Of a DNA stretch of 64,000 nt, positions 1-64,000 are shown in pieces. The stretch is from Thermus aquaticus (lineage in GTDB: Bacteria > Deinococcota > Deinococci > Deinococcales > Thermaceae). The translations under genes and the position numbers were made by a program. Under the pieces are notes generated by a model that saw nothing but the letters and a program-made list of their open reading frames with translations, was not told the DNA's origin and searched no databases. The DNA is taken from contig NZ_LHCI01000106.1 of the NCBI RefSeq assembly GCF_001280255.1, positions 800,274-864,273 on the forward strand. The letters run 5' to 3'. Each line of letters starts with the position of its first letter. The stretch's first letter is position 1.

Positions 1-310
1 ATTGGCCAAGCCTGGGAGCATCACGCCGCACACCAAGTTTGAGGCCTCGGTGTACATCCTGAAGAAGGAGGAGGGCGGGCGGCACACGGGGTTTTTCACG
101 GGGTACCGGCCGCAGTTTTACTTCCGGACGACGGACGTGACGGGGGTGGTGCGGTTGCCCCAGGGGGTGGAGATGGTGATGCCTGGGGACAACGTGACCT
201 TCACGGTGGAGCTCATCAAGCCGGTGGCGCTGGAGGAGGGTTTGCGGTTTGCCATCCGGGAGGGTGGGCGGACCGTGGGCGCCGGCGTGGTCACCAAGAT
301 CCTGGAGTGA
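1..310 (+). CDS. tuf: Elongation factor Tu, C-terminal part (5' end outside window)
   Basis: Partial gene; the reading frame is already open at base 2 and ends with TGA at 308-310. The 102 visible residues match the C-terminal beta-barrel of EF-Tu, including the [13 protein letters not shown] start of that domain, the [15 protein letters not shown] segment and the VGAGVVTKI ending. EF-Tu is the GTPase that delivers aminoacyl-tRNA to the ribosome; its G domain lies upstream of the window. It sits 8 bases before rpsJ, the usual tuf-S10 junction of Thermus str/S10 clusters. Confidence 0.97.
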
Positions 311-318
311 GGTGAAGC

Positions 319-636
319 ATGCCCAAGATCCGCATCAAGCTTCGGGGCTTTGACCACAAGACCCTGGACGCCTCGGCCCAGAAGATCGTGGAGGCCGTTC
401 GGCGTTCCGGGGCCCAGGTCTCAGGCCCCGTTCCCCTGCCCACCCGGGTGCGCCGCTTCACCGTGATCCGGGGTCCTTTCAAGCACAAGGACTCCCGGGA
501 GCACTTTGAGCTTCGCACCCACAACCGCTTGGTGGACATCCTGAACCCCAACCGGAAGACCATTGAGAGCCTCATGTCCCTGGACCTGCCCACCGGCGTG
601 GAGATCGAGATCAAGACCATAGGAGGTGGCAAGTGA
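319..636 (+). CDS. rpsJ: 30S ribosomal protein S10
   Basis: 105 residues, normal for S10. It begins [13 protein letters not shown] and contains the typical GPVPLPT and HKDSREHFE stretches of this head-domain protein, which also acts as NusE in antitermination in other bacteria. The ATG follows a GAGTGAGGTG ribosome-binding site. The stop codon overlaps the GTG start of rplC, so translation is probably coupled. It is the first gene of the S10 section of the super-operon. Confidence 0.98.
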
Positions 637-1253
637 AGGGGATCCTGGGCACGAAGGTGGGCATGACCCGGATCTACAGGGAGGACCGGGCCATTCCCGT
701 CACCGTGATCCTGGCCGGCCCCTGCCCGGTGGTCCAGCGGCGCACCCCGGAGAAGGACGGGTACACCGCCGTGCAGCTGGGCTTTCTGGCCCAGAAGCCG
801 GGGCGGGTCAACCGGCCCATGAAGGGGCATTTCGCCAAGGCCGGGGTCCAGCCCGTGCGCATCCTTAAGGAGATCCGGGACTTCAACCCCGAGGGCGACG
901 TGGTGACGGTGGAGATCTTCAAGCCCGGGGAGCGGGTGGACGTGACCGGCACCTCCAAGGGCCGGGGCACCGCCGGGGTCATGAAGCGCTGGAACTTCGC
1001 CGGCGGCCCCGACTCCCACGGCGCCCACAAGATCCACCGCCACCCGGGCTCCATCGGCAACCGCAAGACCCCGGGCCGCGTCTACAAGGGCAAGAAGATG
1101 GCGGGCCACTACGGGGCGGAGCGGGTCACGGTGGTGAACCTCGAGGTGGTGGACGTCATCCCCGAGGAGAACCTGCTCCTGGTCAAGGGCGCCGTGCCCG
1201 GACCCAACGGTGGGCTCGTGGTGGTGCGCCAGACCAAGAAGGTGGCCAAGTGA
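633..1253 (+). CDS. rplC: 50S ribosomal protein L3
   Basis: 206 residues. The N-terminus [15 protein letters not shown] and the central [17 protein letters not shown] and [16 protein letters not shown] blocks are diagnostic of L3, an early assembly protein near the peptidyl-transferase centre. The start is GTG at 633, preceded by AGGAGGTGG and overlapping the rpsJ stop by 4 bases. Its stop overlaps the GTG start of rplD. Confidence 0.98.
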
Positions 1254-1891
1254 GGGAGGCGAAGGTGGAAACCGTTTACCAGATTCCCGTTATTTCCCCC
1301 GCCGGCAAGCGGGAGCTGGCCGCTAACCTGCCGGGGGAGGTCAACCCCCACCTCCTCTGGGAAGTGGTGCGCTGGCAGCTGGCCAGCCGCCGCCGGGGCA
1401 CCGCCAGCACCAAGACCCGGGGCGAGGTGGCCTACTCGGGCCGCAAGATCTACCCCCAGAAGCACACGGGCCGCGCCCGCCACGGGGACATCGGGGCCCC
1501 CATCTTCGTGGGCGGCGGCACGGTCTTCGGCCCCAAGCCCCGGGACTATAGCTACACCCTGCCCAAAAAGGTCCGGAAGGCGGGCCTGGCCATGGCCGTG
1601 GCCGACCGGGCTAAGGAGGGGAAGCTCCTTCTGGTGGAGGCCTTCCTTGGGGTTCAGGGCAAGACCAGGGAGTTTCTGGCCTGGGCCAAGGAGGTGGGCT
1701 TGGACGGTTCCGAGACCGTTCTCCTGGTCACGGCCGACGAGGCCGTGCGCCGGGCCGCCCGCAACCTGCCCTGGGTGGTAACCCTGGCCCCCGAGGGCCT
1801 CAACGTCTACGACATCCTGCGCACTGGGCGCCTGGTCATGGACCTGAAGGCCTGGGAGGTCTTCCAGGAGCGCCTGGGAGGTGAGGCATGA
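1250..1891 (+). CDS. rplD: 50S ribosomal protein L4
   Basis: 213 residues. It has the L4 signature region [18 protein letters not shown] and [12 protein letters not shown], the extended loop that lines the exit tunnel, followed by PKPRDYSY. The GTG start at 1250 overlaps the rplC stop. In other bacteria L4 can autoregulate the S10 operon; no leader is visible here because the operon continues from tuf. The stop overlaps the rplW ATG. Confidence 0.97.
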
Positions 1892-2178
1892 AGACGGCCT
1901 ACGACGTGATCCTGGCCCCCGTGCTCTCGGAGAAGGCCTACGCGGGCTTTGCCGCGGGCAAGTACACCTTCTGGGTTCACCCCAAGGCCACCAAGACCGA
2001 GATCAAGAACGCCGTGGAGGCGGCCTTCAAGGTCAAGGTGGTGGGGGTCAACACCATGAACGTTCGGGGCAAGAAGAAGCGCCTGGGCCGCTACCTGGGC
2101 AAGCGCCCTGACCGCAAGAAAGCCATCGTGCAGGTGGCCGCCGGGCAGAGGATTGAGGCCCTGGAGGGCCTCATCTAA
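1888..2178 (+). CDS. rplW: 50S ribosomal protein L23
   Basis: 96 residues. Features are [12 protein letters not shown] at the N-terminus, the [16 protein letters not shown] helix, and the [19 protein letters not shown] extension typical of L23. This protein sits at the exit tunnel and docks trigger factor and SRP. It is preceded by GGGAGGTGAGGC and overlaps the end of rplD by 4 bases. Confidence 0.98.
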
Positions 2179-2230
2179 ACCCCGCCGGGAAAGGGAGCCT
2201 GGCCCTGATCCGGCAAGGGAGGAAAGAGGA

Positions 2231-3061
2231 ATGGCAGTCAAGAAGTTCAAACCCTACACGCCTAGCCGCCGCTTCATGACGGTGGCGGACTTCTCCGAGA
2301 TCACCAAGACCGAGCCGGAGAAGTCCCTGGTCAAGCCCCTGAAGAAGACGGGGGGGCGCAACAACCAGGGCCGCATCACTGTGCGCTTCCGCGGAGGCGG
2401 CCACAAGCGCCTCTACCGCATCATTGACTTCAAGCGCTGGGACAAGGCCGGCATCCCCGCTAAGGTGGCGGCCATTGAGTACGACCCCAACCGCTCCGCC
2501 CGCATCGCCCTCCTCCACTACGCCGACGGGGAGAAGCGCTACATCATCGCCCCCGAGGGGCTTCAGGTGGGGCAGCAGGTGGTGGCGGGGCCCGATGCGC
2601 CCATCAGCGTGGGCAACGCCCTTCCTTTGCGCTTCATCCCCGTGGGTACCGTGGTCCACGCCGTGGAGCTGGAGCCCAAAAAGGGGGCCAAGCTGGCCCG
2701 CTCCGCCGGCACCAGCGCCCAGATCCAGGGCCGGGAAGGGGACTACGTGATCCTGCGCCTGCCCTCGGGGGAGCTGAGGAAGGTGCACGGGGAGTGCTAC
2801 GCCGCCATCGGGGCCGTGGGCAACGCCGACCACAAGAACATCGTCCTGGGCAAGGCGGGCCGCACCCGCTGGCTAGGCCGGAAGCCCCACGTGCGGGGCG
2901 CCGCCATGAACCCGGTGGACCACCCCCACGGCGGCGGCGAGGGCCGGGCGCCCCGGGGCCGTCCCCCGGCCTCCCCCTGGGGCTGGCAGACCAAGGGCCT
3001 CAAGACCAGGAAGCGGCGCAAGCCTTCCAGCCGCTTCATCATCGCCCGGCGGAAGAGGTGA
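2231..3061 (+). CDS. rplB: 50S ribosomal protein L2
   Basis: 276 residues, normal for L2. The ATG at 2231 follows GGGAGGAAAGAGGA. An open frame reaches back to 2153, but the family starts [12 protein letters not shown]. The HPHGGGEG motif required for peptidyl-transferase-centre assembly is present, as is the Thermus-type [20 protein letters not shown]-terminal block. Confidence 0.98.
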
Positions 3062-3066
3062 GGTGA

Positions 3067-3351
<285 letters not shown>

Positions 3352-3353
3352 CC

Positions 3354-3695
3354 ATGGAAGCGAAAGCCATTGCCCGTTACGTGCGCATCGCCCCCAGGAA
3401 GGTCCGCCTGGTGGTGGACCTGATCCGGGGGAAGAGCCTCGAGGAGGCCCGCGCCATCCTGCGCTACACCAACAAGCGGGGGGCCTACCACGTGGCCAAG
3501 GTGCTAGAGTCCGCCGCGGCCAACGCCGTCAACAACCACGACATGCTGGAGGATCGCCTCTTCGTCAAGGCGGCCTTCGTGGACGAGGGGCCCGCCCTGA
3601 AGCGGGTGCTTCCCCGGGCCCGGGGCCGGGCGGACATCGTGAAGAAGAAGACCAGCCACATCACCATCATTCTGGGGGAAAAGCATGGGAAATAA
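3354..3695 (+). CDS. rplV: 50S ribosomal protein L22
   Basis: 113 residues. It contains [20 protein letters not shown] and the exit-tunnel beta-hairpin around [11 protein letters not shown], the region where macrolide-resistance changes occur in other species. The ATG lies 2 bases after the rpsS stop, and the 3' end overlaps rpsC by 11 bases. Confidence 0.98.
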
Positions 3696-4404
3696 GATCC
3701 ACCCCATCGGATTCCGGCTTGGCATCACCCGGGACTGGGAGTCCCGCTGGTATGCGGGCAAGAAGCAGTACCGCCACCTCCTTCTGGAGGACCTGCAGAT
3801 CCGCGACTACCTGACCAAGGAGCTCTACCCGGCCGGCCTAGCCCGCGTGGACATTGAGCGGGCCGCCGACAACGTGGCGGTGAGCGTCCACGTGGCCAAG
3901 CCCGGCGTGGTGATCGGCCGGGGCGGGGAGAAGATCAAGGTCCTGCGGGACGCCCTTGCCAAGCTGACCGGGAAAAACGTGGCCCTGAACGTCCAGGAGA
4001 TCCACAACCCCAACCTCTCGGCCCCCCTGGTGGCCCAGCGGGTGGCGGAGCAGATTGAGCGCCGCTTCGCCGTGCGGCGGGCCATCAAGCAGGCGGTCCA
4101 GCGGGTCATGGAGTCCGGGGCCAAGGGGGCCAAGGTCATCGTATCCGGGCGCATCGGCGGGGCGGAGCAGGCCCGCACCGAGTGGGCCGCGGAGGGGCGG
4201 GTTCCCCTGCAGACCCTCCGTGCTAACATAGACTACGGCTTTGCCCTGGCCCGCACCACCTACGGGGTGCTGGGGGTGAAGGCGTACGTCTTCCTGGGCG
4301 AGGTGATCGGCGGCCAGAAGGTGAAGGGGCGTCCCGAGGCCCCCAAGGCCGAGGAGCGCCCCCGCCGCCGCCGCCCCGCCGTGCGCGTGAAGAAGGAGGA
4401 GTAG
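3685..4404 (+). CDS. rpsC: 30S ribosomal protein S3
   Basis: 239 residues. It begins [13 protein letters not shown] and contains the KH domain with its GxxG loop ([16 protein letters not shown]), followed by the C-terminal domain with [13 protein letters not shown]. The tail is rich in Arg and Pro, as in Thermus S3. S3 helps form the mRNA entry channel. The start lies inside the end of rplV. Confidence 0.98.
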
Positions 4405-4407
4405 GCC

Positions 4408-4833
4408 ATGCTGATGCCCAGGCGCATGAAGTACCGGAAGCAACAGCGCGGCCGCCTGAAGGGCGCCACCAAGGGGGGCGACTACGTGGCCTTCGGGGAC
4501 TTTGGCCTGGTGGCCATGGAGCCCGCCTGGATCACCGCCCAGCAGATTGAGGCCGCCCGTGTGGCCATGGTGCGCCACTTCCGCCGCGGCGGGAAGATCT
4601 TCATCCGCATCTTCCCCGACAAGCCCTACACCAAGAAGCCCCTCGAGGTGCGCATGGGTAAGGGCAAGGGCAACGTGGAGGGGTACGTGGCCGTGGTCAA
4701 GCCGGGCCGGGTGATGTTTGAGGTGGCGGGGGTCACGGAGGAGCAGGCCCTCGAGGCCCTGCGCATCGCCGGCCACAAGCTCCCCATCAAGACCAAGATC
4801 GTGCGGAGGGACGCTTACGATGAAGCTCAGTGA
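4408..4833 (+). CDS. rplP: 50S ribosomal protein L16
   Basis: 141 residues. It begins [16 protein letters not shown] and contains the [18 protein letters not shown] segment that identifies L16, a late assembly protein at the A-site/5S RNA region. The ATG follows AAGGAGGAGTAGGCC. Its last 14 bases overlap the start of rpmC in another frame. Confidence 0.98.
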
Positions 4834-5038
4834 GATCCGCAAAGAGCTTTCGGAGGCCCGCAAGCTCTCCCTTGTGGAGCTGGAAAAGCTCATCCGGCAG
4901 AAGAAGCGGGAGCTCATGGAGCTCCGCTTCCAGGCCTCCATCGGCCAGCTTTCCCAGAACCACAGGATCCGGGAGACCCGGCGCTCCATCGCCCGTCTTC
5001 TGACGGTCTGGAACGAGAAGAGGAGGCAGAATGCCTAA
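4820..5038 (+). CDS. rpmC: 50S ribosomal protein L29
   Basis: 72 residues starting at the ATG at 4820 ([16 protein letters not shown]), inside the end of rplP. An open frame extends to 4718 but has no family similarity before this Met. The two-helix L29 pattern is clear: [18 protein letters not shown], then [18 protein letters not shown]29 sits beside L23 at the tunnel exit. The 3' end overlaps rpsQ by 8 bases. Confidence 0.97.
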
Positions 5039-5348
5039 GAAGGTGCTGACCGGGGTGGTGGTGAGCGACAAGATGCAGAAGACCGTGACGGTCTTGGTGG
5101 AGCGCCAGTTCCCCCACCCCCTTTACGGCAAGGTCATCAAGCGCTCCAAAAAGTACCTGGCCCATGACCCCGAGGAGCGGTACAAGGTGGGGGACGTGGT
5201 GGAGATCATAGAGGCCCGCCCCATCTCCAAGCGCAAGCGATTCCGGGTCCTGCGCTTGGTGGAAGAGGGGCGGCTGGACCTGGTGGAGAAGTACCTGGTA
5301 CGCCGCCAGAACTACGCTAGCCTTTCCAAGCGGGGAGGTAAGGCATGA
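5031..5348 (+). CDS. rpsQ: 30S ribosomal protein S17
   Basis: 105 residues, about 20 longer than the E. coli protein because of a basic C-terminal extension ([14 protein letters not shown]) that is normal for Thermus. The OB-fold core is recognisable from [33 protein letters not shown] and [14 protein letters not shown]17 is a primary 16S rRNA binder. Confidence 0.98.
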
Positions 5349-5713
5349 TCCAGCCCCAGACCTACCTGGAGGTGGCCGACAACACCGGGGCCCGCAAGAT
5401 CATGTGCATCCGGGTCCTCAAGGGCTCCAACGCCAAGTACGCCACGGTGGGGGACGTGATCGTGGCCAGCGTCAAGGAGGCCATCCCCCGCGGCGCCGTG
5501 AAGGAGGGCGACGTGGTCAAGGCGGTGGTGGTGCGCACCAAGAAAGAGGTCAAGCGGCCCGACGGCTCCGCCATCCGCTTTGACGACAACGCCGCCGTCA
5601 TCATCAACAACCAGTTGGAGCCCCGCGGCACCCGCGTCTTCGGCCCGGTGGCCCGCGAGCTCCGGGAGAAGGGCTTCATGAAGATCGTCTCCCTGGCTCC
5701 GGAGGTGCTCTGA
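5345..5713 (+). CDS. rplN: 50S ribosomal protein L14
   Basis: 122 residues, exactly the usual length. It begins [21 protein letters not shown] and contains [28 protein letters not shown] and [15 protein letters not shown], all diagnostic. L14 binds at the intersubunit face and interacts with RsfS. The ATG is coupled to the rpsQ stop by a 4-base overlap. Confidence 0.98.
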
Positions 5714-6045
5714 TGCAGGCCAAGGTGCACGTGAAGAAGGGGGACACCGTCCTGGTGGCCTCCGGCAAGTACAAGGGCCGGGTGGGCAAGGTGAAGGCCG
5801 TCCTGCCCCGGAAGATGGCCGTGATCGTGGAGGGGGTCAACCTGGTCAAGAAGGCGGTCCGCCCTAGCCCCAAGCACCCCCAGGGCGGGTTCGTGGAGCA
5901 GGAGGCGCCTCTACACGCCTCCAAGGTGCGGCCCATCTGCCCGGCCTGCGGCAAGCCCACCCGGGTGCGCAAGAAGTTCCTGGAGGACGGGCGCAAGATC
6001 CGGGCCTGCGCCAAGTGCGGCGGGTCCTTGGACGTGGAGGAGTAA
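5713..6045 (+). CDS. rplX: 50S ribosomal protein L24 with Cys4 motif
   Basis: 110 residues. The N-terminal KOW motif ([20 protein letters not shown]) identifies L24, an assembly initiator. The C-terminal part carries two CxxC pairs (CPAC and CAKC, around residues 76-98), a likely zinc ribbon found in L24 of Thermus and relatives but not in E. coli. The start shares one base with the rplN stop. Confidence 0.97.
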
Positions 6046-6046
6046 G

Positions 6047-6595
6047 ATGCCCCTGGACGTTGCCCTGAAGAAGAAGTACTACGACGAGGTCAGGCCGGAA
6101 CTCATCCGCCGCTTCGGCTACCAGAACATCTGGGAGGTGCCGCGGCTGGAGAAGGTGGTCATCAACCAGGGCCTGGGCGAGGCCAAGGAGGACGCCCGCA
6201 TCCTGGAGAAGGCCAGCAAGGAGCTGGCCCTCATCGCCGGCCAAAAGCCCGCCATCACCCGGGCCAAGAAGTCCATCTCCAACTTCAAGCTCCGCAAGGG
6301 GATGCCCATCGGTCTCCGGGTCACCCTCCGGGGCGACCGGATGTGGATCTTCCTGGAGAAGCTCCTCTCCGTGGCCCTTCCCCGCATCCGCGACTTCCGC
6401 GGCCTCAACCCCAACAGCTTTGACGGCCGGGGCAACTACAACCTGGGCCTGAAGGAGCAGCTCATCTTCCCCGAGATCACCTACGACATGGTGGACGCTC
6501 CGCGGGGCATGGACATCGCGGTGGTGACCACCGCCAAGACCGACGAGGAGGCCAAGGCCCTCCTGGAGCTTCTGGGCTTCCCCTTCCGCAAGTGA
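6047..6595 (+). CDS. rplE: 50S ribosomal protein L5
   Basis: 182 residues. The family markers [40 protein letters not shown] and [23 protein letters not shown] are all visible. L5 binds 5S rRNA and contacts P-site tRNA. The gene starts with ATG one base after rplX. Confidence 0.98.
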
Positions 6596-6602
6596 GGCGA
6601 GC

Positions 6603-6788
6603 ATGGCGAGAAAAGCGCTGATTGAGAAGGCCAAAAGGACCCCCAAGTTCAAGGTGCGGGCCTACACCCGTTGCGTGCGTTGCGGGCGGGCCAGGAGCGT
6701 CTACCGCTACTTCGGTCTTTGCCGCATCTGCCTCCGGGAACTGGCCCACAAGGGGCAGCTCCCGGGGGTGAAGAAGGCCAGCTGGTAG
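6603..6788 (+). CDS. rpsZ: 30S ribosomal protein S14, zinc (type Z) form
   Basis: 61 residues, the short zinc-binding S14 form. C24, C27, C40 and C43 form a Cx2C-x12-Cx2C zinc site ([15 protein letters not shown] ... GLCRIC). Zinc-independent S14 proteins lack these cysteines and are about 89-100 residues. The ATG at 6603 follows GTGAGGCGAGC. A 67-base gap, the first sizeable break in the operon, follows before rpsH. Confidence 0.97.
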
Positions 6789-6855
6789 GCCGTGGCCGGT
6801 CGGGGGGCTTCCCTCGAGACCGCATGGTTCAGGAAGAGGTAAAAGGAGAGAGGAA

Positions 6856-7272
6856 ATGCTGACGGACCCCATCGCCGACATGCTGACCCGGATCAGGAAC
6901 GCCACCCGGGTCTACAAGGAGAGCACCGAGGTGCCCGCCTCGCGCTTCAAGGAGGAGATCCTGAAGATCCTGGCGCGGGAAGGGTTCATCAAGGGGTATG
7001 AGCGGGTGGAGGTGGACGGCAAGCCCTACTTGCGCATCCACCTCAAGTACGGCCCCAGGCGGCAGGGCCCGGACCCCCGCCCCGAGCAGGTCATCAAGCA
7101 CATCCGCCGCATCAGCCGGCCCGGGCGGCGGGTCTACGTGGGGGTCAAGGAGATCCCCCGGGTGCGCCGGGGCCTGGGGATCGCCATTCTCTCCACGCCC
7201 AAGGGGGTGCTGACGGACCGGGAGGCCCGGAAGTTGGGCGTGGGCGGCGAGCTCATCTGCGAGGTGTGGTGA
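6856..7272 (+). CDS. rpsH: 30S ribosomal protein S8
   Basis: 138 residues. It begins [16 protein letters not shown] and ends with the S8 signature ([24 protein letters not shown], then GGELICEVW). S8 is a primary 16S binder and spc-operon translational repressor in E. coli. The ATG follows AAAAGGAGAGAGGAA. The TGA stop overlaps the rplF ATG by one base. Confidence 0.98.
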
Positions 7273-7814
7273 TGTCTAGGATCGGCAGGCTTCCCATTCC
7301 CGTGCCCAAGGGGGTTCAGGTGCAGGTCTCCCCAGGGCTTGTGAAGGTCAAGGGCCCCAAGGGGGAGCTTTCGGTCCCCGTTTCCCCGGAGCTCAAGGTG
7401 GTGGTGGAGGAAAACGTGGTGCGGGTGGAGCGCCCCTCCGATGAGCGCCGCCACAGAAGCCTCCACGGGCTCACCCGCACCCTGATCGCCAACGCCGTCA
7501 AGGGAGTCTCCGAGGGGTACGTCAAGGAGCTCCTCATCAAGGGCATCGGCTACAGGGCCCGTCTGGTGGGCCGCTCCATTGAGCTCACGGTGGGCTTTAG
7601 CCACCCCGTGGTGGTGGAGCCCCCGGAGGGCATCACCTTTGAGGTGCCCGAGCCCACCCGGATCCGCGTTCTGGGCATTGACAAGCAGAAGGTGGGGCAG
7701 GTGGCCGCCGACATCCGGGCCATCAAGAAGCCCAGCGCTTACCACGAGAAGGGCATCTACTACGCTGACGAGCCTGTCCGCCTCAAGCCCGGCAAGGCCG
7801 GGGCCAAGAAGTAG
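7272..7814 (+). CDS. rplF: 50S ribosomal protein L6
   Basis: 180 residues from the ATG at 7272 ([15 protein letters not shown]). Two in-frame GTG codons just upstream are less likely because the family starts MSRIG. The [15 protein letters not shown] and [26 protein letters not shown] blocks are diagnostic. L6 sits near the sarcin-ricin loop. Confidence 0.97.
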
Positions 7815-7822
7815 GGGGAAGC

Positions 7823-8161
7823 ATGGCACGGCTAACCGCTTACGAGCGCCGCAAGTTCCGGGTGCGCAACCGGGTTAAGAGGACCGGGAGGCTTCGCCTT
7901 TCCGTTTTCCGGAGCCTCAAACACATCTACGCGCAGATCATTGACGACGAGAAGGGCGAGACCCTGGTGGCCGAGTCCAGCCTGGCCCTGAAGCTCAAGG
8001 GCAACAAGACCGAGGTGGCCCGGAAGGTGGGCCTGGCCCTGGCGGAGAAGGCCATCGCCAAGGGGATCAAGCAGGTGGCCTTTGACCGCGGCCCCTACAA
8101 GTACCACGGCCGGGTCAAGGCCCTGGCCGAGGGGGCCCGGGAGGGGGGCCTCGAGTTCTAA
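7823..8161 (+). CDS. rplR: 50S ribosomal protein L18
   Basis: 112 residues. The basic N-terminus ([17 protein letters not shown]), [20 protein letters not shown] and the ending [21 protein letters not shown] identify L18, a 5S rRNA binder. The ATG follows AGGGGGAAGC. Confidence 0.98.
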
Positions 8162-8170
8162 GGAGGAACC

Positions 8171-8644
8171 ATGCCCGAGACCGATTTTGAGGAGAAGATG
8201 ATCCTGGTGCGGCGCACCGCCAAGACCTACCAGGGCGGCCGCCGCTTCCGCTTCGGCGCCCTGGTGGTGGTGGGGGACCGCCAGGGGCGGGTGGGCCTGG
8301 GCCTGGGCAAGGCCAAGGAGGTGCCCCTGGCGGTGCAGAAGGCGGGGTACTACGCCCGCCGCAACATGGTGGAGGTGCCCATCCAGAACGGCACCATCCC
8401 CCACGAGGTTGAGGTGGAGTTCGGGGCCTCCAAGATCCTCCTGAAGCCCGCCGCTCCCGGTACGGGCGTGATCGCTGGGGCGGTGCCCCGGGCCATCCTG
8501 GAGCTGGCGGGGATCACCGACATCCTCACCAAGGAGCTGGGGAGCCGCAACCCTATCAACATCGCCTACGCCACCATGGAGGCCCTGCGCCAACTCCAGA
8601 CCAAGGAGGACGTCAAGCGCCTCAGGAAGGCTAAGGAGGAGTGA
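8171..8644 (+). CDS. rpsE: 30S ribosomal protein S5
   Basis: 157 residues. The N-terminal double-stranded-RNA-binding-like fold ([32 protein letters not shown]) and the C-terminal domain ([16 protein letters not shown] ... [16 protein letters not shown]) are clear. S5 lies at the mRNA entry site and affects fidelity. AAGGAGG precedes the ATG. The stop overlaps rpmD by one base. Confidence 0.98.
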
Positions 8645-8826
8645 TGGCCAGGCTCAAGGTGAAGCTGGTAAAGAGCCCCATCGGCTACCCCAAGGACCAG
8701 AAGGCGGCCCTCAAGGCCCTGGGGTTTAGAAGGCTCCAGCAGGAGAAACTGCTGGAGGACACGCCGGCCATCCGCGGCAACATCCGCAAGGTGGCCCACC
8801 TTCTTCAGGTGGAGGTGGTGGAATGA
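8644..8826 (+). CDS. rpmD: 50S ribosomal protein L30
   Basis: 60 residues from the ATG at 8644. An in-frame GTG at 8641 lies within the rpsE stop region and is less likely. The L30 fold signature is [28 protein letters not shown], ending [24 protein letters not shown] lies directly upstream. The 3' end overlaps the rplO ATG by 4 bases. Confidence 0.97.
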
Positions 8827-9275
8827 AGCTTTCCGATCTCAAGCCCAATCCAGGAGCCAACAAGAAGCGCAAGCGGGTGGGCCGGGGCCCCGGCTCTGGC
8901 CACGGCAAGACGGCCACCCGGGGCCACAAGGGCCAGAAGTCCCGCTCCGGCGGCCTCAAGGACCCCCGCCGCTTTGAGGGCGGGCGCTCCACCACCCTGA
9001 TGCGCCTGCCCAAGCGGGGCATGCAGGGCCAGGTTCCCGGGGAGATCAAAAGGCCCAGGTACCAGGGGGTGAACCTCGAGGCCCTGGCCCGGTTTGAGGG
9101 GGAGGTGACCCCCGAGCTTCTGGTCCAGGCGGGCCTCCTCAAGAAGGGCTACCGCCTGAAGATCCTGGGGGACGGCGAGGCCAAGCCCCTCAAGGTGGTG
9201 GCCCACGCCTTTTCCAAGAGCGCCCTGGAGAAGCTGAAGGCCGCGGGCGGCGAGGCCGTCCTTCTGGAGGCCTAA
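8823..9275 (+). CDS. rplO: 50S ribosomal protein L15
   Basis: 150 residues. It begins [22 protein letters not shown] and is followed by the Gly/Arg/Lys-rich unstructured N-terminal tail ([20 protein letters not shown]) characteristic of L15. It ends in the globular domain with [15 protein letters not shown]. secY follows after one base, the usual spc-operon coupling. Confidence 0.98.
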
Positions 9276-9276
9276 G

Positions 9277-10593
9277 ATGCTGAAGGCCTTCCGGAGCGCC
9301 CTCCAGATCCCCGAGCTGCGCCAGCGCATCCTCTTCACCCTCCTGGTCCTGGCCGCCTACCGCTTGGGGGCCTTCATCCCCACCCCGGGGGTAGACCTGG
9401 ACAAGATCCAGGAGTTCCTGCGCACCACCCAGGGCGGGGTGTTCGGCATCATCAACCTCTTCTCTGGGGGCAACTTTGAGCGCTTCTCCATCTTCGCCCT
9501 GGGCATCATGCCCTACATCACCGCGGCCATCGTCATGCAGCTTTTGGTTAACATCGTGCCGGCGCTGGAGAAGCTTTCCAAAGAAGGGGAGGAGGGCCGC
9601 CGCATCATCACGCAGTACACCCGCATCGGCGGCATCGCTCTGGGGGCCTTCCAGGGCTTCTTCCTGGCCACAGCCTTCCTGGGGGCTGAGGGGGGCAGGT
9701 TCCTCCTCCCCGGCTGGTCCCCGGGGCCCTTCTTCTGGCTGGTGGTGGTGGTCACCCAGGTGGCGGGCATCGCCCTCCTCCTCTGGATGGCGGAGCGCAT
9801 CACCGAGTACGGCATCGGCAACGGCGCCAGCATGATCATCTTCGCCGGGATCGTGGTGGAGTGGCTTCCCCAGCTGGTGCGCACCATAGGCCTCATCCGC
9901 ACCGGGGAGGTGAACCTGGTGGCCTTCCTCTTCTTCCTGGCCTTCATCGTGCTGGCCTTCGCCGGCATGGCGGCGGTGCAGCAGGCGGAGCGGCGGATCC
10001 CCGTCCAGTACGCCCGCAAGGTGGTGGGGCGCAGGGTCTACGGAGGGCAGGCCACCTACATCCCCATCAAGCTGAACGCCGCCGGGGTGATCCCCATCGT
10101 CTTCGCCGCCGCCATCCTGCAGATCCCCATCTTCCTTGCCGCCCCCTTCCAGGACAACGCCGTGCTCCAGGCCATCGCCAACTTCTTCAACCCCACCCGC
10201 CTTTCCGGCCTCCTCATAGAGGTGGTCCTCATCGTCCTCTTCACCTACGTCTACACGGCGGTGCAGTTTGACCCTAAGCGCATCGCCGAGTCCTTGCGGG
10301 AGTACGGGGGCTTCATCCCCGGCATCCGCCCTGGGGAGCCCACGGTGAAGTTCCTGGAGCACATCGTCTCCCGGCTCACCCTCTGGGGGGCCCTCTTCCT
10401 GGGCTTGGTGGCCGCTTTGCCCCAGATCATCCAGAACCTGACCGGGGTCCAGAGCATCGCCTTCTCGGGCATCGGCCTCCTGATCGTGGTGGGGGTGGCC
10501 CTGGACACGCTTAGGCAGATAGAGAGCCAGCTCATGTTGAGGAACTACGAGGGCTTTCTCTCCAAGGGCCGCATCCGCGGCCGCACGCGCTAG
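9277..10593 (+). CDS. secY: Protein translocase subunit SecY
   Basis: 438 residues with ten hydrophobic segments. It begins MLKAFRSALQIPELRQRILFTLL and contains the SecY signatures GIMPYITAAIVMQLL and YGIGNGASMIIFAGI. The C-terminal cytoplasmic loops (FDPKRIAESLREYGGFIPGI) contact SecA and the ribosome. SecY is the inner-membrane pore for preprotein export. Its position between rplO and adk is conserved across bacteria. Confidence 0.98.
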   Translation: MLKAFRSALQIPELRQRILFTLLVLAAYRLGAFIPTPGVDLDKIQEFLRTTQGGVFGIINLFSGGNFERFSIFALGIMPYITAAIVMQLLVNIVPALEKLSKEGEEGRRIITQYTRIGGIALGAFQGFFLATAFLGAEGGRFLLPGWSPGPFFWLVVVVTQVAGIALLLWMAERITEYGIGNGASMIIFAGIVVEWLPQLVRTIGLIRTGEVNLVAFLFFLAFIVLAFAGMAAVQQAERRIPVQYARKVVGRRVYGGQATYIPIKLNAAGVIPIVFAAAILQIPIFLAAPFQDNAVLQAIANFFNPTRLSGLLIEVVLIVLFTYVYTAVQFDPKRIAESLREYGGFIPGIRPGEPTVKFLEHIVSRLTLWGALFLGLVAALPQIIQNLTGVQSIAFSGIGLLIVVGVALDTLRQIESQLMLRNYEGFLSKGRIRGRTR

Positions 10594-10601
10594 GAGGAGG
10601 C

Positions 10602-11156
10602 ATGGGGGAAGCGGTGATCTTCTTGGGGCCGCCGGGGGCGGGCAAGGGTACCCAGGCGGCGCGGCTGGCCGAGGAGCTTTCCTTCAAAAAGCTCTCCACC
10701 GGCGACATCCTCCGGGACCATGTGGCCCGGGGCACGCCCCTGGGACTCCAGGTGAAGCCCATCATGGACCGGGGGGACCTGGTGCCCGACGACCTGATCC
10801 TGGCCCTGATCCGGGAGGAGCTTTCCGACCGGGTCATCTTTGACGGCTTCCCCAGGACCATCCCCCAGGCGGAGGCCCTGGACCGCCTCCTGGAGGAGAC
10901 GGGGACCAGGCTTCTTGGGGTGGTTCTGGTGGAGGTGCCGGAGGAGGAGCTCCTCCGCCGCATGCTGAAGCGGGCGGAGCTGGAGGGGCGCTCCGACGAC
11001 AACGAGGAGACCATCCGCCGCCGCCTCCAGGTCTACCGGGAGAAGACCGAGCCCCTCATCCAGTACTATGAGAAGACGGGCGCCCTGAGGCGGGTGGACG
11101 GCCTTGGCACCCCCGACGAGGTCTACGCCCGCATCCGGGCCGCGCTGGGAATCTGA
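10602..11156 (+). CDS. adk: Adenylate kinase (short LID form)
   Basis: 184 residues; interconverts ATP plus AMP with two ADP. It has the P-loop GPPGAGKGT near residue 9, the AMP-binding KLSTGDILRDH segment and the IFDGFPRTIPQAEAL signature. The LID is short: after LKRAELEGRSDDN the chain runs straight into ETIRRRLQVY, so there is no zinc-type LID domain. AGGAGG precedes the ATG. The stop overlaps the map ATG. Confidence 0.97.
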   Translation: MGEAVIFLGPPGAGKGTQAARLAEELSFKKLSTGDILRDHVARGTPLGLQVKPIMDRGDLVPDDLILALIREELSDRVIFDGFPRTIPQAEALDRLLEETGTRLLGVVLVEVPEEELLRRMLKRAELEGRSDDNEETIRRRLQVYREKTEPLIQYYEKTGALRRVDGLGTPDEVYARIRAALGI

Positions 11157-11923
11157 TGGCCATCAAGCTGAAAAGCCCCTGGGAGATTGAGCGCATGCGG
11201 GAGGCGGGCGCCCTCCTCACCGAGGTGGTGGAGGAGGTGGCCCGCCACGTGGAGCCCGGCATCACCACCAAAGAGCTGGACCGGATCGCCTACGAGGCCA
11301 TCAGGAAGCGCAAGGCCAAGCCCGCCTTCCTGGGCCTTTACGGCTTTCCCGCCACGCTCTGCACCTCGGTCAACGAGGTGGTGGTCCACGGCATCCCCTC
11401 GGAGAAGCCCCTCCAGGAGGGGGACATCCTCTCCGTGGACGTGGGCCTCATCTACGGGGGCTTCGCCGCCGACATGGCCCGCACCTTTCCCGTAGGCAGG
11501 GTCTCCCCCGAGGCGGAAAGGCTTATCAAGGACACGGAGGCCGCCTTCTGGGAGGGGATGAAGTACCTAAGGCCCGGCTACCGCATCGGCGACGTGGCCC
11601 ACGCCGTGCAGACCTTTCTGGAAAGCCGGGGCTACGGGGTGGTGCGGGAGTTCGTGGGCCACGGGGTGGGGCGGGAGATCCACGAGGACCCCCAGCTTCC
11701 CAACTTCGGCAAGCCGGGAACCGGGCCCAAGATCCGCCCGGGGATGACCCTGGCCCTCGAGCCCATGGTCACCCTGCGCCCGGCGTCTGTGGTAATATTG
11801 GAAGATGGCTGGACGGCGAGCGCCGGAAGGGGCAACCTCGCCGCCCACTACGAGAACACCGTCTTGGTGACGGAAGAGGGCCCGGAGCTTCTCACCGGGG
11901 TTTCCTTGGTGCGGGCGCGGTAG
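11156..11923 (+). CDS. map: Methionine aminopeptidase type I
   Basis: 255 residues; removes the N-terminal Met from nascent proteins. The five metal ligands are recognisable: Asp in [11 protein letters not shown], Asp in [11 protein letters not shown], His in [10 protein letters not shown], Glu in LALEPMVT and Glu in HYENTVLV. It has no zinc-finger extension, so it is type Ia. The start is ATG 11156, sharing one base with the adk stop. Confidence 0.97.
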
Positions 11924-11930
11924 GAGGGGT

Positions 11931-12149
11931 ATGGCGAAGGAGAAGGACACCATTCGGGCGGAGGGCGTGGTCACCGAGGCTTTGCCCAACACCACCTTTC
12001 GGGTGAAGCTGGACTCGGGGCCGGAGATCCTGGCCTACATCTCGGGGAAGATGCGCATGCACTACATCCGCATCCTTCCCGGGGACCGGGTGGTGGTGGA
12101 GATTACCCCCTACGACCCCACGCGGGGCCGCATCGTCTACAGAAAGTAG
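11931..12149 (+). CDS. infA: Translation initiation factor IF-1
   Basis: 72 residues forming a single S1/OB-fold domain. It begins [21 protein letters not shown] and ends [16 protein letters not shown], the standard IF-1 pattern. IF-1 occupies the ribosomal A site during initiation. The ATG follows TAGGAGGGGT. Confidence 0.98.
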
Positions 12150-12157
12150 GAGGCGAG

Positions 12158-12271
12158 ATGAAGGTACGGGCGTCGGTGAAGAGGATGTGCGAGAAGTGCA
12201 AGGTGGTGCGCCGGCACGGCCGGGTGTACGTCATCTGCGAGAACCCCAAGCACAAGCAGCGTCAGGGCTAA
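12158..12271 (+). CDS. rpmJ: 50S ribosomal protein L36 (zinc form)
   Basis: 37 residues, short enough to be missed by ORF finders. It begins [21 protein letters not shown]11, C14, C27 and H32 form the CCCH zinc site of the zinc-dependent L36. The ATG at 12158 follows AGGAGGCGAG. It sits between infA and rpsM, its standard place. Confidence 0.97.
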
Positions 12272-12280
12272 GGAGGCAAC

Positions 12281-12661
12281 GTGGCGAGGATCGCAGGCGT
12301 AGAGATTCCCAGGAACAAGCGGGTGGATGTGGCCCTCACCTACATCTACGGCATCGGGCCGGCCCGGGCCAAGGAGGCCCTGGAGAAGACGGGCATCAAC
12401 CCGGCCACCCGGGTGAAGGACCTGACCGAGGCTGAGGTGGTGCGCCTCCGCGAGTACGTGGAGAACGCCTGGAAGCTGGAAGGCGAGCTCAGGGCGGAGG
12501 TGGCGGCCAACATCAAGCGCCTCATGGACATTGGTTGCTACCGGGGCCTGAGGCACCGGCGGGGCCTGCCCGTGCGGGGCCAGCGCACCCGCACCAACGC
12601 CCGCACCCGCAAGGGCCCCAGGAAGACGGTGCCGGGCAAGAAGAAGGCCCCCAGGAAGTAA
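12281..12661 (+). CDS. rpsM: 30S ribosomal protein S13
   Basis: 126 residues with a GTG start after AAGGAGGCAAC. Diagnostic segments are [29 protein letters not shown] and [25 protein letters not shown], with a Lys-rich tail reaching the decoding-site tRNAs. A 46-base gap with a weak inverted repeat (GCCCT ... AGGGC) follows before rpsK. Confidence 0.98.
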
Positions 12662-12707
12662 GCCCTGAACGCGGTTTAGGGCCAGCAGATACTCCGAGAG
12701 GGAGAGT

Positions 12708-13097
12708 ATGGCCGGAAAAGCGACGAGGAAAAAGGTCAAGCGACAGGTGGCTAGCGGGAGGGCGTACATCCACGCCTCCCACAACAACACCATCGTCACC
12801 ATCACGGACCCGGACGGCAACCCCATCACCTGGTCTTCAGGTGGGGTCATCGGCTACAAGGGGAGCCGGAAGGGCACCCCCTACGCCGCGCAGCTCGCCG
12901 CCATGGACGCGGCCAAGAAGGCCATGGCCTACGGCATGCAGAGCGTGGACGTGATCGTGCGGGGTACCGGGGCGGGGCGGGAGCAGGCCATCAGGGCCCT
13001 CCAGGCCTCCGGCCTCCAGGTGAAGTCCATCGTGGACGACACCCCTGTGCCCCACAACGGCTGCCGGCCCAAGAAGAAGTTCCGCAAGGCCTCGTAA
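12708..13097 (+). CDS. rpsK: 30S ribosomal protein S11
   Basis: 129 residues. The segment [20 protein letters not shown] and the ending [25 protein letters not shown] are unmistakable S11, a platform protein. The ATG follows GAGAGGGAGAGT. Confidence 0.98.
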
Positions 13098-13107
13098 GGA
13101 GTGAAAG

Positions 13108-13737
13108 ATGGGTCGTTACATTGGTCCAGTTTGCCGTCTTTGCCGCCGGGAAGGCGTGAAGCTTTACCTGAAGGGGGAGCGGTGCTACAGCCCCAAGTGC
13201 GCCATGGAGCGCCGGCCCTACCCCCCTGGCCAGCACGGCCAGCGGCGGGCGCGCCGCCCTTCCGACTACGCCGTGCGCCTTAGGGAAAAGCAGAAGCTCC
13301 GCCGCATCTACGGGATTTCCGAGACCCAGTTCCGCAACCTCTTTGAGGAGGCCAGCCGCAAGAAGGGGGTCACGGGCACCGTCCTCCTGGGTCTTCTGGA
13401 GTCCCGCCTGGACAACGTGGTCTACCGGCTGGGCTTCGCTCAAAGCCGCCGCCAGGCCCGGCAGATGGTGCGCCACGGCCACATCACCGTCAACGGGCGC
13501 CGGGTGGACCTACCCGCCTACCGGGTGAAGCCCGGCGACGAGATCGCCATCGCCGAGAGGAGCAGGAACCTCACCTTCATCCGCGAGAACCTCGAGGCCA
13601 TGAAGGGCCGCAAGGTGGGCCCCTGGCTTTCCCTGGACGTGGAGGGCATGAAGGGCAAGTTCCTGCGCCTGCCCGACCGGGAAGACCTGGCCCTGCCGGT
13701 CAACGAGCAGCTGGTGATTGAGTTCTACTCCAGGTAA
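13108..13737 (+). CDS. rpsD: 30S ribosomal protein S4 (zinc form)
   Basis: 209 residues. C9, C12, C26 and C31 give a zinc site (VCRLCRREG ... RCYSPKC) found in Thermus S4 but absent from E. coli S4. The S4 RNA-binding domain follows ([19 protein letters not shown], then [16 protein letters not shown]). S4 nucleates 30S assembly. The ATG follows AAGGAGTGAAAG. Confidence 0.98.
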
Positions 13738-13769
13738 TCTGTCATAGGGATTGGCCCCGAAGGAGGCCT

Positions 13770-14714
13770 ATGTTGGAGAGCAAGCTGAAAGCCCCGGTCT
13801 TCACGGCGCGCACCCAGGGGCGCCACTACGGCGAGTTCGTCCTGGAGCCCCTAGAAAGGGGGTTTGGGGTCACCCTGGGGAACCCTCTCCGCCGCATCCT
13901 CCTCTCCTCCATCCCCGGGACCGCGGTCACCAGCGTCTACATTGAGGACGTCCTCCACGAGTTCTCCACCATTCCCGGGGTGAAGGAGGACGTGGTGGAG
14001 ATCATCCTGAACCTGAAGGAGCTGGTGGTGCGCTTCCTGGACCCCAAGATGGCGTCCACCACCCTGATCCTCAGGGCGGAGGGCCCCAAGGAGGTGAGGG
14101 CGGGCGACTTCACCCCCTCCGCCGACGTGGAGATCATGAACCCCGACCTCCACATCGCCACCCTCGAGGAGGGCGGGAAGCTCTACATGGAGGTGCGGGT
14201 GGACCGGGGGGTGGGGTACGTGCCCGCCGAGCGCCACGGCATCAAGGACCGCATCAACGCCATCCCTGTGGATGCCATCTTCTCCCCGGTGCGCCGGGTG
14301 GCCTTCCAGGTGGAGGACACCCGCCTGGGCCAGCGCACGGACCTGGACAAGCTCACCTTGAGGATCTGGACCGACGGCTCCGTCACCCCCCTCGAGGCCC
14401 TGAACCAGGCCGTGGCCATCCTGAAGGAGCACCTGAACTACTTCGCCAACCCCGAGGCCTCCCTTCTGCCCACCCCCGAGGTGTCGAAGGGGGAGAAGCG
14501 GGAGAGCGCCGAGGAGGACCTGGACCTGCCCTTGGAGGAGCTTGGGCTTTCCACCCGGGTCCTCCACAGCCTCAAGGAGGAGGGGATTGAGTCCGTGCGC
14601 GCCCTTCTGGCCCTCAACCTCAAGGACCTGAGGAACATCCCCGGCATCGGGGAGCGGAGCCTGGAGGAGATCCGCCAGGCCCTGGCCAAGAAGGGCTTCA
14701 CCCTAAAGGAGTGA
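13770..14714 (+). CDS. rpoA: RNA polymerase alpha subunit
   Basis: 314 residues. The N-terminal dimerisation domain (residues 1 to about 230) contains [20 protein letters not shown]. An acidic linker follows, then the C-terminal domain (about 245-310) with the two helix-hairpin-helix stretches around [17 protein letters not shown] and [18 protein letters not shown], which bind UP elements and activators. The ATG follows AAGGAGGCCT. Confidence 0.98.
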
Positions 14715-14718
14715 GACC

Positions 14719-15075
14719 ATGCGCCATCTGAAGTCTGGAAGGAAACTAAACCGCCACTCTTCCCATCGCGTGGCCCTGTTCCGCAACCAGGCCAAGAGCC
14801 TCCTCACCCACGGGCGCATCACCACCACCGTGCCCAAGGCCAAGGAGCTGACCGGTTTCGTGGACCACCTGATCCACCTGGCCAAGCGGGGGGACCTTCA
14901 CGCCCGCAGGCTGGTCCTCAGGGACCTGCAGGACGTGAAGCTAGTGCGGAAGCTCTTTGACGAGATCGCCCCCAGGTACCAGAACCGCCCCGGGGGGTAC
15001 ACCCGGGTCCTGAAGCTGGCGGAGCGCCGCCGCGGGGACGGGGCTCCTCTGGCCTTGGTGGAGCTGGTGGAGTAA
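14719..15075 (+). CDS. rplQ: 50S ribosomal protein L17
   Basis: 118 residues. It begins [20 protein letters not shown] and contains [22 protein letters not shown] and [22 protein letters not shown], the L17 hallmarks. It is the last gene of the ribosomal super-operon and is followed by the hairpin at 15081-15108. Confidence 0.98.
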
Positions 15076-15080
15076 GGCCA

Positions 15081-15108
15081 CCCCATGCTGGGCTAAGCTA
15101 GCATGGGG
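15081..15108 (+). terminator. Hairpin ending the ribosomal super-operon
   Basis: CCCCATGCT (15081-15089) pairs perfectly with AGCATGGGG (15100-15108) across a 10-base loop. A moderately T-rich stretch (CCCTTTCTTTCC) lies downstream. It begins 5 bases after the rplQ stop and faces a convergent gene. The T run is weak, so termination efficiency is uncertain. Confidence 0.65.
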
Positions 15109-15144
15109 GTATAAACCCTTTCTTTCCTCTTTGGGGGGTGGGCT

Positions 15145-15621
15145 TTAGCCTGCCCCCTCGCCCTTTTCCGGCTTCATAAGCCGCAGGATCTGGTCCTCCA
15201 GCTCACCGATGTAGGCAGCCAGGGTGTTGCCGTGCTTTTCCAAAAGCTCCTCTACCCGGGCCTCGAGGGCCCGGATCTCCTCCCGCTCCGCCTCCGCCAG
15301 GCGCGCTAGCTCGGCCTCCAGGTACCGCCTGAGCTCCGTGTAGCGGCTTTGCTCGGCGTCTTCGGCCAGCTTCTTGTAGTGAAGGAGCTCCCGGGCGTAC
15401 CGCTTCACCTCCAGAAGGGCGGCGGTCTCCAGCCCGATGGTGAAGATGAGGTAGAGGAGGGAGACCACCCCCAAGGCGATGACCAGCAAAAGCCCCAGGG
15501 GGGCCTCCACCCGGGTGAGGCCCAGGGAAAGGGGGGTAGGCCTGGTGATCTCCCCCCAGTTGAGCCAGGCGAAGAGGGCGAGGAGGAGGACGAGAAGGGC
15601 GAAAAGGGTTCGGCCGCTCAT
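15145..15621 (-). CDS. LapA-like membrane protein with coiled-coil tail
   Basis: 158 residues. Two transmembrane helices (about residues 5-22 and 42-65) are separated by a short loop rich in Pro and Leu, a layout resembling LapA/DUF1049 proteins. The C-terminal 90 residues are highly charged with Leu/Ala heptads (YLEAELARLAEAEREEIRAL), so a cytoplasmic coiled coil is likely. The ATG at 15621 follows GGAGGTAGCCCT. The function is unknown, and the LapA assignment rests on topology rather than specific residues. Confidence 0.7.
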   Translation of the reverse strand: MSGRTLFALLVLLLALFAWLNWGEITRPTPLSLGLTRVEAPLGLLLVIALGVVSLLYLIFTIGLETAALLEVKRYARELLHYKKLAEDAEQSRYTELRRYLEAELARLAEAEREEIRALEARVEELLEKHGNTLAAYIGELEDQILRLMKPEKGEGAG

Positions 15622-15650
15622 AGGGCTACCTCCATAGAGACACCGGCGGC

Positions 15651-15658
15651 ATTATACT
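15651..15658. promoter_or_regulatory. Overlapping divergent -10 boxes
   Basis: The octamer ATTATACT reads TATACT on the plus strand (15653-15658, 9 bases before the exporter ATG at 15668). On the minus strand it reads TATAAT (15656-15651), upstream of the LapA-like gene starting at 15621. One short AT-rich segment could therefore serve both promoters. No convincing -35 box was seen on either side. Confidence 0.6.
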
Positions 15659-15667
15659 CTAGGCCCC

Positions 15668-16501
15668 ATGGGCTACCTGTACCTCTTCCTGGCGGCCTTC
15701 CTCTGGGGACTTCTGGGGTCGGTGAGCCGCCTGGCCTTCGGGGAGGGGCTACCTCCCCTTCTGGTGGCCTTTTACCGGGCGGTTATCGCCTGGGCCTTCT
15801 TCGCCCTCCACGCCCTAATCCTGCGCCAGGTGCGCCTTCTTCCCAAGGACCTCCCCGCCCTCTTCCTCTTCGGCCTGGTGGGGGTTTCCCTGTTCTATGG
15901 CTCCTACCAGCTGGCGGTGAACTACGGCGGGGCCGCTTTGGCCTCGGTCCTCCTCTACACCGCTCCCGCCTTTGTGGCCCTCCTCTCCCGCCTGGTCCTG
16001 AAGGAGGCCTTGGACCCCCTGGGCCTTCTGGCCGTGGCCCTCACCCTCCTGGGGGTGGGCCTCATGGGCCTGGGCGGGGGTAGCCAGGTGAAGGCCCTCC
16101 TTCCCGCCCTTTTCTTCGGCCTCCTTTCCGGCTTCACCTACGCCCTTTACTACATCTTCGGCAAGCTCTACCTGCCCCGGTACGCCACCCCCACCCTCTT
16201 CCTCTACGCCCTGCCCGTGGGGGCTTTGGGGCTTCTGCCCTTCGTGGACTTCGTCCCCTTGAGCCAAAAAGCCCTGTGGGCCCTCCTCTTCCTGGGGGCC
16301 TTTTCCACCTACGGGGCCTACCTGGCCTACTACGCCGGCCTCAGGCGGCTTCCCGCCACCCGGGCCAGCGTCTTGGCCACCCTCGAGCCCGTGGTGGCCA
16401 ACCTCTTCGCCTTCCTCCTCTTCCGGGAGGTCCTCTCCCCTCTGGGCTACCTGGGGGCGGGCCTCATCCTCCTGGCCGTCCTTCTCAGCGTGCGGCGGTA
16501 G
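15668..16501 (+). CDS. DMT-superfamily (EamA) transporter
   Basis: 277 residues with ten hydrophobic helices in two EamA-type halves (about 1-135 and 145-277). The N-terminal motif LAAFLWGLLGSVSRLAFGEGLPPLLVAFYRAV and the second-half SVLATLEPVVANLFAFLLFREVLSPLGYLGAGLILLAV pattern are typical of drug/metabolite exporters. The substrate cannot be predicted. The ATG lies 9 bases after a TATACT box with no obvious ribosome-binding site, so the mRNA may be leaderless. Confidence 0.9.
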   Translation: MGYLYLFLAAFLWGLLGSVSRLAFGEGLPPLLVAFYRAVIAWAFFALHALILRQVRLLPKDLPALFLFGLVGVSLFYGSYQLAVNYGGAALASVLLYTAPAFVALLSRLVLKEALDPLGLLAVALTLLGVGLMGLGGGSQVKALLPALFFGLLSGFTYALYYIFGKLYLPRYATPTLFLYALPVGALGLLPFVDFVPLSQKALWALLFLGAFSTYGAYLAYYAGLRRLPATRASVLATLEPVVANLFAFLLFREVLSPLGYLGAGLILLAVLLSVRR

Positions 16502-16504
16502 ACT
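16499..16504 (+). promoter_or_regulatory. -10 box overlapping the exporter stop codon
   Basis: TAGACT begins with the TAG stop of the transporter gene and ends 6 bases before the amylase ATG at 16511. This is the leaderless spacing seen repeatedly in the window. Confidence 0.5.
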
Positions 16505-16510
16505 CTGGTC

Positions 16511-18265
16511 ATGAAGCGCTTCCACCTCGCCCTGGCCCTATTCCTGGGCCTAGCCCTGGCCCAGACCCACGACCCTTTGGACCCCGCCCAGTTCTCCGCC
16601 CTGCCCGAGGGGTATTCTGTGCGCCTTCTCGCTGGGGCGGAGGAGGTGCGGGAGGCGGCGCTCCTCCAGGGGGGAAGGGTCTTTCCCATGGCCCGCCAGC
16701 TGGCCTTCTCCGGCAAGGAGGTGTGGCGGGGCCTTTTGCCGGAGCTTGGCCCCTACGAGATCCGCCTGAAGACGAAGGCGGGGGAGAAGCGCCTGGGCCC
16801 CTACCGCCCTCCCGCCCGCCCCTTCCGCGCCCTGGCCTGGGTGGGGGTGAGGGGCGGGTACCAGGTCTTCCCCGACCGCTTCCAAAACGGCGACCCCGGG
16901 AACGACGCCCTGGCCCTTTTGGACGACGAGTACAACTTCAACCAGGTCTGGCAGGAGAAGGGGGGCCCCAGGCCCTACCTCGCCCGCTGGCAGGACCCCC
17001 CGGGCCCCATGCACTGCTGCCACCAGTACTACGGGGGGGACCTGGCGGGGCTTGAGGAGCGGCTTCCCTACCTGAAGGAGCTGGGGGTGGGCCTCCTCTA
17101 CCTGAACCCCATCTTCCGCTCGGGGAGCGCCCACGGCTACGACACCCACGACTACCTGCAGGTGGCCCCCCGCCTGGGGGACGAGGCCCTTCTGCGCCGG
17201 GTCCTGGACCGGGCCCACGCCCTGGGGATCCGGGTCCTCTTTGACTTTGTGCCCAACCACACGGGCCTGGGCTTCTTCGCCTTCCAGGACGTGGTGAAGC
17301 GGGGCCGGGCCTCGCCCTACTGGAACTGGTACTTCGTCAAGCGCTACCCCTTCAAGCCGGGGGACGCCGGCGCCTACGAGGCCTGGTGGGGGGTGGGGAG
17401 CCTACCCAAGCTCAACACCGCCAATCCCGAGGTGCGGGCCTACCTCCTCTCCGTGGCGGAGCGCTGGGTGCGCTTCGGTTTTGACGGCATCCGGGTGGAC
17501 GTGCCCGAGGACCTCCTCGAGGCCAAGGCCTTCTTCCGCGAGCTGAAGGCCAGGGTGCGGGCCATCAACCCCGAGGCCTACCTGGTGGGGGAGATCTGGC
17601 GGCGGGCCCCGGACTGGGTGGGGGAGGAGGCCTTTGACAGCCTTATGAACTACGCCCTCGGCCGGGACATCGTCCTCCGCTACGCCCAGGGCCTCCACCC
17701 CGCCCTCTTCGGCGGGCCTAGGGCCCTCACCCTCCTTTCCGAGGCCTACGCCCTCTACCCCGAGGCCGCCTCGGCCATGGGCTTCAACCTCATCAGCTCC
17801 CACGACACCTCCCGCCTCCTTTCCGACCTGGGCGGGGACGCGGCCAAAGCCCGCCTGGCCTGGGCCCTCCTCTTCGGCCTTCCCGGGACCCCGGTGGTCT
17901 TCCAGGGGGAGGAGTGCGCCCTTTTGGGAGCGAAGGACCCCGATGACCTCCAGCGGCGGCCCATTCCCTGGGGGACTTGCGATTCCGGGATGCGGGGCTT
18001 TTTCCAGGGCCTTTACCGCCTCAAGGCGGAGGAGCCCGCCCTGAAGGGGCCCTTCGCCACCTATCTGGCCGAAGGGGGGCTCCTGTCCTTTTTCCGGGGG
18101 GAAGGGGAGGGGAGGCTTCTCCTCGCCTTCAACAACCAGAAGGCCCCCGCCTCTTTACCCCTGCCCCAGGGGGCCTGGCGGGACCTCTTTTCCGGACAGG
18201 TCTACGAGGGGCAGGCGGAGGTCAAGCCCCTGGGCTTCCTTTACCTCAAGAAAGCTTCCAGATAG
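16511..18265 (+). CDS. Secreted GH13 alpha-amylase/neopullulanase-type enzyme
   Basis: 584 residues. A signal peptide (KRFHLALALFLGLALAQ) is followed by an N-terminal beta domain (about 25-110) and the GH13 barrel. The conserved regions are present: I, DFVPNHTG; II, GFDGIRVDVPE with the nucleophile Asp; III, YLVGEIWRRA with the acid/base Glu; IV, ISSHDTSRLL. It probably cleaves alpha-1,4 glucans or cyclodextrins outside the cell or in the periplasm. The barrel carries a CC pair (MHCCHQYY) and further Cys residues, unusual for a Thermus protein and possibly disulfides. The 3' end overlaps the convergent HNH gene by 25 bases. Confidence 0.92.
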   Translation: MKRFHLALALFLGLALAQTHDPLDPAQFSALPEGYSVRLLAGAEEVREAALLQGGRVFPMARQLAFSGKEVWRGLLPELGPYEIRLKTKAGEKRLGPYRPPARPFRALAWVGVRGGYQVFPDRFQNGDPGNDALALLDDEYNFNQVWQEKGGPRPYLARWQDPPGPMHCCHQYYGGDLAGLEERLPYLKELGVGLLYLNPIFRSGSAHGYDTHDYLQVAPRLGDEALLRRVLDRAHALGIRVLFDFVPNHTGLGFFAFQDVVKRGRASPYWNWYFVKRYPFKPGDAGAYEAWWGVGSLPKLNTANPEVRAYLLSVAERWVRFGFDGIRVDVPEDLLEAKAFFRELKARVRAINPEAYLVGEIWRRAPDWVGEEAFDSLMNYALGRDIVLRYAQGLHPALFGGPRALTLLSEAYALYPEAASAMGFNLISSHDTSRLLSDLGGDAAKARLAWALLFGLPGTPVVFQGEECALLGAKDPDDLQRRPIPWGTCDSGMRGFFQGLYRLKAEEPALKGPFATYLAEGGLLSFFRGEGEGRLLLAFNNQKAPASLPLPQGAWRDLFSGQVYEGQAEVKPLGFLYLKKASR

Positions 18266-18777
18266 GGCCTCCAGGCCTCGGGGATCTCCTTGAGGTCCGA
18301 GAGGAAGAGGGGAAGGCGGGGGGGCCTGGGGGGCTTGAGGAGGCGCATGCCCGCCTCCTCGGGAGTGCGGTCCCCCTTCTTGAGGTTGCAGGCCCGGCAG
18401 GCGGCCACCAGGTTCTCCCAGGTGCTCCTGCCCCCCCGGCTTTTGGGGAGGACGTGGTCCACGGTGAGTTCGCCCCCCTGGCGGCCGCAGTACTGGCAGG
18501 TGTAGCGGTCCCGCCTGAGGACGTTGCGGCGGTTCAGGGGAACGCGGGCAGGCCCCCGCCTGACCAGGCGCTTCAGCCGGATGACGCTGGGGACGGGGAT
18601 TCTGGTGGAGGGGGTGTGGAGGAAGCGCCCGCTTTCCGCAAGCATCTCCGCGCCCCCCGAGAGGACCAGAAGCACGCTTCGCTTCACGCTGGCCAGGCCC
18701 AAAACCTCGTAGGCCGCGTTCAAGACCAGGACCCGCGGGGCATCTAGGTTTAGGGGCTTTTCCTCGGCTGGCCCCAC
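18241..18777 (-). CDS. HNH endonuclease family protein
   Basis: 178 residues. The HNH core CQYCGRQGGELTVDHVLP, with the later ENLVAACRACNLKKGDRT, has two CxxC pairs that probably bind zinc and a His-Asn-type nuclease centre. The N-terminus (VLNAAYEVLGLASVKRSVLLVLSGG) matches a widespread stand-alone HNH family of unknown role found in many bacteria. The GTG start lies 6 bases after a TATCCT box on the minus strand (18789-18784). Confidence 0.88.
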   Translation of the reverse strand: MGPAEEKPLNLDAPRVLVLNAAYEVLGLASVKRSVLLVLSGGAEMLAESGRFLHTPSTRIPVPSVIRLKRLVRRGPARVPLNRRNVLRRDRYTCQYCGRQGGELTVDHVLPKSRGGRSTWENLVAACRACNLKKGDRTPEEAGMRLLKPPRPPRLPLFLSDLKEIPEAWRPYLEAFLR

Positions 18778-18783
18778 GCTTTC

Positions 18784-18789
18784 AGGATA
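18784..18789 (-). promoter_or_regulatory. -10 box for the HNH gene
   Basis: TATCCT on the minus strand, 6 bases before the GTG start at 18777. The spacing suggests a leaderless transcript. Confidence 0.45.
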
Positions 18790-18815
18790 GCAAAGGACCT
18801 CCCCTGGAGCTGTGC

Positions 18816-18821
18816 TATGCT
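18816..18821 (+). promoter_or_regulatory. -10 box for the TPR/SPOR/rex cluster
   Basis: TATGCT, 28 bases before the ATG at 18850 and followed by a GGAGG ribosome-binding site, so this transcript would have a short leader. It is divergent from the HNH promoter 27 bases away. Confidence 0.4.
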
Positions 18822-18849
18822 GTAACCAAAGACGGGTTTGGAGGCCCCT

Positions 18850-20193
18850 ATGATGAGACCCCCACTGAAGTTCCTGCCCCTACTCCTGGGCTTGGCCCTG
18901 GCCGCCCCTTCCCTGGAGAAGGCGGAGGCCCTTCTGAAGGCCGGGGATTACGAGAAGGCCGCCTTGGCCTACGAGGAGGTTCTGGCCCGGGACTACGGCC
19001 TCTTTGAGGCCCACCTGGGCCTGGGGGTGGTCCTCTTTCGGGCGGGGCGCCTCGAGGAGGCCCGCTTCGCCTTTGATCAGATGACCCGGGTCTTCCCCGA
19101 CCGCTACGAGGGCCACTTCAACCTGGGCCAGGTCTACCTGCGCCTGGGCAAGCCCGCCGAGGCGGTGGAGGCCTTCCAGAAGGCGGTTTCCTTAAGGCCC
19201 ACGGAGGAGGCCTACCTGGGCCTGGCGGCCGCCCTTACCCAGGCGGGAAGGGCCAAGGAGGCGGCCGAAGCCCTGAAGAAGGGTTTTACTAGCGAGCGAA
19301 GCCCCGCCTACCGCCTGGCCCTAGCCCAGGCCCTCTACGCCGCTGGCAGCCGGGCCGAGGCGGTCCCTGTCCTCTACGGCCTTCTGAACCAGGACCCCAA
19401 GCGGGCCGAGGCCTGGGAGCTCCTGGCCCGCATCCTGGCGGAGGAGGGCCTGAAGGAAAGGGCCCTGCGGGAGCTGGACCGGGGTCTAGCCCAGGTGGAG
19501 GGCAAGCCCAGGGCCAGGCTTCTTCTCCGCAAGGCCCTTCTTTCCCAAAACCCCGAGCCCCTCCTCAAGGAGGCCTATGCCCTGGACCCCGCCCTCTGGG
19601 AGGCGGCCTTCCTCTTGGGCCAGGCCAGGCTCCGGGCGGGGGACGCCCGGGGAGCCCTGCCCCACCTCCTGGCCGCCTACCGGGCGAGCCCCGAGCCCGA
19701 GGTGGCCCTGGCCCTGGCCGCCGCCTACCTGAAGCTTGGGGACCACAAGAACGCCTACCGCTACGCCGGCGAGGCCGGTCCCCCGGGAACCTTCCTCCAG
19801 GCCCAGGCCGCCTACGCCCTGGGCAAAAAGGAGGAGGCCCTAAAGCTTTTGGAGGGGAATGAAACCCCTGAGGCCCAGGCCCTTCGGGGGAGCATCCTCT
19901 TGGAGCTGGGCTGGGCGGAGGAGGCCGTGGCCCTCCTCCGGCCCCTCTACGAGGCGGGGCGGGACCCCAGGGTGGGGAGCAACCTGGCCGCCGGGCTTGT
20001 GGCCCTGAAGCGGTACGGCGAGGCCGAGCTGGTCCTGCGGGAGGTTCTGGCCCGCCTTCCTAGGGAAGCCTCCGCCTGGTACAACCTGGGCCTGGCCCTA
20101 AAGGCCCTGGGCCGGGACGGGGAGGCGGAGCGGGCCCTTAGGCAGGCCGCCGCCCTGGGCTCCAAGGAGGCCCAGGGCCTTCTTGGGAGGTAG
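18850..20193 (+). CDS. Secreted or periplasmic TPR-repeat protein
   Basis: 447 residues from the ATG at 18850, chosen because GGAGG lies 5 bases upstream. An in-frame TTG at 18838 lies inside that site. A signal peptide (PLKFLPLLLGLALAAP) precedes about ten TPR units with the A-x-x-x-Y/F-x-x-x-L pattern, such as GDYEKAALAYEEVLARD, and ends with WYNLGLALKALGRDGEAERALRQA. It is a scaffold for protein-protein contacts outside the membrane. The SPOR gene follows within 1 base, hinting at an envelope or division role (inference). Confidence 0.85.
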   Translation: MMRPPLKFLPLLLGLALAAPSLEKAEALLKAGDYEKAALAYEEVLARDYGLFEAHLGLGVVLFRAGRLEEARFAFDQMTRVFPDRYEGHFNLGQVYLRLGKPAEAVEAFQKAVSLRPTEEAYLGLAAALTQAGRAKEAAEALKKGFTSERSPAYRLALAQALYAAGSRAEAVPVLYGLLNQDPKRAEAWELLARILAEEGLKERALRELDRGLAQVEGKPRARLLLRKALLSQNPEPLLKEAYALDPALWEAAFLLGQARLRAGDARGALPHLLAAYRASPEPEVALALAAAYLKLGDHKNAYRYAGEAGPPGTFLQAQAAYALGKKEEALKLLEGNETPEAQALRGSILLELGWAEEAVALLRPLYEAGRDPRVGSNLAAGLVALKRYGEAELVLREVLARLPREASAWYNLGLALKALGRDGEAERALRQAAALGSKEAQGLLGR

Positions 20194-20194
20194 G

Positions 20195-20986
20195 ATGCGC
20201 TGGTTACGGGAGAACTGGCTGGACGCCCTCATCTTTCTCCTGATCGCTCTGGTGGCGGCGGGGATCGTCCTCTACCTGACCGGCATCAACCCCTTCGCCC
20301 GGCCCCAGGCGGCCTCGCCCCCCCCGGTTCCCCAGGTCCAGCCCCCTTCGTCCCAGGCCCCGGCGTCCCCAAGCCCGGCCCCGGAGGAGGCCAAGCCCCC
20401 TGAGCCCGTGGTGATGGTGATACCCCTGCCCCAGGCCCCCTCGGAAGCGGTGCCCCAGCCCGCCCCGGCGGCCAAGCCAAAGGCGGCCCAGGAGGCCAAG
20501 CCCAAGCCCGCCGAGCCCACCCAGGCCCCGCCCAAGGCGCCAGCGCCGGGGGGAAGCTACCGCGTGGCCGTGGGCGCCTTCGCCAACCCGGAAAACGCCC
20601 TCAAGCTTTCCCGGGAGCTTTCGGCCAAAGGGTACCCGGCCCGCCTCGAGGCCAGCGGGAACCTGACCCGGGTGGTGGTGGGCCCCTACGCCAGCGAGGC
20701 CGAGGCCAGGCGGGTGGCCGAGGCACTAAAGGCCTACGGGGCCCGGGTCTACCGGGGGGAGGCCCCGGCGCCCCAGGAGGGGAGGCTTTACCTCCAGGTG
20801 GGGGCCTTCCAGAAGGAGGAGAACGCCCTGGCCCTGGCGGGGAAGCTGAAGGAGGTGGGGCTTCCTGTGGTCCTGGTGAAGGACGGGGTCTACCGGGTGC
20901 GGGTGGGCCCGGTCTCCCCCGAGGAAAAGGAAGCCGTGAAGGCCAAGGTAGCCGCCCTGGGCCTCGAGGCCGTGGAGGTGCCATGA
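20195..20986 (+). CDS. SPOR-domain membrane protein
   Basis: 263 residues from the ATG at 20195 after CTTGGGAGGTAGG. One transmembrane helix (about 11-30) is followed by a Pro/Ala-rich spacer (about 35-125) and two SPOR repeats (about 128-195 and 205-263; compare YRVAVGAFANPENALKLSREL and LYLQVGAFQKEENALALAGKL). SPOR domains bind denuded peptidoglycan at division septa. The stop overlaps the rex ATG by 4 bases. Confidence 0.88.
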   Translation: MRWLRENWLDALIFLLIALVAAGIVLYLTGINPFARPQAASPPPVPQVQPPSSQAPASPSPAPEEAKPPEPVVMVIPLPQAPSEAVPQPAPAAKPKAAQEAKPKPAEPTQAPPKAPAPGGSYRVAVGAFANPENALKLSRELSAKGYPARLEASGNLTRVVVGPYASEAEARRVAEALKAYGARVYRGEAPAPQEGRLYLQVGAFQKEENALALAGKLKEVGLPVVLVKDGVYRVRVGPVSPEEKEAVKAKVAALGLEAVEVP

Positions 20987-21618
20987 AGGTTCCCAGCGCC
21001 GCCATCAGCCGCCTCATCACCTACCTGCGCATCCTGGAGGAGCTGGAGGCCAAGGGCATCCACCGCACCAGCTCGGAGCAGTTGGCGGAGGAGGCCCAGG
21101 TGACCGCCTTCCAGGTGCGCAAGGACCTCTCCTACTTCGGCTCCTACGGCACCCGGGGGGTGGGGTACACCGTGCCCGTCCTCAAGCGGGAACTGCGCCA
21201 CATCCTGGGCCTGAACCGCAGGTGGGGCCTCGCCATCGTGGGCATGGGCCGCCTGGGGAGCGCCCTCGCCGACTACCCCGGCTTTGGCGAGACCTTTGAG
21301 CTTCGGGGCTTCTTTGACGTGGACCCGGAGAAGATCGGCAAGCCCGTGGGAAGGGGGGTCATTGAGCCCATGGAGGCCCTCCCCCAGAGGGTCCCGGGCC
21401 GGATAGAGATCGCCCTCCTCACCGTCCCCCGGGAGGCGGCCCAGGAGGCGGCGGACCAGCTGGTGCGGGCGGGGATCAAGGGCATCCTCAACTTCGCTCC
21501 GGTGGTCCTCGAGGTGCCCAAAGAGGTAGCGGTGGAGAACGTGGACTTCCTGGCTGGACTTACCCGGCTGGCTTTCTTTATACTGAACCCCAAGTGGGGA
21601 GAGGAGATGATGGGATGA
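20983..21618 (+). CDS. rex: Redox-sensing transcriptional repressor Rex
   Basis: 211 residues. The N-terminal winged helix (about 1-80) contains AQVTAFQVRKDLSYFGSYGTRGVGY, the Rex DNA-recognition signature. The Rossmann domain follows with IVGMGRLGSALADYPGF binding NAD(H), then FFDVDPEKIG. Rex dissociates from DNA when NADH is high. Overlap with the SPOR gene upstream and the lipoprotein downstream suggests an operon. No Rex operator was recognised. Confidence 0.95.
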   Translation: MKVPSAAISRLITYLRILEELEAKGIHRTSSEQLAEEAQVTAFQVRKDLSYFGSYGTRGVGYTVPVLKRELRHILGLNRRWGLAIVGMGRLGSALADYPGFGETFELRGFFDVDPEKIGKPVGRGVIEPMEALPQRVPGRIEIALLTVPREAAQEAADQLVRAGIKGILNFAPVVLEVPKEVAVENVDFLAGLTRLAFFILNPKWGEEMMG

Positions 21619-22136
21619 GGGGGTGGTATATGTACAAGCTTTGGTTCAGTGCACTTGTTCTTCTGGTGTTTTTGGTTGGATGTGGGCAGATCTTTTTTAA
21701 CCCAGAGCCTTACCGCGTCAGCCTGAACCCCCCGCAGCTGGGCTACGAGGTAGATGACCAGGGGCGGATAACCGTCGTGGGGAACAACGCTGTGGTGGAG
21801 GTGGCCCCCGGCGCTCCCGAGGGGGTGTTGGAGCGCTACGAGTATGTATACATGGACGACAGCGGGAATGAAGTACTGCCGGGGGCTTCCCTAGGGAGTG
21901 GCTCGGTGGGCCTTCCTTTCCCCTCAGGTCGGGAGGTGGTGGACGGGCAGGTGGTGTTCAAGTGGGCCCGGTCTGAGCCTTTCCGCTTCTCCCTGGATGG
22001 CTCTGTGGCTGCCGAGCATTTGCGCCAGGGAGCTCCTCTCAACTGGCGTGCTCGGGTTACCTGGTATGCCCGGCTCACAAACGGGGAAGAGAAATCCTGG
22101 ACCCAGGAATATCAGATCAAGTTCCCCTTAAAATGA
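21615..22136 (+). CDS. Small lipoprotein of unknown function
   Basis: 173 residues from the ATG at 21615, which overlaps the rex TGA and follows GAGAGGAG. ATG 21630, after AGGGGGTGG, is an alternative. The signal peptide ends in a lipobox (LVFLVGC), so it is a lipoprotein. The rest (NPEPYRVSLNPPQLGYEV ... WARVTWYA-like) looks beta-rich and has no recognised domain. Codon use is clearly less GC3-rich than in rex, and the gene forms a low-GC block with the next one. Confidence 0.75.
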   Translation: MRGWYMYKLWFSALVLLVFLVGCGQIFFNPEPYRVSLNPPQLGYEVDDQGRITVVGNNAVVEVAPGAPEGVLERYEYVYMDDSGNEVLPGASLGSGSVGLPFPSGREVVDGQVVFKWARSEPFRFSLDGSVAAEHLRQGAPLNWRARVTWYARLTNGEEKSWTQEYQIKFPLK

Positions 22137-22149
22137 GAGGGAGGGCGGG

Positions 22150-23700
22150 ATGTTGAAATGGCTACGGTGGGGGTTGTTGTTGGGCCTTTTAGGGCTTCTT
22201 TTCGGCTGCAACTGGCAAGGAGCCCAGTCTTCGGACACAAGTTCTCGCGTGTCTTTAGGGATCAGCCGTCCCGCGCAGGGTGTCTTCACTAATGACTTGA
22301 GTGTTGAGGTCAGAGTCTCGGCCACGGGGGCTACCGTAACCCAGGTTACCTTGGTATATAGGGGAGAAACTAGCGGTTCTTTCCTCCTTACTTCCCAGCG
22401 CGGCGTTTGGGTTGGACAGCTGCCCGACACGCTGCCCTCAGGCCAATACGCCCTGAAAGCCGAAGCCAGGTTGCAGGGAGGTGGGGCGGCGATTAGTAGC
22501 TCAGAAGTTACCTTCACCTTGGACCGTGAACCTCCTGAAATATCCATACTAGAGCCTCCTCCGTCCCCTCTAGCTCATGGTTCAGCTTCTATACGCATAA
22601 GGGCAAGCGATAGATTATCTGGAATTCAAGAGGTTTTTCTACAGCAAGGAAACGATGTAGTTGCGAGGGGGACCCTCCTTGAGGCTGATGAGTATAGGCT
22701 AACCCTGGATGTCGGCACCTTGCGGGAGGGGGTTCCTTTTTCTGTGGTTGCCAAGGACCGGGCCGGGAATGAAAGGCGCGAGCCCTTAAACCTCGTAGTG
22801 GACCGGCAGGCGCCCACGGTGGTGTGGCGGCGGCCGGCGGACGGGGCGCAGGTGTCGGGCACGGTGACGTTGGAGGTGGAGGCCACGGACAACGTGGGCG
22901 TGGCGAAGGTGGAGTTCTTCGCTGGGTCCACGAAGCTTGGGGAGGCCACCTCGGCGCCCTACACCTTTAGCTGGGACACCACGGGGTATCCCGACGGCCC
23001 GGTGACCCTGAAGGCCCGGGCGGTGGACGCGGCGGGGAACGCCGCGGAGGCCACCTTGCAGGTGACGGTGGCCAATGCCCCGGAGATTTACTGGGTGAAC
23101 CCGGCAGCGAATGGGCTGGTGGCAGGTTTTGTTCTCCTTGAGGCGGAAGTGCGGGCTCTTCGGAGTGTGGATAGGGTAGAGTTCTACTTCGGGTCTAGCC
23201 TGGATAGCCTTAGTAAGATACCGGGCACGCCTACTGTTAGCGGTTCGCTCTATAGCTTGGGGTGGGATGTTCTTCGGGTTACCCCTGGGGTTTACTTCCT
23301 GAAGGCCGTGGTGATTGATGTGGCCGGGGCACGGAGTGAGGCGGTGATCCCGGTACAGGTGGGTTCGGCTTTTGTCCTGGACAGTCCTTCCGACGGGGAC
23401 CAGGTGGGCCCCGGCGCAAACCGCGCTATCGTAGCGGTAACGGTTGGCGTGAGGGGGACCTTGCCTCCTGGGGTTTCCATAAACCGGGTAGACATCTACA
23501 TCAATGGCTATTTGGCGGGGACTGCGGCAAGGCAAACAGCGACCGACGGCTCTGAGGTCTATGTGTTTTCCTGGGATACGCGAATTTCTTTACCTGGGCA
23601 TGATCCCACTGCTTCTGGGGATAGGGTAATCACGGCGCGGGTGTACTACACGGGTGAAGATACGTTCACGAATGGCGTAAGGGTTCTGTACTTGCCTTAG
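22150..23700 (+). CDS. Lipoprotein with tandem Ig-like modules
   Basis: 516 residues. The signal peptide ends in the lipobox LLFGC. About five beta-sandwich modules follow, near residues 30-120, 125-217, 218-314, 315-405 and 406-516. Several carry the bacterial Ig-type pattern DRxAP ... S-G-x-V-x-L-x-V-x-A-x-D-x-x-G-V-x-K-V, with YTFSWDTTGYPDG in the third. It is likely a surface adhesion or matrix protein. Modules 1-2 and 4-5 use AT-richer codons, whereas module 3 (22801-23090) has typical GC3-rich Thermus codons, so the gene is mosaic. RBS GAGAGGGAGGGCGGG. Confidence 0.82.
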   Translation: MLKWLRWGLLLGLLGLLFGCNWQGAQSSDTSSRVSLGISRPAQGVFTNDLSVEVRVSATGATVTQVTLVYRGETSGSFLLTSQRGVWVGQLPDTLPSGQYALKAEARLQGGGAAISSSEVTFTLDREPPEISILEPPPSPLAHGSASIRIRASDRLSGIQEVFLQQGNDVVARGTLLEADEYRLTLDVGTLREGVPFSVVAKDRAGNERREPLNLVVDRQAPTVVWRRPADGAQVSGTVTLEVEATDNVGVAKVEFFAGSTKLGEATSAPYTFSWDTTGYPDGPVTLKARAVDAAGNAAEATLQVTVANAPEIYWVNPAANGLVAGFVLLEAEVRALRSVDRVEFYFGSSLDSLSKIPGTPTVSGSLYSLGWDVLRVTPGVYFLKAVVIDVAGARSEAVIPVQVGSAFVLDSPSDGDQVGPGANRAIVAVTVGVRGTLPPGVSINRVDIYINGYLAGTAARQTATDGSEVYVFSWDTRISLPGHDPTASGDRVITARVYYTGEDTFTNGVRVLYLP

Positions 23701-23714
23701 CAAAGGCTTGTAGT

Positions 23715-23739
23715 GGGGCCCCGAGAGTATCGGGGCCCC
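23715..23739 (+). terminator. Perfect GC-rich hairpin after the Ig-like lipoprotein
   Basis: GGGGCCCCGA (23715-23724) pairs perfectly with TCGGGGCCCC (23730-23739) across a 5-base loop, 14 bases after the stop codon. No T run follows; the -10 box of the next gene begins 6 bases later. The position argues against starting the polyprenyl synthase at the upstream in-frame GTG 23713. Confidence 0.65.
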
Positions 23740-23745
23740 TGGCCT

Positions 23746-23751
23746 TATACT
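23746..23751 (+). promoter_or_regulatory. -10 box for the polyprenyl synthase gene
   Basis: TATACT, 6 bases before the GTG at 23758, immediately downstream of the hairpin at 23715-23739. Confidence 0.55.
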
Positions 23752-23757
23752 CAGGGG

Positions 23758-24705
23758 GTGGTCAAGCCCCTGCCCCTCGAGGCCAAGCTCGCCGCCTTTG
23801 AAGAGGCCCTTTCGGAGCTGGTGCGCTCGGAGGTCCTCTTCGTTCGGCTCATCCACCAGGACCTGGTGACCGCTGGGGGAAAGCGCATCCGCCCAAGGCT
23901 CGTCTTCCTGGCCTCGGGGGCCGTTGGGGGTGCCCCCTTTGAGCTGGAGCTGGCCCTGGCGGTGGAGCTCCTCCACTCCGCCACCCTCCTCCACGACGAC
24001 CTCATTGACGAGGCGGAGCTCAGGCGGGGGAAGGAGGCCGCCTACCGCCGCTACGGCAACGCGGTGAGCGTTCTCTCCGGGGACTTTCTCCTCTCCCGAC
24101 TCCTCCACGTGGTGGCCAAAACGGGAAGCCTGGAGCTAGTGGAGGCCTTCGCCGAGACGGCCCGGGTTCTGGCCGAGGGGGAGGTCCTGCAGTTCCAGGT
24201 GGCCGCCCTGGAGGACTACTCCCTGGAAAACTACGAAAGAATCATCACCGCCAAGACCGCCGCCCTCATGGCCCTGGCCACGGAGGGCCCCGCCCTGCTG
24301 AAGGGCCTTAAGGGGCCGTGGCGGGAGGCCCTCAGGCGCTTCGGCCTCCTCTACGGCCAGGCCTTCCAGATGCGGGACGACTACCTGGACCTCATGGGAA
24401 GCCCCGAGGCCTTGGGCAAGCCCGTGGGCGGGGACGTGCGGGAGGGCAAGGCCACCCTCCTCACCCTCCTCCTCATGGAGCGCTTCCCCGAGGTGAGGGC
24501 CATCCTCAAAAGGCGGGGCGGGGAGGCGGGGGATCTGGAGCGGCTCAGGGCCTTAGCCCGGGAAAGCGGGGTGGCGGAGGAGGTGGAGGCCCGGATCCGG
24601 GAGCGAGCCCTTCTGGCGGCGGAGGCCCTGGACCCCCTTCCCGACTCCCCCTACAAGGAGGCCCTGAGGGACCTGGCCCTGGCCGAAGGGAAGAGGCTCG
24701 CCTAG
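23758..24705 (+). CDS. Polyprenyl diphosphate synthase (trans type)
   Basis: 315 residues from the GTG at 23758. Both Asp-rich motifs are present: LLHDDLIDEAELRRG (DDxxD) and FQMRDDYLDLMG (DDxxD), along with GGKRIRPRLV for the diphosphate-binding Arg. It condenses isopentenyl diphosphate onto allylic primers, probably making the octaprenyl- or heptaprenyl-type side chain of menaquinone; the chain length is not readable here. The upstream extension to 23713 would cover a terminator hairpin and a -10 box and is rejected. Confidence 0.93.
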   Translation: MVKPLPLEAKLAAFEEALSELVRSEVLFVRLIHQDLVTAGGKRIRPRLVFLASGAVGGAPFELELALAVELLHSATLLHDDLIDEAELRRGKEAAYRRYGNAVSVLSGDFLLSRLLHVVAKTGSLELVEAFAETARVLAEGEVLQFQVAALEDYSLENYERIITAKTAALMALATEGPALLKGLKGPWREALRRFGLLYGQAFQMRDDYLDLMGSPEALGKPVGGDVREGKATLLTLLLMERFPEVRAILKRRGGEAGDLERLRALARESGVAEEVEARIRERALLAAEALDPLPDSPYKEALRDLALAEGKRLA

Positions 24706-24708
24706 GGG

Positions 24709-24714
24709 TATAAT
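24709..24714 (+). promoter_or_regulatory. -10 box for gdhA
   Basis: A perfect TATAAT between the polyprenyl synthase stop and gdhA. The leader to the ATG at 24730 would be about 9 bases (GTGAGAGC before ATG). Confidence 0.6.
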
Positions 24715-24729
24715 CCCCTCGGTGAGAGC

Positions 24730-25989
24730 ATGGCCATCCCCGCGTACCGCCCCCCAGACGACCCTGGCCTTTGGGACGCCTTCCTGGAGCGTTTGGAGAA
24801 AACCCTGAAGGTGGCGAAGATCCACCCCACCACGGTGGAGTATCTGGCCCACCCCAAGAGGCTGGTCACCGTGTCCCTGCCCGTGGTCATGGACGACGGC
24901 AAGGTGCGGGTCTTCCAGGGCTACCGGGTGGTCCACGACATCGCCCGGGGGCCCGCCAAAGGGGGGGTGCGCCTCCACCCCTCGGTCACCCTGGGGCAGA
25001 CGGCGGGCCTGGCCGCCTGGATGACCCTGAAGGCGGCCGTCTACGACCTGCCCTTTGGGGGCGCGGCGGGCGGGGTGGCCGTGGACCCCAAGGCCCTTTC
25101 CAAGCGGGAGCTGGAGCGGCTGGTGCGGCGCTACACCGCCGAGCTCGTCAACCTGATCGGCCCCGACATGGACATCCTGGGCCCCGATGTGGGCACGGAC
25201 CAACAGACCATGGCCTGGATCATGGACACCTACTCCATGACCGTGGGCTCCACGGTGCCCGGGGTGGTCACGGGGAAGCCCCACGCCCTGGGGGGCACCG
25301 AGGGCCGGGACGACGCCGCCGGGTACGGGGTGGCCCGGGTCCTCCTGGAGCTGGCGGGGAGGCGGGGCCTTCCCCTCGAGGGGGCCCGGGTGGCCGTGCA
25401 GGGCTTCGGCCAGGTGGGGGGCACCTTCGCCCTGCACGCCGCCGCCTTGGGGCTCAAGGTGGTGGCGGTCTCCACCTCCCGGGGGGCCATGTACCAGGAG
25501 GAGGGCCTTCCCGTGGAGGCGGTGCTCCGCCACTACGAGGCCACGGGGGAGCTTCCCCGCTACGACCTCGCCGCCGAGGAGCTCTTCGCCCTACCCGTGG
25601 ACTACCTGGTCCTGGCGGCCCTCGAGGGGGGCCTGGACGGGGAGGGGGCCAAGGCGGTCCAGGCCCGGGCGGTCCTGGAGGCCGCCAACTTCGGCCTCAC
25701 CCCCGAGGCGGAGGCCTACCTCCTGGGCAAAGGCGTTCTGGTGGTCCCCGACCTCCTCACCGGGGGCGGGGGGCTTTTGGCAGGCTATCTGGAATGGGTG
25801 CAGGACCTCAACATGTTCTTCTGGAGCGAGGAGGAGGTGCGGCAACGCTTCGCCAAGAGCGTGGCCAAGGCGGTGGCCGAGGTGTGCGCCAGGGCGGAGG
25901 CCCTTGGGGGCGACCTGCGCACCGGGGCCCTGGCCCTGGCCCTGGAGAGGCTCAACGAGGCCACCCGGCTTCGCGGCGTGTACCCCTAA
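24730..25989 (+). CDS. gdhA: Glutamate dehydrogenase regulatory subunit GdhA
   Basis: 419 residues of the Glu/Leu/Phe/Val dehydrogenase family: substrate domain (1 to about 190) and NAD(P)-binding domain (about 200-390, VQGFGQVGGTFALHAAALG). The substrate-contacting Lys of [10 protein letters not shown] and the Asp of GPDVGTD remain. The catalytic Lys of the GGGKGG loop is replaced by Ala (GGAAGG, A113). In T. thermophilus GdhA is known as the regulatory partner of GdhB in a leucine-activated hetero-complex, and the missing Lys fits that. gdhB follows after 9 bases. Confidence 0.9.
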   Translation: MAIPAYRPPDDPGLWDAFLERLEKTLKVAKIHPTTVEYLAHPKRLVTVSLPVVMDDGKVRVFQGYRVVHDIARGPAKGGVRLHPSVTLGQTAGLAAWMTLKAAVYDLPFGGAAGGVAVDPKALSKRELERLVRRYTAELVNLIGPDMDILGPDVGTDQQTMAWIMDTYSMTVGSTVPGVVTGKPHALGGTEGRDDAAGYGVARVLLELAGRRGLPLEGARVAVQGFGQVGGTFALHAAALGLKVVAVSTSRGAMYQEEGLPVEAVLRHYEATGELPRYDLAAEELFALPVDYLVLAALEGGLDGEGAKAVQARAVLEAANFGLTPEAEAYLLGKGVLVVPDLLTGGGGLLAGYLEWVQDLNMFFWSEEEVRQRFAKSVAKAVAEVCARAEALGGDLRTGALALALERLNEATRLRGVYP

Positions 25990-25998
25990 GGAGCGCGT

Positions 25999-27273
25999 AT
26001 GAAGAGCGAACCCCTTTCCTACCTGGGCAAGGACGGCGGACCCTGGGAGATCTTCACGGAGCAGGTGGACCGGGTCATCCCCTACCTGGGGCGGCTCGCC
26101 CCCTTGGCGGAGAGCCTCAAGCGGCCCAAACGCATCCTGATCGTGGACGTGCCCATCCACCTGGACGACGGCACCGTGGCCCACTTTGAGGGTTACCGGG
26201 TGCACCACAACACCGCCCGGGGGCCGGCCAAGGGCGGGGTGCGCTACCATCCCGAGGTGACTCTCTCCGAGGTCATGGCCCTGGCCGCCTGGATGACCAT
26301 AAAAAACGCCGCCGTGGGCCTGCCCTATGGCGGGGGCAAGGGCGGCATCCGGGTTGACCCCAAGAAGCTCTCTAGCCACGAGCTGGAGCGCCTCACCCGC
26401 CGCTACACCTCGGAGATCGGCATCCTGCTGGGGCCCGACCGGGACATCCCCGCTCCCGACGTGAACACCGGAGAGCGGGAGATGGCCTGGATGATGGACA
26501 CCTTCTCCATGAACGTGGGCCGCACCGTCCCCGGGGTGGTGACGGGGAAGCCCATCGCCCTGGGGGGCTCTTTGGGCCGAAGGGACGCCACGGGGCGGGG
26601 AGTCTTCGTGACCGCCGCCGCGGCCGCCGCCAAGATCGGCCTTCCCGTGGAGGGGAGCCGGGTCATCCTCCAAGGCTTCGGCAACGTGGGGAGCGCCGCC
26701 GCCCGCGCCTTCCACGACCACGGGGCCAGGGTCATCGCCGTACAGGACCACACGGGCACCATTTACAACGAGGCGGGCATTGACCCCTACGACCTGGCCC
26801 GCTACGTGGCCGAGATGGGGGGCGTGCGGGGCTACCCCAAGGCGGAGCCCCTGCCTAACCCCGAGTTCTGGGCCCTCCCCACCGAGTTCCTCATCCCCGC
26901 CGCTTTGGAGAAGCAGATCACCGAGCACAACGCCTGGCGCATCCAGGCCCGCATCGTGGCCGAGGGGGCCAACGGCCCCACCACCCCCGCCGCCGACGAC
27001 ATCCTCCAGGAGAAGGGGGTCCTGGTGGTGCCGGACGTGATCGCCAACGCCGGGGGCGTGACCGTGAGCTACTTTGAGTGGGTCCAGGACTTCAACTCCT
27101 ACTTCTGGACCGAGGAGGAGATCAACGCCCGCCTGGAGAGGGTCCTTAGGAACGCCTTTGAGGCGGTGTGGCAGGTGGCGGAGGAGAAGAAGATCTCCCT
27201 GCGCACCGCCGCCTACGTGGTGGCGGCCACCCGGGTCCTCGAGGCCCGGGCCCTCCGGGGGCTTTACCCTTAG
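25999..27273 (+). CDS. gdhB: Glutamate dehydrogenase catalytic subunit GdhB
   Basis: 424 residues with all catalytic features: [13 protein letters not shown], the PYGGGKGGI loop with catalytic K114, the APDVNTG Asp, and the dinucleotide site [20 protein letters not shown]. It converts glutamate to 2-oxoglutarate and ammonia. It is the active partner of the adjacent gdhA product, and the close spacing supports co-expression. The ATG follows AAGGAGCGCGT. Confidence 0.95.
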
Positions 27274-27276
27274 GGT

Positions 27277-27807
27277 GTGGACTGGCCCCGCTATGGCCGC
27301 GTGGTCCTGAAGCCCTTCTCCTCGGGGCTCACCGAGGAGGAGTGGAAGGGGCTTTACGAGACCTTCCGCGACCCCGAGGTCGCCGAGTGGAACGGCTCAA
27401 GCCCCCTGCGCACCCCCTTTTGGCTCTTCAAGCGCTTCGTCCTGGCCGAGACCAAACGCAAGGACCGCTTGGCCTTTATCGTTTTGGACGAGAAGGGGGA
27501 GTACCTGGGAACGGTGGAGCTTTACGACATCCTCCCCGGGGAGCAGGCCACCTTGGGCATCCTGATCGGCCGCAAGGACCGCTGGGGGCAGGGCTACGGC
27601 ACCGAGGCGGTGCGGGCCCTCTTGGCCTACGCCTTTGGCCCCCTGGGCCTCAAGCGGGTGAGGCTCCGCACCTTCGCCCACAACCTGAGGGCCAGGCGGG
27701 CCTTTAAGAAGGCGGGCTTCCGGGAGGTGGGCCTGGGCCCCGGGCCCAAGGGAAAGGAGGACGTGTACATGGAGGTGCGCCGTGAGGATTTTGGCCCCGA
27801 GGCTTAG
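27277..27807 (+). CDS. GNAT-family N-acetyltransferase (RimJ/RimL type)
   Basis: 176 residues with a GTG start 3 bases after gdhB. The acetyl-CoA motif appears as ILIGRKDRWGQGYGTEAVRALLAYAFGPLGLKRVRLRTFAHNLRARRAFKKAGF, the classic GNAT motif A plus the N-R-A-x-x-x-x-K-x-G-F ending of the RimJ/L group. The target may be an N-terminal amine or a small molecule and cannot be determined. The 3' end overlaps the dehydrogenase gene by 26 bases. Confidence 0.88.
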   Translation: MDWPRYGRVVLKPFSSGLTEEEWKGLYETFRDPEVAEWNGSSPLRTPFWLFKRFVLAETKRKDRLAFIVLDEKGEYLGTVELYDILPGEQATLGILIGRKDRWGQGYGTEAVRALLAYAFGPLGLKRVRLRTFAHNLRARRAFKKAGFREVGLGPGPKGKEDVYMEVRREDFGPEA

Positions 27808-28672
27808 GGAAGAGGTCTTCGCCCTCCTGCCCGAGGGGGTGGAGGTGCGCCCTTTGGACGAGCCCTGGCCCAAGGCGGTGGACTTCTTCATCCCCCCCTT
27901 TGGCCAGGAGGCGCAGGTGCGAAAGGTCCTTTCGGAGGTGGAGGTCCGCGTGGTCCAGACCCTCTCCGCCGGGGTGGACTGGATCCTGCCCCTCATCCCC
28001 GAAGGGGTGGTCCTGGCGGACGGCTCCGGCATCCACGACGCCCCGGTGGCCGAGTGGGTGGTGATGGCCCTCCTGGCCCTCCTCAAGGACCTGCCGGGCT
28101 TTCTGAAGGCCCAGGAGGAGGCCCGCTGGGCCCCTAGGCGGCTCGCCGACCTGGAGGGCAAGGCGGTTCTCCTCCTGGGCTACGGCTCCATTGGGCGGGC
28201 GGTGGAGGCAAGGCTTAGGCCCTTTGGGGTGGAGGTCCTGCCCGTGGCCAAGCACCCCAGGCCCGGGGTCTACACCCGGGAGGACCTGCCCCACCTCCTG
28301 CCCCGGGCAGACGCCGTGGTCCTCCTCCTTCCCCTCACCCCCGAGACCAAGGGGATCGTGGACCGGGACTTCCTCCTGGCCATGAAGGAGGGGGCGCTCC
28401 TCCTGAACGCCGGGCGGGGTGGGCTGGTGGACGCGGAGGCCCTCCTCGAGGCCCTGAAGGCGGGCCGCATCCGGGCCGCCTTGGACGTGACCGAGCCCGA
28501 GCCCCTGCCCGAGGACCACCCCCTCTGGCGGGCCCCGGGCCTCCTCCTCACCCCCCACGTGGCTGGGCTTTCCGAGGGGTTTCACCGCCGGGCGGCCCGC
28601 TTCCTTTCGGAGCAGGTAAGGCGGTACCTGCGGGGGGAGCCCCTTCTCAACGTGGTGCGGGAGGGGTACTGA
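27782..28672 (+). CDS. D-isomer-specific 2-hydroxyacid dehydrogenase
   Basis: 296 residues with a GTG start inside the GNAT gene, after GGAGGTGCGCC. The NAD site is LLGYGSIGRAVEARL. The catalytic triad is visible: Arg in LNAGRGGLVD, Glu in DVTEPEPLPEDHPLW and His in LTPHVAGLSE. It reduces a 2-oxoacid to a D-2-hydroxyacid or the reverse. The substrate is unknown. The stop overlaps the next ATG by one base. Confidence 0.92.
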   Translation: MRILAPRLREEVFALLPEGVEVRPLDEPWPKAVDFFIPPFGQEAQVRKVLSEVEVRVVQTLSAGVDWILPLIPEGVVLADGSGIHDAPVAEWVVMALLALLKDLPGFLKAQEEARWAPRRLADLEGKAVLLLGYGSIGRAVEARLRPFGVEVLPVAKHPRPGVYTREDLPHLLPRADAVVLLLPLTPETKGIVDRDFLLAMKEGALLLNAGRGGLVDAEALLEALKAGRIRAALDVTEPEPLPEDHPLWRAPGLLLTPHVAGLSEGFHRRAARFLSEQVRRYLRGEPLLNVVREGY

Positions 28673-28893
28673 TGGTGGTGATCCTCCACGGGGACCTGAG
28701 GCGGTTTGGGGAACGCCTCGAGGTGGAGGCCAAAACCCCCAGGGAGGCCCTGGGGAAGCTCGGCATCCCCCTGGAGGAGGCCTGGCTTCTCGCCGTAGGC
28801 GACCGGGTGGTGGACCTGGACGAGGAGGTGGAAGGCCCCCTGGAGGTCTACCCCCCCATAGCCGGCGGGTGGTATACTGGGGGTCCTGCCTAA
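28672..28893 (+). CDS. MoaD/ThiS-like beta-grasp protein with C-terminal extension
   Basis: 73 residues. The fold-like pattern (strand, helix TPREALGKLGIP, strand LLAVGDRVVD, then GPLEVYPPIAGG) resembles the MoaD/ThiS sulfur carriers, whose chain ends in Gly-Gly. Here the GG at 65-66 is followed by WYTGGPA, so it would need trimming to act as a carrier, or it has another role. The codons for this tail contain the TATACT box of the next gene. The start overlaps the dehydrogenase stop (TGATG). The function is not established. Confidence 0.65.
   Translation: MVVILHGDLRRFGERLEVEAKTPREALGKLGIPLEEAWLLAVGDRVVDLDEEVEGPLEVYPPIAGGWYTGGPA
28873..28878 (+). promoter_or_regulatory. -10 box for the deoxyhypusine-synthase-like gene
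   Basis: TATACT lies inside the last codons of the beta-grasp gene. A start near 28885 would give a leader of about 70 bases ahead of the ATG at 28955. Confidence 0.5.
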
Positions 28894-28943
28894 AGGCAGG
28901 GGGCGCCAAAGGGGGGGAGCCGCCCTACGCCCACCCCGCGTAG
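28885..28943 (+). promoter_or_regulatory. Structured leader with three short hairpins
   Basis: Three helices can form in succession: CCTGCC/GGCAGG (28885-28900, loop TAAA), GGGCG/CGCCC (28901-28925) and CTACGC/GCGTAG (28925-28943, 7-base loop). The ribosome-binding site AAAGGAG follows at once. Most other genes here have no leader, so this one may carry a regulatory or stabilising structure. It matches no riboswitch class I recognise. Confidence 0.4.
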
Positions 28944-28954
28944 AAAGGAGAACG

Positions 28955-29977
28955 ATGCAGAAGAAGGACCTCCTCTCTACGCCCGTGGTCCCCATTGACA
29001 TCAAGGCCTTTGACGCCGGGCCCATCCTGGAGGCCATGGGCAGGACCGCCTTCCAGGCCAGGAACCTCTACCGGGCGGCGGAGATCTACCTGAAGATGCT
29101 GGAGGACGACGCCGCCGTCATCCTCACCCTGGCGGGGAGCCTGGTTTCCGCCGGGCAGGGCCTCATCATCCACGACCTCATCCGTAAGGGCCTGGTGGAC
29201 GCCATCGTGGCCACGGGGGCCAACATCGTGGACCAGGACTTCTTTGAGGCCCTGGGCCACCGCCACTACCAGGGGGACCCCAAGGCCGACGACGAGACCC
29301 TTAGGCGGCTTTGGATTGACCGCATCTACGACACCTACATTGACGAGGAAGAGCTTCGCCACACCGACTACACCATCGCCGAGATCGCCGACGCCCTCCC
29401 GCCCCGCCCCTACTCCAGTCGGGAGTTCATCTGGCACATGGGCCGCTACCTAGCCGAAAGGGGCCTGGGGGAGAGGAGCATCGTCCGGGCCGCCTACGAG
29501 GAGGGGGTGCCCATCTTCGTCCCCGCCTTCTCCGACTCCTCGGCGGGCTTTGGGCTGGTCTACCACCAGGTCAAGCGCCCCGAGGCCCACGTCACCATAG
29601 ACTCCGTGGCCGACTTCCGCGAGCTCACGGAGATCAAGCTGAAGGCGGGGACCACGGGCCTGGTGATGCTGGGGGGCGGGGTGCCCAAGAACTTCGCCCA
29701 GGACATCGTGGTGGCCGCCGAGGTGCTGGGCCATCAGGTGGAGATGCACAAGTACGCCATCCAGATCACCGTGGCCGATGAGCGGGACGGGGGGCTTTCC
29801 GGTTCCACCCTCTCCGAGGCCCAGAGCTGGGGCAAGGTGGACGCCGCCCTCTCCCAGATGGTCTTCGCCGAGGCCACCCTGGCCTTCCCCCTCCTGGCCT
29901 CCTACGTGTGGCACCGGGCCCCTATGAGGGCCAAGCGCCGCTACGCCGACCTCTTCCGGGCGGAAGTGCCCGCTTAA
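28955..29977 (+). CDS. Deoxyhypusine synthase-like protein
   Basis: 340 residues. The DHS fold is clear: AAVILTLAGSLVSAGQGLIIHDLIRKG, VDAIVATGANIVDQD, and the segment SWGKVD whose Lys (K294) aligns with the Lys that forms the enzyme-imine intermediate in DHS. True DHS modifies eIF5A, which bacteria lack. Bacterial members are thought to make polyamines such as homospermidine or to have unknown roles. Thermus is rich in unusual polyamines, so a polyamine role is plausible but inferred. The ATG follows AAAGGAGAACG. Confidence 0.85.
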   Translation: MQKKDLLSTPVVPIDIKAFDAGPILEAMGRTAFQARNLYRAAEIYLKMLEDDAAVILTLAGSLVSAGQGLIIHDLIRKGLVDAIVATGANIVDQDFFEALGHRHYQGDPKADDETLRRLWIDRIYDTYIDEEELRHTDYTIAEIADALPPRPYSSREFIWHMGRYLAERGLGERSIVRAAYEEGVPIFVPAFSDSSAGFGLVYHQVKRPEAHVTIDSVADFRELTEIKLKAGTTGLVMLGGGVPKNFAQDIVVAAEVLGHQVEMHKYAIQITVADERDGGLSGSTLSEAQSWGKVDAALSQMVFAEATLAFPLLASYVWHRAPMRAKRRYADLFRAEVPA

Positions 29978-29995
29978 GCACCCCGCCGCGGCAAG
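29977..29995 (+). repeat. Copy of GC-rich intergenic repeat (half form)
   Basis: AGCACCCCGCCGCGGCAAG shares its core with the copies at 35715-35750 and 58637-58660. The second palindrome arm is absent, and a separate terminator hairpin follows at 30000. Confidence 0.5.
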
Positions 29996-29999
29996 TTTT

Positions 30000-30029
30000 G
30001 GGGGCGGCTTTACCGCCCCCCTTTCTTTT
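30000..30029 (+). terminator. Rho-independent terminator
   Basis: GGGGGCGG (30000-30007) pairs with CCGCCCCC (30013-30020) across CTTTA and is followed by CTTTCTTTT. It is the clearest intrinsic terminator in the window and ends the deoxyhypusine-synthase-like transcript. Confidence 0.85.
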
Positions 30030-30031
30030 GG

Positions 30032-30037
30032 TAGACT
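30032..30037 (+). promoter_or_regulatory. -10 box for the 918-residue protein gene
   Basis: TAGACT, 8 bases before the ATG at 30046 and directly after the terminator T run. Confidence 0.5.
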
Positions 30038-30045
30038 CCTGGCAA

Positions 30046-32802
30046 ATGCCCGACGAGCTAAAGGCCTACCTGAAGGAGCGCTTTGGCGTTTCCGCCGCCC
30101 TTTCCCCCGGGCGGTTTGAAGCCGAGGTGGCCAAAAGGGTGGGGAGCCCCGTCAAGCGGGAGCCCCTCCTCAGAGCCTGGCGGGCCTACCTCTCAGGCGG
30201 GGGGAGGGAGGCGGTGCGAAGTTTCTACCGGGAGGTGCTGAAGGTCCCCAAGGGGGAGGCCCTGGTCTACGGCATGCACCTCCCCTTCCTGGAGTTTTAC
30301 GCCAGGGAGGTGCCGGGGAGGCTGGAGGGGGAGGTCCTCGAGGTGGGGGCCTTCACCGGGGCTTTGGTGGGGTACCTGAAGCTAAAGCGCCCGGAGCTCG
30401 CCTTCCACGCCCTGGACGGGGTGGAAGAGGCGGTGGAGGCCGGCAGGAAGCGGGTGCCGGAGGTTACTTGGCACCTGGGCTGGGCGGAGGAGGCGGAGCT
30501 AGCGCCCTTTGATACCCTCCTCCTCCTCTCCGTCTTTCCCGAGGGCCTGGTGGACCAGGAGCTGGAGAGCCGCCTGCCCCCCGAGGCCTTCTGGAAGCGC
30601 TTCTCCTTTTTTGCGCGCCTGCCCCAGTTCGTGCGCTTCTTAAGGCCGGGGGGGCTTCTCGTCTACGGCCACGGCCCCTTTTTGGGGAAGAGCCCGGAAG
30701 GGGTGGAGGAGGGGCTGAGGCGCCTGGGCTTTTGGCAGGTGGAGCGGGTGGGGGAGGGGGAGTACGTCCTGGTCCTGGCCCGCAAGCCCGAGGTCCTGGA
30801 GGAGGCCTTCCTGGAAGAGGAGGCCTTGGAGGAGCTCTTCGCCGAGCCTATGCCCGTCATGGCTCGGGGGCTGGACCTGGAGGAGGTCCGGGCCCTCCTG
30901 GAAGAGGGAGCCTACAAGGAGGTCCTGGCCCGGGTCCCCGAGGAGGCCGAAGGGGAGGCCGCCTACCTGCGGGGGCGGGCCCTTTACGCTCTCTCTCGCT
31001 ACGCCGAGGCGGAGGAGGCCCTGAAGCGGGCCTTTTCCGAGGAGGCTGAGGACCTGAGGGCCTTGGTCCTGGTGGAGCTCGGGGAGTACGAGCGGGCCAA
31101 GCGCCGCCTCGAGGGCCTGGCCCCCCGGGGCGGGCGGTACCGCCTGGCCCTGGGGCGGGTCTACCTGGCGGAGGGGCGGTACGCCGATGCCCTCAGGCAG
31201 TTCGTGGAATCCGGGCTTCCCGAGGCCGAGGTCTACGCCAGGGAGGCCCTGGAGCGCATCGCCGAGCGGATGCGCCGCTTCGCCCGGGAGGGAGAGTGGG
31301 CGGAGGTGAGCCGCCGGGCGGAGTTTGTGGAGGATCTCTCCCCAGGCCTCCTCACCCGGGAGATGCTCCGGCTTGGGCTTAAGGCGGCTCTCCTCCAGGG
31401 GCTTTTCGCCCGGGCCGAGCGGTACGCCAGAAGGCTCGCCGACCTGGGCGAAGCCGAGGGCTTCTTGGGCCTGGCCCTGGCCGGGCTTCGGCTGCGCTCC
31501 CCCCTGGAGCACCGGGGCGAGGACCTGAAGGCGGTGGAGCCCTACCTGACCGAGGCCCTGGCCCGGGAGGAGATCCCCGAAGCCCTTCTCCTCCTGGGCA
31601 TCCTACGCCGCCGGGAGGGGCGGCTTCACGAGGCCCTGCGCCTTTTGGAGCGGGCGAGCCGCCACGGGGAGGGGGAGGTGGCGGGCCTGGCCTTCCACCA
31701 CCTGGCGGAGGTGAAGCGGGCCCTCAGGCGCCCCCTCAAGGAGGTCCTGGGGGACCACAAGCGGGCCCACGCCCTCAAGGCCTACCCCGCCCCCTACCTC
31801 TTCCGCCTGGCCCAGGAGGCCCTAAAGGGCGGGGAGGAGGTGCTGGCCCGGGAACTCCTCTCCCGGGCCCGGGACGCGGGGCTGGAGGAGGTGGCCGAGG
31901 CGGACCTTAGGGGGCTTCTTGCCCTCCTGGAGCGCCTCGAGGGGCCCTTTGCTGCCTTCAGCGTGCTCTACCAGGCCCTGGCCCGCACGCCGAGTCCCCC
32001 TTTGGAGCTTCTGGCCCTGGCCTACCGCCTCTCCCGCGCCTTCCCGGAAAGCCCCGAGGCGGAGGCGGTGCGGGGCCAGTACCTGGCGGCCCTCTACGGG
32101 GCGGGCCGGGTGGAGGAGGCGGAAAAGGTTCTCCTGGCCGAGCACCAGGAGCGCCCCCAGGCCCTGGAGGTCCTCTTTGACCTGGCGGAGCACCACGAGG
32201 CCAAAGGGGAGTGGAAGAAGGCGGCGGAGTACTGGCAGAAGGCCCTGGAGGTGGCCCTCTACCGGGAGAAGGACCTGGCCCAGGCCCGAGAGATCCTGAA
32301 GAACCTCCTCTTCCTGCGGCCTGGCGACGAGAGCCTTTCCCTCTACCTGGAGGAGCTTAGGGAGGTGAGCCAGGCCCTAAAGGCCCTTGGGGAGGAGGCC
32401 CCCCAGGTTCCCGGGAAGGAGGCCCTCGTGGAGGAGGCTTTGCCCCGCTTCCACGGGGAGCACCTGGTGGTGGTGGGGGGGCACACCCAGCTCCGGAGCC
32501 GCCTCACCCCCCTCTTGGAGGCCCGGGGCCTCAAGGTGGACTGGTACGATGCCGACACCGCTGGGGTAGGGAAGGAGGCCTTACGGCGCATCCTGGGCCG
32601 CCTGGAGAAGGCCCACGGCCTCATGATCGTCTCCAGCTACGTGGGCCACGACCTCTCGGAGCCGGTGCGCCTCGAGGCGGAGCGCCTGGGGGTTCCCGTC
32701 CACGTCATCCCCGGGCGGGCCCGGGGGAGCACGGGCTTCTTGAGGGCCCTCAAGGCCTTCGCCCCGGAGATCTTCAAGAAGGCCCTCAAGGGGGTACAGT
32801 GA
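30046..32802 (+). CDS. Methyltransferase-like / TPR / DUF2325 fusion protein
   Basis: 918 residues from the ATG at 30046; the open frame extends upstream through a terminator and is not used. Three parts are visible. Residues about 75-250 look like a class I SAM-methyltransferase fold (EVLEVGAFTGALVGYLKL, FHALDG, FLRPGGLLVYGHGP). Residues about 280-770 are TPR-like helical repeats rich in Glu, Leu and Ala. Residues about 805-910 resemble DUF2325 (LVVVGGHTQLRSRLTPLLE, then MIVSSYVGHDLSEPVRLEAERLG). The combination is unusual and no function is known. The stop lies 5 bases before mqnD, so the two may be co-transcribed. Confidence 0.8.
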   Translation: MPDELKAYLKERFGVSAALSPGRFEAEVAKRVGSPVKREPLLRAWRAYLSGGGREAVRSFYREVLKVPKGEALVYGMHLPFLEFYAREVPGRLEGEVLEVGAFTGALVGYLKLKRPELAFHALDGVEEAVEAGRKRVPEVTWHLGWAEEAELAPFDTLLLLSVFPEGLVDQELESRLPPEAFWKRFSFFARLPQFVRFLRPGGLLVYGHGPFLGKSPEGVEEGLRRLGFWQVERVGEGEYVLVLARKPEVLEEAFLEEEALEELFAEPMPVMARGLDLEEVRALLEEGAYKEVLARVPEEAEGEAAYLRGRALYALSRYAEAEEALKRAFSEEAEDLRALVLVELGEYERAKRRLEGLAPRGGRYRLALGRVYLAEGRYADALRQFVESGLPEAEVYAREALERIAERMRRFAREGEWAEVSRRAEFVEDLSPGLLTREMLRLGLKAALLQGLFARAERYARRLADLGEAEGFLGLALAGLRLRSPLEHRGEDLKAVEPYLTEALAREEIPEALLLLGILRRREGRLHEALRLLERASRHGEGEVAGLAFHHLAEVKRALRRPLKEVLGDHKRAHALKAYPAPYLFRLAQEALKGGEEVLARELLSRARDAGLEEVAEADLRGLLALLERLEGPFAAFSVLYQALARTPSPPLELLALAYRLSRAFPESPEAEAVRGQYLAALYGAGRVEEAEKVLLAEHQERPQALEVLFDLAEHHEAKGEWKKAAEYWQKALEVALYREKDLAQAREILKNLLFLRPGDESLSLYLEELREVSQALKALGEEAPQVPGKEALVEEALPRFHGEHLVVVGGHTQLRSRLTPLLEARGLKVDWYDADTAGVGKEALRRILGRLEKAHGLMIVSSYVGHDLSEPVRLEAERLGVPVHVIPGRARGSTGFLRALKAFAPEIFKKALKGVQ

Positions 32803-32807
32803 GGCCT

Positions 32808-33626
32808 ATGGAGGCTCTGAAGCTGGGCTACTCCCCCTGCCCCAACGACACCTACATCTTCTACGCCCTGGCCCACGGCCTGGTGGCGACGCCCCGCCCG
32901 GTGGAGGTGGTCTTGGAGGACGTGGAGACCCTGAACCGCTGGGCCCTGGAAGGCAGGCTTCCCCTCACCAAGCTCTCCTACGCCGCCTACGGCCGGGTGC
33001 GGGAGAGGTATGTGGCCTTGAGGAGCGGGGGGGCCCTGGGCCGGGGGGTGGGACCCCTCCTGGTGGCCCGGGGGCCTTTGGGAGACCTCCGGGGGGCGCG
33101 GGTGGCCATCCCCGGGCGGAACACCACGGCCTTCCTCCTCCTTTCCCTCTACGGGGAGGGGTTTTCGCCGGTGGAGGTGCGCTACGACCAGATCATGCCC
33201 ATGGTGGCCCGGGGGGAGGTGGAGGCGGGCCTCATCATCCACGAAAGCCGCTTCACCTACCCCCAGTACGGCCTGGTGAAGCTTCTGGACCTGGGGGAGT
33301 GGTGGGAGGAGCGGACGGGCCTGCCCCTGCCCCTGGGGGCCATCCTGGCCCGGCGGGACCTGGGGGAGGAACTTATCCGCGCCCTGGACGGGGCGGTGCG
33401 GCGGAGCCTAGAGTACGCCCACGCCCACCCCGAGGAGGTCCTGCCTTACCTCAAGGCCCACGCCCAGGAGCTCTCCGAGGAGGTCATCTGGGCCCACGTG
33501 CGCACCTACGTGAACGCCTACTCCCTGGACGTGGGGGAGGAAGGGCAAAGGGCGGTGGAAAGGCTCTTCGCCGAAGCCGAGGCCCGGGGGCTTTTGCCTT
33601 CCTCCTCGGCCCCCCTCTTTCTGTAG
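32808..33626 (+). CDS. mqnD: 1,4-dihydroxy-6-naphthoate synthase (MqnD)
   Basis: 272 residues from the ATG at 32808, the length I recall for the T. thermophilus enzyme. It begins MEALKLGYSPCPNDTYIFYAL, the MqnD signature, and contains VAIPGRNTTAFLLLSLYG and LIIHESRFTYPQYGL with the catalytic His region. It converts cyclic dehypoxanthine futalosine to 1,4-dihydroxy-6-naphthoate in the futalosine route to menaquinone. Preceded by the MTase/TPR gene and followed by a CRP-type regulator. Confidence 0.96.
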   Translation: MEALKLGYSPCPNDTYIFYALAHGLVATPRPVEVVLEDVETLNRWALEGRLPLTKLSYAAYGRVRERYVALRSGGALGRGVGPLLVARGPLGDLRGARVAIPGRNTTAFLLLSLYGEGFSPVEVRYDQIMPMVARGEVEAGLIIHESRFTYPQYGLVKLLDLGEWWEERTGLPLPLGAILARRDLGEELIRALDGAVRRSLEYAHAHPEEVLPYLKAHAQELSEEVIWAHVRTYVNAYSLDVGEEGQRAVERLFAEAEARGLLPSSSAPLFL

Positions 33627-33629
33627 ACT
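33624..33629 (+). promoter_or_regulatory. -10 box for the CRP-family gene
   Basis: TAGACT overlaps the mqnD stop codon (TAG 33624-33626), 6 bases before the ATG at 33636. Confidence 0.5.
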
Positions 33630-33635
33630 CAGGGC

Positions 33636-34250
33636 ATGTTCCAGGAGCTTGGCCCCAAAGCCCGCCAGGCGGCCGCCCGGGCCTTCAGGCCCCTAAGGGT
33701 GCGGCGGGGAAGCGTCCTCTACCGGGAAGGGGACGAGGTGGAAGGGCTTTACCTGGTGCGGGAGGGGTTCATCTGGCTAGGGGACGCCCGGGTGGAGCCC
33801 GCCACCCTGGGCGTGGTGGGGCCCGGGGGGCTCTTTGGCGAGGAGGCCCTGGTGGGGGAAAGGGCGCGCACCTTGGGGGCCACGGCCCTCACCTACGCCG
33901 AGCTCCTCTTCGCCCCCAAGGAGGAGCTTGTGGCCCTCCTCGAGGCCTTCCCCGAGGCCCAGGGCTTCTTCCTCAAGGCCCTTTACGCCCGCCTCAAGGC
34001 GGCGGAGGCGCGGCTTTGGGAGGCGCGCCACCTCTCCGTGGCCCAGCGCCTGGCCCGCCTCCTCCTGGCCCTTGGGCCGGGCGAGGTGGGGCTTTCCCAC
34101 CAGGACCTGGCCCGGATGGTGGGGGCCACCCGGGAGACGGTAACCAAGCTCCTGGGGGAGTGGGCCCTTAGGGGCGTGGTGGACCTGGGCTACCGGCGGC
34201 TTCAGGTCCTGGATCCCAAGGCCCTTGCCCGCCTGGGCGAGGCCCTATAG
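33636..34250 (+). CDS. CRP/FNR-family transcriptional regulator
   Basis: 204 residues. The cyclic-nucleotide-binding-like beta roll (about 15-110) contains GSVLYREGDEVEGLYLVREG and VVGPGGLFGEEALVG. A long dimer helix leads to the winged helix with LSHQDLARMVGATRETVTKLL as recognition motif. No Fe-S cysteines are present, and the Arg-Ser-type cAMP pocket is not evident, so the effector is unknown; it may be ligand-free like T. thermophilus SdrP. It lies downstream of mqnD, as in T. thermophilus. Confidence 0.92.
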   Translation: MFQELGPKARQAAARAFRPLRVRRGSVLYREGDEVEGLYLVREGFIWLGDARVEPATLGVVGPGGLFGEEALVGERARTLGATALTYAELLFAPKEELVALLEAFPEAQGFFLKALYARLKAAEARLWEARHLSVAQRLARLLLALGPGEVGLSHQDLARMVGATRETVTKLLGEWALRGVVDLGYRRLQVLDPKALARLGEAL

Positions 34251-34260
34251 GCTTGGAAGG

Positions 34261-35712
34261 GTGGAGCCCGCCGCCTTAGCCCGGCTCCTGGACCTCCCCC
34301 AAGGGGAGGAGGCCCTGAGGGCCCGCCTGGGCCGGGAGGGGCACCCCGGGCTTAACGGGGCCCTGGAAGCCTACCTCAAGCGCCTCGCTGCCCCCAAGGC
34401 GGTCCTGGAGGCCCTCGCCGCCCTGAAGGTGGGGGCGGTGGTCACGGGCCAGCAGGCGGGGCTTCTCGGTGGCCCCGCCCTCACCTTTTACAAGGCCCAC
34501 ACCGCCTTGGGCCTGGCGGGGCGGGTGGGGGCGGCGGGGGTCTTCTGGGTGGCCTCCCAGGACCACGATGTGGAGGAGGTGCGCCACCTCCACCTCCTCC
34601 TGGACGAGGAGGTCCGCACCCTCTCCCTCCCCCTGCCCCCCCTGCCCTCGGGCCGCATCCCCTTAGCCCCCTACCGGGAGGCCCTGGTGGCCTTCCTGGG
34701 GCCCTGGGCCAGGGAAGAGCGGGTGGCCTACGCCCTCGAGGGCCAGACCCTCTCCGAGTTCTTCGCCCGAGTGCTCCTCGCCTTTTTGGGGGAGCGGGGC
34801 CTCATCCCCTTTGACCCCATGGCCGAGGAGCTCGCCCCCCTCTTCCGGGAGGCCCTGGAGCAGGAGCTTTCCGACCCCCTGGCCAGCGCCGAGGCCATCA
34901 ACCAGGAGGCGGCCCGGATCCGGGCCCTGGGGGGCAAGCCCCCTCTGGGGCGGAAGCCCGGGGCCACCAACCTCTTCCTAGAGACCGACGCCCGCCGCCT
35001 CCTCCACTACAGCGAAGGAAGCTTCACCGACGGGGTCCGCCGCTACAGCAAAAAGGAGCTTCTGGAGATCCTCCAGGCCGATCCCGCCCGCCTCACCCCG
35101 GCGGCGGGCCTGAGGCCTGTGCTCCAGGACCTGGTCCTGCCCACGGCGGGCTTCGTGGTGGGGCCCAACGAGTTCCGCTATGTGGCGGAGCTTTCCCGGG
35201 TCTACGCCCTCTATGGCCTTCCCATGCCGGCCCTCTTCCTCAGGATGCAGGGGGTGGTCCTGGAACCCCCCATCCGCCGCATCCTGGAGCGCTATGCCCT
35301 GGACCCCTGGGCCTTCGTGGACCGGGGGGAGGAGGCCTTCTTGGAGGCGGCCAGAGGGGCCCTCGAGGGCTTCCGGGAGGTGGAAAGCGCCTTGGCCCAC
35401 CTCCAAAAGGAGGTGGAGGCCTTAAGGGAAAGGGCCCGGGCCCTGGAGCCCACCTTGGACCGCCCCTTCCGCCGCTTCGGGGCCCGGCTTAAGGGGGAAG
35501 GGGAGAGGCTTCTTAAGAAGGTCCTCCGGGCCAGGCTAGCCAAGGACGCCACCCTCCTCCACCACCTGGAGCGGCTTAAGCGCCACCTGAGGCCTTTTGG
35601 CCTTCCCCAGGAGCGGGTCTACCCCTTCGCCATGTACGCCCTGCGCCACGGGAACGCCCTGGCAAGGCTTCAGGAGGCCCCCCTGGAGGGGCGGGCGGTG
35701 ATCCCGCTGTGA
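34261..35712 (+). CDS. bshC: Bacillithiol biosynthesis cysteine-adding enzyme BshC
   Basis: 483 residues from the GTG at 34261; the open frame allows starts back to 34225. The BshC hallmarks are GAVVTGQQAGLLGGPALTFYKAH and VFWVASQDHDVEEVRHLHLL, the nucleotide-binding Rossmann-like core, followed by a C-terminal coiled-coil region (about 360-430). BshC adds Cys to glucosaminyl-malate in the final step of bacillithiol synthesis. bshA and bshB are not in the window. It starts 10 bases after the CRP-type gene. Confidence 0.92.
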   Translation: MEPAALARLLDLPQGEEALRARLGREGHPGLNGALEAYLKRLAAPKAVLEALAALKVGAVVTGQQAGLLGGPALTFYKAHTALGLAGRVGAAGVFWVASQDHDVEEVRHLHLLLDEEVRTLSLPLPPLPSGRIPLAPYREALVAFLGPWAREERVAYALEGQTLSEFFARVLLAFLGERGLIPFDPMAEELAPLFREALEQELSDPLASAEAINQEAARIRALGGKPPLGRKPGATNLFLETDARRLLHYSEGSFTDGVRRYSKKELLEILQADPARLTPAAGLRPVLQDLVLPTAGFVVGPNEFRYVAELSRVYALYGLPMPALFLRMQGVVLEPPIRRILERYALDPWAFVDRGEEAFLEAARGALEGFREVESALAHLQKEVEALRERARALEPTLDRPFRRFGARLKGEGERLLKKVLRARLAKDATLLHHLERLKRHLRPFGLPQERVYPFAMYALRHGNALARLQEAPLEGRAVIPL

Positions 35713-35714
35713 TA

Positions 35715-35751
35715 AGTGCCCCGCCGTGGCAAGAGCCACGGCGGGGGCCCC
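35715..35751 (+). repeat. Intergenic palindromic repeat, full copy
   Basis: CCCCGCCGTGGC (35719-35730) pairs perfectly over 12 bases with GCCACGGCGGGG (35735-35746) across the loop AAGA, and GGGCCCC follows. It begins 3 bases after the bshC stop and could terminate bshC, although only CAAAAGG follows. It is the best-preserved member of the family also seen at 29977, 58637 and 63961. Confidence 0.75.
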
Positions 35752-35823
35752 AAAAGGACTTACCAGAGCCTATTGGCCCCATACTGGCCCAAGCCAGCAC
35801 GGGGGCCAAAGAAGGGGGGAGCG

Positions 35824-35829
35824 TATAAA
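35824..35829 (+). promoter_or_regulatory. -10 box for the SpoIID-like gene
   Basis: TATAAA, 13 bases before the ATG at 35843, giving a very short leader. Confidence 0.45.
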
Positions 35830-35842
35830 ATGGGGCCAGGGT

Positions 35843-36910
35843 ATGAAGCGCCTCGCCTTCCTCCTCCTGGCTCTTTTCCTTCCCCTCGCCCTCCTTCCCT
35901 CGGGGAGGACCCAGGAGAAAGACCTCCTCCTCCGGGTGCTCCTCAGGGAGGTGCCCCGGGGCGAGACCGTGGTCCTGAAGACCCCGGAAGGGGAGGGGCG
36001 GGCCCTTTTGGGCGGGGAGGGGGTGGTGGTGGAGGGCCGGGCCTACCCCTACCTGGACCTCCCGTTGCCCTACTTCACCCTGGGGGGCCGGGCCTACCGG
36101 GGTGGGGTGCGCCTCCTTTCCCAGGGGGGAAGGCTTCTGGTGGTGAACCTGGTCCTTCTGGAGGACTACCTCCTGGGGGTCCTGCCGGGGGAGATGCCCG
36201 AGGGGTTCCCCCTCGAGGCCCTGAAGGCCCAGGCGGTGGTGGCCCGCACCTTCGCTTTAAGCCGCCTGGACCCCAGGGCCCCCTACGATCTCTGCGCCGA
36301 CGAAAGGTGCCAGGTCTACCTGGGGCTTTCCGCCGAGAAGCCCCGGTACCAGGAGGCCGTGGCCGCCACCCGGGGCCAGGTCCTGAGCTACGGGGGGCAG
36401 GCCATCACCGCCCTCTACCACGCCGACTCCGGGGGCATGACGGCGGGGAGCGAGGAGATCTTCCAGAAGGCCCTTCCTTACCTGCGCCCCCGGCCCGACC
36501 CCTACACCCGCAAAACCTCCTGGCGCTACCAGGTGAGCCCGGCCCAGGCGGAAAGGGCCCTCAGATCCCTTGGTCTCGCCCCTAGGAGCCAGGACCCGCC
36601 AGTGGTGCTGGAGAGGACCGCCTCGGGCCGGGTCTTCCGGGTGCGCCTCATGGGGGTGGAGGTGCGGGGTCCCGAGGCCCAGCGCCTCCTCCGCCTCATG
36701 GGCCTGCCCTCGGCCTTGGCGGACTTCCAGGGCTTTGAGGCCGTGGGCCAGGGGGTGGGGCACGGGGTGGGCCTTTCCCAGTGGGGGGCCAAGGGGATGG
36801 CGGAGGCGGGCTTCGGTGTCCGGGAGATCCTGGGCCATTACTTCCCCGGCACCTCCCTCTCCGACCTCCTCATCGGCCAGGCTTCCCCTCCCGCCTTAGC
36901 CCTGCGCTGA
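35843..36910 (+). CDS. SpoIID/LytB-domain secreted protein
   Basis: 355 residues from the ATG at 35843; the upstream in-frame extension crosses the palindromic repeat and is rejected. A signal peptide (KRLAFLLLALFLPLALLPS) is followed by the SpoIID domain: LLGVLPGEMPEGFPLEALKAQAVVARTFAL, then YHADSGGMT, ending GVGHGVGLSQWGAKGMAEAGFGVREILGHYFPGT. SpoIID enzymes are lytic transglycosylases acting on peptidoglycan lacking stem peptides. Thermus does not sporulate, so a cell-wall role is likely. Confidence 0.92.
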   Translation: MKRLAFLLLALFLPLALLPSGRTQEKDLLLRVLLREVPRGETVVLKTPEGEGRALLGGEGVVVEGRAYPYLDLPLPYFTLGGRAYRGGVRLLSQGGRLLVVNLVLLEDYLLGVLPGEMPEGFPLEALKAQAVVARTFALSRLDPRAPYDLCADERCQVYLGLSAEKPRYQEAVAATRGQVLSYGGQAITALYHADSGGMTAGSEEIFQKALPYLRPRPDPYTRKTSWRYQVSPAQAERALRSLGLAPRSQDPPVVLERTASGRVFRVRLMGVEVRGPEAQRLLRLMGLPSALADFQGFEAVGQGVGHGVGLSQWGAKGMAEAGFGVREILGHYFPGTSLSDLLIGQASPPALALR

Positions 36911-36919
36911 GCCCCCCGA

Positions 36920-36925
36920 TACGAT
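36920..36925 (+). promoter_or_regulatory. -10 box for the atl gene
   Basis: TACGAT, 7 bases before the ATG at 36933. Confidence 0.4.
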
Positions 36926-36932
36926 ACGTAGC

Positions 36933-37376
36933 ATGCTTCTTCCTACCCCCATCGGCCCCCTTTGGCTGGAGGTTTCCGCAAAAGGGGTGCGGCGTCTGGG
37001 GCCTGTCCTCTTTCCCCGGGGGAAGGAGGCGGAGGGGCCTTTGGCGGAGCGGGTGGCTGAGGGCGTGGCCCGGTACTTCCTCGGGGAAAGGCCGGATTTC
37101 CTGAGCATCCCTCTGGATTATTCGGGCTTGAGCCCTTGGCGAGTGGCGGTTTACGAGGCCACCCGCCGCATCCCCTACGGCACCACCAGGAGCTACGGGG
37201 CCCTGGGCCGGGAGCTGGGCCTGCCCGCCAGGGCGGTGGGCATGGCCCTTCGCGCCTCGCCCTTCTTCCTCCTGGTCCCCGCCCACCGGGTGATCCACGC
37301 CGACGGGCGGCTTGGGGGCTTCGCCGGGCAGGAGGGGCTCAAGCTCTGGCTCCTCCGCTTTGAGGGGGCCCTCTAG
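36933..37376 (+). CDS. Alkyltransferase-like protein (ATL), no active cysteine
   Basis: 147 residues of the O6-alkylguanine-DNA alkyltransferase family. The DNA-binding helix and Arg finger (GLPARAVGMALRASP) are intact. The active-site PCHR motif is PAHR (A117), so it cannot accept alkyl groups. ATLs of this type bind O6-alkylguanine and flag it for nucleotide-excision repair; T. thermophilus has a characterised ATL with Ala at this position. The stop codon overlaps that of the convergent GH13 gene. Confidence 0.93.
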   Translation: MLLPTPIGPLWLEVSAKGVRRLGPVLFPRGKEAEGPLAERVAEGVARYFLGERPDFLSIPLDYSGLSPWRVAVYEATRRIPYGTTRSYGALGRELGLPARAVGMALRASPFFLLVPAHRVIHADGRLGGFAGQEGLKLWLLRFEGAL

Positions 37377-38800
37377 ACCTCCACCCAGACGGCCACGGAG
37401 AAGGGGGGAAGCTCGGGGCCGCAAAGCCGCCCCCCCATGGGCGTGCAGACCGCCCCGGAGAGGAGGTCCACCGCCTGGGAGCCCCGGGGCAGGGCCCCGT
37501 GCAGGGGGAAGTCCTGGCGGAAGGGGAAGGGGGTGGCGTTCACCACCACCAGGTAGGGTCCCCGGGTGAAGGCCAGGTGGCCGTCCACGGCGTAGATGCG
37601 GGTGTAGGGGGCGGTGCGGAGCTCGGGGTGCTCCTTGCGGAGCCGGGCCAGGCGTTTCACGCTCTCCCGGATCTCCTTCTTCCAGCGCCCCTCCTCCCAG
37701 ATCATCCCACCCCGGTTTTCCGGGTCGTGCCCCCCCTCGAGGCCCACCTCCTCCCCGTAGTAGACCGTGGGGCTTCCCGGAAGGAGGAAGAGGAGGGAGA
37801 GGGCCAGCCTCGCCCGGTCGGCGTCCCCTCTGAGGAGGGTGAGGAGCCTGGGGGTGTCGTGGGAGGTGAGGAGGTTCATCTGGGCCCGGACCACCTCCGG
37901 GCGGTAGCGGCTGAAGAGGTTCTCCAGGCGGTGGCTGAAGGCCAGGGCCTGGAGGGGCTCTATCCGCCCCAGGCCCGTGCGACCGGAAAGCTCCTGGTCC
38001 AGGGCCTCCCCGCCCACGAAGCCCAGGACGGCCCGGGCCAGGGGGTAGTTCATGGTGGCGTCAAACATGTCGCCCTGAAGCCAGAAGTCCGCCTCCTCCC
38101 AGATCTCCCCCACGATGTAGGCCTCCGGGTTAGCCCCCTTGACCCGGCGGCGGAAGGCCCGCCAGAACTCGGGGTCTTGGATCTCGTTGGGGACGTCCAG
38201 CCGCCAGCCGTCGGCCCCGAAGCGGATCCAGTGCTCGGCCACGCCGAGGAGGTACTCCCGCACCGCCGGCGTCTCCACCCTCAGCTTGGGGAGCTCGGGG
38301 TTGCCCCACCAGGCCTCGTAGTTGGGGTGGGGGCTGTAGGCGTTTAGGGGAAAGCCCTTCACGTAGTACCAGTCCCGGTAGGGGCTTTCCGGGCCGTTTT
38401 CCAGAAGGTGCTGGAAGGCGAAGAAGCCCCGCCCGGTGTGGTTGAAGACCCCGTCCAGGATGACCCGGATGCCGTGGGCGTGGGCCACCTCCAGGAGGTG
38501 CCTTAGGGCGGCGTTACCCCCCAGCACGGGGTCCACCTGGAGGTAGTCCGTGGTGTGGTAGCGGTGGTTGGCGGTGGAGGCGAAGACGGGGTTCAGGTAG
38601 AGGGCCTCCACGCCCAGGTCCACCAGGTAGGGGATCTTCTCCGCCACGCCGAAGAGGGTGCCCCCCTTGAAGCCCCGCAGGGTGGGCGGGGCCTCCCAGG
38701 GCTCAAAGGGCCCCGTGGGGGCGGGCTTGCCCGGCGGGCCTGCCCGGAAGAACCGGTCGGGAAAGACTTGATAGAAGAAGGCGCCCTCGTACCAGGCCAC
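37373..38800 (-). CDS. Cytoplasmic GH13 neopullulanase/cyclomaltodextrinase-type enzyme
   Basis: 475 residues from a GTG at 38800 (MAWYEGAFFYQVFPDRF), 7 bases after TACACT. The open frame continues upstream on the minus strand to 39136, but that part is antisense to gmk. There is no signal peptide. GH13 regions: I, DGVFNHTG; II, GWRLDVPNEI with the nucleophile; III, AYIVGEIWEEA with the acid/base Glu; IV, LTSHDTPRLL. It probably degrades imported maltodextrins, complementing the secreted enzyme at 16511. Confidence 0.93.
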   Translation of the reverse strand: MAWYEGAFFYQVFPDRFFRAGPPGKPAPTGPFEPWEAPPTLRGFKGGTLFGVAEKIPYLVDLGVEALYLNPVFASTANHRYHTTDYLQVDPVLGGNAALRHLLEVAHAHGIRVILDGVFNHTGRGFFAFQHLLENGPESPYRDWYYVKGFPLNAYSPHPNYEAWWGNPELPKLRVETPAVREYLLGVAEHWIRFGADGWRLDVPNEIQDPEFWRAFRRRVKGANPEAYIVGEIWEEADFWLQGDMFDATMNYPLARAVLGFVGGEALDQELSGRTGLGRIEPLQALAFSHRLENLFSRYRPEVVRAQMNLLTSHDTPRLLTLLRGDADRARLALSLLFLLPGSPTVYYGEEVGLEGGHDPENRGGMIWEEGRWKKEIRESVKRLARLRKEHPELRTAPYTRIYAVDGHLAFTRGPYLVVVNATPFPFRQDFPLHGALPRGSQAVDLLSGAVCTPMGGRLCGPELPPFSVAVWVEV

Positions 38801-38807
38801 GGGGGCC

Positions 38808-38813
38808 AGTGTA
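38808..38813 (-). promoter_or_regulatory. -10 box for the cytoplasmic GH13 gene
   Basis: TACACT on the minus strand, 7 bases before the GTG start at 38800. It supports that start over upstream in-frame codons. Confidence 0.5.
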
Positions 38814-38871
38814 CCAAAGGAAAAAGGTGCCTGGGTCACAAAAATCCTTGCCCCCATGGGGCTCCCTCTGG

Positions 38872-38877
38872 TATCCT
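38872..38877 (+). promoter_or_regulatory. Possible -10 box for gmk
   Basis: TATCCT, 15 bases before the gmk ATG at 38893; a weaker assignment than the leaderless cases. Confidence 0.35.
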
Positions 38878-38892
38878 TCCGGGGTGGAAGGC

Positions 38893-39555
38893 ATGCGGGG
38901 GCGGCTTTTCGTGATGACCGGGGCCAGCGGGGTGGGGAAGGGCACGGTGCGGGCCAAGGTGCTGGAGCGCACCCGCCTCTTCTACTCCATCTCCATGACC
39001 ACCCGTCCCCCCCGCCCGGGGGAGCGGCACGGGGTGGACTACTACTTCGTTGACCGTCCCACCTTTGAGGCCCTCCTCGGGGAGGAGGGGTTTCTGGAGC
39101 ACGCCGAGTACGTGGGCCACCTCTACGGCACCCCAAAAGCCCCGGTGGAGCGGGCCCTGGAGCGGGGGGAGGACGTTCTCCTGGAGATTGAGGTCCAGGG
39201 GGCCTTGCAGGTGAAGGGCAAGATCCCTGAGGCGGTCCTCATCTTCCTCCTTCCTCCCTCCCTCTCCGAGCTCAAGAGGCGCCTGGTCCTCCGGGGCACC
39301 GACGGGCCCGAGAAGATCGCGAGGCGCCTGGAGCAGGCGGAGTGGGAGATAAGGAACGCCCACCTCTTTGACTACGTGGTGGTCAACGACGTGCTGGAGG
39401 AGGCGGTGGCCGACTTTCTGGCCATCATCACCGCCGAGCGCCGCCGCCGGGAGCGCATGGAGGAGGCTTTGCGGAAGGCCTTGGAGCGGGACGAGGTTTT
39501 GGAAAGGGATCTGGACGAGATCTTGAGGAGGAACTATGGCGGAACCGGGCATTGA
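38893..39555 (+). CDS. gmk: Guanylate kinase
   Basis: 220 residues from the ATG at 38893. It has the P-loop GASGVGKGT, the GMP-binding [14 protein letters not shown] and VDYYFV stretches, and [12 protein letters not shown]. It phosphorylates GMP/dGMP with ATP. The 3' end overlaps rpoZ by 20 bases. The gmk-rpoZ-coaBC order is widespread in bacteria. Confidence 0.97.
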
Positions 39556-39835
39556 CAAGCTCTTCGGCATGGTGGACTCCAAGTACCGGCTCACGGTGGT
39601 GGTGGCCAAACGCGCCCAGCAGCTTCTGCGCCACCGCTTTAAGAACACGGTTCTGGAGCCGGAGGAGAGGCCCAAGATGCGCACCCTCGAGGGCCTCTAC
39701 GACGACCCCAACGCCGTTACCTGGGCCATGAAGGAGCTTTTGACGGGGCGGCTTTTCTTCGGGGAGAACCTGGTGCCCGAGGACCGGCTTCAGAAGGAGA
39801 TGGAAAGGCTCTACCCCACCGAAGAGGAGGCCTAG
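39536..39835 (+). CDS. rpoZ: RNA polymerase omega subunit
   Basis: 99 residues. The segment [27 protein letters not shown] with [16 protein letters not shown] matches Thermus omega, which wraps around the beta-prime C-terminus and aids polymerase assembly. The ATG follows TTGAGGAGGAACT inside the end of gmk. The stop codon directly abuts the coaBC GTG. Confidence 0.95.
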
Positions 39836-41026
39836 GTGGCCCGGGTCCTGGTGGCGGTGACCGGCGGGGTGGCCGCCATCAAGGCCCCCCACCTCCTCCG
39901 CCTCCTCCGGGCCCGCGGCCACGAGGTGCGGGTCCTGGCCACGCCCAGGGCCCTGGAGTTCATCACCCCCCTTTCCCTGGCGGTGGCCGCCGGGGGGGAG
40001 GTGGCCACGGAGGAGGCCTGGTTCCGCCCCGACGGCCGGGCCCTCCACATAGACCTGGCCCGCTGGGCCGAGGTGGTCCTGGTGGCCCCGGCCACCGCCG
40101 AGGCCATGGCCAAGGCCGCCTTGGGCCTGGCCGACGACCTCCTTTCCGCCACCTTGCTGGCGGGGGCCAGGCGGGTGGCCTGGGCCCCGGCCATGAACGA
40201 GGCCATGTGGCTTGCCCCCCAGACCCAGGGCCACGCCGAGAGGCTCAAGGCCCTGGGCCACGCTGTCTTCGGCCCCGCTTACGGCCCCCTGGCGGCGGTG
40301 GGGGAGGGGGAGGGGTGGGGGCGGATGCTGGAGCCCGAGGAGCTTTTGGAGCGCCTCGAGGCCTTCCTCGCCCCCAAGGACCTCTTGGGCCTGAGGCTTC
40401 TGGTCTCCGCCGGGCCCACCCGAGAGTACCTGGACCCGGTCCGCTTCATCTCCAACCCCTCTTCGGGGAGGATGGGCTACGCCGTGGCCGAGGCCGCCCG
40501 GGACCGGGGGGCGGAGGTGGTCCTGGTCAGTGGCCCCACCTGCCTGAAGGCCCCCTGGGGCGTGGAGGTGGTCCGGGTGGAAAGCGCCCTGGAGATGCGC
40601 CAGGCCATCTTGGAGCGCTACCCCTGGGCGAAGGTGGTGGTCATGGCGGCCGCCGTGGCCGACTACCGCCCGGCGGAGGTCCTAAAGGACAAGGAGCCCA
40701 AGGTGGAGGCGGAGAAGACCGTCCGCCTCGTTCCCAATCCAGACATCCTCAAGGAGCTCGGAGAGCGGAAGGAGGGAAGGGTCTTGGTGGGCTTCGCCAT
40801 GGAGACCGCTTCTGGCCTGGAGCGGGCCCAGGAAAAGCTCCGCCGCAAGAACCTGGACCTCATCGCCCTAAACTGGGTGAACCGGGAAGGGGTGGGCTTC
40901 GGCTCCCCCGAGAACGAGGTGGTCCTCATCGCGCGGGATGGGCGGGTTCTGGAGCTACCCCGCATGGCAAAACGCCAAGTGGCCCACCGTATACTGGACC
41001 TGGTCAAGGAGTTCTGGAAACCTTGA
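39836..41026 (+). CDS. coaBC: Bifunctional phosphopantothenoylcysteine decarboxylase/synthetase
   Basis: 396 residues with a GTG start directly after the rpoZ stop. The N-terminal FMN decarboxylase domain (1 to about 180) contains [25 protein letters not shown] and the APAMNEAMW substrate motif. The C-terminal synthetase domain (about 190-396) contains [24 protein letters not shown] and AAAVADYRP. It makes 4'-phosphopantetheine for coenzyme A. Confidence 0.96.
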
Positions 41027-41033
41027 GGTGCGT

Positions 41034-41510
41034 ATGCGAAGCAAGGAGGAGCGGCACCGCGCCATCCAGGAGATCGTGCGCCGGGAGGAGATCGGCACCC
41101 AAAAGGAGCTGGTGGAGAGGCTTCGCCAGCTGGGCTTTGACGTGACCCAGGCCACGGTGAGCCGGGACATCACCGAGCTGCGCTTGGCCCGGGTGGCCCT
41201 GGGCAAGGGGCGGCACAAGTACGTCCTGCCCTCCCTGGAGCTCCCCGAGGATGTCTACGAGGAGCTGAAGCGGCAGTTTGGCCTCTTCGTGAAGGACGTG
41301 GACCGGGGGGGGAACATCCTGGTGGTGAAGACCGCCGAGGGGCACGCCTCCGGCATCGCCCTCCTCGTGGACCGCCTGCGGCGGGACGAGATCGTGGGCA
41401 CCCTGGCGGGGGAGGACACCATCCTGGTGGTGGCCCGCACCGAGGAGACGGCGCGGGCCCTGGAGGAGGAGTTCGGGGAGCTTCTTGTGGCGGGCAAGCG
41501 CCTTAGGTGA
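41034..41510 (+). CDS. argR: Arginine repressor ArgR
   Basis: 158 residues from the ATG at 41034 after TTGAGGTGCGT. The N-terminal winged helix has [28 protein letters not shown]. The C-terminal oligomerisation and arginine-binding domain has [32 protein letters not shown]. It represses arginine synthesis genes as an arginine-bound hexamer. It follows coaBC by 7 bases and is probably in the same transcript. Confidence 0.95.
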
Positions 41511-41511
41511 C

Positions 41512-42120
41512 GTGGAGTTCTTCCTCAAGTCCTTCCTCACCCTCTTCGTGGTCATAGACCCGGTGGGGCTGGTGCCCGTGTTTTTGGCCCTGGCCGGGGA
41601 CCGGCCCCCAAGGGAGCAGGCCCGCATCGCCAGAAAGGCGGTCCTGGTGGCAGGGGCGGTCCTCACCTTCTTTTTCTTCTTCGGGCGGGAGCTTCTGGCC
41701 TACTTGGGCATCAGCCTGGACGCCCTCAGGGTGGCGGGGGGGATCCTCCTTTTCCGCATCGCCACCGAGATGGTCTTCGCCCACCACGAGCGGGAGACGG
41801 AGGAGGAGGCCAAAGAGGCCCTGGAGCGGGCGGACATCTCCGTCTTTCCCCTGGCCATCCCCCTGATTGCCGGGCCCGGGGCCCTGGCGAGCCTCCTGGT
41901 CCTGGGGGCGGAGGCGGGGCGGGCCCCCATGGGCGTGGGGGTGGTCCTCCTCACGGCCTTCTTGGTCCTGGCCCTGGCCTACCTCTTCCTGCGGGCGGCG
42001 GCCAGCGTGCGCCGGGCCTTGGGGCGGACCGGGGTCAACGTGGTGACCCGGGTCCTGGGCATCCTCCTGGCGGCCCTGGCGGTGCAGTACGTGGCGGGCG
42101 GGGTCAAGGGCCTCCTTTAG
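41512..42120 (+). CDS. MarC-family integral membrane protein
   Basis: 202 residues from the GTG at 41512, one base after the argR stop. Six transmembrane helices fit the MarC/UPF0056 family: [16 protein letters not shown] at the N-terminus, [16 protein letters not shown], and [16 protein letters not shown] mid-protein. The function of the family is unresolved; it is not a proven drug exporter. Its last bases overlap the antisense GGDEF remnant. Confidence 0.92.
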
Positions 42121-42322
42121 CCCGCTTGTTTTGGTACATGCGGCGGTCCGCCTCGGCCAGGGTCGCCTCCAGGCTCTCCGCCCCCACCTCTAGGCTCCCG
42201 GCGGCCACGCTGTAGGGCAGGCTTTCCCGGAGCCTGGCGATCAGGGCGGGGGCGTCCTCGCCCTTTAGGCCCGGGTGCAGGCTCACGAACTCGTCGCTGC
42301 CTAGGCGGAAGGCCAGGTCCCG
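42104..42322 (-). pseudogene. Remnant of a GGDEF (diguanylate cyclase) domain
   Basis: About 72 codons in frame on the minus strand encode the C-terminal half of a GGDEF domain: LAFRLGSDEF (the GGDEF motif as GSDEF) and the ending [15 protein letters not shown]. An in-frame TAG lies just upstream at 42325-42323 and there is no start codon, so the first half of the domain is gone. The fragment abuts the recN stop (6 bases away). It is most likely a decayed gene truncated by deletion. A full GGDEF domain is about 160 residues. Confidence 0.82.
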
Positions 42323-42328
42323 CTAGGT

Positions 42329-43891
42329 TCACGGCGCCTCCAGAAGAAGCCGGGCGTGGGAGAGGGCGGCCTCCGTGTACTGGCCGGAGAGGAGGCGGGC
42401 CAGCTCCCGCACCCGCTCCTCCCCTTCCAGGACCTCTAGGCGCACCTCCTCCCCCTCCTTGACCACCCGCAGGTGGCGGTGGGCCTTGGCGGCGATCTGG
42501 GGCAGGTGGGTGACCACCAGGACCTGCCGGGTCTGGGCCAGGCGGGCTAGGCGCTCGGCCACCTTCCAGGCAGTCTCCCCCCCTAGCCCCGTGTCCACCT
42601 CGTCAAAGACCACGGTGGGGGCCTCGGCCCCGGTCAGGAGGGCTAAAGCCAGGGCCAGCCGGGAAAGCTCCCCGCCGCTCATGGCGCTCAGAGGCGCGGG
42701 GGGGAGGTGGGGGTTGGCGGAGAAGCGGAAGGCCACTTCCTCTAGGCCCGAGGGTCCAGGCTCCGGCAAAGGCTTCAGGTCCACCAGGAAGCGGGGCCTG
42801 TGGAAGCCGAGCTCCTTTAGCTCCTCCTCCATGCCCGCCATAAGCCTCCTCGCCGCCTCCTCCCGGGCCCGGCTCAGGGCCTCCCCGGCCTGGAGGAGGG
42901 CTTCTTGGGCCACCTGGAGCTCCCGCTCCACCTCCGCAAGCCGGGCCTCCCCCCCTTCCAGCCGGGCAAGCTCCTCCTCCGCCCTTTTCCCGTAGGCCAG
43001 GACCTCCTCCAGGGTGGGGCCGTACTTGCGCTTCAGGCGCTCCAGGAGGTTTAGCCTTTCCTCCAGGTAGGCCAGGCGCTCCGGGTCCCCCTCCAGGCCC
43101 TCCAGATAGGCCAAAAGCTCCGCCGCCACCGCCCGCGCCCCCTCCAAAGCCGCCTCCAGGTCCTGGGCCAGGGCCTCGAGGGCCCGGTCGTAGCGGGCCC
43201 CGGACCTGAGCTCGCGGAAGGCGGCTTCCAGAGCCTCCAAAGCCCCTTCCTCCATGAGGGCCTGGGCCCTGGCCGCCCGCTCTTTGAGGGCCTCCAGGTG
43301 GCGAAGCCTCCGGGCCTCCTCCAGAAGGGCCTCGTCCTCGCCGGGCTGGACCCTGGCCCCCTGGATCTCCGCAAGCTGGAAGCGGAGGAGGTCTCCCCGG
43401 GCCCGCCGCTCCCGCAAAGCGGCCTCCAGGGCCTCCTTTTCCGCGAGGAGGGCCTGGTGGTGGGCGTAGGCCTCGGCGTAGCGGGCGAGGAGGGCGGGGT
43501 CCAGGAGGGCATCCAGAACCTCCCGCTGCCTCCTGGGGGAGAGGAGGGCCAAGGCGGTGTGCTGGGCATGGAGGGAGAGGCGCTTTTGGGCCTCCTCCTC
43601 CAGCTCCTTTAGGCTCACCACCTCCCCGTCAATCCGGGGGGTGGAGCGGCCCCCCACCCTCCGGGAGAGGACCTTGGGCTCGGGCCCCTGGAAGAAGGCC
43701 GTGACCAGGAGGCTGTCCCCAAAAGGCCCCACCATGCCCTCGGGTCTCGCCCCCAGGAGGAGGGCCAAGGCGTCCACCAGGAGGCTCTTCCCCGCCCCCG
43801 TCTCCCCGGTGAGGACGTTGAGGCCTGGGGCGAGCTCCAAGACCGCCTCGCGGATCACGGCCAGGTTCTGGACCTCGAGGCGCTGAAGCAT
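42329..43891 (-). CDS. recN: DNA repair protein RecN
   Basis: 520 residues from the ATG at 43891 (MLQRLEVQNLAVIREAVLEL). An upstream ATG at 43900 overlaps the TACAAT box and is less likely. SMC-like architecture: Walker A GETGAGKS near residue 35, long coiled-coil arms rich in Leu, Glu, Ala and Arg in the middle, the ABC signature AMSGGELSRLALALAL and Walker B TVVFDEVDTGLGG near the C-terminus. RecN helps repair double-strand breaks. Confidence 0.96.
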   Translation of the reverse strand: MLQRLEVQNLAVIREAVLELAPGLNVLTGETGAGKSLLVDALALLLGARPEGMVGPFGDSLLVTAFFQGPEPKVLSRRVGGRSTPRIDGEVVSLKELEEEAQKRLSLHAQHTALALLSPRRQREVLDALLDPALLARYAEAYAHHQALLAEKEALEAALRERRARGDLLRFQLAEIQGARVQPGEDEALLEEARRLRHLEALKERAARAQALMEEGALEALEAAFRELRSGARYDRALEALAQDLEAALEGARAVAAELLAYLEGLEGDPERLAYLEERLNLLERLKRKYGPTLEEVLAYGKRAEEELARLEGGEARLAEVERELQVAQEALLQAGEALSRAREEAARRLMAGMEEELKELGFHRPRFLVDLKPLPEPGPSGLEEVAFRFSANPHLPPAPLSAMSGGELSRLALALALLTGAEAPTVVFDEVDTGLGGETAWKVAERLARLAQTRQVLVVTHLPQIAAKAHRHLRVVKEGEEVRLEVLEGEERVRELARLLSGQYTEAALSHARLLLEAP

Positions 43892-43896
43892 CCCCC

Positions 43897-44870
43897 TCAT
43901 TGTAGGTCAGCGCCCAGGGTGAACTCCTCCTCCCTGACCCGAATCCGCTCTCCCTTCAGGTGGGGAAAGACGTGAGCCAGCTTGTTAAGCTGTCGCTTTA
44001 TATCCTTTGCGCTGAAGTTCACACAAAGTTTATGGCCGTCTGGCAGAGGCTCGTGCCTTAGTGGTCCCGCGTAGCTTGGGGGCAGGATTTTTAAAACCTG
44101 GCGGACTTTGGCGGGGTCGCTTCTGTAGCACTCCGCGCCCAGGGTGAAGAGCGCCTCTGCCCACGAAGGAAAGGTGCGCATGGGTGGGGTGTTGCCCTTG
44201 AGCTTAGCTTCCCATTCCCGCACCCACCGCTCCACGAAAGGCTCGGCCAGCGGGAAGCGTTCCCTGGCCTCCTTGACTGCCTCCTGTAGAGGAACCACAA
44301 AATGCTTGGTAAGGTCGTAAGCCCGCTTTTGTTCCTCAAGGGGGACGCTTTCCGCAGCTTGGGCGAGGAGGGCTTCGGCCAAGGCCTCTTGGGCTTCTTG
44401 GAAAGGAGGTTCGGCCGCCGCCTTGCTGAGGAGAAGGGAGAGGGCCCTTAGCGCCCCCGGGTCAGCGAGCTGAATGCGGGCCCGCAGGCAGTTGGCGAGG
44501 GGTAAGGGGCGGTCCCGGTCGTAAAACTCCCAGGTTTCTCCGTTGGTGAGGACGTACCAGCGGGCCTGGCCCCCGTTCATGTACTGCACCACCTGGTTTT
44601 CGTGCTTCTTGAGGTTTTCTCCCAGCGCCTTGACCTCTATCACCATGTAGGGTGCACCTTCTTGGCGGGTGGAGCCTTTGTAGAGGAGGAGGTCTGGCTT
44701 CAGGTTGTTGGAGTCCTTGGCCTGGGGAAAGACCTCCTCCGGATTAAAGGGGTCGTAGCCCGCCTCCTGAGAATGGGGAGAACCAGGCCCAGGAGCGTGG
44801 CGTCTTCGTTGAAGGAAGGCCATTCCTTCCAGCGCTTTAAGCCCTCCAAGAGGTCAAGGCCTTTTGGCAT
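43897..44870 (-). pseudogene. HsdR-N-type (PD-(D/E)xK) nuclease-like protein, frameshifted
   Basis: The gene starts at ATG 44870 (MPKGLDLLEGLKRWKEWPSF), 9 bases after TACAAT. Its N-terminal frame runs to about 44775 (LLGLVLPILRR); the protein then continues one frame over from GYDPFNPEEVFPQAKDSNN to the stop at 43897. The span is one base short of a whole number of codons, as expected for a single-base deletion within AGGAGGCGGGC. The restored protein would have about 324 residues. It has the restriction-type catalytic pattern (KPDLLLY ... YMVIEVKALGENLKKHENQVVQYM) of type I restriction R-subunit N-domains but no helicase. AT-richer codons suggest horizontal transfer. A sequencing error cannot be excluded. 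Confidence 0.75.
43899..43904 (-). promoter_or_regulatory. -10 box for recN
   Basis: TACAAT on the minus strand, 7 bases before the recN ATG at 43891. It overlaps the stop codon of the upstream nuclease gene. Confidence 0.55.
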
Positions 44871-44879
44871 ACGGCCAAC

Positions 44880-44885
44880 ATTGTA
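44880..44885 (-). promoter_or_regulatory. -10 box for the HsdR-N-like gene
   Basis: TACAAT on the minus strand, 9 bases before the ATG at 44870. Confidence 0.45.
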
Positions 44886-44940
44886 CCTCAAGGCATGGGG
44901 TGCTCTAAGGGGCTTCCCTGAGGATGTGCGGATTTTCCGT

Positions 44941-44946
44941 TATACT
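44941..44946 (+). promoter_or_regulatory. -10 box for the AbrB/PIN pair
   Basis: TATACT, 6 bases before the ATG at 44953. Confidence 0.5.
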
Positions 44947-44952
44947 GAAGGT

Positions 44953-45197
44953 ATGACCATCCCCCTGTCCCTCTCCCGCCGGGGTCAGATTACCCTGCCC
45001 AAGGAGGTTCGGGAGAAGCTGGGCCTGAGGCCCGGGGACGTTCTCCTCCTGAAGGTGGAGGAGGGGAGGCTTGTGCTGGAGCCCGCTCTTCTCCTTTCCT
45101 ACGAGGTTTACAGCGAGGAAAGGTTGGAGGAGTTCCGCAAGGCTGCCGAGGCCACCCCGGAGGAGGTTGCGGCCTTCCTCGAGGCATGGGGCCTGGA

Positions 45198-45201
<4 letters not shown>
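44953..45201 (+). CDS. AbrB/MazE-type antitoxin
   Basis: 82 residues. The swapped-hairpin AbrB fold is clear: PLSLSRRGQITLPKEVREKLGLRPGDVLLLKVEEGRLVLEP, followed by an acidic helical tail (YSEERLEEFRKAAEATPEEV) that probably neutralises the toxin. It should repress its own promoter. The 3' end overlaps the PIN-toxin gene. Confidence 0.92.
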
Positions 45202-47133
<1,932 letters not shown>

Positions 47134-47153
47134 ATGCCCCGAAGGCCTTCTCC

Positions 47154-48545
47154 TTAGCCTATCTCCAGGATGAGCTTTTCTCCCTCCTGGGGCACCCCGG
47201 CGGGGTAGCGGCCGTTGAAGCAGGCCAGGCACACCGGCCCCCCGATGGCCCGCCTGACCCCCTCCTCGGAGAGGAAGGCCAGGGAGTCGGCCCCGATGTA
47301 GGCCCGGATCTCCTCGAGGCTCTTCTCGGCGGCGATGAGCTCCTTTCTGGCGGCGGTGTCTATGCCGTAGTAGCAGGGGAAGCGGATGGGGGGGCTACTG
47401 ACGCGGAAGTGGACCTCCTTGGCCCCCGCCTCCTTCAACATGCCCACGATGCGCCTGCTGGTGGTGCCCCGGACGATGGAGTCGTCTATGAGGACCACCC
47501 GCTTGCCCCTCACCGCCGAGGTGGGGGAGAGCTTGAGGCGGGTCTTCAGGTCCCTGAGCTCCTGGGTGGGCTGGATGAAGGTGCGCCCGGCGTAGGGGTT
47601 CTTGTAAAGGCCGTACTCCAGGGGGAGGCCGCTGGCCCGGGCGTAGCCCACGGCGGCCCCTATGCCGGAGTCGGGCACGGGGACCACGATGTCCGCCTCC
47701 GCCGGGGCCTCCCGGAAGAGCTCCTCCCCCATCCGCACCCGGGCCTGGTAGGCCTCTATCCCGTCCAAGAGACTATCGGGCCGGGCGAAGTAGATCCACT
47801 CAAAGGCGCAAGGGGTGGGGCTTGGGGGGAGGACCTGGAGGCTTTTGAGCTCCCCCGCCTCTACCCAGACCACCTCCCCGGGCCGGACGTCCCGCAGGTA
47901 GCGGGCCCCCAGGATCTCCAGGGCCGGGGGCTCGGAGGCGAAGGCGTAGCCCCAGGGGGCCTGGCCGATGACCAGGGGGCGCACCCCGTGGGGGTCCCGC
48001 AGGGCCAGGAGGGTCCTGCAGTCCATGAGGAGGATGGAGTACCCCCCTTCCAGGGCCTTCATGGCCTCGGCGGCGGCCTCCTCTAGGGGCAGGTGGCCCA
48101 GGCGGGCCAGGAGGAGGAGCATGACCTCGGTGTCCGAGGTGCTTTGGAAGGTGGCCCCCTCCAGGAGGAGGCGGTCCCTGAGGGGCTTGGCGTTGACGAA
48201 GTTGCCGTTGTGGGCGATGGCCAGGACCCCGTGGACGGTCCTGGCGGTGAGGGGCTGGGCGTTCATGCGCAGGTTGGAGCCCGTGGTGGAGTAGCGGGTG
48301 TGGGCGATGCCCAGGCGGGCTTCGGGGAGGCGGAGGCGGGCCAGGCGCTCCTCGGTGAAGACCTGGTTCACCAGGCCCAGGTCCTTCTCCACCAGAAACA
48401 TCTTCCCGTCGCTGACGGCGATGCCGGCGGCCTCCTGCCCCCGGTGCTGGAGGGCCAAGAGGCCCAGGTGGAGCATCCCGGCCACGTCCAGAGGGGTTTC
48501 GGCCCAGAGGCCCAGGACGCCGCACTCCTCCTTGGGCTTATCCAT
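47154..48545 (-). CDS. purF: Amidophosphoribosyltransferase
   Basis: 463 residues. A short propeptide (MDKPKEE) precedes the catalytic Cys8 of the glutaminase domain (ECGVLGLWA), so it is the Bacillus-type enzyme with N-terminal processing. The PRPP site is VVLIDDSIVRGTT. Cysteines in FPCYYGID and VCLACFNG fit the 4Fe-4S cluster of this type. It catalyses the first committed step of purine synthesis. The start overlaps purL by 8 bases. Confidence 0.97.
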   Translation of the reverse strand: MDKPKEECGVLGLWAETPLDVAGMLHLGLLALQHRGQEAAGIAVSDGKMFLVEKDLGLVNQVFTEERLARLRLPEARLGIAHTRYSTTGSNLRMNAQPLTARTVHGVLAIAHNGNFVNAKPLRDRLLLEGATFQSTSDTEVMLLLLARLGHLPLEEAAAEAMKALEGGYSILLMDCRTLLALRDPHGVRPLVIGQAPWGYAFASEPPALEILGARYLRDVRPGEVVWVEAGELKSLQVLPPSPTPCAFEWIYFARPDSLLDGIEAYQARVRMGEELFREAPAEADIVVPVPDSGIGAAVGYARASGLPLEYGLYKNPYAGRTFIQPTQELRDLKTRLKLSPTSAVRGKRVVLIDDSIVRGTTSRRIVGMLKEAGAKEVHFRVSSPPIRFPCYYGIDTAARKELIAAEKSLEEIRAYIGADSLAFLSEEGVRRAIGGPVCLACFNGRYPAGVPQEGEKLILEIG

Positions 48546-50718
48546 CCAAGACCTCCCGCAAAGGGGCCTTCCAGGCGGCGAGAAGCGCCTCCACCTCCCA
48601 CTCTAGCACCCCTTCAGGGGTGAGGACCGTGAGGGTCTTCCCGCCCGTCTCCCCCAGGATGCGGTAGGGGAGGCCCATGGCCTCCAGGAGGAGGGTGGCC
48701 TCCCCCAGGGCCTCCTTGGGGACGGTGAAGAGGATGCGGCTTGGGGCCTCGCCGAAGAGGGCCTCCAGGCCCCGTTCCCGCACCTCCACCGTGGCCCCCA
48801 CCCCGTGGGGGAAGGTCATCTCCGCCAGGGCCACGAGAAGCCCCCCTTCGGCCACGTCGTGGGCCGTCTTCACCAGGCCCCGGCCGATCAGGGTCCGGAT
48901 GGCTTCCTGGGCCCTCCTTTCCCGCTCCCAGTCTATGGGCGGGGGGCTTCCGGCCTCGAGGCCCAGGAGGACGTAGAGGGCCTCGCTGGCCCCGAAGGTC
49001 CCCTTCTCCTCCCCGATGAGGAGGATGGCCTCCCCGGGCCGCCTGAAGCCCATCTCCGCCCGCTTTTCCACGTCCAAGACCCCCACCACCCCCACCATGG
49101 CCGTGGGGGGGATACGCCGGCCCCCGGACTCGTTGTACAGGGAAACGTTGCCGGAGACCACGGGGATGCCCAGGGCGAGGCTCGCCTCCTTCAAGCCCAT
49201 GACGGTCTCCTGGAGCTCGTAATAGCCCTCGGGGGTCTCGGGGCTTCCCAGGTTGAGGCCATCGGTGTAGGCCAGGGGCCTGGCTCCCACCACGCTCACG
49301 TTCCTGGCCGCCTCCGCCAGGGCGTGCATGGCCCCGAGGCGGGGGGCGAGGCGGCTATAGCGGGGGTTGTGGTCCACCTTGGCGGCGACGCCGATCCGGG
49401 TCCCCTTGACCCAAAGGATGGCGGCGTCCCCCCGGCCCGGCACCAGGGCGGTGCGGGTTCCCACCTGGTGGTCGTAGCGCTCGTAAACCGCTTCCCGGCT
49501 TGCCAGGTTGGGGGAGGCGAGGAGCCTCGGGAGGGCCTCCTTTGGGTCCACCTCCAGGGGAGGGAGGGGCATTTCCCTCAGGGCCCGGATCCCGGGGTCC
49601 TCCTGGGCCAGGCGCACGTAGGCGGGGGCCTCGGCCAGGGCCTCGGTGGGCACCTCGGCCACCACCTGGCCCCTATAGAGGACCCGGAAGACCCGTTCCG
49701 GGATGGTCCTGGCCACGGGGACGCAGTCCAGGCCCCACTTCCTGAAGACCGCTTCCAGATCGGCCTCTTTGCCTTCCCTTGGCACCAGGACCATGCGCTC
49801 TTGGCTTTCGGAAAGGAGGAGCTCCTCGGGGGTCATGCCCGCCTCCCGGGTGGGGACCCGGTCCAGGTCCACCTCCACCCCCAGGCCGGACTTGTGGGCG
49901 AGCTCGGCGAGGCTACTGGTGAGCCCCGCCGCCCCCATGTCCTGGACGCCCTCCACCAGGTCCAGTTCTATGGCCTCGAGGGTGGCCTCCATGAGGAGCT
50001 TGCCCAAAAAGGGGTCCCCCACCTGGACCGCCGGGCGGTCCTCCTCCTTCTCCTCCTTGAGCTCCCGGCTGGCGAAGGCCGCCCCGCCGATCCCGTCCCG
50101 GCCCGTCTTGGCCCCGGCGTAGTAGATGGGCCGGCCCAGGGAGGCCCGGCTTCGCTTGAGCTTCTCCTCCCGCAAAAGGCCCAGGCACATGGCGTTCACC
50201 AGGGGGTTTTCCCCGTAGCCCTCGTGGAAGTAGAGGTCCCCCCCCACCGTGGGCACGCCGATAGCGTTGCCGTAGAAGGCGATGCCCGAGACCACGCCCT
50301 TTAGCAGGTAGCGGCTCCTGGGGTGGCTTGGGGGGCCAAAGCGCAGGGAGTCCAAAAGGGCGATGGGCCTCGCCCCCATGCTCATGATGTCGCGGATGAT
50401 GCCCCCCACCCCGGTGGCCGCCCCCTGGAAGGGCTCCACCGCCGAGGGGTGGTTGTGGCTCTCTATCTTGAAGGCCACCGCCCACCCCTCCCCGATCCGC
50501 ACCACGCCGGCGTTCTCCCCCGGGCCCTGCAAGACCGCCTCCCCCTCCTTGGGAAGCTCCTTGAGGAGGGGGCGGGAGTTCTTGTAGGCGCAGTGCTCGC
50601 TCCACATGACCTTGAAGAGGAGGAGCTCCACCCGGTTGGGCGCCCGCCCCAGGCGCTTCAGGATCTCCCGGTACTCCCCCTCGGGGATGCCCATCTCCTT
50701 GGCTAAGGCTTCCATCAC
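48538..50718 (-). CDS. purL: Phosphoribosylformylglycinamidine synthase subunit PurL
   Basis: 726 residues, the small PurL form that works with PurQ and PurS. Family segments are VMWSEHCAYKNSRPLL, KIESHNHPSAVEPFQGAATGVGGIIRD and VSGNVSLYNESGGRRIPPTAMVG. It makes FGAM from FGAR with ammonia from PurQ. The start overlaps the HAD gene stop by 4 bases. Confidence 0.97.
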   Translation of the reverse strand: MMEALAKEMGIPEGEYREILKRLGRAPNRVELLLFKVMWSEHCAYKNSRPLLKELPKEGEAVLQGPGENAGVVRIGEGWAVAFKIESHNHPSAVEPFQGAATGVGGIIRDIMSMGARPIALLDSLRFGPPSHPRSRYLLKGVVSGIAFYGNAIGVPTVGGDLYFHEGYGENPLVNAMCLGLLREEKLKRSRASLGRPIYYAGAKTGRDGIGGAAFASRELKEEKEEDRPAVQVGDPFLGKLLMEATLEAIELDLVEGVQDMGAAGLTSSLAELAHKSGLGVEVDLDRVPTREAGMTPEELLLSESQERMVLVPREGKEADLEAVFRKWGLDCVPVARTIPERVFRVLYRGQVVAEVPTEALAEAPAYVRLAQEDPGIRALREMPLPPLEVDPKEALPRLLASPNLASREAVYERYDHQVGTRTALVPGRGDAAILWVKGTRIGVAAKVDHNPRYSRLAPRLGAMHALAEAARNVSVVGARPLAYTDGLNLGSPETPEGYYELQETVMGLKEASLALGIPVVSGNVSLYNESGGRRIPPTAMVGVVGVLDVEKRAEMGFRRPGEAILLIGEEKGTFGASEALYVLLGLEAGSPPPIDWERERRAQEAIRTLIGRGLVKTAHDVAEGGLLVALAEMTFPHGVGATVEVRERGLEALFGEAPSRILFTVPKEALGEATLLLEAMGLPYRILGETGGKTLTVLTPEGVLEWEVEALLAAWKAPLREVLDG

Positions 50719-51428
50719 GTAAGGAGAGGGAGGAGCTCCCGGTGGTCCTTCACCTTGGCCGTGGGCTTCACCTCCCCGTTCACCTCCCTCAGGCCCACGT
50801 ACTGCACGGCCCAGGGGTAGCCCGCGCCGAAGGCCCCCTTGATGTCGGTCTGGGGCAGGTCCCCCACGTGCAAGGCCTCCTCCGGGGCCACCCCCAGGGC
50901 CGAAAGGGCGGTGAGGAAGGCCTCGGGTTTGGGCTTCACGAAGCCCGTCTCGTCGGAGAAGCTGTAGGCCTGGAAGACGTCTAGGCCCCGGCGCTTAAGG
51001 TGCTCCCGGATGAGGCGGCCCGGGGTCACGCCCGTATCCGACACCAGGGCCAGGGGGTACTTCTTGACCAGGTCCTTCAGGACCGCTACCCCGGGCAGGG
51101 CCTCGAGGTCCGCAAGAAGCGAGGTCTCCTCCAACCTCCTGGCGGTGAGGGCGATGAGGCCGGGGTCGTGGGGGGCCCCGAGGAGGGCGAAGATGCGGGC
51201 CACCCGGTCGTACACGCTCATGTGCTCCCCCGCCTTCCAGGCCTCCTCAAAGGCCAGGGCCGCCTGGCGGTAGGCCTCCCGCACCTCGGCCTCCTCGGCG
51301 GGGTGGCCCGCCTCGGATAGGGCGTCCAGGAGGATCTCGTACCGGACGGGCATGACCTTTTCCATGAACGCCTGCCCCTCGGTGAAGAGGGTGCCCCAGA
51401 AGTCAAAGGTGATGGCTTTGGGTTTCAT
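50715..51428 (-). CDS. HAD-family hydrolase within the purine operon
   Basis: 237 residues. HAD motifs: [46 protein letters not shown]. Motif I keeps the nucleophile Asp, but the usual second Asp (DxD) is Trp, so phosphatase chemistry may be altered. Its ends overlap purQ and purL by 4 bases each, so it is translated with the pathway enzymes. The substrate is unknown; a damaged or side-product purine intermediate is a guess. Confidence 0.88.
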
Positions 51429-52108
51429 CTCGCGACCTCCTTGACCAGTCCCAGAAAGAAGGGAAGCCCGTCGGTGTTGCCCAGGACCTCGTCCACGGCC
51501 CGCTCGGGGTGGGGCATCATGCCCAGGACGTTGCCCTTCTCGTTGACGATCCCGGCGATGTCGTGGAGGCTCCCGTTGGGGTTGTAGTCCTCCTCCCCCT
51601 TCAGGGGGGCGTAGCGGAAGACCACCAGGCCCTCGCCTTCAAGCCTGGCCAGGGTCTCCTCGTCGGCGTAGTAGCGCCCCTCGGCGTGGGCGATGGGAAG
51701 CCTCAGGACTTGGCCCTTCCCGTAAAGCCGGGTGAAGGGGAGGTCGGTGCGCTCCACCCGCACCCCCACCTCCTTGCAGGTGAAGTGGAGGTTGAGGTTG
51801 GCGAGGAGGGCTCCGGGAAGAAGCCCGGCCTCGGTGAGGATCTGGAAGCCGTTGCAGACCCCCACCACGTACCGGCCCTCCTGGGCGAAGCGGCGCACCG
51901 CCTCCATCACCGGGCTTTTGGCGGCCAGGGCCCCCGCTCTCAGGTAGTCCCCGTAGCTGAACCCCCCGGGGAGGAAGACCCCGTCAAAGCCCTTTAGCTC
52001 CCGTTCGGTGTGCCAGACAAACCGGGCCTCTATCCCCACCTTTTCCAGGGCGAAGAGGGCGTCCTCGTCGCAGTTGGAGCCGGGGAAGCGGACGATGGCC
52101 CACCTCAT
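51425..52108 (-). CDS. purQ: Phosphoribosylformylglycinamidine synthase subunit PurQ
   Basis: 227 residues of class I glutamine amidotransferase type: nucleophile in [19 protein letters not shown], and the His-Glu pair in PHPERAVDE. It begins with [15 protein letters not shown]. It supplies ammonia to PurL. Overlaps with the HAD gene and with purS are 4 bases each. Confidence 0.97.
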
Positions 52109-52365
52109 GGCAGTTCCTTCAGGGCCTCGAGGGTCCAGGTCTCCATGACCGGGTTGGCCAGGGTCTGGCCCAGGACCTTGGCCTTCTCCTCGGCCTTCAG
52201 CAGGTTCTCCTCCTGGAAGACCACCTCCAGCACCTTCCCCACCCGGACGCTTTCCACCGGATGGCCCAGGTCCCTCAAGACCCCCTCCACCGCCCGGCCC
52301 TGAGGGTCCAGGATGCCTTCCTTTAGCTCAATGAGCAGCGTGGCCTGGTACCTTGGCACGGTCAC
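52105..52365 (-). CDS. purS: Phosphoribosylformylglycinamidine synthase subunit PurS
   Basis: 86 residues. [34 protein letters not shown] is the standard PurS beginning. It bridges PurL and PurQ for ammonia transfer. It overlaps purC and purQ by 4 bases each. Confidence 0.96.
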
Positions 52366-53048
52366 TCCCCCAAAACCCGCTTCAGGACCTCCTGGTAGGC
52401 CTCCTCCACGCCCCCTAGGTCCCTGCGGAAGCGGTCCTTGTCCAGAGGCTCCCCGTTCTTGCGCAGCCGCATGGTGTCGGGGCTGATCTCGTCGGCCAGA
52501 AGGATCTCGCCCCCGTGGCGCCCGAACTCCAGCTTGAAGTCCCAGAGGTCCAGCCCCCTCTCGGCGAAGAAGGCCCGGAGGAGTTCCCCCACCTTAAGGG
52601 TGGTGGCCTGGATCTCGGAAAGCTCCCTCTCCTCGGCGAGCCCCAGGGCCAGGATGGCGTTTTCGCAGATGAGGGGGTCCCCCAGGGCGTCGCTTTTCAG
52701 GGAGAACTCCACTAAAGGGGCCCTGAGGGGGGTGCCCTCCTCCACCCCGTAGCGCTTGGCGAAGCTCCCCGCCGCCCGATAGCGGAGGATGACCTCCAAG
52801 GGGACGATCTCCACCCGCTTCACCAGCATCTCCCGGTCGGAGAGCTCCCGGATGAAGTGGGTCCTGATGCCGTGGGCCTGGAGGTAGCGGAAGAGGGCTG
52901 AGGAGACCTTGTTGTTCACCACCCCCTTGCCGGGGATCAGGCCCCGCTTTTGCGCGTTGAAGGCGGTGGCCTCGTCCTTGAAGTAGACCCTTAGGTTTTC
53001 CCCCTCGGGGTAGAGGATCTTGGCTTTGCCCTCGTAGAGCTTTTCCAT
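52362..53048 (-). CDS. purC: SAICAR synthetase
   Basis: 228 residues from the ATG at 53048 (MEKLYEGKAKILYPEGENLRVYF), preceded by CAGGAGACGC. The open frame upstream has no family similarity. Signatures are EVILRYRAAGSFAKRYG and LADEISPDTMRLR. It joins aspartate to CAIR in purine synthesis. It is the first gene of the six-gene run purC-purS-purQ-HAD-purL-purF. Confidence 0.96.
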   Translation of the reverse strand: MEKLYEGKAKILYPEGENLRVYFKDEATAFNAQKRGLIPGKGVVNNKVSSALFRYLQAHGIRTHFIRELSDREMLVKRVEIVPLEVILRYRAAGSFAKRYGVEEGTPLRAPLVEFSLKSDALGDPLICENAILALGLAEERELSEIQATTLKVGELLRAFFAERGLDLWDFKLEFGRHGGEILLADEISPDTMRLRKNGEPLDKDRFRRDLGGVEEAYQEVLKRVLGE

Positions 53049-53083
53049 GCGTCTCCTGGGTGGGCGCTTGGCCCCTTCTTCCC

Positions 53084-53089
53084 ATTGTA
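53084..53089 (-). promoter_or_regulatory. -10 box of the purine operon
   Basis: TACAAT on the minus strand, 35 bases before the purC ATG and followed by a ribosome-binding site. No purine riboswitch or other structured leader fits in this short space. Confidence 0.5.
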
Positions 53090-53118
53090 AGCCCCTCCGT
53101 GCCACAATGGGGACAGGC

Positions 53119-53682
53119 ATGGCCCTGGTCTTGGACCTGGCCCACCCCATCACGGAGGCGGAACTCCGCCGCCTCTCCGAGCTCAATCCCGGGTACCAGC
53201 TGGAGCGTTCGCCGGAAGGGAGGCTTTGGGTGAGCCCCACAGGAGGAGAAAGCGGCCGGAGGAGCCTACAGCTGGCCTATCAGCTGGCCCGCTGGAACGA
53301 GGAGAAGGGCCTGGGCGTGGTCTTTGATTCCTCCACAGGCTTCCTTTTGCCGGATGGCGCCATCCTTTCTCCTGACGCCGCCTTCGTGGAGCGGGCCGTG
53401 TGGGAGGCCCTTTCCGAGGCCGAAAGGGAGGGTTTCCCCCCCATCGCTCCCGAGGCGGTGTTTGAGATCCGCTCGGCTTCCCAGGCTCTGGAGGAGCTCA
53501 GGTCCAAGATGGCCCTTTACCTGAAGAACGGGGTACGGCTTGGGGTTTTGGTGGACCCCTACGCCCGGGCGGTGGAGGTCTACCGCCCCCAAGAGGAGCC
53601 CCTTCGTTTACAGGGGGTGGAGGCCGTTTCCCTGGAGCCGGAGCTTCCCGGCTTCGCCCTCTGGCTTCCCCCCCTCTGGTAA
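53119..53682 (+). CDS. Uma2-family (DUF820) nuclease-like protein
   Basis: 187 residues from the ATG at 53119; ATG 53107 is an alternative. The PD-(D/E)xK-type core reads AILSPDAAFVERA, then APEAVFEIRSASQALEELRSKMALYLKNGVRLGVLVDPYARAVEVYRP. This is the Uma2 pattern, common in cyanobacteria and Thermus, with unknown function. It is divergent from purC. Confidence 0.9.
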   Translation: MALVLDLAHPITEAELRRLSELNPGYQLERSPEGRLWVSPTGGESGRRSLQLAYQLARWNEEKGLGVVFDSSTGFLLPDGAILSPDAAFVERAVWEALSEAEREGFPPIAPEAVFEIRSASQALEELRSKMALYLKNGVRLGVLVDPYARAVEVYRPQEEPLRLQGVEAVSLEPELPGFALWLPPLW

Positions 53683-53685
53683 GGC

Positions 53686-54996
53686 CTAAAGCCCGAAGCG
53701 GGCGTAGATGGCGTCCACGTGCCTCAGGAAGGGCGCGGGGTCAAAGAGGGCCTTAAGGGCCTCGCCCTTCAGGGGGTTTTCCGGGTCCTCCTCCAGAAGC
53801 TCGGCCAAGGGCCGCTTCTCCTCCCAGCTCTTTAGGGCGTTGCGCTGGACGATGGCGTAGGCCCGGTCCCGGGGGAGGCCGTGGGCGATGAGGGCGTTCA
53901 GGACCTGCTGGGAGTAGATGAGGCCCCGGGTCAGGTTCAGGTTCTTCTCCAGGTTGGCCTCGAGGACCACCAAGCCCCTCAGGATCCCCTTAAGCCGCCT
54001 CAGGGCGTAGTGGGCCAGGGTGGTGGCGTCGGGGAGGATGACCCTTTCCACGGAGGAGTGGGAGATGTCCCGCTCGTGCCAGAGGGCGATGTCCTCCAGG
54101 GCGGGGTGCAGGTAGCCCCTTAAAAGCCTCGCCACCCCCGTCAGGTTTTCCAGGCCCACGGGGTTTTTCTTGTGGGGCATGGAGGAGCTCCCGGTCTGGC
54201 CCTCGGCAAAGGGCTCCTCCACCTCCAGGACCTCCGTGCGCTGGAGGTGCCTTAGCTCCACCGCCACCCGTTCCAGGTTCCCCCCCAGGATGGCTAGGGC
54301 CGCCAGGACCTCGGCGTGCCGGTCCCGGGGCACCACCTGGGTAGAGATGGGCTCGGGGCGGAGGCCGAGCCTCCCCGCCACGTGGGCCTCCACCTCCGGG
54401 GGCACGTGGGCGTAGTTGCCCACAGACCCCGAGATCATGGCCACGCCGATGGTCTCCCTGGCCTCCTTAAGCCGCCTTTGGTCCCGCTGGAAGGCGGCGT
54501 AAAAGCTTAAGAAGCGGAGGCCGAAGGCCGTGGGCTCGGCGTGGACCCCGTGGGTGCGGGCGATGGCGGGGGTGCGCCGGTAGCGGAGGGCGAGGGCCTT
54601 TAAGGCCTCCTCCACCTCCTCAAGCTCCGCCAGGACCAGGTCCAGGGCCCGGGCGAGGAGGGCGTTTTGCGCCGTGTCCACCACGTCGGAGCTGGTGAGG
54701 CCCAGGTGGAGGTAGCGGCCCACCTCCTCGTCCTCGGTCCAGGCCACCAGGGCCCGGGTGAAGGCCACGATGTCGTGGCGGGTGGAGGCCTCCATCTCCG
54801 CCACCATGCGGGCGAAGGCCTCGGTGAGGGGTTTTTCCTGGAGCTTTTTTAAAAGCCTTTGGGAAAGCCCCCGGGGCACCTGGCCCAGGGCTTCCCAGGC
54901 CTCGAGGGCGTAGGCCTCCACCAGGGCCCAGGTCTGGTAGCGGCTTTCCTCGGACCAAAGGGCGGCCATCTCCGGCGTCTGGTAGCGGGCGATCAT
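53686..54996 (-). CDS. purB: Adenylosuccinate lyase
   Basis: 436 residues from the ATG at 54996, 7 bases after TACCCT; the upstream open frame is not used. The fumarase-superfamily signature is GSSSMPHKKNPVGLENLTG. Other catalytic segments are TRHDIVAFTRAL and LTSSDVVDTAQNALL. It cleaves SAICAR and adenylosuccinate. It lies close to the purine operon but on a separate transcript. Confidence 0.97.
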   Translation of the reverse strand: MIARYQTPEMAALWSEESRYQTWALVEAYALEAWEALGQVPRGLSQRLLKKLQEKPLTEAFARMVAEMEASTRHDIVAFTRALVAWTEDEEVGRYLHLGLTSSDVVDTAQNALLARALDLVLAELEEVEEALKALALRYRRTPAIARTHGVHAEPTAFGLRFLSFYAAFQRDQRRLKEARETIGVAMISGSVGNYAHVPPEVEAHVAGRLGLRPEPISTQVVPRDRHAEVLAALAILGGNLERVAVELRHLQRTEVLEVEEPFAEGQTGSSSMPHKKNPVGLENLTGVARLLRGYLHPALEDIALWHERDISHSSVERVILPDATTLAHYALRRLKGILRGLVVLEANLEKNLNLTRGLIYSQQVLNALIAHGLPRDRAYAIVQRNALKSWEEKRPLAELLEEDPENPLKGEALKALFDPAPFLRHVDAIYARFGL

Positions 54997-55003
54997 GCCC
55001 TTT

Positions 55004-55009
55004 AGGGTA
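55004..55009 (-). promoter_or_regulatory. -10 box for purB
   Basis: TACCCT on the minus strand, 7 bases before the ATG at 54996. Confidence 0.4.
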
Positions 55010-55053
55010 CCAGGGAACGGGCGGAGGTTGGCCAAGGAGGCTGGAGGGGAGCG

Positions 55054-55059
55054 TATACT
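55054..55059 (+). promoter_or_regulatory. -10 box for the MntA/HepT pair
   Basis: TATACT, 40 bases before the ATG at 55100. A second candidate, TATTCT, lies at 55073-55078. A ribosome-binding site (AGGGGGT) precedes the start. Confidence 0.4.
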
Positions 55060-55099
55060 AACGGTTGTGGGGTATTCTCGCCCCTTTAGGGGGTAGACC

Positions 55100-55396
55100 A
55101 TGAAGACCCTGGGCGAGATCCGGCGCATCTTGGCCCAATACAAGCCGGAGCTTCGGGCGCGCTTCGGCGTGCGGGAGCTGGCCATCTTCGGGTCCTACGC
55201 CCGGGGGGAGGCCACCCCCTTAAGCGACGTGGATATCCTGGTAGCGCTAGAACGCCCCCTAGGGTGGGAGATTGTGGACCTGCGCGATTACTTGGAAGCC
55301 CTACTGGGGCTTCCGGTGGACCTGCTCACCGCAGGGGCCTTGCGGCGTAAGCCGCACTTGTGGCAAGCGGTGCGAGAGAACCTGGTCCATGTCTAG
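55100..55396 (+). CDS. MntA-type nucleotidyltransferase antitoxin
   Basis: 98 residues. The minimal nucleotidyltransferase motif GSYARGEATPLSDVDILV gives GSx10DxD with both metal-binding Asp residues. In characterised HepT/MntA modules this protein adds AMP groups to the HEPN toxin and neutralises it. The 3' end overlaps the expected HepT start by 8 bases. Confidence 0.92.
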   Translation: MKTLGEIRRILAQYKPELRARFGVRELAIFGSYARGEATPLSDVDILVALERPLGWEIVDLRDYLEALLGLPVDLLTAGALRRKPHLWQAVRENLVHV

Positions 55397-55420
55397 GCGG
55401 AATGCGCGCCTCCTAAAGAC

Positions 55421-55735
55421 ATGTTGGAAAGCTTAGAAAAGATTGAGCGTTACGCCACTGGGCTAACCTTTGAGCGTTTCGCCCGGGACGACCGTACCGT
55501 GGATGCCGTGGTCCGTAACCTGGAGGTCATCGGCGAAGCGGCCCGGCAGATCCCCTCGGAGGTTCGGGAGCGCTACCCGGAGGTTCCGTGGCGGCGGGTG
55601 ATCGGCCTGCGCAACGTTGTGGTGCACGAGTATTTCGCCGTGGACGTGGAAATCGTTTGGACCGTGGTCCGGCAGAGCTTACCGGAGCTAAAAGAGGCGC
55701 TACGGCGAATGATGGCGGAGTTGGGGCAAGCGTAG
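55421..55735 (+). CDS. HepT-like HEPN ribonuclease toxin, apparently frameshifted near its start
   Basis: 104 residues from ATG 55421 in the open frame. The HEPN motif RNVVVHEY (Rx4HxY) is intact. Family members usually start about 11 residues earlier. That sequence (MSRRNARLLK) is encoded from ATG 55389 in a different frame and joins DMLESLEKIERYATG if one base is added near 55418. The span 55389-55735 is one base short of whole codons. The toxin may therefore be attenuated, expressed from 55421, frameshifted during translation, or affected by a sequencing error. Confidence 0.8.
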   Translation: MLESLEKIERYATGLTFERFARDDRTVDAVVRNLEVIGEAARQIPSEVRERYPEVPWRRVIGLRNVVVHEYFAVDVEIVWTVVRQSLPELKEALRRMMAELGQA

Positions 55736-55737
55736 CC

Positions 55738-56319
55738 TCAGCCGGGTAAGACGAGGACGAAGGTTCCCCGAAAGCCCTCCCCCTCCCTTTCCAGGGGAAG
55801 GAGGAGGTCCGCCCGGAAGAGGCCGTCCTGGCGGTTGCCCACCCGGGGCATCCCCCGCTCCCGGTAGGGCGGGAGGGCGTAAACCTGGCGCTGGACCTCC
55901 TCGGGGAAGAAGAGCTGGGTGGCGAAGGCCTGAGCCCCCGCCTCCACCCGGAGGTGCAGGTGGGGGGTGCGGCTTGGATACCAGCCGGGGAAGAGGGTAA
56001 GGAAGGCCGCCTGGCCCTCCGCGTCCGTGCGCCGGAAGCCCCGGCAGAAGGTCCCGGGGGCGTTTATCCCGGAGTAGCGCCCCAGGGCGTCCGTGTGCCA
56101 GAGGTCCACCCGGACCCCCACGAGGGGGCGGCAGGCCCGGTCCTGCACCCGAAGCCGCAGGCGGAGAGGCACCCCGGGAAGCCCCTCCCGGAGGTCCTCC
56201 CTTTCGGGCACGTCCCGGAGGTAGTAAGGGCCTTGCGTGAGGGCGGGGGTGGGGGTGCAGGCCTGCCCCCGGGCCAGGGGCAGGGCCAGGAAAAGGCCGA
56301 GGAGGGCGCGGCGCTTCAT
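55738..56319 (-). CDS. Secreted intradiol ring-cleavage dioxygenase-like protein
   Basis: 193 residues. A signal peptide (KRRALLGLFLALPLARGQA) precedes an intradiol-dioxygenase beta-sandwich: TQGPYYLRDVPERED, VRVDLWHTDALGRYSG, and FPGWYPSRTPHLHLRV. Two Tyr and two His in these segments match the Fe(III) ligands of catechol dioxygenases. Export and small size make a classical catechol role uncertain. The start overlaps the YceI gene stop. Confidence 0.87.
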   Translation of the reverse strand: MKRRALLGLFLALPLARGQACTPTPALTQGPYYLRDVPEREDLREGLPGVPLRLRLRVQDRACRPLVGVRVDLWHTDALGRYSGINAPGTFCRGFRRTDAEGQAAFLTLFPGWYPSRTPHLHLRVEAGAQAFATQLFFPEEVQRQVYALPPYRERGMPRVGNRQDGLFRADLLLPLEREGEGFRGTFVLVLPG

Positions 56320-56876
56320 TTCCGCCTCAAGACCAGGTCCACCTCCAGCCGGATGCGGTTTTCCACGCTGAGGAGGATGGGCACCCGGGGCTGGACCAGG
56401 CCGAACCTCTCAAAGGGGAACTCGGTGCGCAAGAGGACCCGCGCCTCCTGGCCGGAAAACTCCACCTCCCCCTCCCAGACCACCTCCTGGGTCACGTCCC
56501 GGATGGTGAGGTCCCCCACCACCTTCACCGGGAACTTGCCGCTTTGGGGCAGCGGGTTGGGAAGCCCCTCCACCCGCTTGGGGCGGAAGCTGGCCGTGGG
56601 GAAGCGGTCGGTCTCCAGGGTGTTCTGGCGCAGGTAGTTGTCCCGCCGGGCCTGGTCGCTCTTTAGCTCCCTGAGGTCCACGGTGAAGCTCCCCGTGGCC
56701 TGGCCTCCCTGGAGGCGCACCTCGCCCTTCACGGCCTTGGTGGTGCCCACGGCGTCGGTGATGCCGATCTGCACCAACTGCTCCCGGACCCGGTAGCGGG
56801 CCTCCCCGGAGACCACCTCAAAGCTCTGGGCCAAAGCGGGTACCAGAAGGGCCAGGATTCCTATCCACCACCGCAC
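56316..56876 (-). CDS. YceI-family periplasmic protein
   Basis: 186 residues from a GTG at 56876, 7 bases after AGGAGG; the GTG at 56885 overlaps that site. A signal peptide (MRWWIGILALLVPALAQS) precedes the lipocalin-like YceI domain: VKGEVRLQGGQATGSFTVDLRELKSD, DRFPTASFRPKRV and KVVGDLTIRDVTQEVVWEG. Members bind isoprenoids. It overlaps the downstream dioxygenase-like gene by 4 bases, forming a two-gene export unit. Confidence 0.92.
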   Translation of the reverse strand: MRWWIGILALLVPALAQSFEVVSGEARYRVREQLVQIGITDAVGTTKAVKGEVRLQGGQATGSFTVDLRELKSDQARRDNYLRQNTLETDRFPTASFRPKRVEGLPNPLPQSGKFPVKVVGDLTIRDVTQEVVWEGEVEFSGQEARVLLRTEFPFERFGLVQPRVPILLSVENRIRLEVDLVLRRK

Positions 56877-56953
56877 GGCTACCACCTCCTCGCTTAGCGC
56901 TAGGGAAAGCGTAGCAGGCCAGGGTTAAGAGCGGGTTAGAGGCCCCCCTGGTT

Positions 56954-56959
56954 TACACT
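56954..56959 (+). promoter_or_regulatory. -10 box for the HAD hydrolase gene
   Basis: TACACT, 6 bases before the ATG at 56966. Confidence 0.45.
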
Positions 56960-56965
56960 GGGTCC

Positions 56966-57625
56966 ATGACCCGGGCCCTCACCTTTGACGTGGGCAACAC
57001 CCTGATCCTGGCAAGCCCCCGCTTCTGGCTTTTGCCCTTTCTGGAGGAGCGGGGCCTAAAGCCCAGGGGGGACGTGCGGCAGGCGGCCCTTCAGGCCTTC
57101 CGCTTTTACGAGGAAAACCACCTCCTGGCCCGGGACCTGGAAAGCGCCCTGGGCCTTTGGCGGGAGTTTCACCGGAGGCTCTTCGCCGGGATGGGCCTCG
57201 AGGCGGAGGCGGATCGTCTTTCCCGGGAGCTCGTGGCCAACTGGCTGAACCCGTCCTTCTGGCCCCTGGCCCCGGGGGCGGAGGAGACCCTGAAGGCCCT
57301 CAAGGAGCGGGGCTACCCCCTGGCCGTGGTCTCCAACTGGGACGCCTCCTTGCCGGAGATCCTCGAGGCCGTGGGCCTGAGGGGCTACTTTGACCACCTG
57401 GCGGTGAGCGCCCTTTCCGGGGTGGCCAAGCCCGACCCCAGGCTCTTCCAAGAGGCCCTCAGGGCCCTCGGGGTGGCCCCGGAGGAGGCTTTGCACGTGG
57501 GGGACGCCGAGGCCGACCTTCTGGGCGCCCAGGGGGCGGGGATGCGGGCCCTCCTCTTTGACCCCACGGGGGAGAACCCCGAGGCCCTGCACCGCCTCCC
57601 CGCCGTGCTAGACTACCTCCCATGA
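56966..57625 (+). CDS. HAD-family hydrolase
   Basis: 219 residues. Motifs: I, LTFDVGNTLI; II, VVSNWDAS; III, KPDPRLF; IV, HVGDAEADLLGA. Motif I keeps the nucleophile Asp but has Gly where the second Asp of DxD is usual. An alpha-helical cap (about 15-85) places it in subfamily I. The substrate is unknown. The stop overlaps the next ATG by 4 bases. Confidence 0.9.
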   Translation: MTRALTFDVGNTLILASPRFWLLPFLEERGLKPRGDVRQAALQAFRFYEENHLLARDLESALGLWREFHRRLFAGMGLEAEADRLSRELVANWLNPSFWPLAPGAEETLKALKERGYPLAVVSNWDASLPEILEAVGLRGYFDHLAVSALSGVAKPDPRLFQEALRALGVAPEEALHVGDAEADLLGAQGAGMRALLFDPTGENPEALHRLPAVLDYLP

Positions 57626-57987
57626 GCGTCCGGGAGGCCATCTGGGGGGAGAAGCGGGCGGCCATAGAGAAGAGCCTCGAGGAGGTGGACCCCGACCTCT
57701 TCCGCTACATCCGCGACTTCGCCTACGAGGAGGTCCTGGCGAGGCCGGGTCTGGACCTGAAGACCAGGGAGCTTCTCGCCATCACCGCCCTCATTGCCCT
57801 GGGAAGCCCCAAGGAGCTCGCCACCCACCTGGAGGGGGCCCTCAGGGTGGGTGCCACGGAAGGGGAGGTGCGGGAGACCATTTTGCAGTCCGCCCTCTTC
57901 CTGGGCTTCCCCCGGGCCCTGGCGGCCATGAAGCTCTTTCACGCTGTGCTCAAGGGCCGTGGTGCTCCTCACGAGGGGGAAAGATAG
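57622..57987 (+). CDS. Carboxymuconolactone decarboxylase-family protein
   Basis: 121 residues. KTRELLAITALIALGSPKELATHLEGALRVGATEGEVRETI and FLGFPRALAAMKLFHAVL match the CMD/AhpD superfamily. There is no Cys at all, so AhpD-type peroxidase chemistry (CxxC) is excluded. The His of ATHLEGAL is retained. The function is unknown. It overlaps the HAD gene and hemD. Confidence 0.9.
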   Translation: MSVREAIWGEKRAAIEKSLEEVDPDLFRYIRDFAYEEVLARPGLDLKTRELLAITALIALGSPKELATHLEGALRVGATEGEVRETILQSALFLGFPRALAAMKLFHAVLKGRGAPHEGER

Positions 57988-58636
57988 GGCGCTTTTGGAA
58001 AGGCTCGCCGCCTTGGGGATAGAGGCGGCGGAGGTGGCCCTTTTGGAGCAGGTGGACCTGCCCGCTTTGGCCCTTCTTCCCGAGAGGCTCCAAAGGGCGG
58101 ACTGGGTGGCCGTGACCTCCAAAGAGGGGGCTAGGCGCCTCCTCCTGGCCTGGGAGCGGGCGAAAAGGCCTCCCCTCAGGGTGGCGGCCGTGGGGGAGGG
58201 GACGGCGGAGGTCCTCAAAGAGGGGGGGCTTTCCCCGGCCTTCGTCCCGGGGAGGGCCACGGCCAAGGACCTGGCCGAGGGCTTTCCCGAGGCCCAAAGG
58301 GTCCTCTTTGTGGCCGGGGACCTGGCGGGGGAGGACTTGGAGAGGGGCCTTCTGGCCCGGGGGATCGCGGTGGAGCGCCTTCCCGTCTACGCCACCCGGG
58401 AAAGGGCCCTCTCCCCGGAGGAGGTGGCCCTTTTAGAGAGGGCCCAGGTGGCGGCCTTCTTCAGCCCTTCGGGGGCCAGGGCCTTCGCCCGCTGGACGGA
58501 TCGTCGTCCCAGGGCCGCCTGCATCGGCCCCAGCACCGCGGAGGAGGCCAGGAGGCTCGGCTTTGCCGTCTGGGAGGCCGAGGCCCCGGGCCTGGAGGGC
58601 CTCTTTAGGGCCATCCTCGAGGCCCTCTCCCATTGA
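57959..58636 (+). CDS. hemD: Uroporphyrinogen-III synthase
   Basis: 225 residues with a GTG start inside the previous gene (a second GTG follows directly). The family is poorly conserved, but VLLTRGKDRALLERLAALGIE, DWVAVTSKEGARRLL, VAAVGEGTAEVLKEGG, and the C-terminal half with VAAFFSPSGARAFARW and ACIGPSTAEEARRLG are characteristic. It closes the tetrapyrrole ring with D-ring inversion. hemA follows 99 bases downstream. Confidence 0.9.
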   Translation: MVLLTRGKDRALLERLAALGIEAAEVALLEQVDLPALALLPERLQRADWVAVTSKEGARRLLLAWERAKRPPLRVAAVGEGTAEVLKEGGLSPAFVPGRATAKDLAEGFPEAQRVLFVAGDLAGEDLERGLLARGIAVERLPVYATRERALSPEEVALLERAQVAAFFSPSGARAFARWTDRRPRAACIGPSTAEEARRLGFAVWEAEAPGLEGLFRAILEALSH

Positions 58637-58680
58637 GCACCCCGCCGCGGCGGGGGCCCCATTAGTCCCCCGGGGCCTTT
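58637..58680 (+). repeat. Intergenic palindromic repeat / possible terminator after hemD
   Basis: CCCCGCCGCGGCGGGG (58640-58655) is a perfect palindrome preceded by AGCA and followed by GGCCCC, a compressed copy of the repeat at 35715. A second hairpin, CGGGGG (58651-58656) with CCCCCG (58666-58671), precedes CCTTTCCTTT and could terminate hemD. Confidence 0.6.
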
Positions 58681-58717
58681 CCTTTGGTTAGGGGCTTTTG
58701 TCCCCCCTGGTCCGGCG

Positions 58718-58723
58718 TATACT
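58718..58723 (+). promoter_or_regulatory. -10 box for hemA
   Basis: TATACT, 11 bases before the ATG at 58735. Confidence 0.5.
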
Positions 58724-58734
58724 CCCTTAAGCGT

Positions 58735-59913
58735 ATGGCCCTGCCCCTTTATCTGGTGGGCCTTTCCCACAAGACCGCCCCGGTGGAGGTGCGAGAGCGT
58801 GCGGCCTTGGACCCGGCGGTGGCCCTGCCCGCCGCCCTGGCCCGCCTGGGCAAGGGGGTGGTCCTCTCCACCTGCAACCGCACGGAGCTCTACGGGGTGG
58901 GGGACCCGGGCAAGGCCCGGGACCTCCTTCTGGAAAGGGGCGTGGAGCCCCGCCACCTCTACCAGAAGGAGGGGGTGGAGGCCCTGCGCCACCTCTTCCG
59001 GGTGGCCGCCGGGCTGGACTCCTTGGTGGTGGGAGAGGCCCAGATCCTGGGCCAGGTGCGGGAGGCCCTCTTCCTGGCACGCAAGCACGGGGCCACGGAA
59101 AGCCTCTTGGAAAAGGCCTTCCAGTCCGCTGTCGCCCTGGGGAAGCGGGCGAGGAGCGAGACGGGGATCGGGGCCGGGGCGGTGAGCGTGGCCTACGCCG
59201 CCTTGGACCTGGCCTTGGCGGTCTTTGGCGACCTAAGCGGCCTGGCGGTGGCCGTCCTGGGGGCGGGGGAGATGGCGGAGCTCTTCCTCACCCACCTGAA
59301 GGCCCACGGGGTGGGGAGGGTTCTGGTGGTGAACCGCACCGAGGAGCGGGCCAGAACCCTGGCGGACCGGTTTGGGGGGGAGGCGTACCCCCTTTCCGCC
59401 CTGTCCCAGGTCCTCAGGCAGGCGGACCTGGTGGTGGCCTCCGCCGCCGCCAACCGCTACCTGGTGGGGCCCGAGGACCTGCCCAAGAGGGCCAAGCCCC
59501 TTTTCCTCATAGACATCGCCCTTCCCCGCAACATTGACCCCCGGGTGGGCCGCCTCCCCCACGCCTACCTCTACAACCTGGACGACCTGGAGCGGGTGGT
59601 GGAAAAGAACATGGCCGCTAGAAAGGGCGAGGTCCCCAAGGTGGAGGCCTTGGTGGAGAAGGCCATCGCCGACTACCTGGAGTGGTACGCGGGCCACCGG
59701 GTGCGGGAGGCCATCAAGGCCCTCGAGGAGCGGATCTTCCGCGAGGTGGCCCAAGAGTTTCCTCAAGGGGACCCCGCTCTCTGGCACAAGGAGGCGGGCC
59801 GCCGGGCCCATCCCTGGATCCTCGCCCTGAAGCTTGGCTCCAGGAAGCTCCTGCAGGGGGCCCCGTGCCCTAGGGAGTGCCCCCTCCTGGCCTTCCGTCC
59901 TCCCCGGCCATGA
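58735..59913 (+). CDS. hemA: Glutamyl-tRNA reductase
   Basis: 392 residues from the ATG at 58735; an upstream in-frame extension would cross the promoter. The catalytic Cys47 lies in VVLSTCNRTELYG, with GLDSLVVGEAQILGQV for tRNA-Glu recognition. The NADPH domain has VAVLGAGEMAELFLTHL and a C-terminal dimer helix follows. It makes glutamate-1-semialdehyde for heme. Confidence 0.96.
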   Translation: MALPLYLVGLSHKTAPVEVRERAALDPAVALPAALARLGKGVVLSTCNRTELYGVGDPGKARDLLLERGVEPRHLYQKEGVEALRHLFRVAAGLDSLVVGEAQILGQVREALFLARKHGATESLLEKAFQSAVALGKRARSETGIGAGAVSVAYAALDLALAVFGDLSGLAVAVLGAGEMAELFLTHLKAHGVGRVLVVNRTEERARTLADRFGGEAYPLSALSQVLRQADLVVASAAANRYLVGPEDLPKRAKPLFLIDIALPRNIDPRVGRLPHAYLYNLDDLERVVEKNMAARKGEVPKVEALVEKAIADYLEWYAGHRVREAIKALEERIFREVAQEFPQGDPALWHKEAGRRAHPWILALKLGSRKLLQGAPCPRECPLLAFRPPRP

Positions 59914-60662
59914 GCCCCGCCAACCTTCTCGCCTTGGGGGGCGTGGTGGGCTTAGCCCTTAGCCTCTTCTGGCCCCGGGCCCTTCACCTGGGGACCCTCC
60001 TTTACCTGGGGGCGGCCCTGGCGGACGCCCTGGCCAAGGGGGTGTTCTCGGGACCCGCCCAGCCCGCCCTCCTCCTTGGGGGGTTTCTCGCCCTTAGGGG
60101 GGAAAGCTTCCTCCTTAGGCCCTGGATGGCCCCTCTACGGCGGTACCTCCTTCTCCTCGCCCTTCTCCTGGGGCTCTTCGCGCTCAAGGCCCTGGAGCAC
60201 CCTGGGGAAGCCCTCCCCCTTGCCCTCCCCCTCCTCCATGGGGGAGCCTTTCTCCTGGCCTACCTGGCCCTGGCCGTGGGGGTGGGGGCGGGGGTGATGG
60301 GCGCCCTCCAGGACCTGCGCCTGCGCCGCGTCCCCGAGAAGGCCCTGCAAAACGCCCCCCTCTGGAGCCTCAGGCGCCTGGAGCGGGGGTACTTAAGGGT
60401 GGGCTACCTGGCGGCCACCCTGGGCCTGGGGAGCGGCATGGCCTGGGCCTGGGGCTACTTCGGGAGCCCCCTGGCCTTGGACCCCAAGGAGCTTTCCGCC
60501 TTCCTGGGCTGGCTTTCCATGACCTTCTACTTCCTCTTGGAGGAACGGCTTAGAGGGCTTTCCCGGGCCGGGCTCCTTCTTCTCGCCTACGCCCTGCTCC
60601 TCTTCGCCTTTCTGGGGGCGCCCTTCCTGGGGTCCCGGCATCCCTCGAGGCTCCCCTTTTAG
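59910..60662 (+). CDS. HemX/CcsA-like cytochrome c assembly membrane protein
   Basis: 250 residues from the ATG at 59910, overlapping the hemA stop (ATGA). About eight transmembrane helices, with HGGAFLLAYLALAVGVGAGVMGALQDLRLRR resembling the cytochrome c assembly/HemX family. In Bacillus hemX follows hemA and affects its level; the same order here suggests a similar role or heme handling. Confidence 0.85.
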   Translation: MSPANLLALGGVVGLALSLFWPRALHLGTLLYLGAALADALAKGVFSGPAQPALLLGGFLALRGESFLLRPWMAPLRRYLLLLALLLGLFALKALEHPGEALPLALPLLHGGAFLLAYLALAVGVGAGVMGALQDLRLRRVPEKALQNAPLWSLRRLERGYLRVGYLAATLGLGSGMAWAWGYFGSPLALDPKELSAFLGWLSMTFYFLLEERLRGLSRAGLLLLAYALLLFAFLGAPFLGSRHPSRLPF

Positions 60663-60679
60663 CGAATGGAAAACTGAAC

Positions 60680-60709
60680 TTGACAAAATGTAAAGCTCGG
60701 CATTACAAT
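60680..60709 (+). promoter_or_regulatory. Promoter with -35 and -10 for the SHOCT-module operon
   Basis: TTGACA (60680-60685) and TACAAT (60704-60709) are separated by 18 bases, the only near-consensus two-box promoter recognised here. CAGGGGGTGAGAGG then provides a ribosome-binding site for the ATG at 60729. Confidence 0.75.
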
Positions 60710-60728
60710 CCCCTCAGGGGGTGAGAGG

Positions 60729-60926
60729 ATGCTGGGTCCTTGGGTGCCCTGGGAGGCGGCGCGGTTCCACCGGGAGGCCCTCCTGAAGGAGGCGGAGCGG
60801 GAAAGGCTCCTTAGGCCTCTAAAGCGGGGCTGGCGCAGGCGGCTGGCCCGTTTCCTCCTGGCCCTTTCCGCCTGGCTGGCCCCGGAGGAGGCCTGGCGGG
60901 GGAAGGAGGCGGCCTATGGAGGATAG
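60729..60926 (+). CDS. Small basic protein of unknown function
   Basis: 65 residues. An Arg/Lys-rich amphipathic region (KEAERERLLRPLKRGWRRRLARF) runs into a short hydrophobic stretch (LLALSAWLAPEEAW), suggesting peripheral membrane binding. No family is recognised. It is the first gene of the operon and overlaps the next by 11 bases. Confidence 0.65.
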   Translation: MLGPWVPWEAARFHREALLKEAERERLLRPLKRGWRRRLARFLLALSAWLAPEEAWRGKEAAYGG

Positions 60927-61569
60927 GAGGCGCATCCTGGAGATGGTGCAGGAAGGGGTTCTGAGCCCCGAGGAGGCCCTGGAGCTCCTTGCGGTCCTGG
61001 AGGACCGGGAGGAGGGGCGGGCCGAGGAGGGTCTAACCCCTCCTCTGGTCCGCCTGGTGGCCCAGGGGGCGGAGGTGAGGGTGGTGGGGGAGAAGGGCCT
61101 CGCCTCGCCCCGGGCGGAGGGCGGGGAGTTCCGGCAGGAAGGGGAGGGCCACCTTTTCCGCCTAGGCGTAGGGGAGGAGGGTAGGCTCTGGATCCCCGAG
61201 GGGAGCCCGGTGCATCTGGAGGCCAAGGCGAGCAACCTGGAGCTCTCCCGGGTGGCCCTCTCGGGGCAAGCCCATGGGTGCAACCTGGAAGGGGAGGAGC
61301 TTTTGGGGCTGGACCTCCGCCTGGTGGCGGGGAACTTGGAGGCGGGCCTTCTCCTCAAGGAAGGGCGCCACGGGCTGGACCTCAAGGCGGCCAACGCCGA
61401 GCTCCGCTTCCTCCCCGGCTCGGACCTCCTTTTGGAGGTAGAGGCCCGGCTTTCCTCGCTGGAGGTAGAGGGCGCCTGGACCCGGGCGCCGGGCGGGTAC
61501 CGGCTTGGGGAAGGGCGGGCGGTCCTTAGGGTGAGGGCTTTCGCCAGCAACCTGGAAGTGGAGGCCTAG
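60916..61569 (+). CDS. SHOCT-like module plus DUF4097-like beta protein
   Basis: 217 residues. The N-terminal helical module RRRILEMVQEGVLSPEEALELLAVLE resembles the SHOCT-like domain that begins YvlB-type proteins. The remainder is a repetitive beta-rich region with recurring NLE motifs (ASNLELSRV, GCNLEGEEL, AGNLEAGLL, ASNLEVEA), compatible with a right-handed beta-helix of the DUF4097 type. There is no signal peptide, so it is probably cytoplasmic. Confidence 0.75.
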   Translation: MEDRRRILEMVQEGVLSPEEALELLAVLEDREEGRAEEGLTPPLVRLVAQGAEVRVVGEKGLASPRAEGGEFRQEGEGHLFRLGVGEEGRLWIPEGSPVHLEAKASNLELSRVALSGQAHGCNLEGEELLGLDLRLVAGNLEAGLLLKEGRHGLDLKAANAELRFLPGSDLLLEVEARLSSLEVEGAWTRAPGGYRLGEGRAVLRVRAFASNLEVEA

Positions 61570-61570
61570 C

Positions 61571-61942
61571 ATGGAAGAGAAAAGGCGCGTGCTGGAGATG
61601 TTGCAGGCGGGAAGCATCGGGGTAGAGGAGGCCATGGACCTCCTTTCGGCCCTGGAAGGGACGAGGCCCGAGCCCAGGCCCCCGGCCCGGCTCCTCAAGG
61701 TGCGGGTGGAAGCGGAGGAGGAAGGGCGGGCCGTGAAGGTGCACCTCAACCTCCCCCTGGCCCTGGCCCCCCTGGTGGAGTCCTTCCTCCCCGAGGAGGC
61801 CAAGCTCACCCTGGGCCGCCAGGGGGTGAACCTCAAGGACCTCCTGGCCCTCCTCAAGGAGGGGGTCCCCGAGGGGAAGCTGGTGGAGGTGGAGGCCGAG
61901 GAGGAGGAGGGGCCCGTCCGGATCCTGGTGGAGGTGGTGTGA
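61571..61942 (+). CDS. SHOCT-like module protein
   Basis: 123 residues. The N-terminus KRRVLEMLQAGSIGVEEAMDLLSALE closely resembles that of the preceding gene product. The C-terminal part (LKVRVEAEEEGRAVKVHLNLPLALAPLVESFLP) looks like a small alpha/beta domain seen in other SHOCT-bearing proteins. The function is unknown. The stop overlaps the next GTG by 4 bases. Confidence 0.72.
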   Translation: MEEKRRVLEMLQAGSIGVEEAMDLLSALEGTRPEPRPPARLLKVRVEAEEEGRAVKVHLNLPLALAPLVESFLPEEAKLTLGRQGVNLKDLLALLKEGVPEGKLVEVEAEEEEGPVRILVEVV

Positions 61943-62205
61943 GGCCGCCCCTGAGGCCTCGGTTTCTCTACCTGGCGGTCTGGGGGCCCTGGCCCTTTCC
62001 CCTCTACCTGGCCCTCCCCCTCTTCCTCCTGGAGTGGGGGCTTCTCCTCCTCCTCCTCTTTCTCTGGAAGACCCGGGGGCTCCTTAGGGGAAGGCCGGGG
62101 CCCAGGGTGCCCTTCCTTAAGGTCTTCGCCCTCCGGGGGCTTCCCCCCACGCCCCTCCTTTCCCTGGAGGCCGAGGGCGTGCGGCTGAAGGTGGGACTAT
62201 GGTGA
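61939..62205 (+). CDS. Small membrane protein of unknown function
   Basis: 88 residues. A strongly hydrophobic stretch (about 12-45, one long or two short helices) is followed by a basic region (KTRGLLRGRPGPRV) and a polar C-terminus. No family is recognised. GTG start coupled to the previous stop; the 3' end overlaps the DUF2089 gene by 7 bases. Confidence 0.65.
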   Translation: MRPPLRPRFLYLAVWGPWPFPLYLALPLFLLEWGLLLLLLFLWKTRGLLRGRPGPRVPFLKVFALRGLPPTPLLSLEAEGVRLKVGLW

Positions 62206-62570
62206 AAAAGCCCATGCCGGTGCGGTGCCCCGCCTGCGAGGGCCCCCTTTCCGTGAAGGCCCTTTACTGCGAGGCCTGCGGCACCGAGGTCGTTGGGCGG
62301 TTTCTACCCAACGAGTTCGCCCTTCTTCCCCGGGAGCACCTGGACTTCCTCCGGCTTTTCGTGAAGACCCGGGGCAACCTGAAGGAGGTGGAGCGCATCC
62401 TGGGGGTTTCCTACCCCACGGTGCGGGCCAGGCTGGACGCTCTCCTGAAGGCCCTGGGCTACGAGGCCGGGGAGGAGGAAGGGGATAGGCTTCAGGTCCT
62501 CGAGGCCCTGAGGCGGGGGGAGATCAGCGTGGAGGAGGCGGTGGCGCGGCTGAAGGAAGGGAAAAGCTGA
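62199..62570 (+). CDS. DUF2089-family zinc-ribbon/HTH protein
   Basis: 123 residues. A zinc ribbon (C10, C13, C24, C27) is followed by a helix-turn-helix (LKEVERILGVSYPTVRARLDALLKALGY, about 64-91) and a C-terminal SHOCT-like module (VLEALRRGEISVEEAVARL). It is probably the transcription factor of the operon. Its last 47 bases overlap the convergent histidine-kinase gene. Confidence 0.85.
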   Translation: MVKKPMPVRCPACEGPLSVKALYCEACGTEVVGRFLPNEFALLPREHLDFLRLFVKTRGNLKEVERILGVSYPTVRARLDALLKALGYEAGEEEGDRLQVLEALRRGEISVEEAVARLKEGKS

Positions 62571-63930
62571 AGGCCGTGCCCTGGCCCACCTGGCTTTCCA
62601 CCCAGATCTCGCCCCCGTGGGCCTCGAGGATAGCCTTCACGATGGCCAGGCCGAGGCCCGAGCCCCCCCGCTCCCGGTCCCGGGCCTTGTCCACCCGGTA
62701 AAAGCGTTCAAAGAGGTGGGGGAGGTGCTCCGGGGGGATCCCCTCCCCGTCGTCCTCTACCCGCACCACCACCCGGTCCCCCAGGTCAAAGGCCCTGAGC
62801 CACACCCGCTTAGCCCCCGCCTTGAGGGCGTTGGAGACCAGGTTGGCCAGGACCTGGTGGAGGCGGTCCGGGTCCCCCCGCACATAGAGCTCCTCCGGGG
62901 CCTCCACCAGGATCTCCCCCTCAAAGCTTCGGGCGAACTCCTCCTTGACCTCCTCCAAAAGGTCCAGGACCCTGATGGGCACGGGCTCTATGCGCCAGGT
63001 GCCGCTTTGCGAAAGCTCCAGGAGGTCCGAGACCAGCTTGCCCATGCGCTCTGCCTCCCGCCGCACGATCTCCAGGCTTTCCCTTTGGGTTTCCGTCAGG
63101 GGGGTGCGGCGCAGGAGGTAGCCCACGTGCCCCAGGATGGCGGTGACGGGGGTCCTGAGCTCGTGGGAGGCGTCCTGAAGGAAGCGGGTCTGGGCCTCGA
63201 GGGCCTTTTGCATGCGGGCGATCATGCCGTTCAGGGCCCTCACCAAGGCGGCCACCTCGTCGTTGCCCTCGGGCTCGGGGAGGGGCTCAGGGCGGTCGGG
63301 CATGGACTCGGCCCGGCGGGCGAGCCACTCCAAAGGCTCCAGGGCCCGGGCCACCAGGCTCCGGGCCAGGAGGAGGGCCAGGAGGAGGACCAGAAGGGCC
63401 GTCCCGGCGTAGATGCGGCCGAACTGCTCCAGGGTGGCCTCCAGGTCCTCCGTGGGCTTGCCCACCAGGAGGACTCCCTTCCAGACCGCCCCAGCCAGGT
63501 TTACCTCTACCTTCCTGGCGTAGACCAGAAGCCTAAGGGGCCGGTCCTCCCGAGGAAGCTCCACCTCCGCCCAGACCTCCCCCTCCTTCAGGAGGGTTTC
63601 GTACTCCCTCTCCTTCAGGACCAGACGCTGGCTTCCCAGAGCCGGGCTTTTTTGCAGGCTGATGCCCCCCTCCTTGGCCAGAAGGGCGGGGTTTTCCTCA
63701 GGGAGGAGCTGGACCTCGGCGTAGAGGCTTGGGGGAAGGCCGGCCTCCAGGAGGGCCTGTCCGCCCAGGTTCAGGAGGCGGACCACCTGGTTGCCCGCTT
63801 CCAGAAGCTCCGCCCTCAGGTTGCGGTAGAGGAAGCTCCTTAGAAGCCCATCCAGGGCGAAGCCCAAAAGGAGTAGGGTGACGAGGAGAAGGCCCGCCGT
63901 GAGGAGGGTGATCCGGGTCCTGAGGGTCAT
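62524..63930 (-). CDS. Sensor histidine kinase
   Basis: 468 residues. Transmembrane helices near 6-28 and 170-190 enclose a periplasmic sensor region. Then come a HAMP linker (VARALEPLEWLARRAESMP), the H-box DASHELRTPVTAILGHV, the N-box NLVSNALKAGAKRV and the G-boxes DDGEGIPPEHLPHLFERFYR and GGSGLGLAIVKAI. A Pro-rich tail (PSAAPPPPPR) is encoded in the overlap with the DUF2089 gene. Its response regulator would lie beyond the right edge. Confidence 0.95.
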   Translation of the reverse strand: MTLRTRITLLTAGLLLVTLLLLGFALDGLLRSFLYRNLRAELLEAGNQVVRLLNLGGQALLEAGLPPSLYAEVQLLPEENPALLAKEGGISLQKSPALGSQRLVLKEREYETLLKEGEVWAEVELPREDRPLRLLVYARKVEVNLAGAVWKGVLLVGKPTEDLEATLEQFGRIYAGTALLVLLLALLLARSLVARALEPLEWLARRAESMPDRPEPLPEPEGNDEVAALVRALNGMIARMQKALEAQTRFLQDASHELRTPVTAILGHVGYLLRRTPLTETQRESLEIVRREAERMGKLVSDLLELSQSGTWRIEPVPIRVLDLLEEVKEEFARSFEGEILVEAPEELYVRGDPDRLHQVLANLVSNALKAGAKRVWLRAFDLGDRVVVRVEDDGEGIPPEHLPHLFERFYRVDKARDRERGGSGLGLAIVKAILEAHGGEIWVESQVGQGTAFSFSLPSAAPPPPPR

Positions 63931-63960
63931 GTGGGGCTACCGAGGCCCTGGGGCAAAAAG

Positions 63961-63996
63961 GGGCCCCCGCCGGGGCAAGCGCCCCAGCGGGGTACT
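63961..63996 (-). repeat. Intergenic palindromic repeat, full copy at right edge
   Basis: CCCCGCCGGGGC (63965-63976) pairs at 11 of 12 positions with GCCCCAGCGGGG (63981-63992) across AAGC. Read on the minus strand it matches the copy at 35715 in core and flanks (AGTA before, GGGCCCC after). It could terminate a gene entering from the right. Confidence 0.7.
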
Positions 63997-64000
63997 CAGT

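Follow-up and report, generated by a model that had tools for sequence, protein, structure and literature searches.

Why does one domain in a chain of similar domains carry codons unlike those of its neighbors? The question is raised by a gene of the thermophile Thermus aquaticus that encodes a predicted lipoprotein of Ig-like modules. It lies in a 64,000-nucleotide stretch of DNA, the window of this analysis. An earlier note, made from the sequence, read the gene as a mosaic whose third module had been exchanged between a resident Ig-domain gene and an acquired surface-protein gene. Our analysis favors another reading: the product is probably a lipoprotein rod of the cell envelope in which one Ig domain, module 3, can be duplicated and permits swaps, working in the manner of Periscope Proteins. 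Comparisons draw on a genus set of 27 genomes, one genome per species; G000 denotes the genome of the window, other G numbers denote genomes of relatives, and L numbers denote loci.

The locus and its product

The gene sits between 2 genes conserved throughout the genus set (Table 1). Judged by their sequences, these presumably encode a rex-type redox repressor and a polyprenyl synthase-type protein (pps). A small lipoprotein gene precedes the Ig gene; it starts at an ATG (21615) that shares bases with the stop codon of rex (ATGA), and its ORF is listed from a GTG at 21594. The pps ORF as listed starts at 23713.

Table 1. Features of the rex–pps interval, in window coordinates.
Feature	Coordinates	Strand	Basis or remark
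rex-type redox repressor gene (presumed)	20983..21618	+	Upstream locus border; in 27/27 genus genomes
Small lipoprotein, type A	21615..22136	+	ORF list; ATG start read by eye
Ig-like lipoprotein gene, 516 aa	22150..23700	+	ORF, Pfam matches
Signal peptide to lipobox Cys20	22150..22209	+	Read by eye (LLFGC)
Module 1, residues 26-125	22225..22524	+	GC3 0.61
Module 2, residues 126-216	22525..22797	+	GC3 0.44
Module 3, residues 217-308	22798..23073	+	GC3 0.96, G-ending codons, best Big_7 match
Module 4, residues 312-405	23083..23364	+	GC3 0.62
Module 5, residues 406-516	23365..23697	+	GC3 0.61
Polyprenyl synthase-type gene, pps (presumed)	23749..24705	+	Downstream locus border; in 27/27 genus genomes

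The 516-aa ORF belongs to the Pfam family Big_7 (PF17957; E 9.2e-42 over 4 stretches, 142 bits against a Pfam cut-off of 24.1) and also matches Big_13 (PF19077; E 7.6e-14). These scores are for the protein as a whole, and the family names denote a fold, not a function. Structure prediction, built on an alignment of only 2 sequences, gives successive beta-sandwich domains (mean pLDDT 83.9, pTM 0.53) in which the strands of module 3 span residues 223-307. A fold search of this model against solved structures was uninformative: the 50 matches listed were all generic Ig chains with query TM-scores of at most about 0.3. By sequence, module 3 matches the chains 9kvu_A (bacterial immunoglobulin domain B1; E 7.8e-11) and 9x9r_A (chitodextrinase; E 1.9e-12), which belong to other proteins in other contexts. 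A cysteine also occupies the lipobox position in the aligned orthologs. With its predicted lipobox and folds, the product is most likely an envelope-anchored lipoprotein, a chain of Ig-like domains that may be displayed on the surface.

Of the 27 genus genomes, 8 carry the Ig gene (G000, G001, G009, G012, G013, G015, G016, and G018). The 2 border genes share a contig in 23 of the 27, with 0.3 to 2.5 kb between them; in the remaining four (G001, G012, G015, and G018), contigs end within the Ig gene. Reading the rex–pps interval in the other 19 genomes revealed no Ig gene. The longest interval, 2.5 kb at L082 (G002:C1:241000-243900), also lacks one; by eye it seems to hold a transposase in two frames, presumably IS630-like.

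The small lipoprotein of the rex–pps interval comes in two types, A and B (window 21615-22136 and L083-L100), and no Ig gene of the genus is accompanied by type B. Type A lies upstream of the Ig gene in all 8 carriers, and the 19 genomes without an Ig gene divide into 3 of type A and 16 of type B, G008 and G025 being assigned from fragments by visual inspection (Fisher p 7e-5, uncorrected for kinship). A profile comparison of 10 type A and 14 type B sequences, collected with strict patterns that did not catch G012, G008, and G025, gave no support for homology between the types.

A step in codon composition

The sharp switch in composition proposed in the earlier note was borne out. GC3 is not uniform along the gene, and a likelihood scan selects codons 217-308 (22798-23073) as the best segment, with GC3 0.957 inside and 0.580 in the rest of the ORF (likelihood ratio 30.1). 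None of 200 codon shuffles reached this value (maximum 11.7). The edges first suggested, 22801 and 23090, were right to one codon on the left and 17 nt too long on the right. Related modules also exist elsewhere in Thermus, as the reading in the earlier note required.

The level of module 3 is the ordinary one: GC3 is 0.908 +- 0.026 over 50 genes of the window, chosen by a picker that favors host-like codon usage, and the flanks of the Ig gene are the outlier. The small lipoprotein upstream, at 0.73, is low like these flanks. The choice among GC-ending codons tells otherwise, and the view that module 3 is written in Thermus codons fails. At four-fold sites the module has G 0.68 and C 0.29, against G 0.37 and C 0.55 in 24 of these 50 genes, and none of 809 equal-length segments of the 24 attains its G fraction. 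Six orthologs together give a similar picture for module 3 (A.01, C.20, G.69, T.10). The skew is not specific to module 3 within Thermus, since in G000 the preference for G-ending codons splits at codon 215 and extends to the C-terminus (1 of 200 shuffles), and in G013 the preference for G over C shows no significant split (26 of 200).

The G-ending style is not a property of the Big_7 family, because in a comparison of 35 loci, with a scored module in 28, the four-fold G fraction lies below 0.5 in 23 of the 28. The others are L013, L078 (G028 itself, a genome of another genus of the family), L111, L112, and L117. L013 (G048:C6) is a low-GC Ig gene of another family, in which one module has a four-fold G fraction of 0.56 (39 sites) against 0.26 for the whole ORF; it may be another example of a module with a composition of its own.

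Could the step simply reflect constraint, with module 3 a conserved functional domain whose conserved codons keep their GC-ending form while the rest of the gene drifts? Amino acid identity is 73-90% in module 3 and 22-86% (most 31-73%) in the other modules, ranges taken over the listed pairs apart from the two closest (G000-G016 and G009-G018). GC3 broadly tracks conservation across the segments of the locus, and within module 3 conserved codons have a GC3 of 0.93 and variable codons 0.84. The value for variable codons is nonetheless high, in the flanks the codons of fully conserved residues and those of variable ones are nearly equal (0.60/0.60, 0.54/0.55, 0.64/0.65, and 0.64/0.67), and the codons that module 3 favors differ from those favored by the genome. 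Since variable codons stay high in module 3 and flanking codons of both kinds look alike, the step belongs mainly to the segment. The test weakens residue conservation as its cause, and we regard constraint by itself as unlikely, though it is the strongest of the competing accounts.

Age of the contrast

High GC3 in module 3 is common to all 6 orthologs in which the module can be read: 0.96 in G000, 0.90 in G016, 0.92 in G013, 0.89 in G009, 0.85 in G018, and 0.90 in G015, with 0.44-0.80 in their other modules. In G012 and G001, only 16-21 codons are present at each edge of module 3, with GC3 0.75-0.90. The contrast is thus not restricted to the lineage of the window; it is old and predates these species. 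Its sharpness varies. The GC3 scan selects codons 217-308 in G000, 216-401 (both copies of the module) in G016, and 219-317 in G013, with 0 of 200 shuffles reaching each. In G009 (codons 16-205), G018 (16-214), and G015 (the first 44 codons of the fragment), it selects not module 3 but the low part upstream; a step that is sharp at both edges is thus confined to the first three. In G028, the signal region forms the best GC3 segment, which is not significant (1 of 200 shuffles).

Divergence rates separate the module from its surroundings. In the 13 more distant of 15 species pairs, four-fold divergence is 0.55-0.74 in the flanks (partial in G015 and G018), 0.13-0.35 in module 3, and 0.27-0.45 in rex plus pps; flank differences in the two closest pairs are 0.27 (G000-G016) and 0.16 (G009-G018). 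Over all 15 pairs the module 3 difference is 0.04-0.35 and never above the pooled rex and pps baseline. The pace of module 3 is that of a normal chromosomal gene; it is the flanks that evolve fast, at about twice the rate in distant pairs. In 4 of the 15 pairs, which are not independent, module 3 falls below the pooled baseline at an uncorrected p<0.05; these rates hint weakly at exchange of the module between species. Nucleotide conservation of the module core beyond the baseline was not significant in any of the 15 pairs (smallest p 0.057).

These results bear on recent import, in which a module of some other gene, with codon usage unlike that of this one, would have replaced module 3 in the lineage of the window. 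The step is sharp at both domain edges and the gene behaves as a mosaic in relatives, as import would have it. Part of the earlier reading holds: module 3 forms a unit of its own within a mosaic gene, and in relatives modules or halves of this gene are indeed duplicated and swapped. A recent exchange between a resident Thermus-style gene and an acquired one is not supported. It is largely refuted by the contrast in 6 of 6 readable orthologs; the divergence of the module between species, at or below the baseline, is that of an old resident; and in codon choice it differs from the resident genome. A paralogous copy that could have served as donor, for which the earlier note proposed a search, was not found in the same genome, with 5 of 5 protein candidates and 28 of 161 DNA candidates scored. 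Plasmids and phages yielded no better donor: 13 plasmid records matched, all at <60% identity and none with 80% query coverage, and no phage match was found at E 1e-5. Recent import is accordingly improbable.

Module 3 as a duplicated unit

The preferred reading, a rod with a duplicable domain, draws on the relatives. In G016, module 3 is tandemly duplicated: the 2 copies, each of 279 bp, are identical over stretches of 72 and 203 nt on either side of a single internal difference, and their edges lie at most one codon away from the GC3 step of the single-copy window gene. In G028, an exact tandem repeat has a period of 564 bp and a tract of 652 nt. Across species, with one genome each, there is one copy in G000, G013, G009, and G015, and two in G016. 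Against a reading in terms of arrays stands the fact that these occur in relatives only: the window gene has a single module 3, and its only internal repeat of at least 30 nt is one of 31 nt at 74%.

Assemblies G001 and G012 point in the same direction. In each, one contig covers about the first 62 nt of module 3, and its partner starts about 52-62 nt before the module end. Neither a protein search that scored all candidates nor a DNA search that scored 28 of 133 and 28 of 124 of them recovered the interior in either assembly. This assembly pattern would fit the collapse of 2 or more identical tandem copies.

The break in G015 is of another kind. It falls in module 2 of the Ig gene (L071 2636-2712 and the start of L070), at the end of a sequence that occurs 10 times in this genome and is probably a mobile element.

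Module 3 as a probable site of C-terminal swaps

The same module marks a boundary between gene halves. G018 and G009 show 92.9% identity from upstream of the gene to a point near codon 298, within module 3, and 94.4% identity directly downstream of the stop; from about codon 298 to the stop there is no blastn match at E 1e-5. As proteins, their C-terminal halves retain no more than a remote Ig-module resemblance (about 33% aa). The G018 half (633 aa) instead resembles that of G028, with 59% identity over 637 aligned columns. The G018 gene spans 2 contigs, whose adjacency we infer from the rex–pps order in other genomes. pps follows the Ig gene in G028 as well; its contig begins just upstream of the gene, and the gene, read by eye, is without module 2. 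Two C-terminal architectures exist, and the alignments place the exchange of one for the other between G009 and G018 at a junction in module 3.

How duplication and exchange might act together can be proposed. Homologous recombination would add or remove exact copies of module 3 and so alter the length of the rod, and the shared module would let different C-terminal halves join one N-terminal half. On this proposal, module 3, always copied and swapped as one piece, would for that reason have kept its own composition and a synonymous divergence like that of housekeeping genes, and the remaining modules would meanwhile have approached saturation. The single module 3 of the window would then be one copy-number state of an old array module and not a fresh import, and the function would be variation in the length or the tip of the displayed protein.

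Codon style in tandem arrays

Does the codon style of module 3 belong to arrays? In G028, a scan for G-ending codons selects codons 188-602 (0.84, against 0.49 outside; 0 of 200 shuffles), and the exact repeat spans about codons 199-604. Four-fold composition in windows of this array (about A.03, C.13, G.69, T.15) closely resembles that of Thermus module 3. Tandem arrays are not G-skewed in general. Among 45 Ig ORFs, with those under 300 codons skipped, 4 had both repeat and non-repeat windows (L080 with a single repeat window); repeats are G-skewed in G016 and G028 and C-skewed in L161 and L080. The latter two encode lipoproteins with near-identical Ig repeats, and in these repeats nearly all G/C-ending four-fold codons end in C (G share 0.11 in L161 and 0.04 in L080), which is the reverse of module 3.

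GC-biased gene conversion among tandem copies, which would have raised the GC3 of module 3, is very unlikely: four-fold GC is higher in the G016 copies than in the non-repeat part (0.86 vs 0.64) and self-identity correlates with GC over all 1651 windows (rho 0.61, confounded by mixing genomes of different GC), but the other 3 of the 4 arrays show no such rise within the gene (G028 0.82 vs 0.80, L161 0.91 vs 0.91, L080 0.78 vs 0.85), and a bias that treats G and C alike does not account for a module rich in G and not in C.

Avoidance of RNA folding was also rejected as the cause of the style, as module 3 of the window folds more stably than its recodings (z -1.9 for matched and -2.3 for host-coded sequences). 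Repeats of G028, L161, and L080 fold less stably than GC3-matched recodings (z 2.0, 5.6, and 4.0), module 3 of G013 leans neither way (0.1), and the values for three host segments run from -1.8 to 0.1.

A further idea combines these threads: a single module would serve as the joint for both length change and C-terminal swap, with the G-ending style as a lasting footprint of the array. We advance it tentatively, as a possibility more doubtful than the rod itself. Literature matches listed on codon or strand asymmetry of coding repeats held nothing directly on point.

Relation to Periscope Proteins

In Periscope Proteins, as excerpts of two papers describe them, individually folding and highly identical tandem domains form a rod whose length is set by the number of repeats, and recombination is the proposed mechanism for changes in that number (PMC8201768, PMC9704523). 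The near-exact and exact tandem Ig modules of G016 and G028 resemble this arrangement and are highly identical at the DNA level; the window gene, with a single copy, has no such repeats. Individual folding may have a counterpart in the separate beta-sandwich domains predicted by the two-sequence-alignment model (pLDDT 83.9, pTM 0.53), and of the surface and tip features described, the sequence displays only the lipobox. The product is a predicted lipoprotein of a thermophile, unlike the sortase-linked proteins and inverse autotransporters of those excerpts, and base composition of the repeats is not discussed in the excerpted text of PMC9704523. Among the matches listed for Thermus and Ig-like terms, no paper was titled on this locus, which is no proof of absence.

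Significance

The host is a naturally competent thermophile, and what appeared as an oddity of base composition becomes a testable case of modular envelope-protein evolution in such an organism. The comparison suggests that a step in codon composition may mark a duplicable unit even where that unit is present in single copy. If the footprint idea is true, arrays hidden or collapsed in short-read assemblies could be spotted by their codon style, and single-copy genes would still betray a past array.

Follow-up and report, generated by a model that had tools for sequence, protein, structure and literature searches.

The 918-residue protein encoded near the middle of the window (the whole 64,000-nucleotide stretch of Thermus aquaticus DNA analysed here) carries a methyltransferase domain, a TPR solenoid and a DUF2325 domain in one chain, apparently an undescribed combination, and is most likely a SAM methyltransferase that docks its substrate and has DUF2325 as its regulatory end. 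The three domains are conserved together as a single unit, and the cofactor and active-site positions of the methyltransferase domain are conserved. The domain combination also marks a single-copy gene conserved throughout the Thermaceae. Since DUF2325, a family for which no molecular function was found in the literature searched, is here covalently tied to a probable SAM enzyme, its ligand and role become directly testable, and the fusion occurs in thermophiles with laboratory genetics.

Domain architecture and sequence conservation

An earlier note on this DNA had read three domains in this order, and Pfam, profile searches and AlphaFold agree on that reading. The AlphaFold run, made with 25 sequences (mean pLDDT 86.5), predicts six helices, a methyltransferase strand order at residues 96-246, 30-odd helices at 278-780 and a (beta-alpha)4 unit at 806-915; the overall pTM is 0.52, and the relative placement of the domains is therefore not given by the model. 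The features of the coding region are:

30046..32802, + strand: gene of the methyltransferase-TPR-DUF2325 protein, a 918-aa ORF
30046..30315, + strand: N-terminal helical cap, residues 1-90, six predicted helices (AlphaFold)
30316..30801, + strand: class I SAM-methyltransferase fold, residues 91-252 (AlphaFold, PDB profile, Pfam)
30340..30360, + strand: motif I, E-V-G-A-F-T-G, residues 99-105; E99, G101 and G105 invariant in 38 orthologues
30529..30546, + strand: post-b4 loop, S-V-F-P-E-G, residues 162-167; S162, P165 and E166 invariant
30664..30690, + strand: post-b5 loop, YGHGPFLGK, residues 207-215, the most conserved stretch of the N-terminal half
30802..30873, + strand: variable disordered linker, residues 253-276, with low pLDDT and high entropy
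30874..32400, + strand: TPR/TPR-like solenoid, residues 277-785, ~15 helix pairs (Pfam, AlphaFold, Foldseek)
32443..32799, + strand: DUF2325 domain, residues 800-918, (beta-alpha)4 fold, pI 10.3
32476..32502, + strand: GGHTQLRSR, residues 811-819, loop after b1, the best-conserved nonamer in the whole protein
32632..32670, + strand: SSYVGHDLSEPVR, residues 863-875, loop after b3; H868 aligns with the His of canonical DUF2325 (YVNHN)
32710..32736, + strand: PGRARGxTG, residues 889-897, loop after b4

Selection is purifying in every part but the linker: elsewhere dN/dS lies well under 1, whereas at residues 253-276 it ranges from 0.45 to 1.26, with an entropy of 2.6 bits and pLDDT below 50 at 255-274. 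Whole-model Foldseek searches were dominated by TPR solenoids and uninformative as a clue to either end of the protein, and a PHROGs search gave no matches to it.

The methyltransferase assignment is weak in the window protein alone but firm across the family. Methyltransf_12 and Methyltransf_25 match the window protein only weakly (E 0.003-0.005), under all Pfam methyltransferase cut-offs, whereas 16 of 25 orthologue N-terminal domains searched one by one match Methyltransf_12 (best 1e-5) and some match Methyltransf_31 (best 2.5e-6), one of several further methyltransferase families hit. The PDB chains matched by the N-terminal family profile are mainly SAM methyltransferases, including HemK (the best, E 1.6e-4) and Thermus TT1324 (1.4e-3). 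The Rossmann-type fold that the earlier note had expected in the first domain appears in the predicted structure, which has the seven-strand order of class I methyltransferases. In the helical cap, PGRFE near residues 21-25 is conserved.

The departure of motif I from ExGxGxG had been taken as a reason to doubt that the domain methylates. This proves a poor inference, as the same variant occurs in catechol O-methyltransferase (COMT), an active enzyme whose motif I is ELGAYCG (the query sequence matched solved COMT chains). The motif follows E-[VI]-G-[AP]-[FY]-[TS]-G in 38/38 orthologues, with F or Y at position 103; the doubt is further opposed by an acid at the end of b2 (E/D124, again 38/38) and by the conserved post-b4 and post-b5 loops, H209-K215 of the latter being invariant in the orthologue alignment. 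The domain shows neither NPPY nor any other familiar catalytic motif from which its reaction could be named. The C-terminal edges of b1-b5 hold more than their share of invariant residues (14/35 versus 37/162 overall, P 0.008), and in the DUF2325 domain the invariant positions cluster directly behind the strands (25/40 versus 52/119, P 0.003); both P values are modest, the analyst having picked the edge windows and phylogeny being ignored. The ends of b1-b5 form the cofactor and substrate cleft; taken with motif I, the conserved loops and purifying selection, the enrichment there favours an enzyme.

The solenoid that follows is matched by TPR_2 (33.1 bits, E 4e-8) and TPR_19 (32.2 bits, E 1e-7), both above the Pfam cut-off, and by Foldseek to TPR solenoids such as OGT, SPINDLY, Ctr9 and APC/C subunits. 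It is acidic, with a charge of -13.

The C-terminal DUF2325 match, also proposed earlier, was obtained with Pfam. PF10087 scores 27.7 bits (E 3e-6) against the full protein and 32.1 bits (E 1e-7) against the isolated window domain, slightly below the cut-off of 33.6 bits; it matches all 25 orthologue C-termini (best E 3e-10) and exceeds the cut-off in 26 of 111 Deinococcota genomes (top 40.5 bits). Comparison with stand-alone members from Anoxybacillus, Nitratiruptor and Arcobacter shows the family hallmarks to be invariant, namely a Gly near b1 and a His after b3 (NHN/GHD), and Gly, Asp, His, Ala and Pro are common to the window domain and plasmid-borne members in an alignment; the latter came from a consensus query, and Pfam confirms their membership at 53-58 bits. 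The stand-alone proteins, Cj1384 included, belong to the same Pfam family but are 98-110 aa long and 16-21% identical to the window domain, which here ends a 918-aa chain. The domain is basic (pI 10.3, charge +7.5, invariant Arg/His), and GGHTQLRSR, SSYVGHDLSEPVR and PGRARGxTG lie on the usual ligand face, from which we infer that it binds an anionic ligand or partner. Foldseek with the DUF2325 model, the best and the only confident one of five predictions, found no match at E < 0.001 and returned generic doubly wound folds (receiver, TIR and transcarbamoylase domains).

Background on the family comes mainly from Campylobacter Cj1384, which is PerR-regulated, light-induced 352-fold and located beside katA; the protein was linked to the peroxide response, could not be purified and, being Cys-rich, was suggested to have a redox role (PMC9426514). 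Cj1384 has 7 Cys and the fusion protein none, nor is any Cys conserved in its family, so a Cys redox role is excluded for the 918-aa protein. On a Nitratiruptor plasmid (L083 4082-10252), a stand-alone DUF2325 gene adjoins transcriptional repressor, ferritin, imelysin and FTR1 genes, an order that fits a connection of the DUF2325 family with iron or peroxide.

Gene boundaries, neighbourhood and distribution

The gene order in Thermus is a DHS-like (cdmS-type) gene, the fusion gene and mqnD. Two signals lie between the first two:

30000..30029, + strand: intrinsic terminator-like hairpin, GGGGGCGG-CTTTA-CCGCCCCC plus a T-rich tail, behind the DHS-like (cdmS-type) gene
30009..30037, + strand: probable promoter, seen by eye, with -35-like TTTACC, ~17 nt and -10-like TAGACT ending 8 nt 5' of the ATG

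The earlier note's proposal of a terminator followed by the gene's own promoter is plausible; across Thermus the promoter is conserved. By eye, a -10-like TANACT (TAGACT, TACACT or TAAACT) stands ~8 nt 5' of the same ATG in all 11 Thermus upstream regions, which supports the ATG start of the 918-aa ORF, and a -35-like TTTACC or TGGACC precedes it by 17-18 nt across the Thermus loci; an automatic promoter scan gave no site above threshold for this gene. Such a promoter-to-ATG layout is that of a leaderless Thermus mRNA. The hairpin match alone is weak, because the search of 29900-33700 found one site and shuffled sequence averages 3.2. Inverted repeats rich in GC, of varying position, occur at this place in other Thermus species. 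Within window 30000-30037, the hairpin of the upstream gene overlaps the -35 region of the fusion gene, the -35 falling within the hairpin at 30000-30020; the hairpin sequence varies among other Thermus species and the promoter is constant. With the end of the fusion gene at 32802 and the mqnD ATG at 32808, co-transcription of both genes is probable in Thermus.

The position directly before mqnD holds for Thermus and the nearest sister genus but not for Meiothermus, Calidithermus or Oceanithermus-like loci. In Meiothermus and Calidithermus the neighbours of the fusion gene are unrelated; in the Oceanithermus-like loci, judged from translations, glutamate dehydrogenase, GNAT and dehydrogenase genes lie 5' and a transketolase-like gene 3'. 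The mqnD neighbourhood is therefore a Thermus trait and little evidence of function, and the neighbourhood as a whole was set aside as a clue, the cdmS-type gene 5' and mqnD/CRP/bshC 3' of it being kept only in Thermus and the sister genus. From the HB8 gene order we take the DHS-like neighbour to be TTHA1570, the gene of CdmS. CdmS (TTHA1570) has been characterised as caldomycin synthase (PMC10981699). No conserved neighbour or pathway in the loci examined points to a specific reaction. Further upstream, window 25999-27273 and, in related loci, also its preceding gene are tandem glutamate dehydrogenase genes; with GNAT and D-2-hydroxyacid dehydrogenase-like genes they make up a block that lies 5' of the fusion gene in Oceanithermus-like genomes too.

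Essentially every Thermus, Meiothermus and Calidithermus genome sampled has one near-full-length copy of the fusion gene, as do genera g8 and g12 of a sister family; genus g19 of the latter lacks it, and so do families f2, f3 and f5. DUF2325 occurs in 54 of 111 Deinococcota genomes, in each case once and coincident with the fusion protein, and no separate DUF2325 was found in those of the 111 without the fusion gene. This argues that the methyltransferase, TPR and DUF2325 parts act as a unit. Three genomes of the gene's own family gave no DUF2325 match, two of them poorly complete (G025, G076 and G078; the third is in ~490 contigs). A scan of 84,980 species, which may miss distant relatives because it is based on two short N-terminal/TPR peptide patterns, gave named fusion loci in Thermus, Meiothermus, Calidithermus and 'Thermaceae' MAGs. 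DUF2325-domain searches of plasmid and phage proteins returned nothing, and neither a methyltransferase-domain search of plasmids nor viral-contig scans found anything. A part in a defence system was considered and rejected, as there were no PADLOC matches and the gene is a core single-copy one and not island-like. In T. thermophilus HB8 the locus name of the gene is presumably TTHA1569; no literature on this locus was found, and the T. thermophilus Tn-seq paper does not name it in its text.

A few orthologues are interrupted. That of T. parvatiensis RL (L076 8001-10745; G021:C1:503949-506693) is split into four frames, and since gdh, the dehydrogenase gene and bshC are also split there, the breaks suggest sequencing errors and not decay. 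Two others (G010:C1:1536990-1539769 and G034:C1:2109878-2112651) come from otherwise complete genomes and are each interrupted once, by a stop or frame break within the DUF2325 domain or close to it.

Known systems and candidate functions

Several known systems share parts of this architecture. In the CheR-TPR proteins (WspC, FrzF), a methyltransferase domain likewise precedes a TPR domain within a single polypeptide. CheR proteins whose C-terminus carries TPRs are apparently functional as methyltransferases, and removal of that part from FrzF alters the methylation pattern (PMC3447774). They supply the working model; the fusion protein itself is not a CheR. CheR-TPR proteins contain 1-4 repeats, in contrast to ~15 helix pairs and an extra DUF2325 end here; CheR models in the Pfam scan did not match at E up to 1, and no chemosensory genes were recognised near the fusion gene. 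PrmC/HemK, the top PDB profile match, also has a helical N-terminal cap before a class I fold, but carries NPPY after b4 where the fusion protein has SVFPEG. The protein was rejected as PrmC on account of this replacement and because the PrmC model, which finds the genome's own PrmC at C106:1039639-1040367 (223 bits), does not pick up the fusion gene. Catechol/caffeoyl-CoA-type O-methyltransferases share E-x-G-A-[FY]-[TC]-G as motif I, a motif-level likeness with no overall Pfam family match. OGT and SPINDLY, the top Foldseek matches, likewise place a long TPR solenoid on a catalytic domain, but differ in enzyme class and domain order, and at TM-scores of ~0.2 they presumably match via the TPR part only.

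We lean, with moderate confidence, towards a SAM-dependent methyltransferase of the Thermaceae, presumably cytosolic, with built-in substrate recruitment and a DUF2325 end for a ligand or partner. Residues 91-252 would hold SAM in the class I fold and catalyse the transfer; the TPR solenoid (277-785), flexibly hinged at the linker, would dock a protein or ribonucleoprotein substrate; and the Arg/His/Ser-rich face of DUF2325 may take a small anionic ligand or partner and so regulate or localise the reaction. Against an enzyme it counts that TPR solenoids also hold partners without enzymatic consequence. A more specific version would have DUF2325 sense a nucleotide or phosphorylated metabolite and allosterically gate methylation of a TPR-docked protein. 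It is rather improbable; if true, it would be the first molecular function for DUF2325.

The earlier note had suggested ligand binding without methylation in the first domain. A sensor or scaffold of this sort, whose fold would take up SAM/SAH or another ligand but not methylate, with TPR and DUF2325 as the output, we regard as unlikely. The Pfam scores under the cut-off and the absence of a recognisable catalytic motif speak for it, but the COMT-like motif I and the post-b4/post-b5 cleft, which with YGHGPFLGK foremost is among the most conserved parts of the domain, argue for catalysis. Thermophiles modify RNA heavily, and the N-terminal domain might instead methylate tRNA or rRNA bound by the TPR and DUF2325 parts. 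The basic charge and invariant Arg/His of DUF2325 would suit such an enzyme, as would the RNA binding known of some TPR domains (PMC3447774); yet the TPR part here is acidic, Pfam matched no RNA-binding domains and no RNA-methyltransferase motif was seen, which leaves an RNA substrate quite doubtful. It is very unlikely that the DUF2325 end serves an iron or peroxide response, as its stand-alone relatives may, with the remainder as an adaptor: the regulation of Cj1384 and the repressor, ferritin and FTR1 neighbours of the Nitratiruptor gene would accord with it, but Cys-based redox chemistry of the Cj1384 type is inapplicable to this protein and in the loci examined the fusion gene had no recognisable iron or peroxide genes as neighbours. 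The preferred reading remains that of a methyltransferase with a docking solenoid and a DUF2325 end.

A further trace of the DUF2325 family was seen on a Peribacillus plasmid (L085 ~2857-3120), as an unannotated, degraded frame with several stops.
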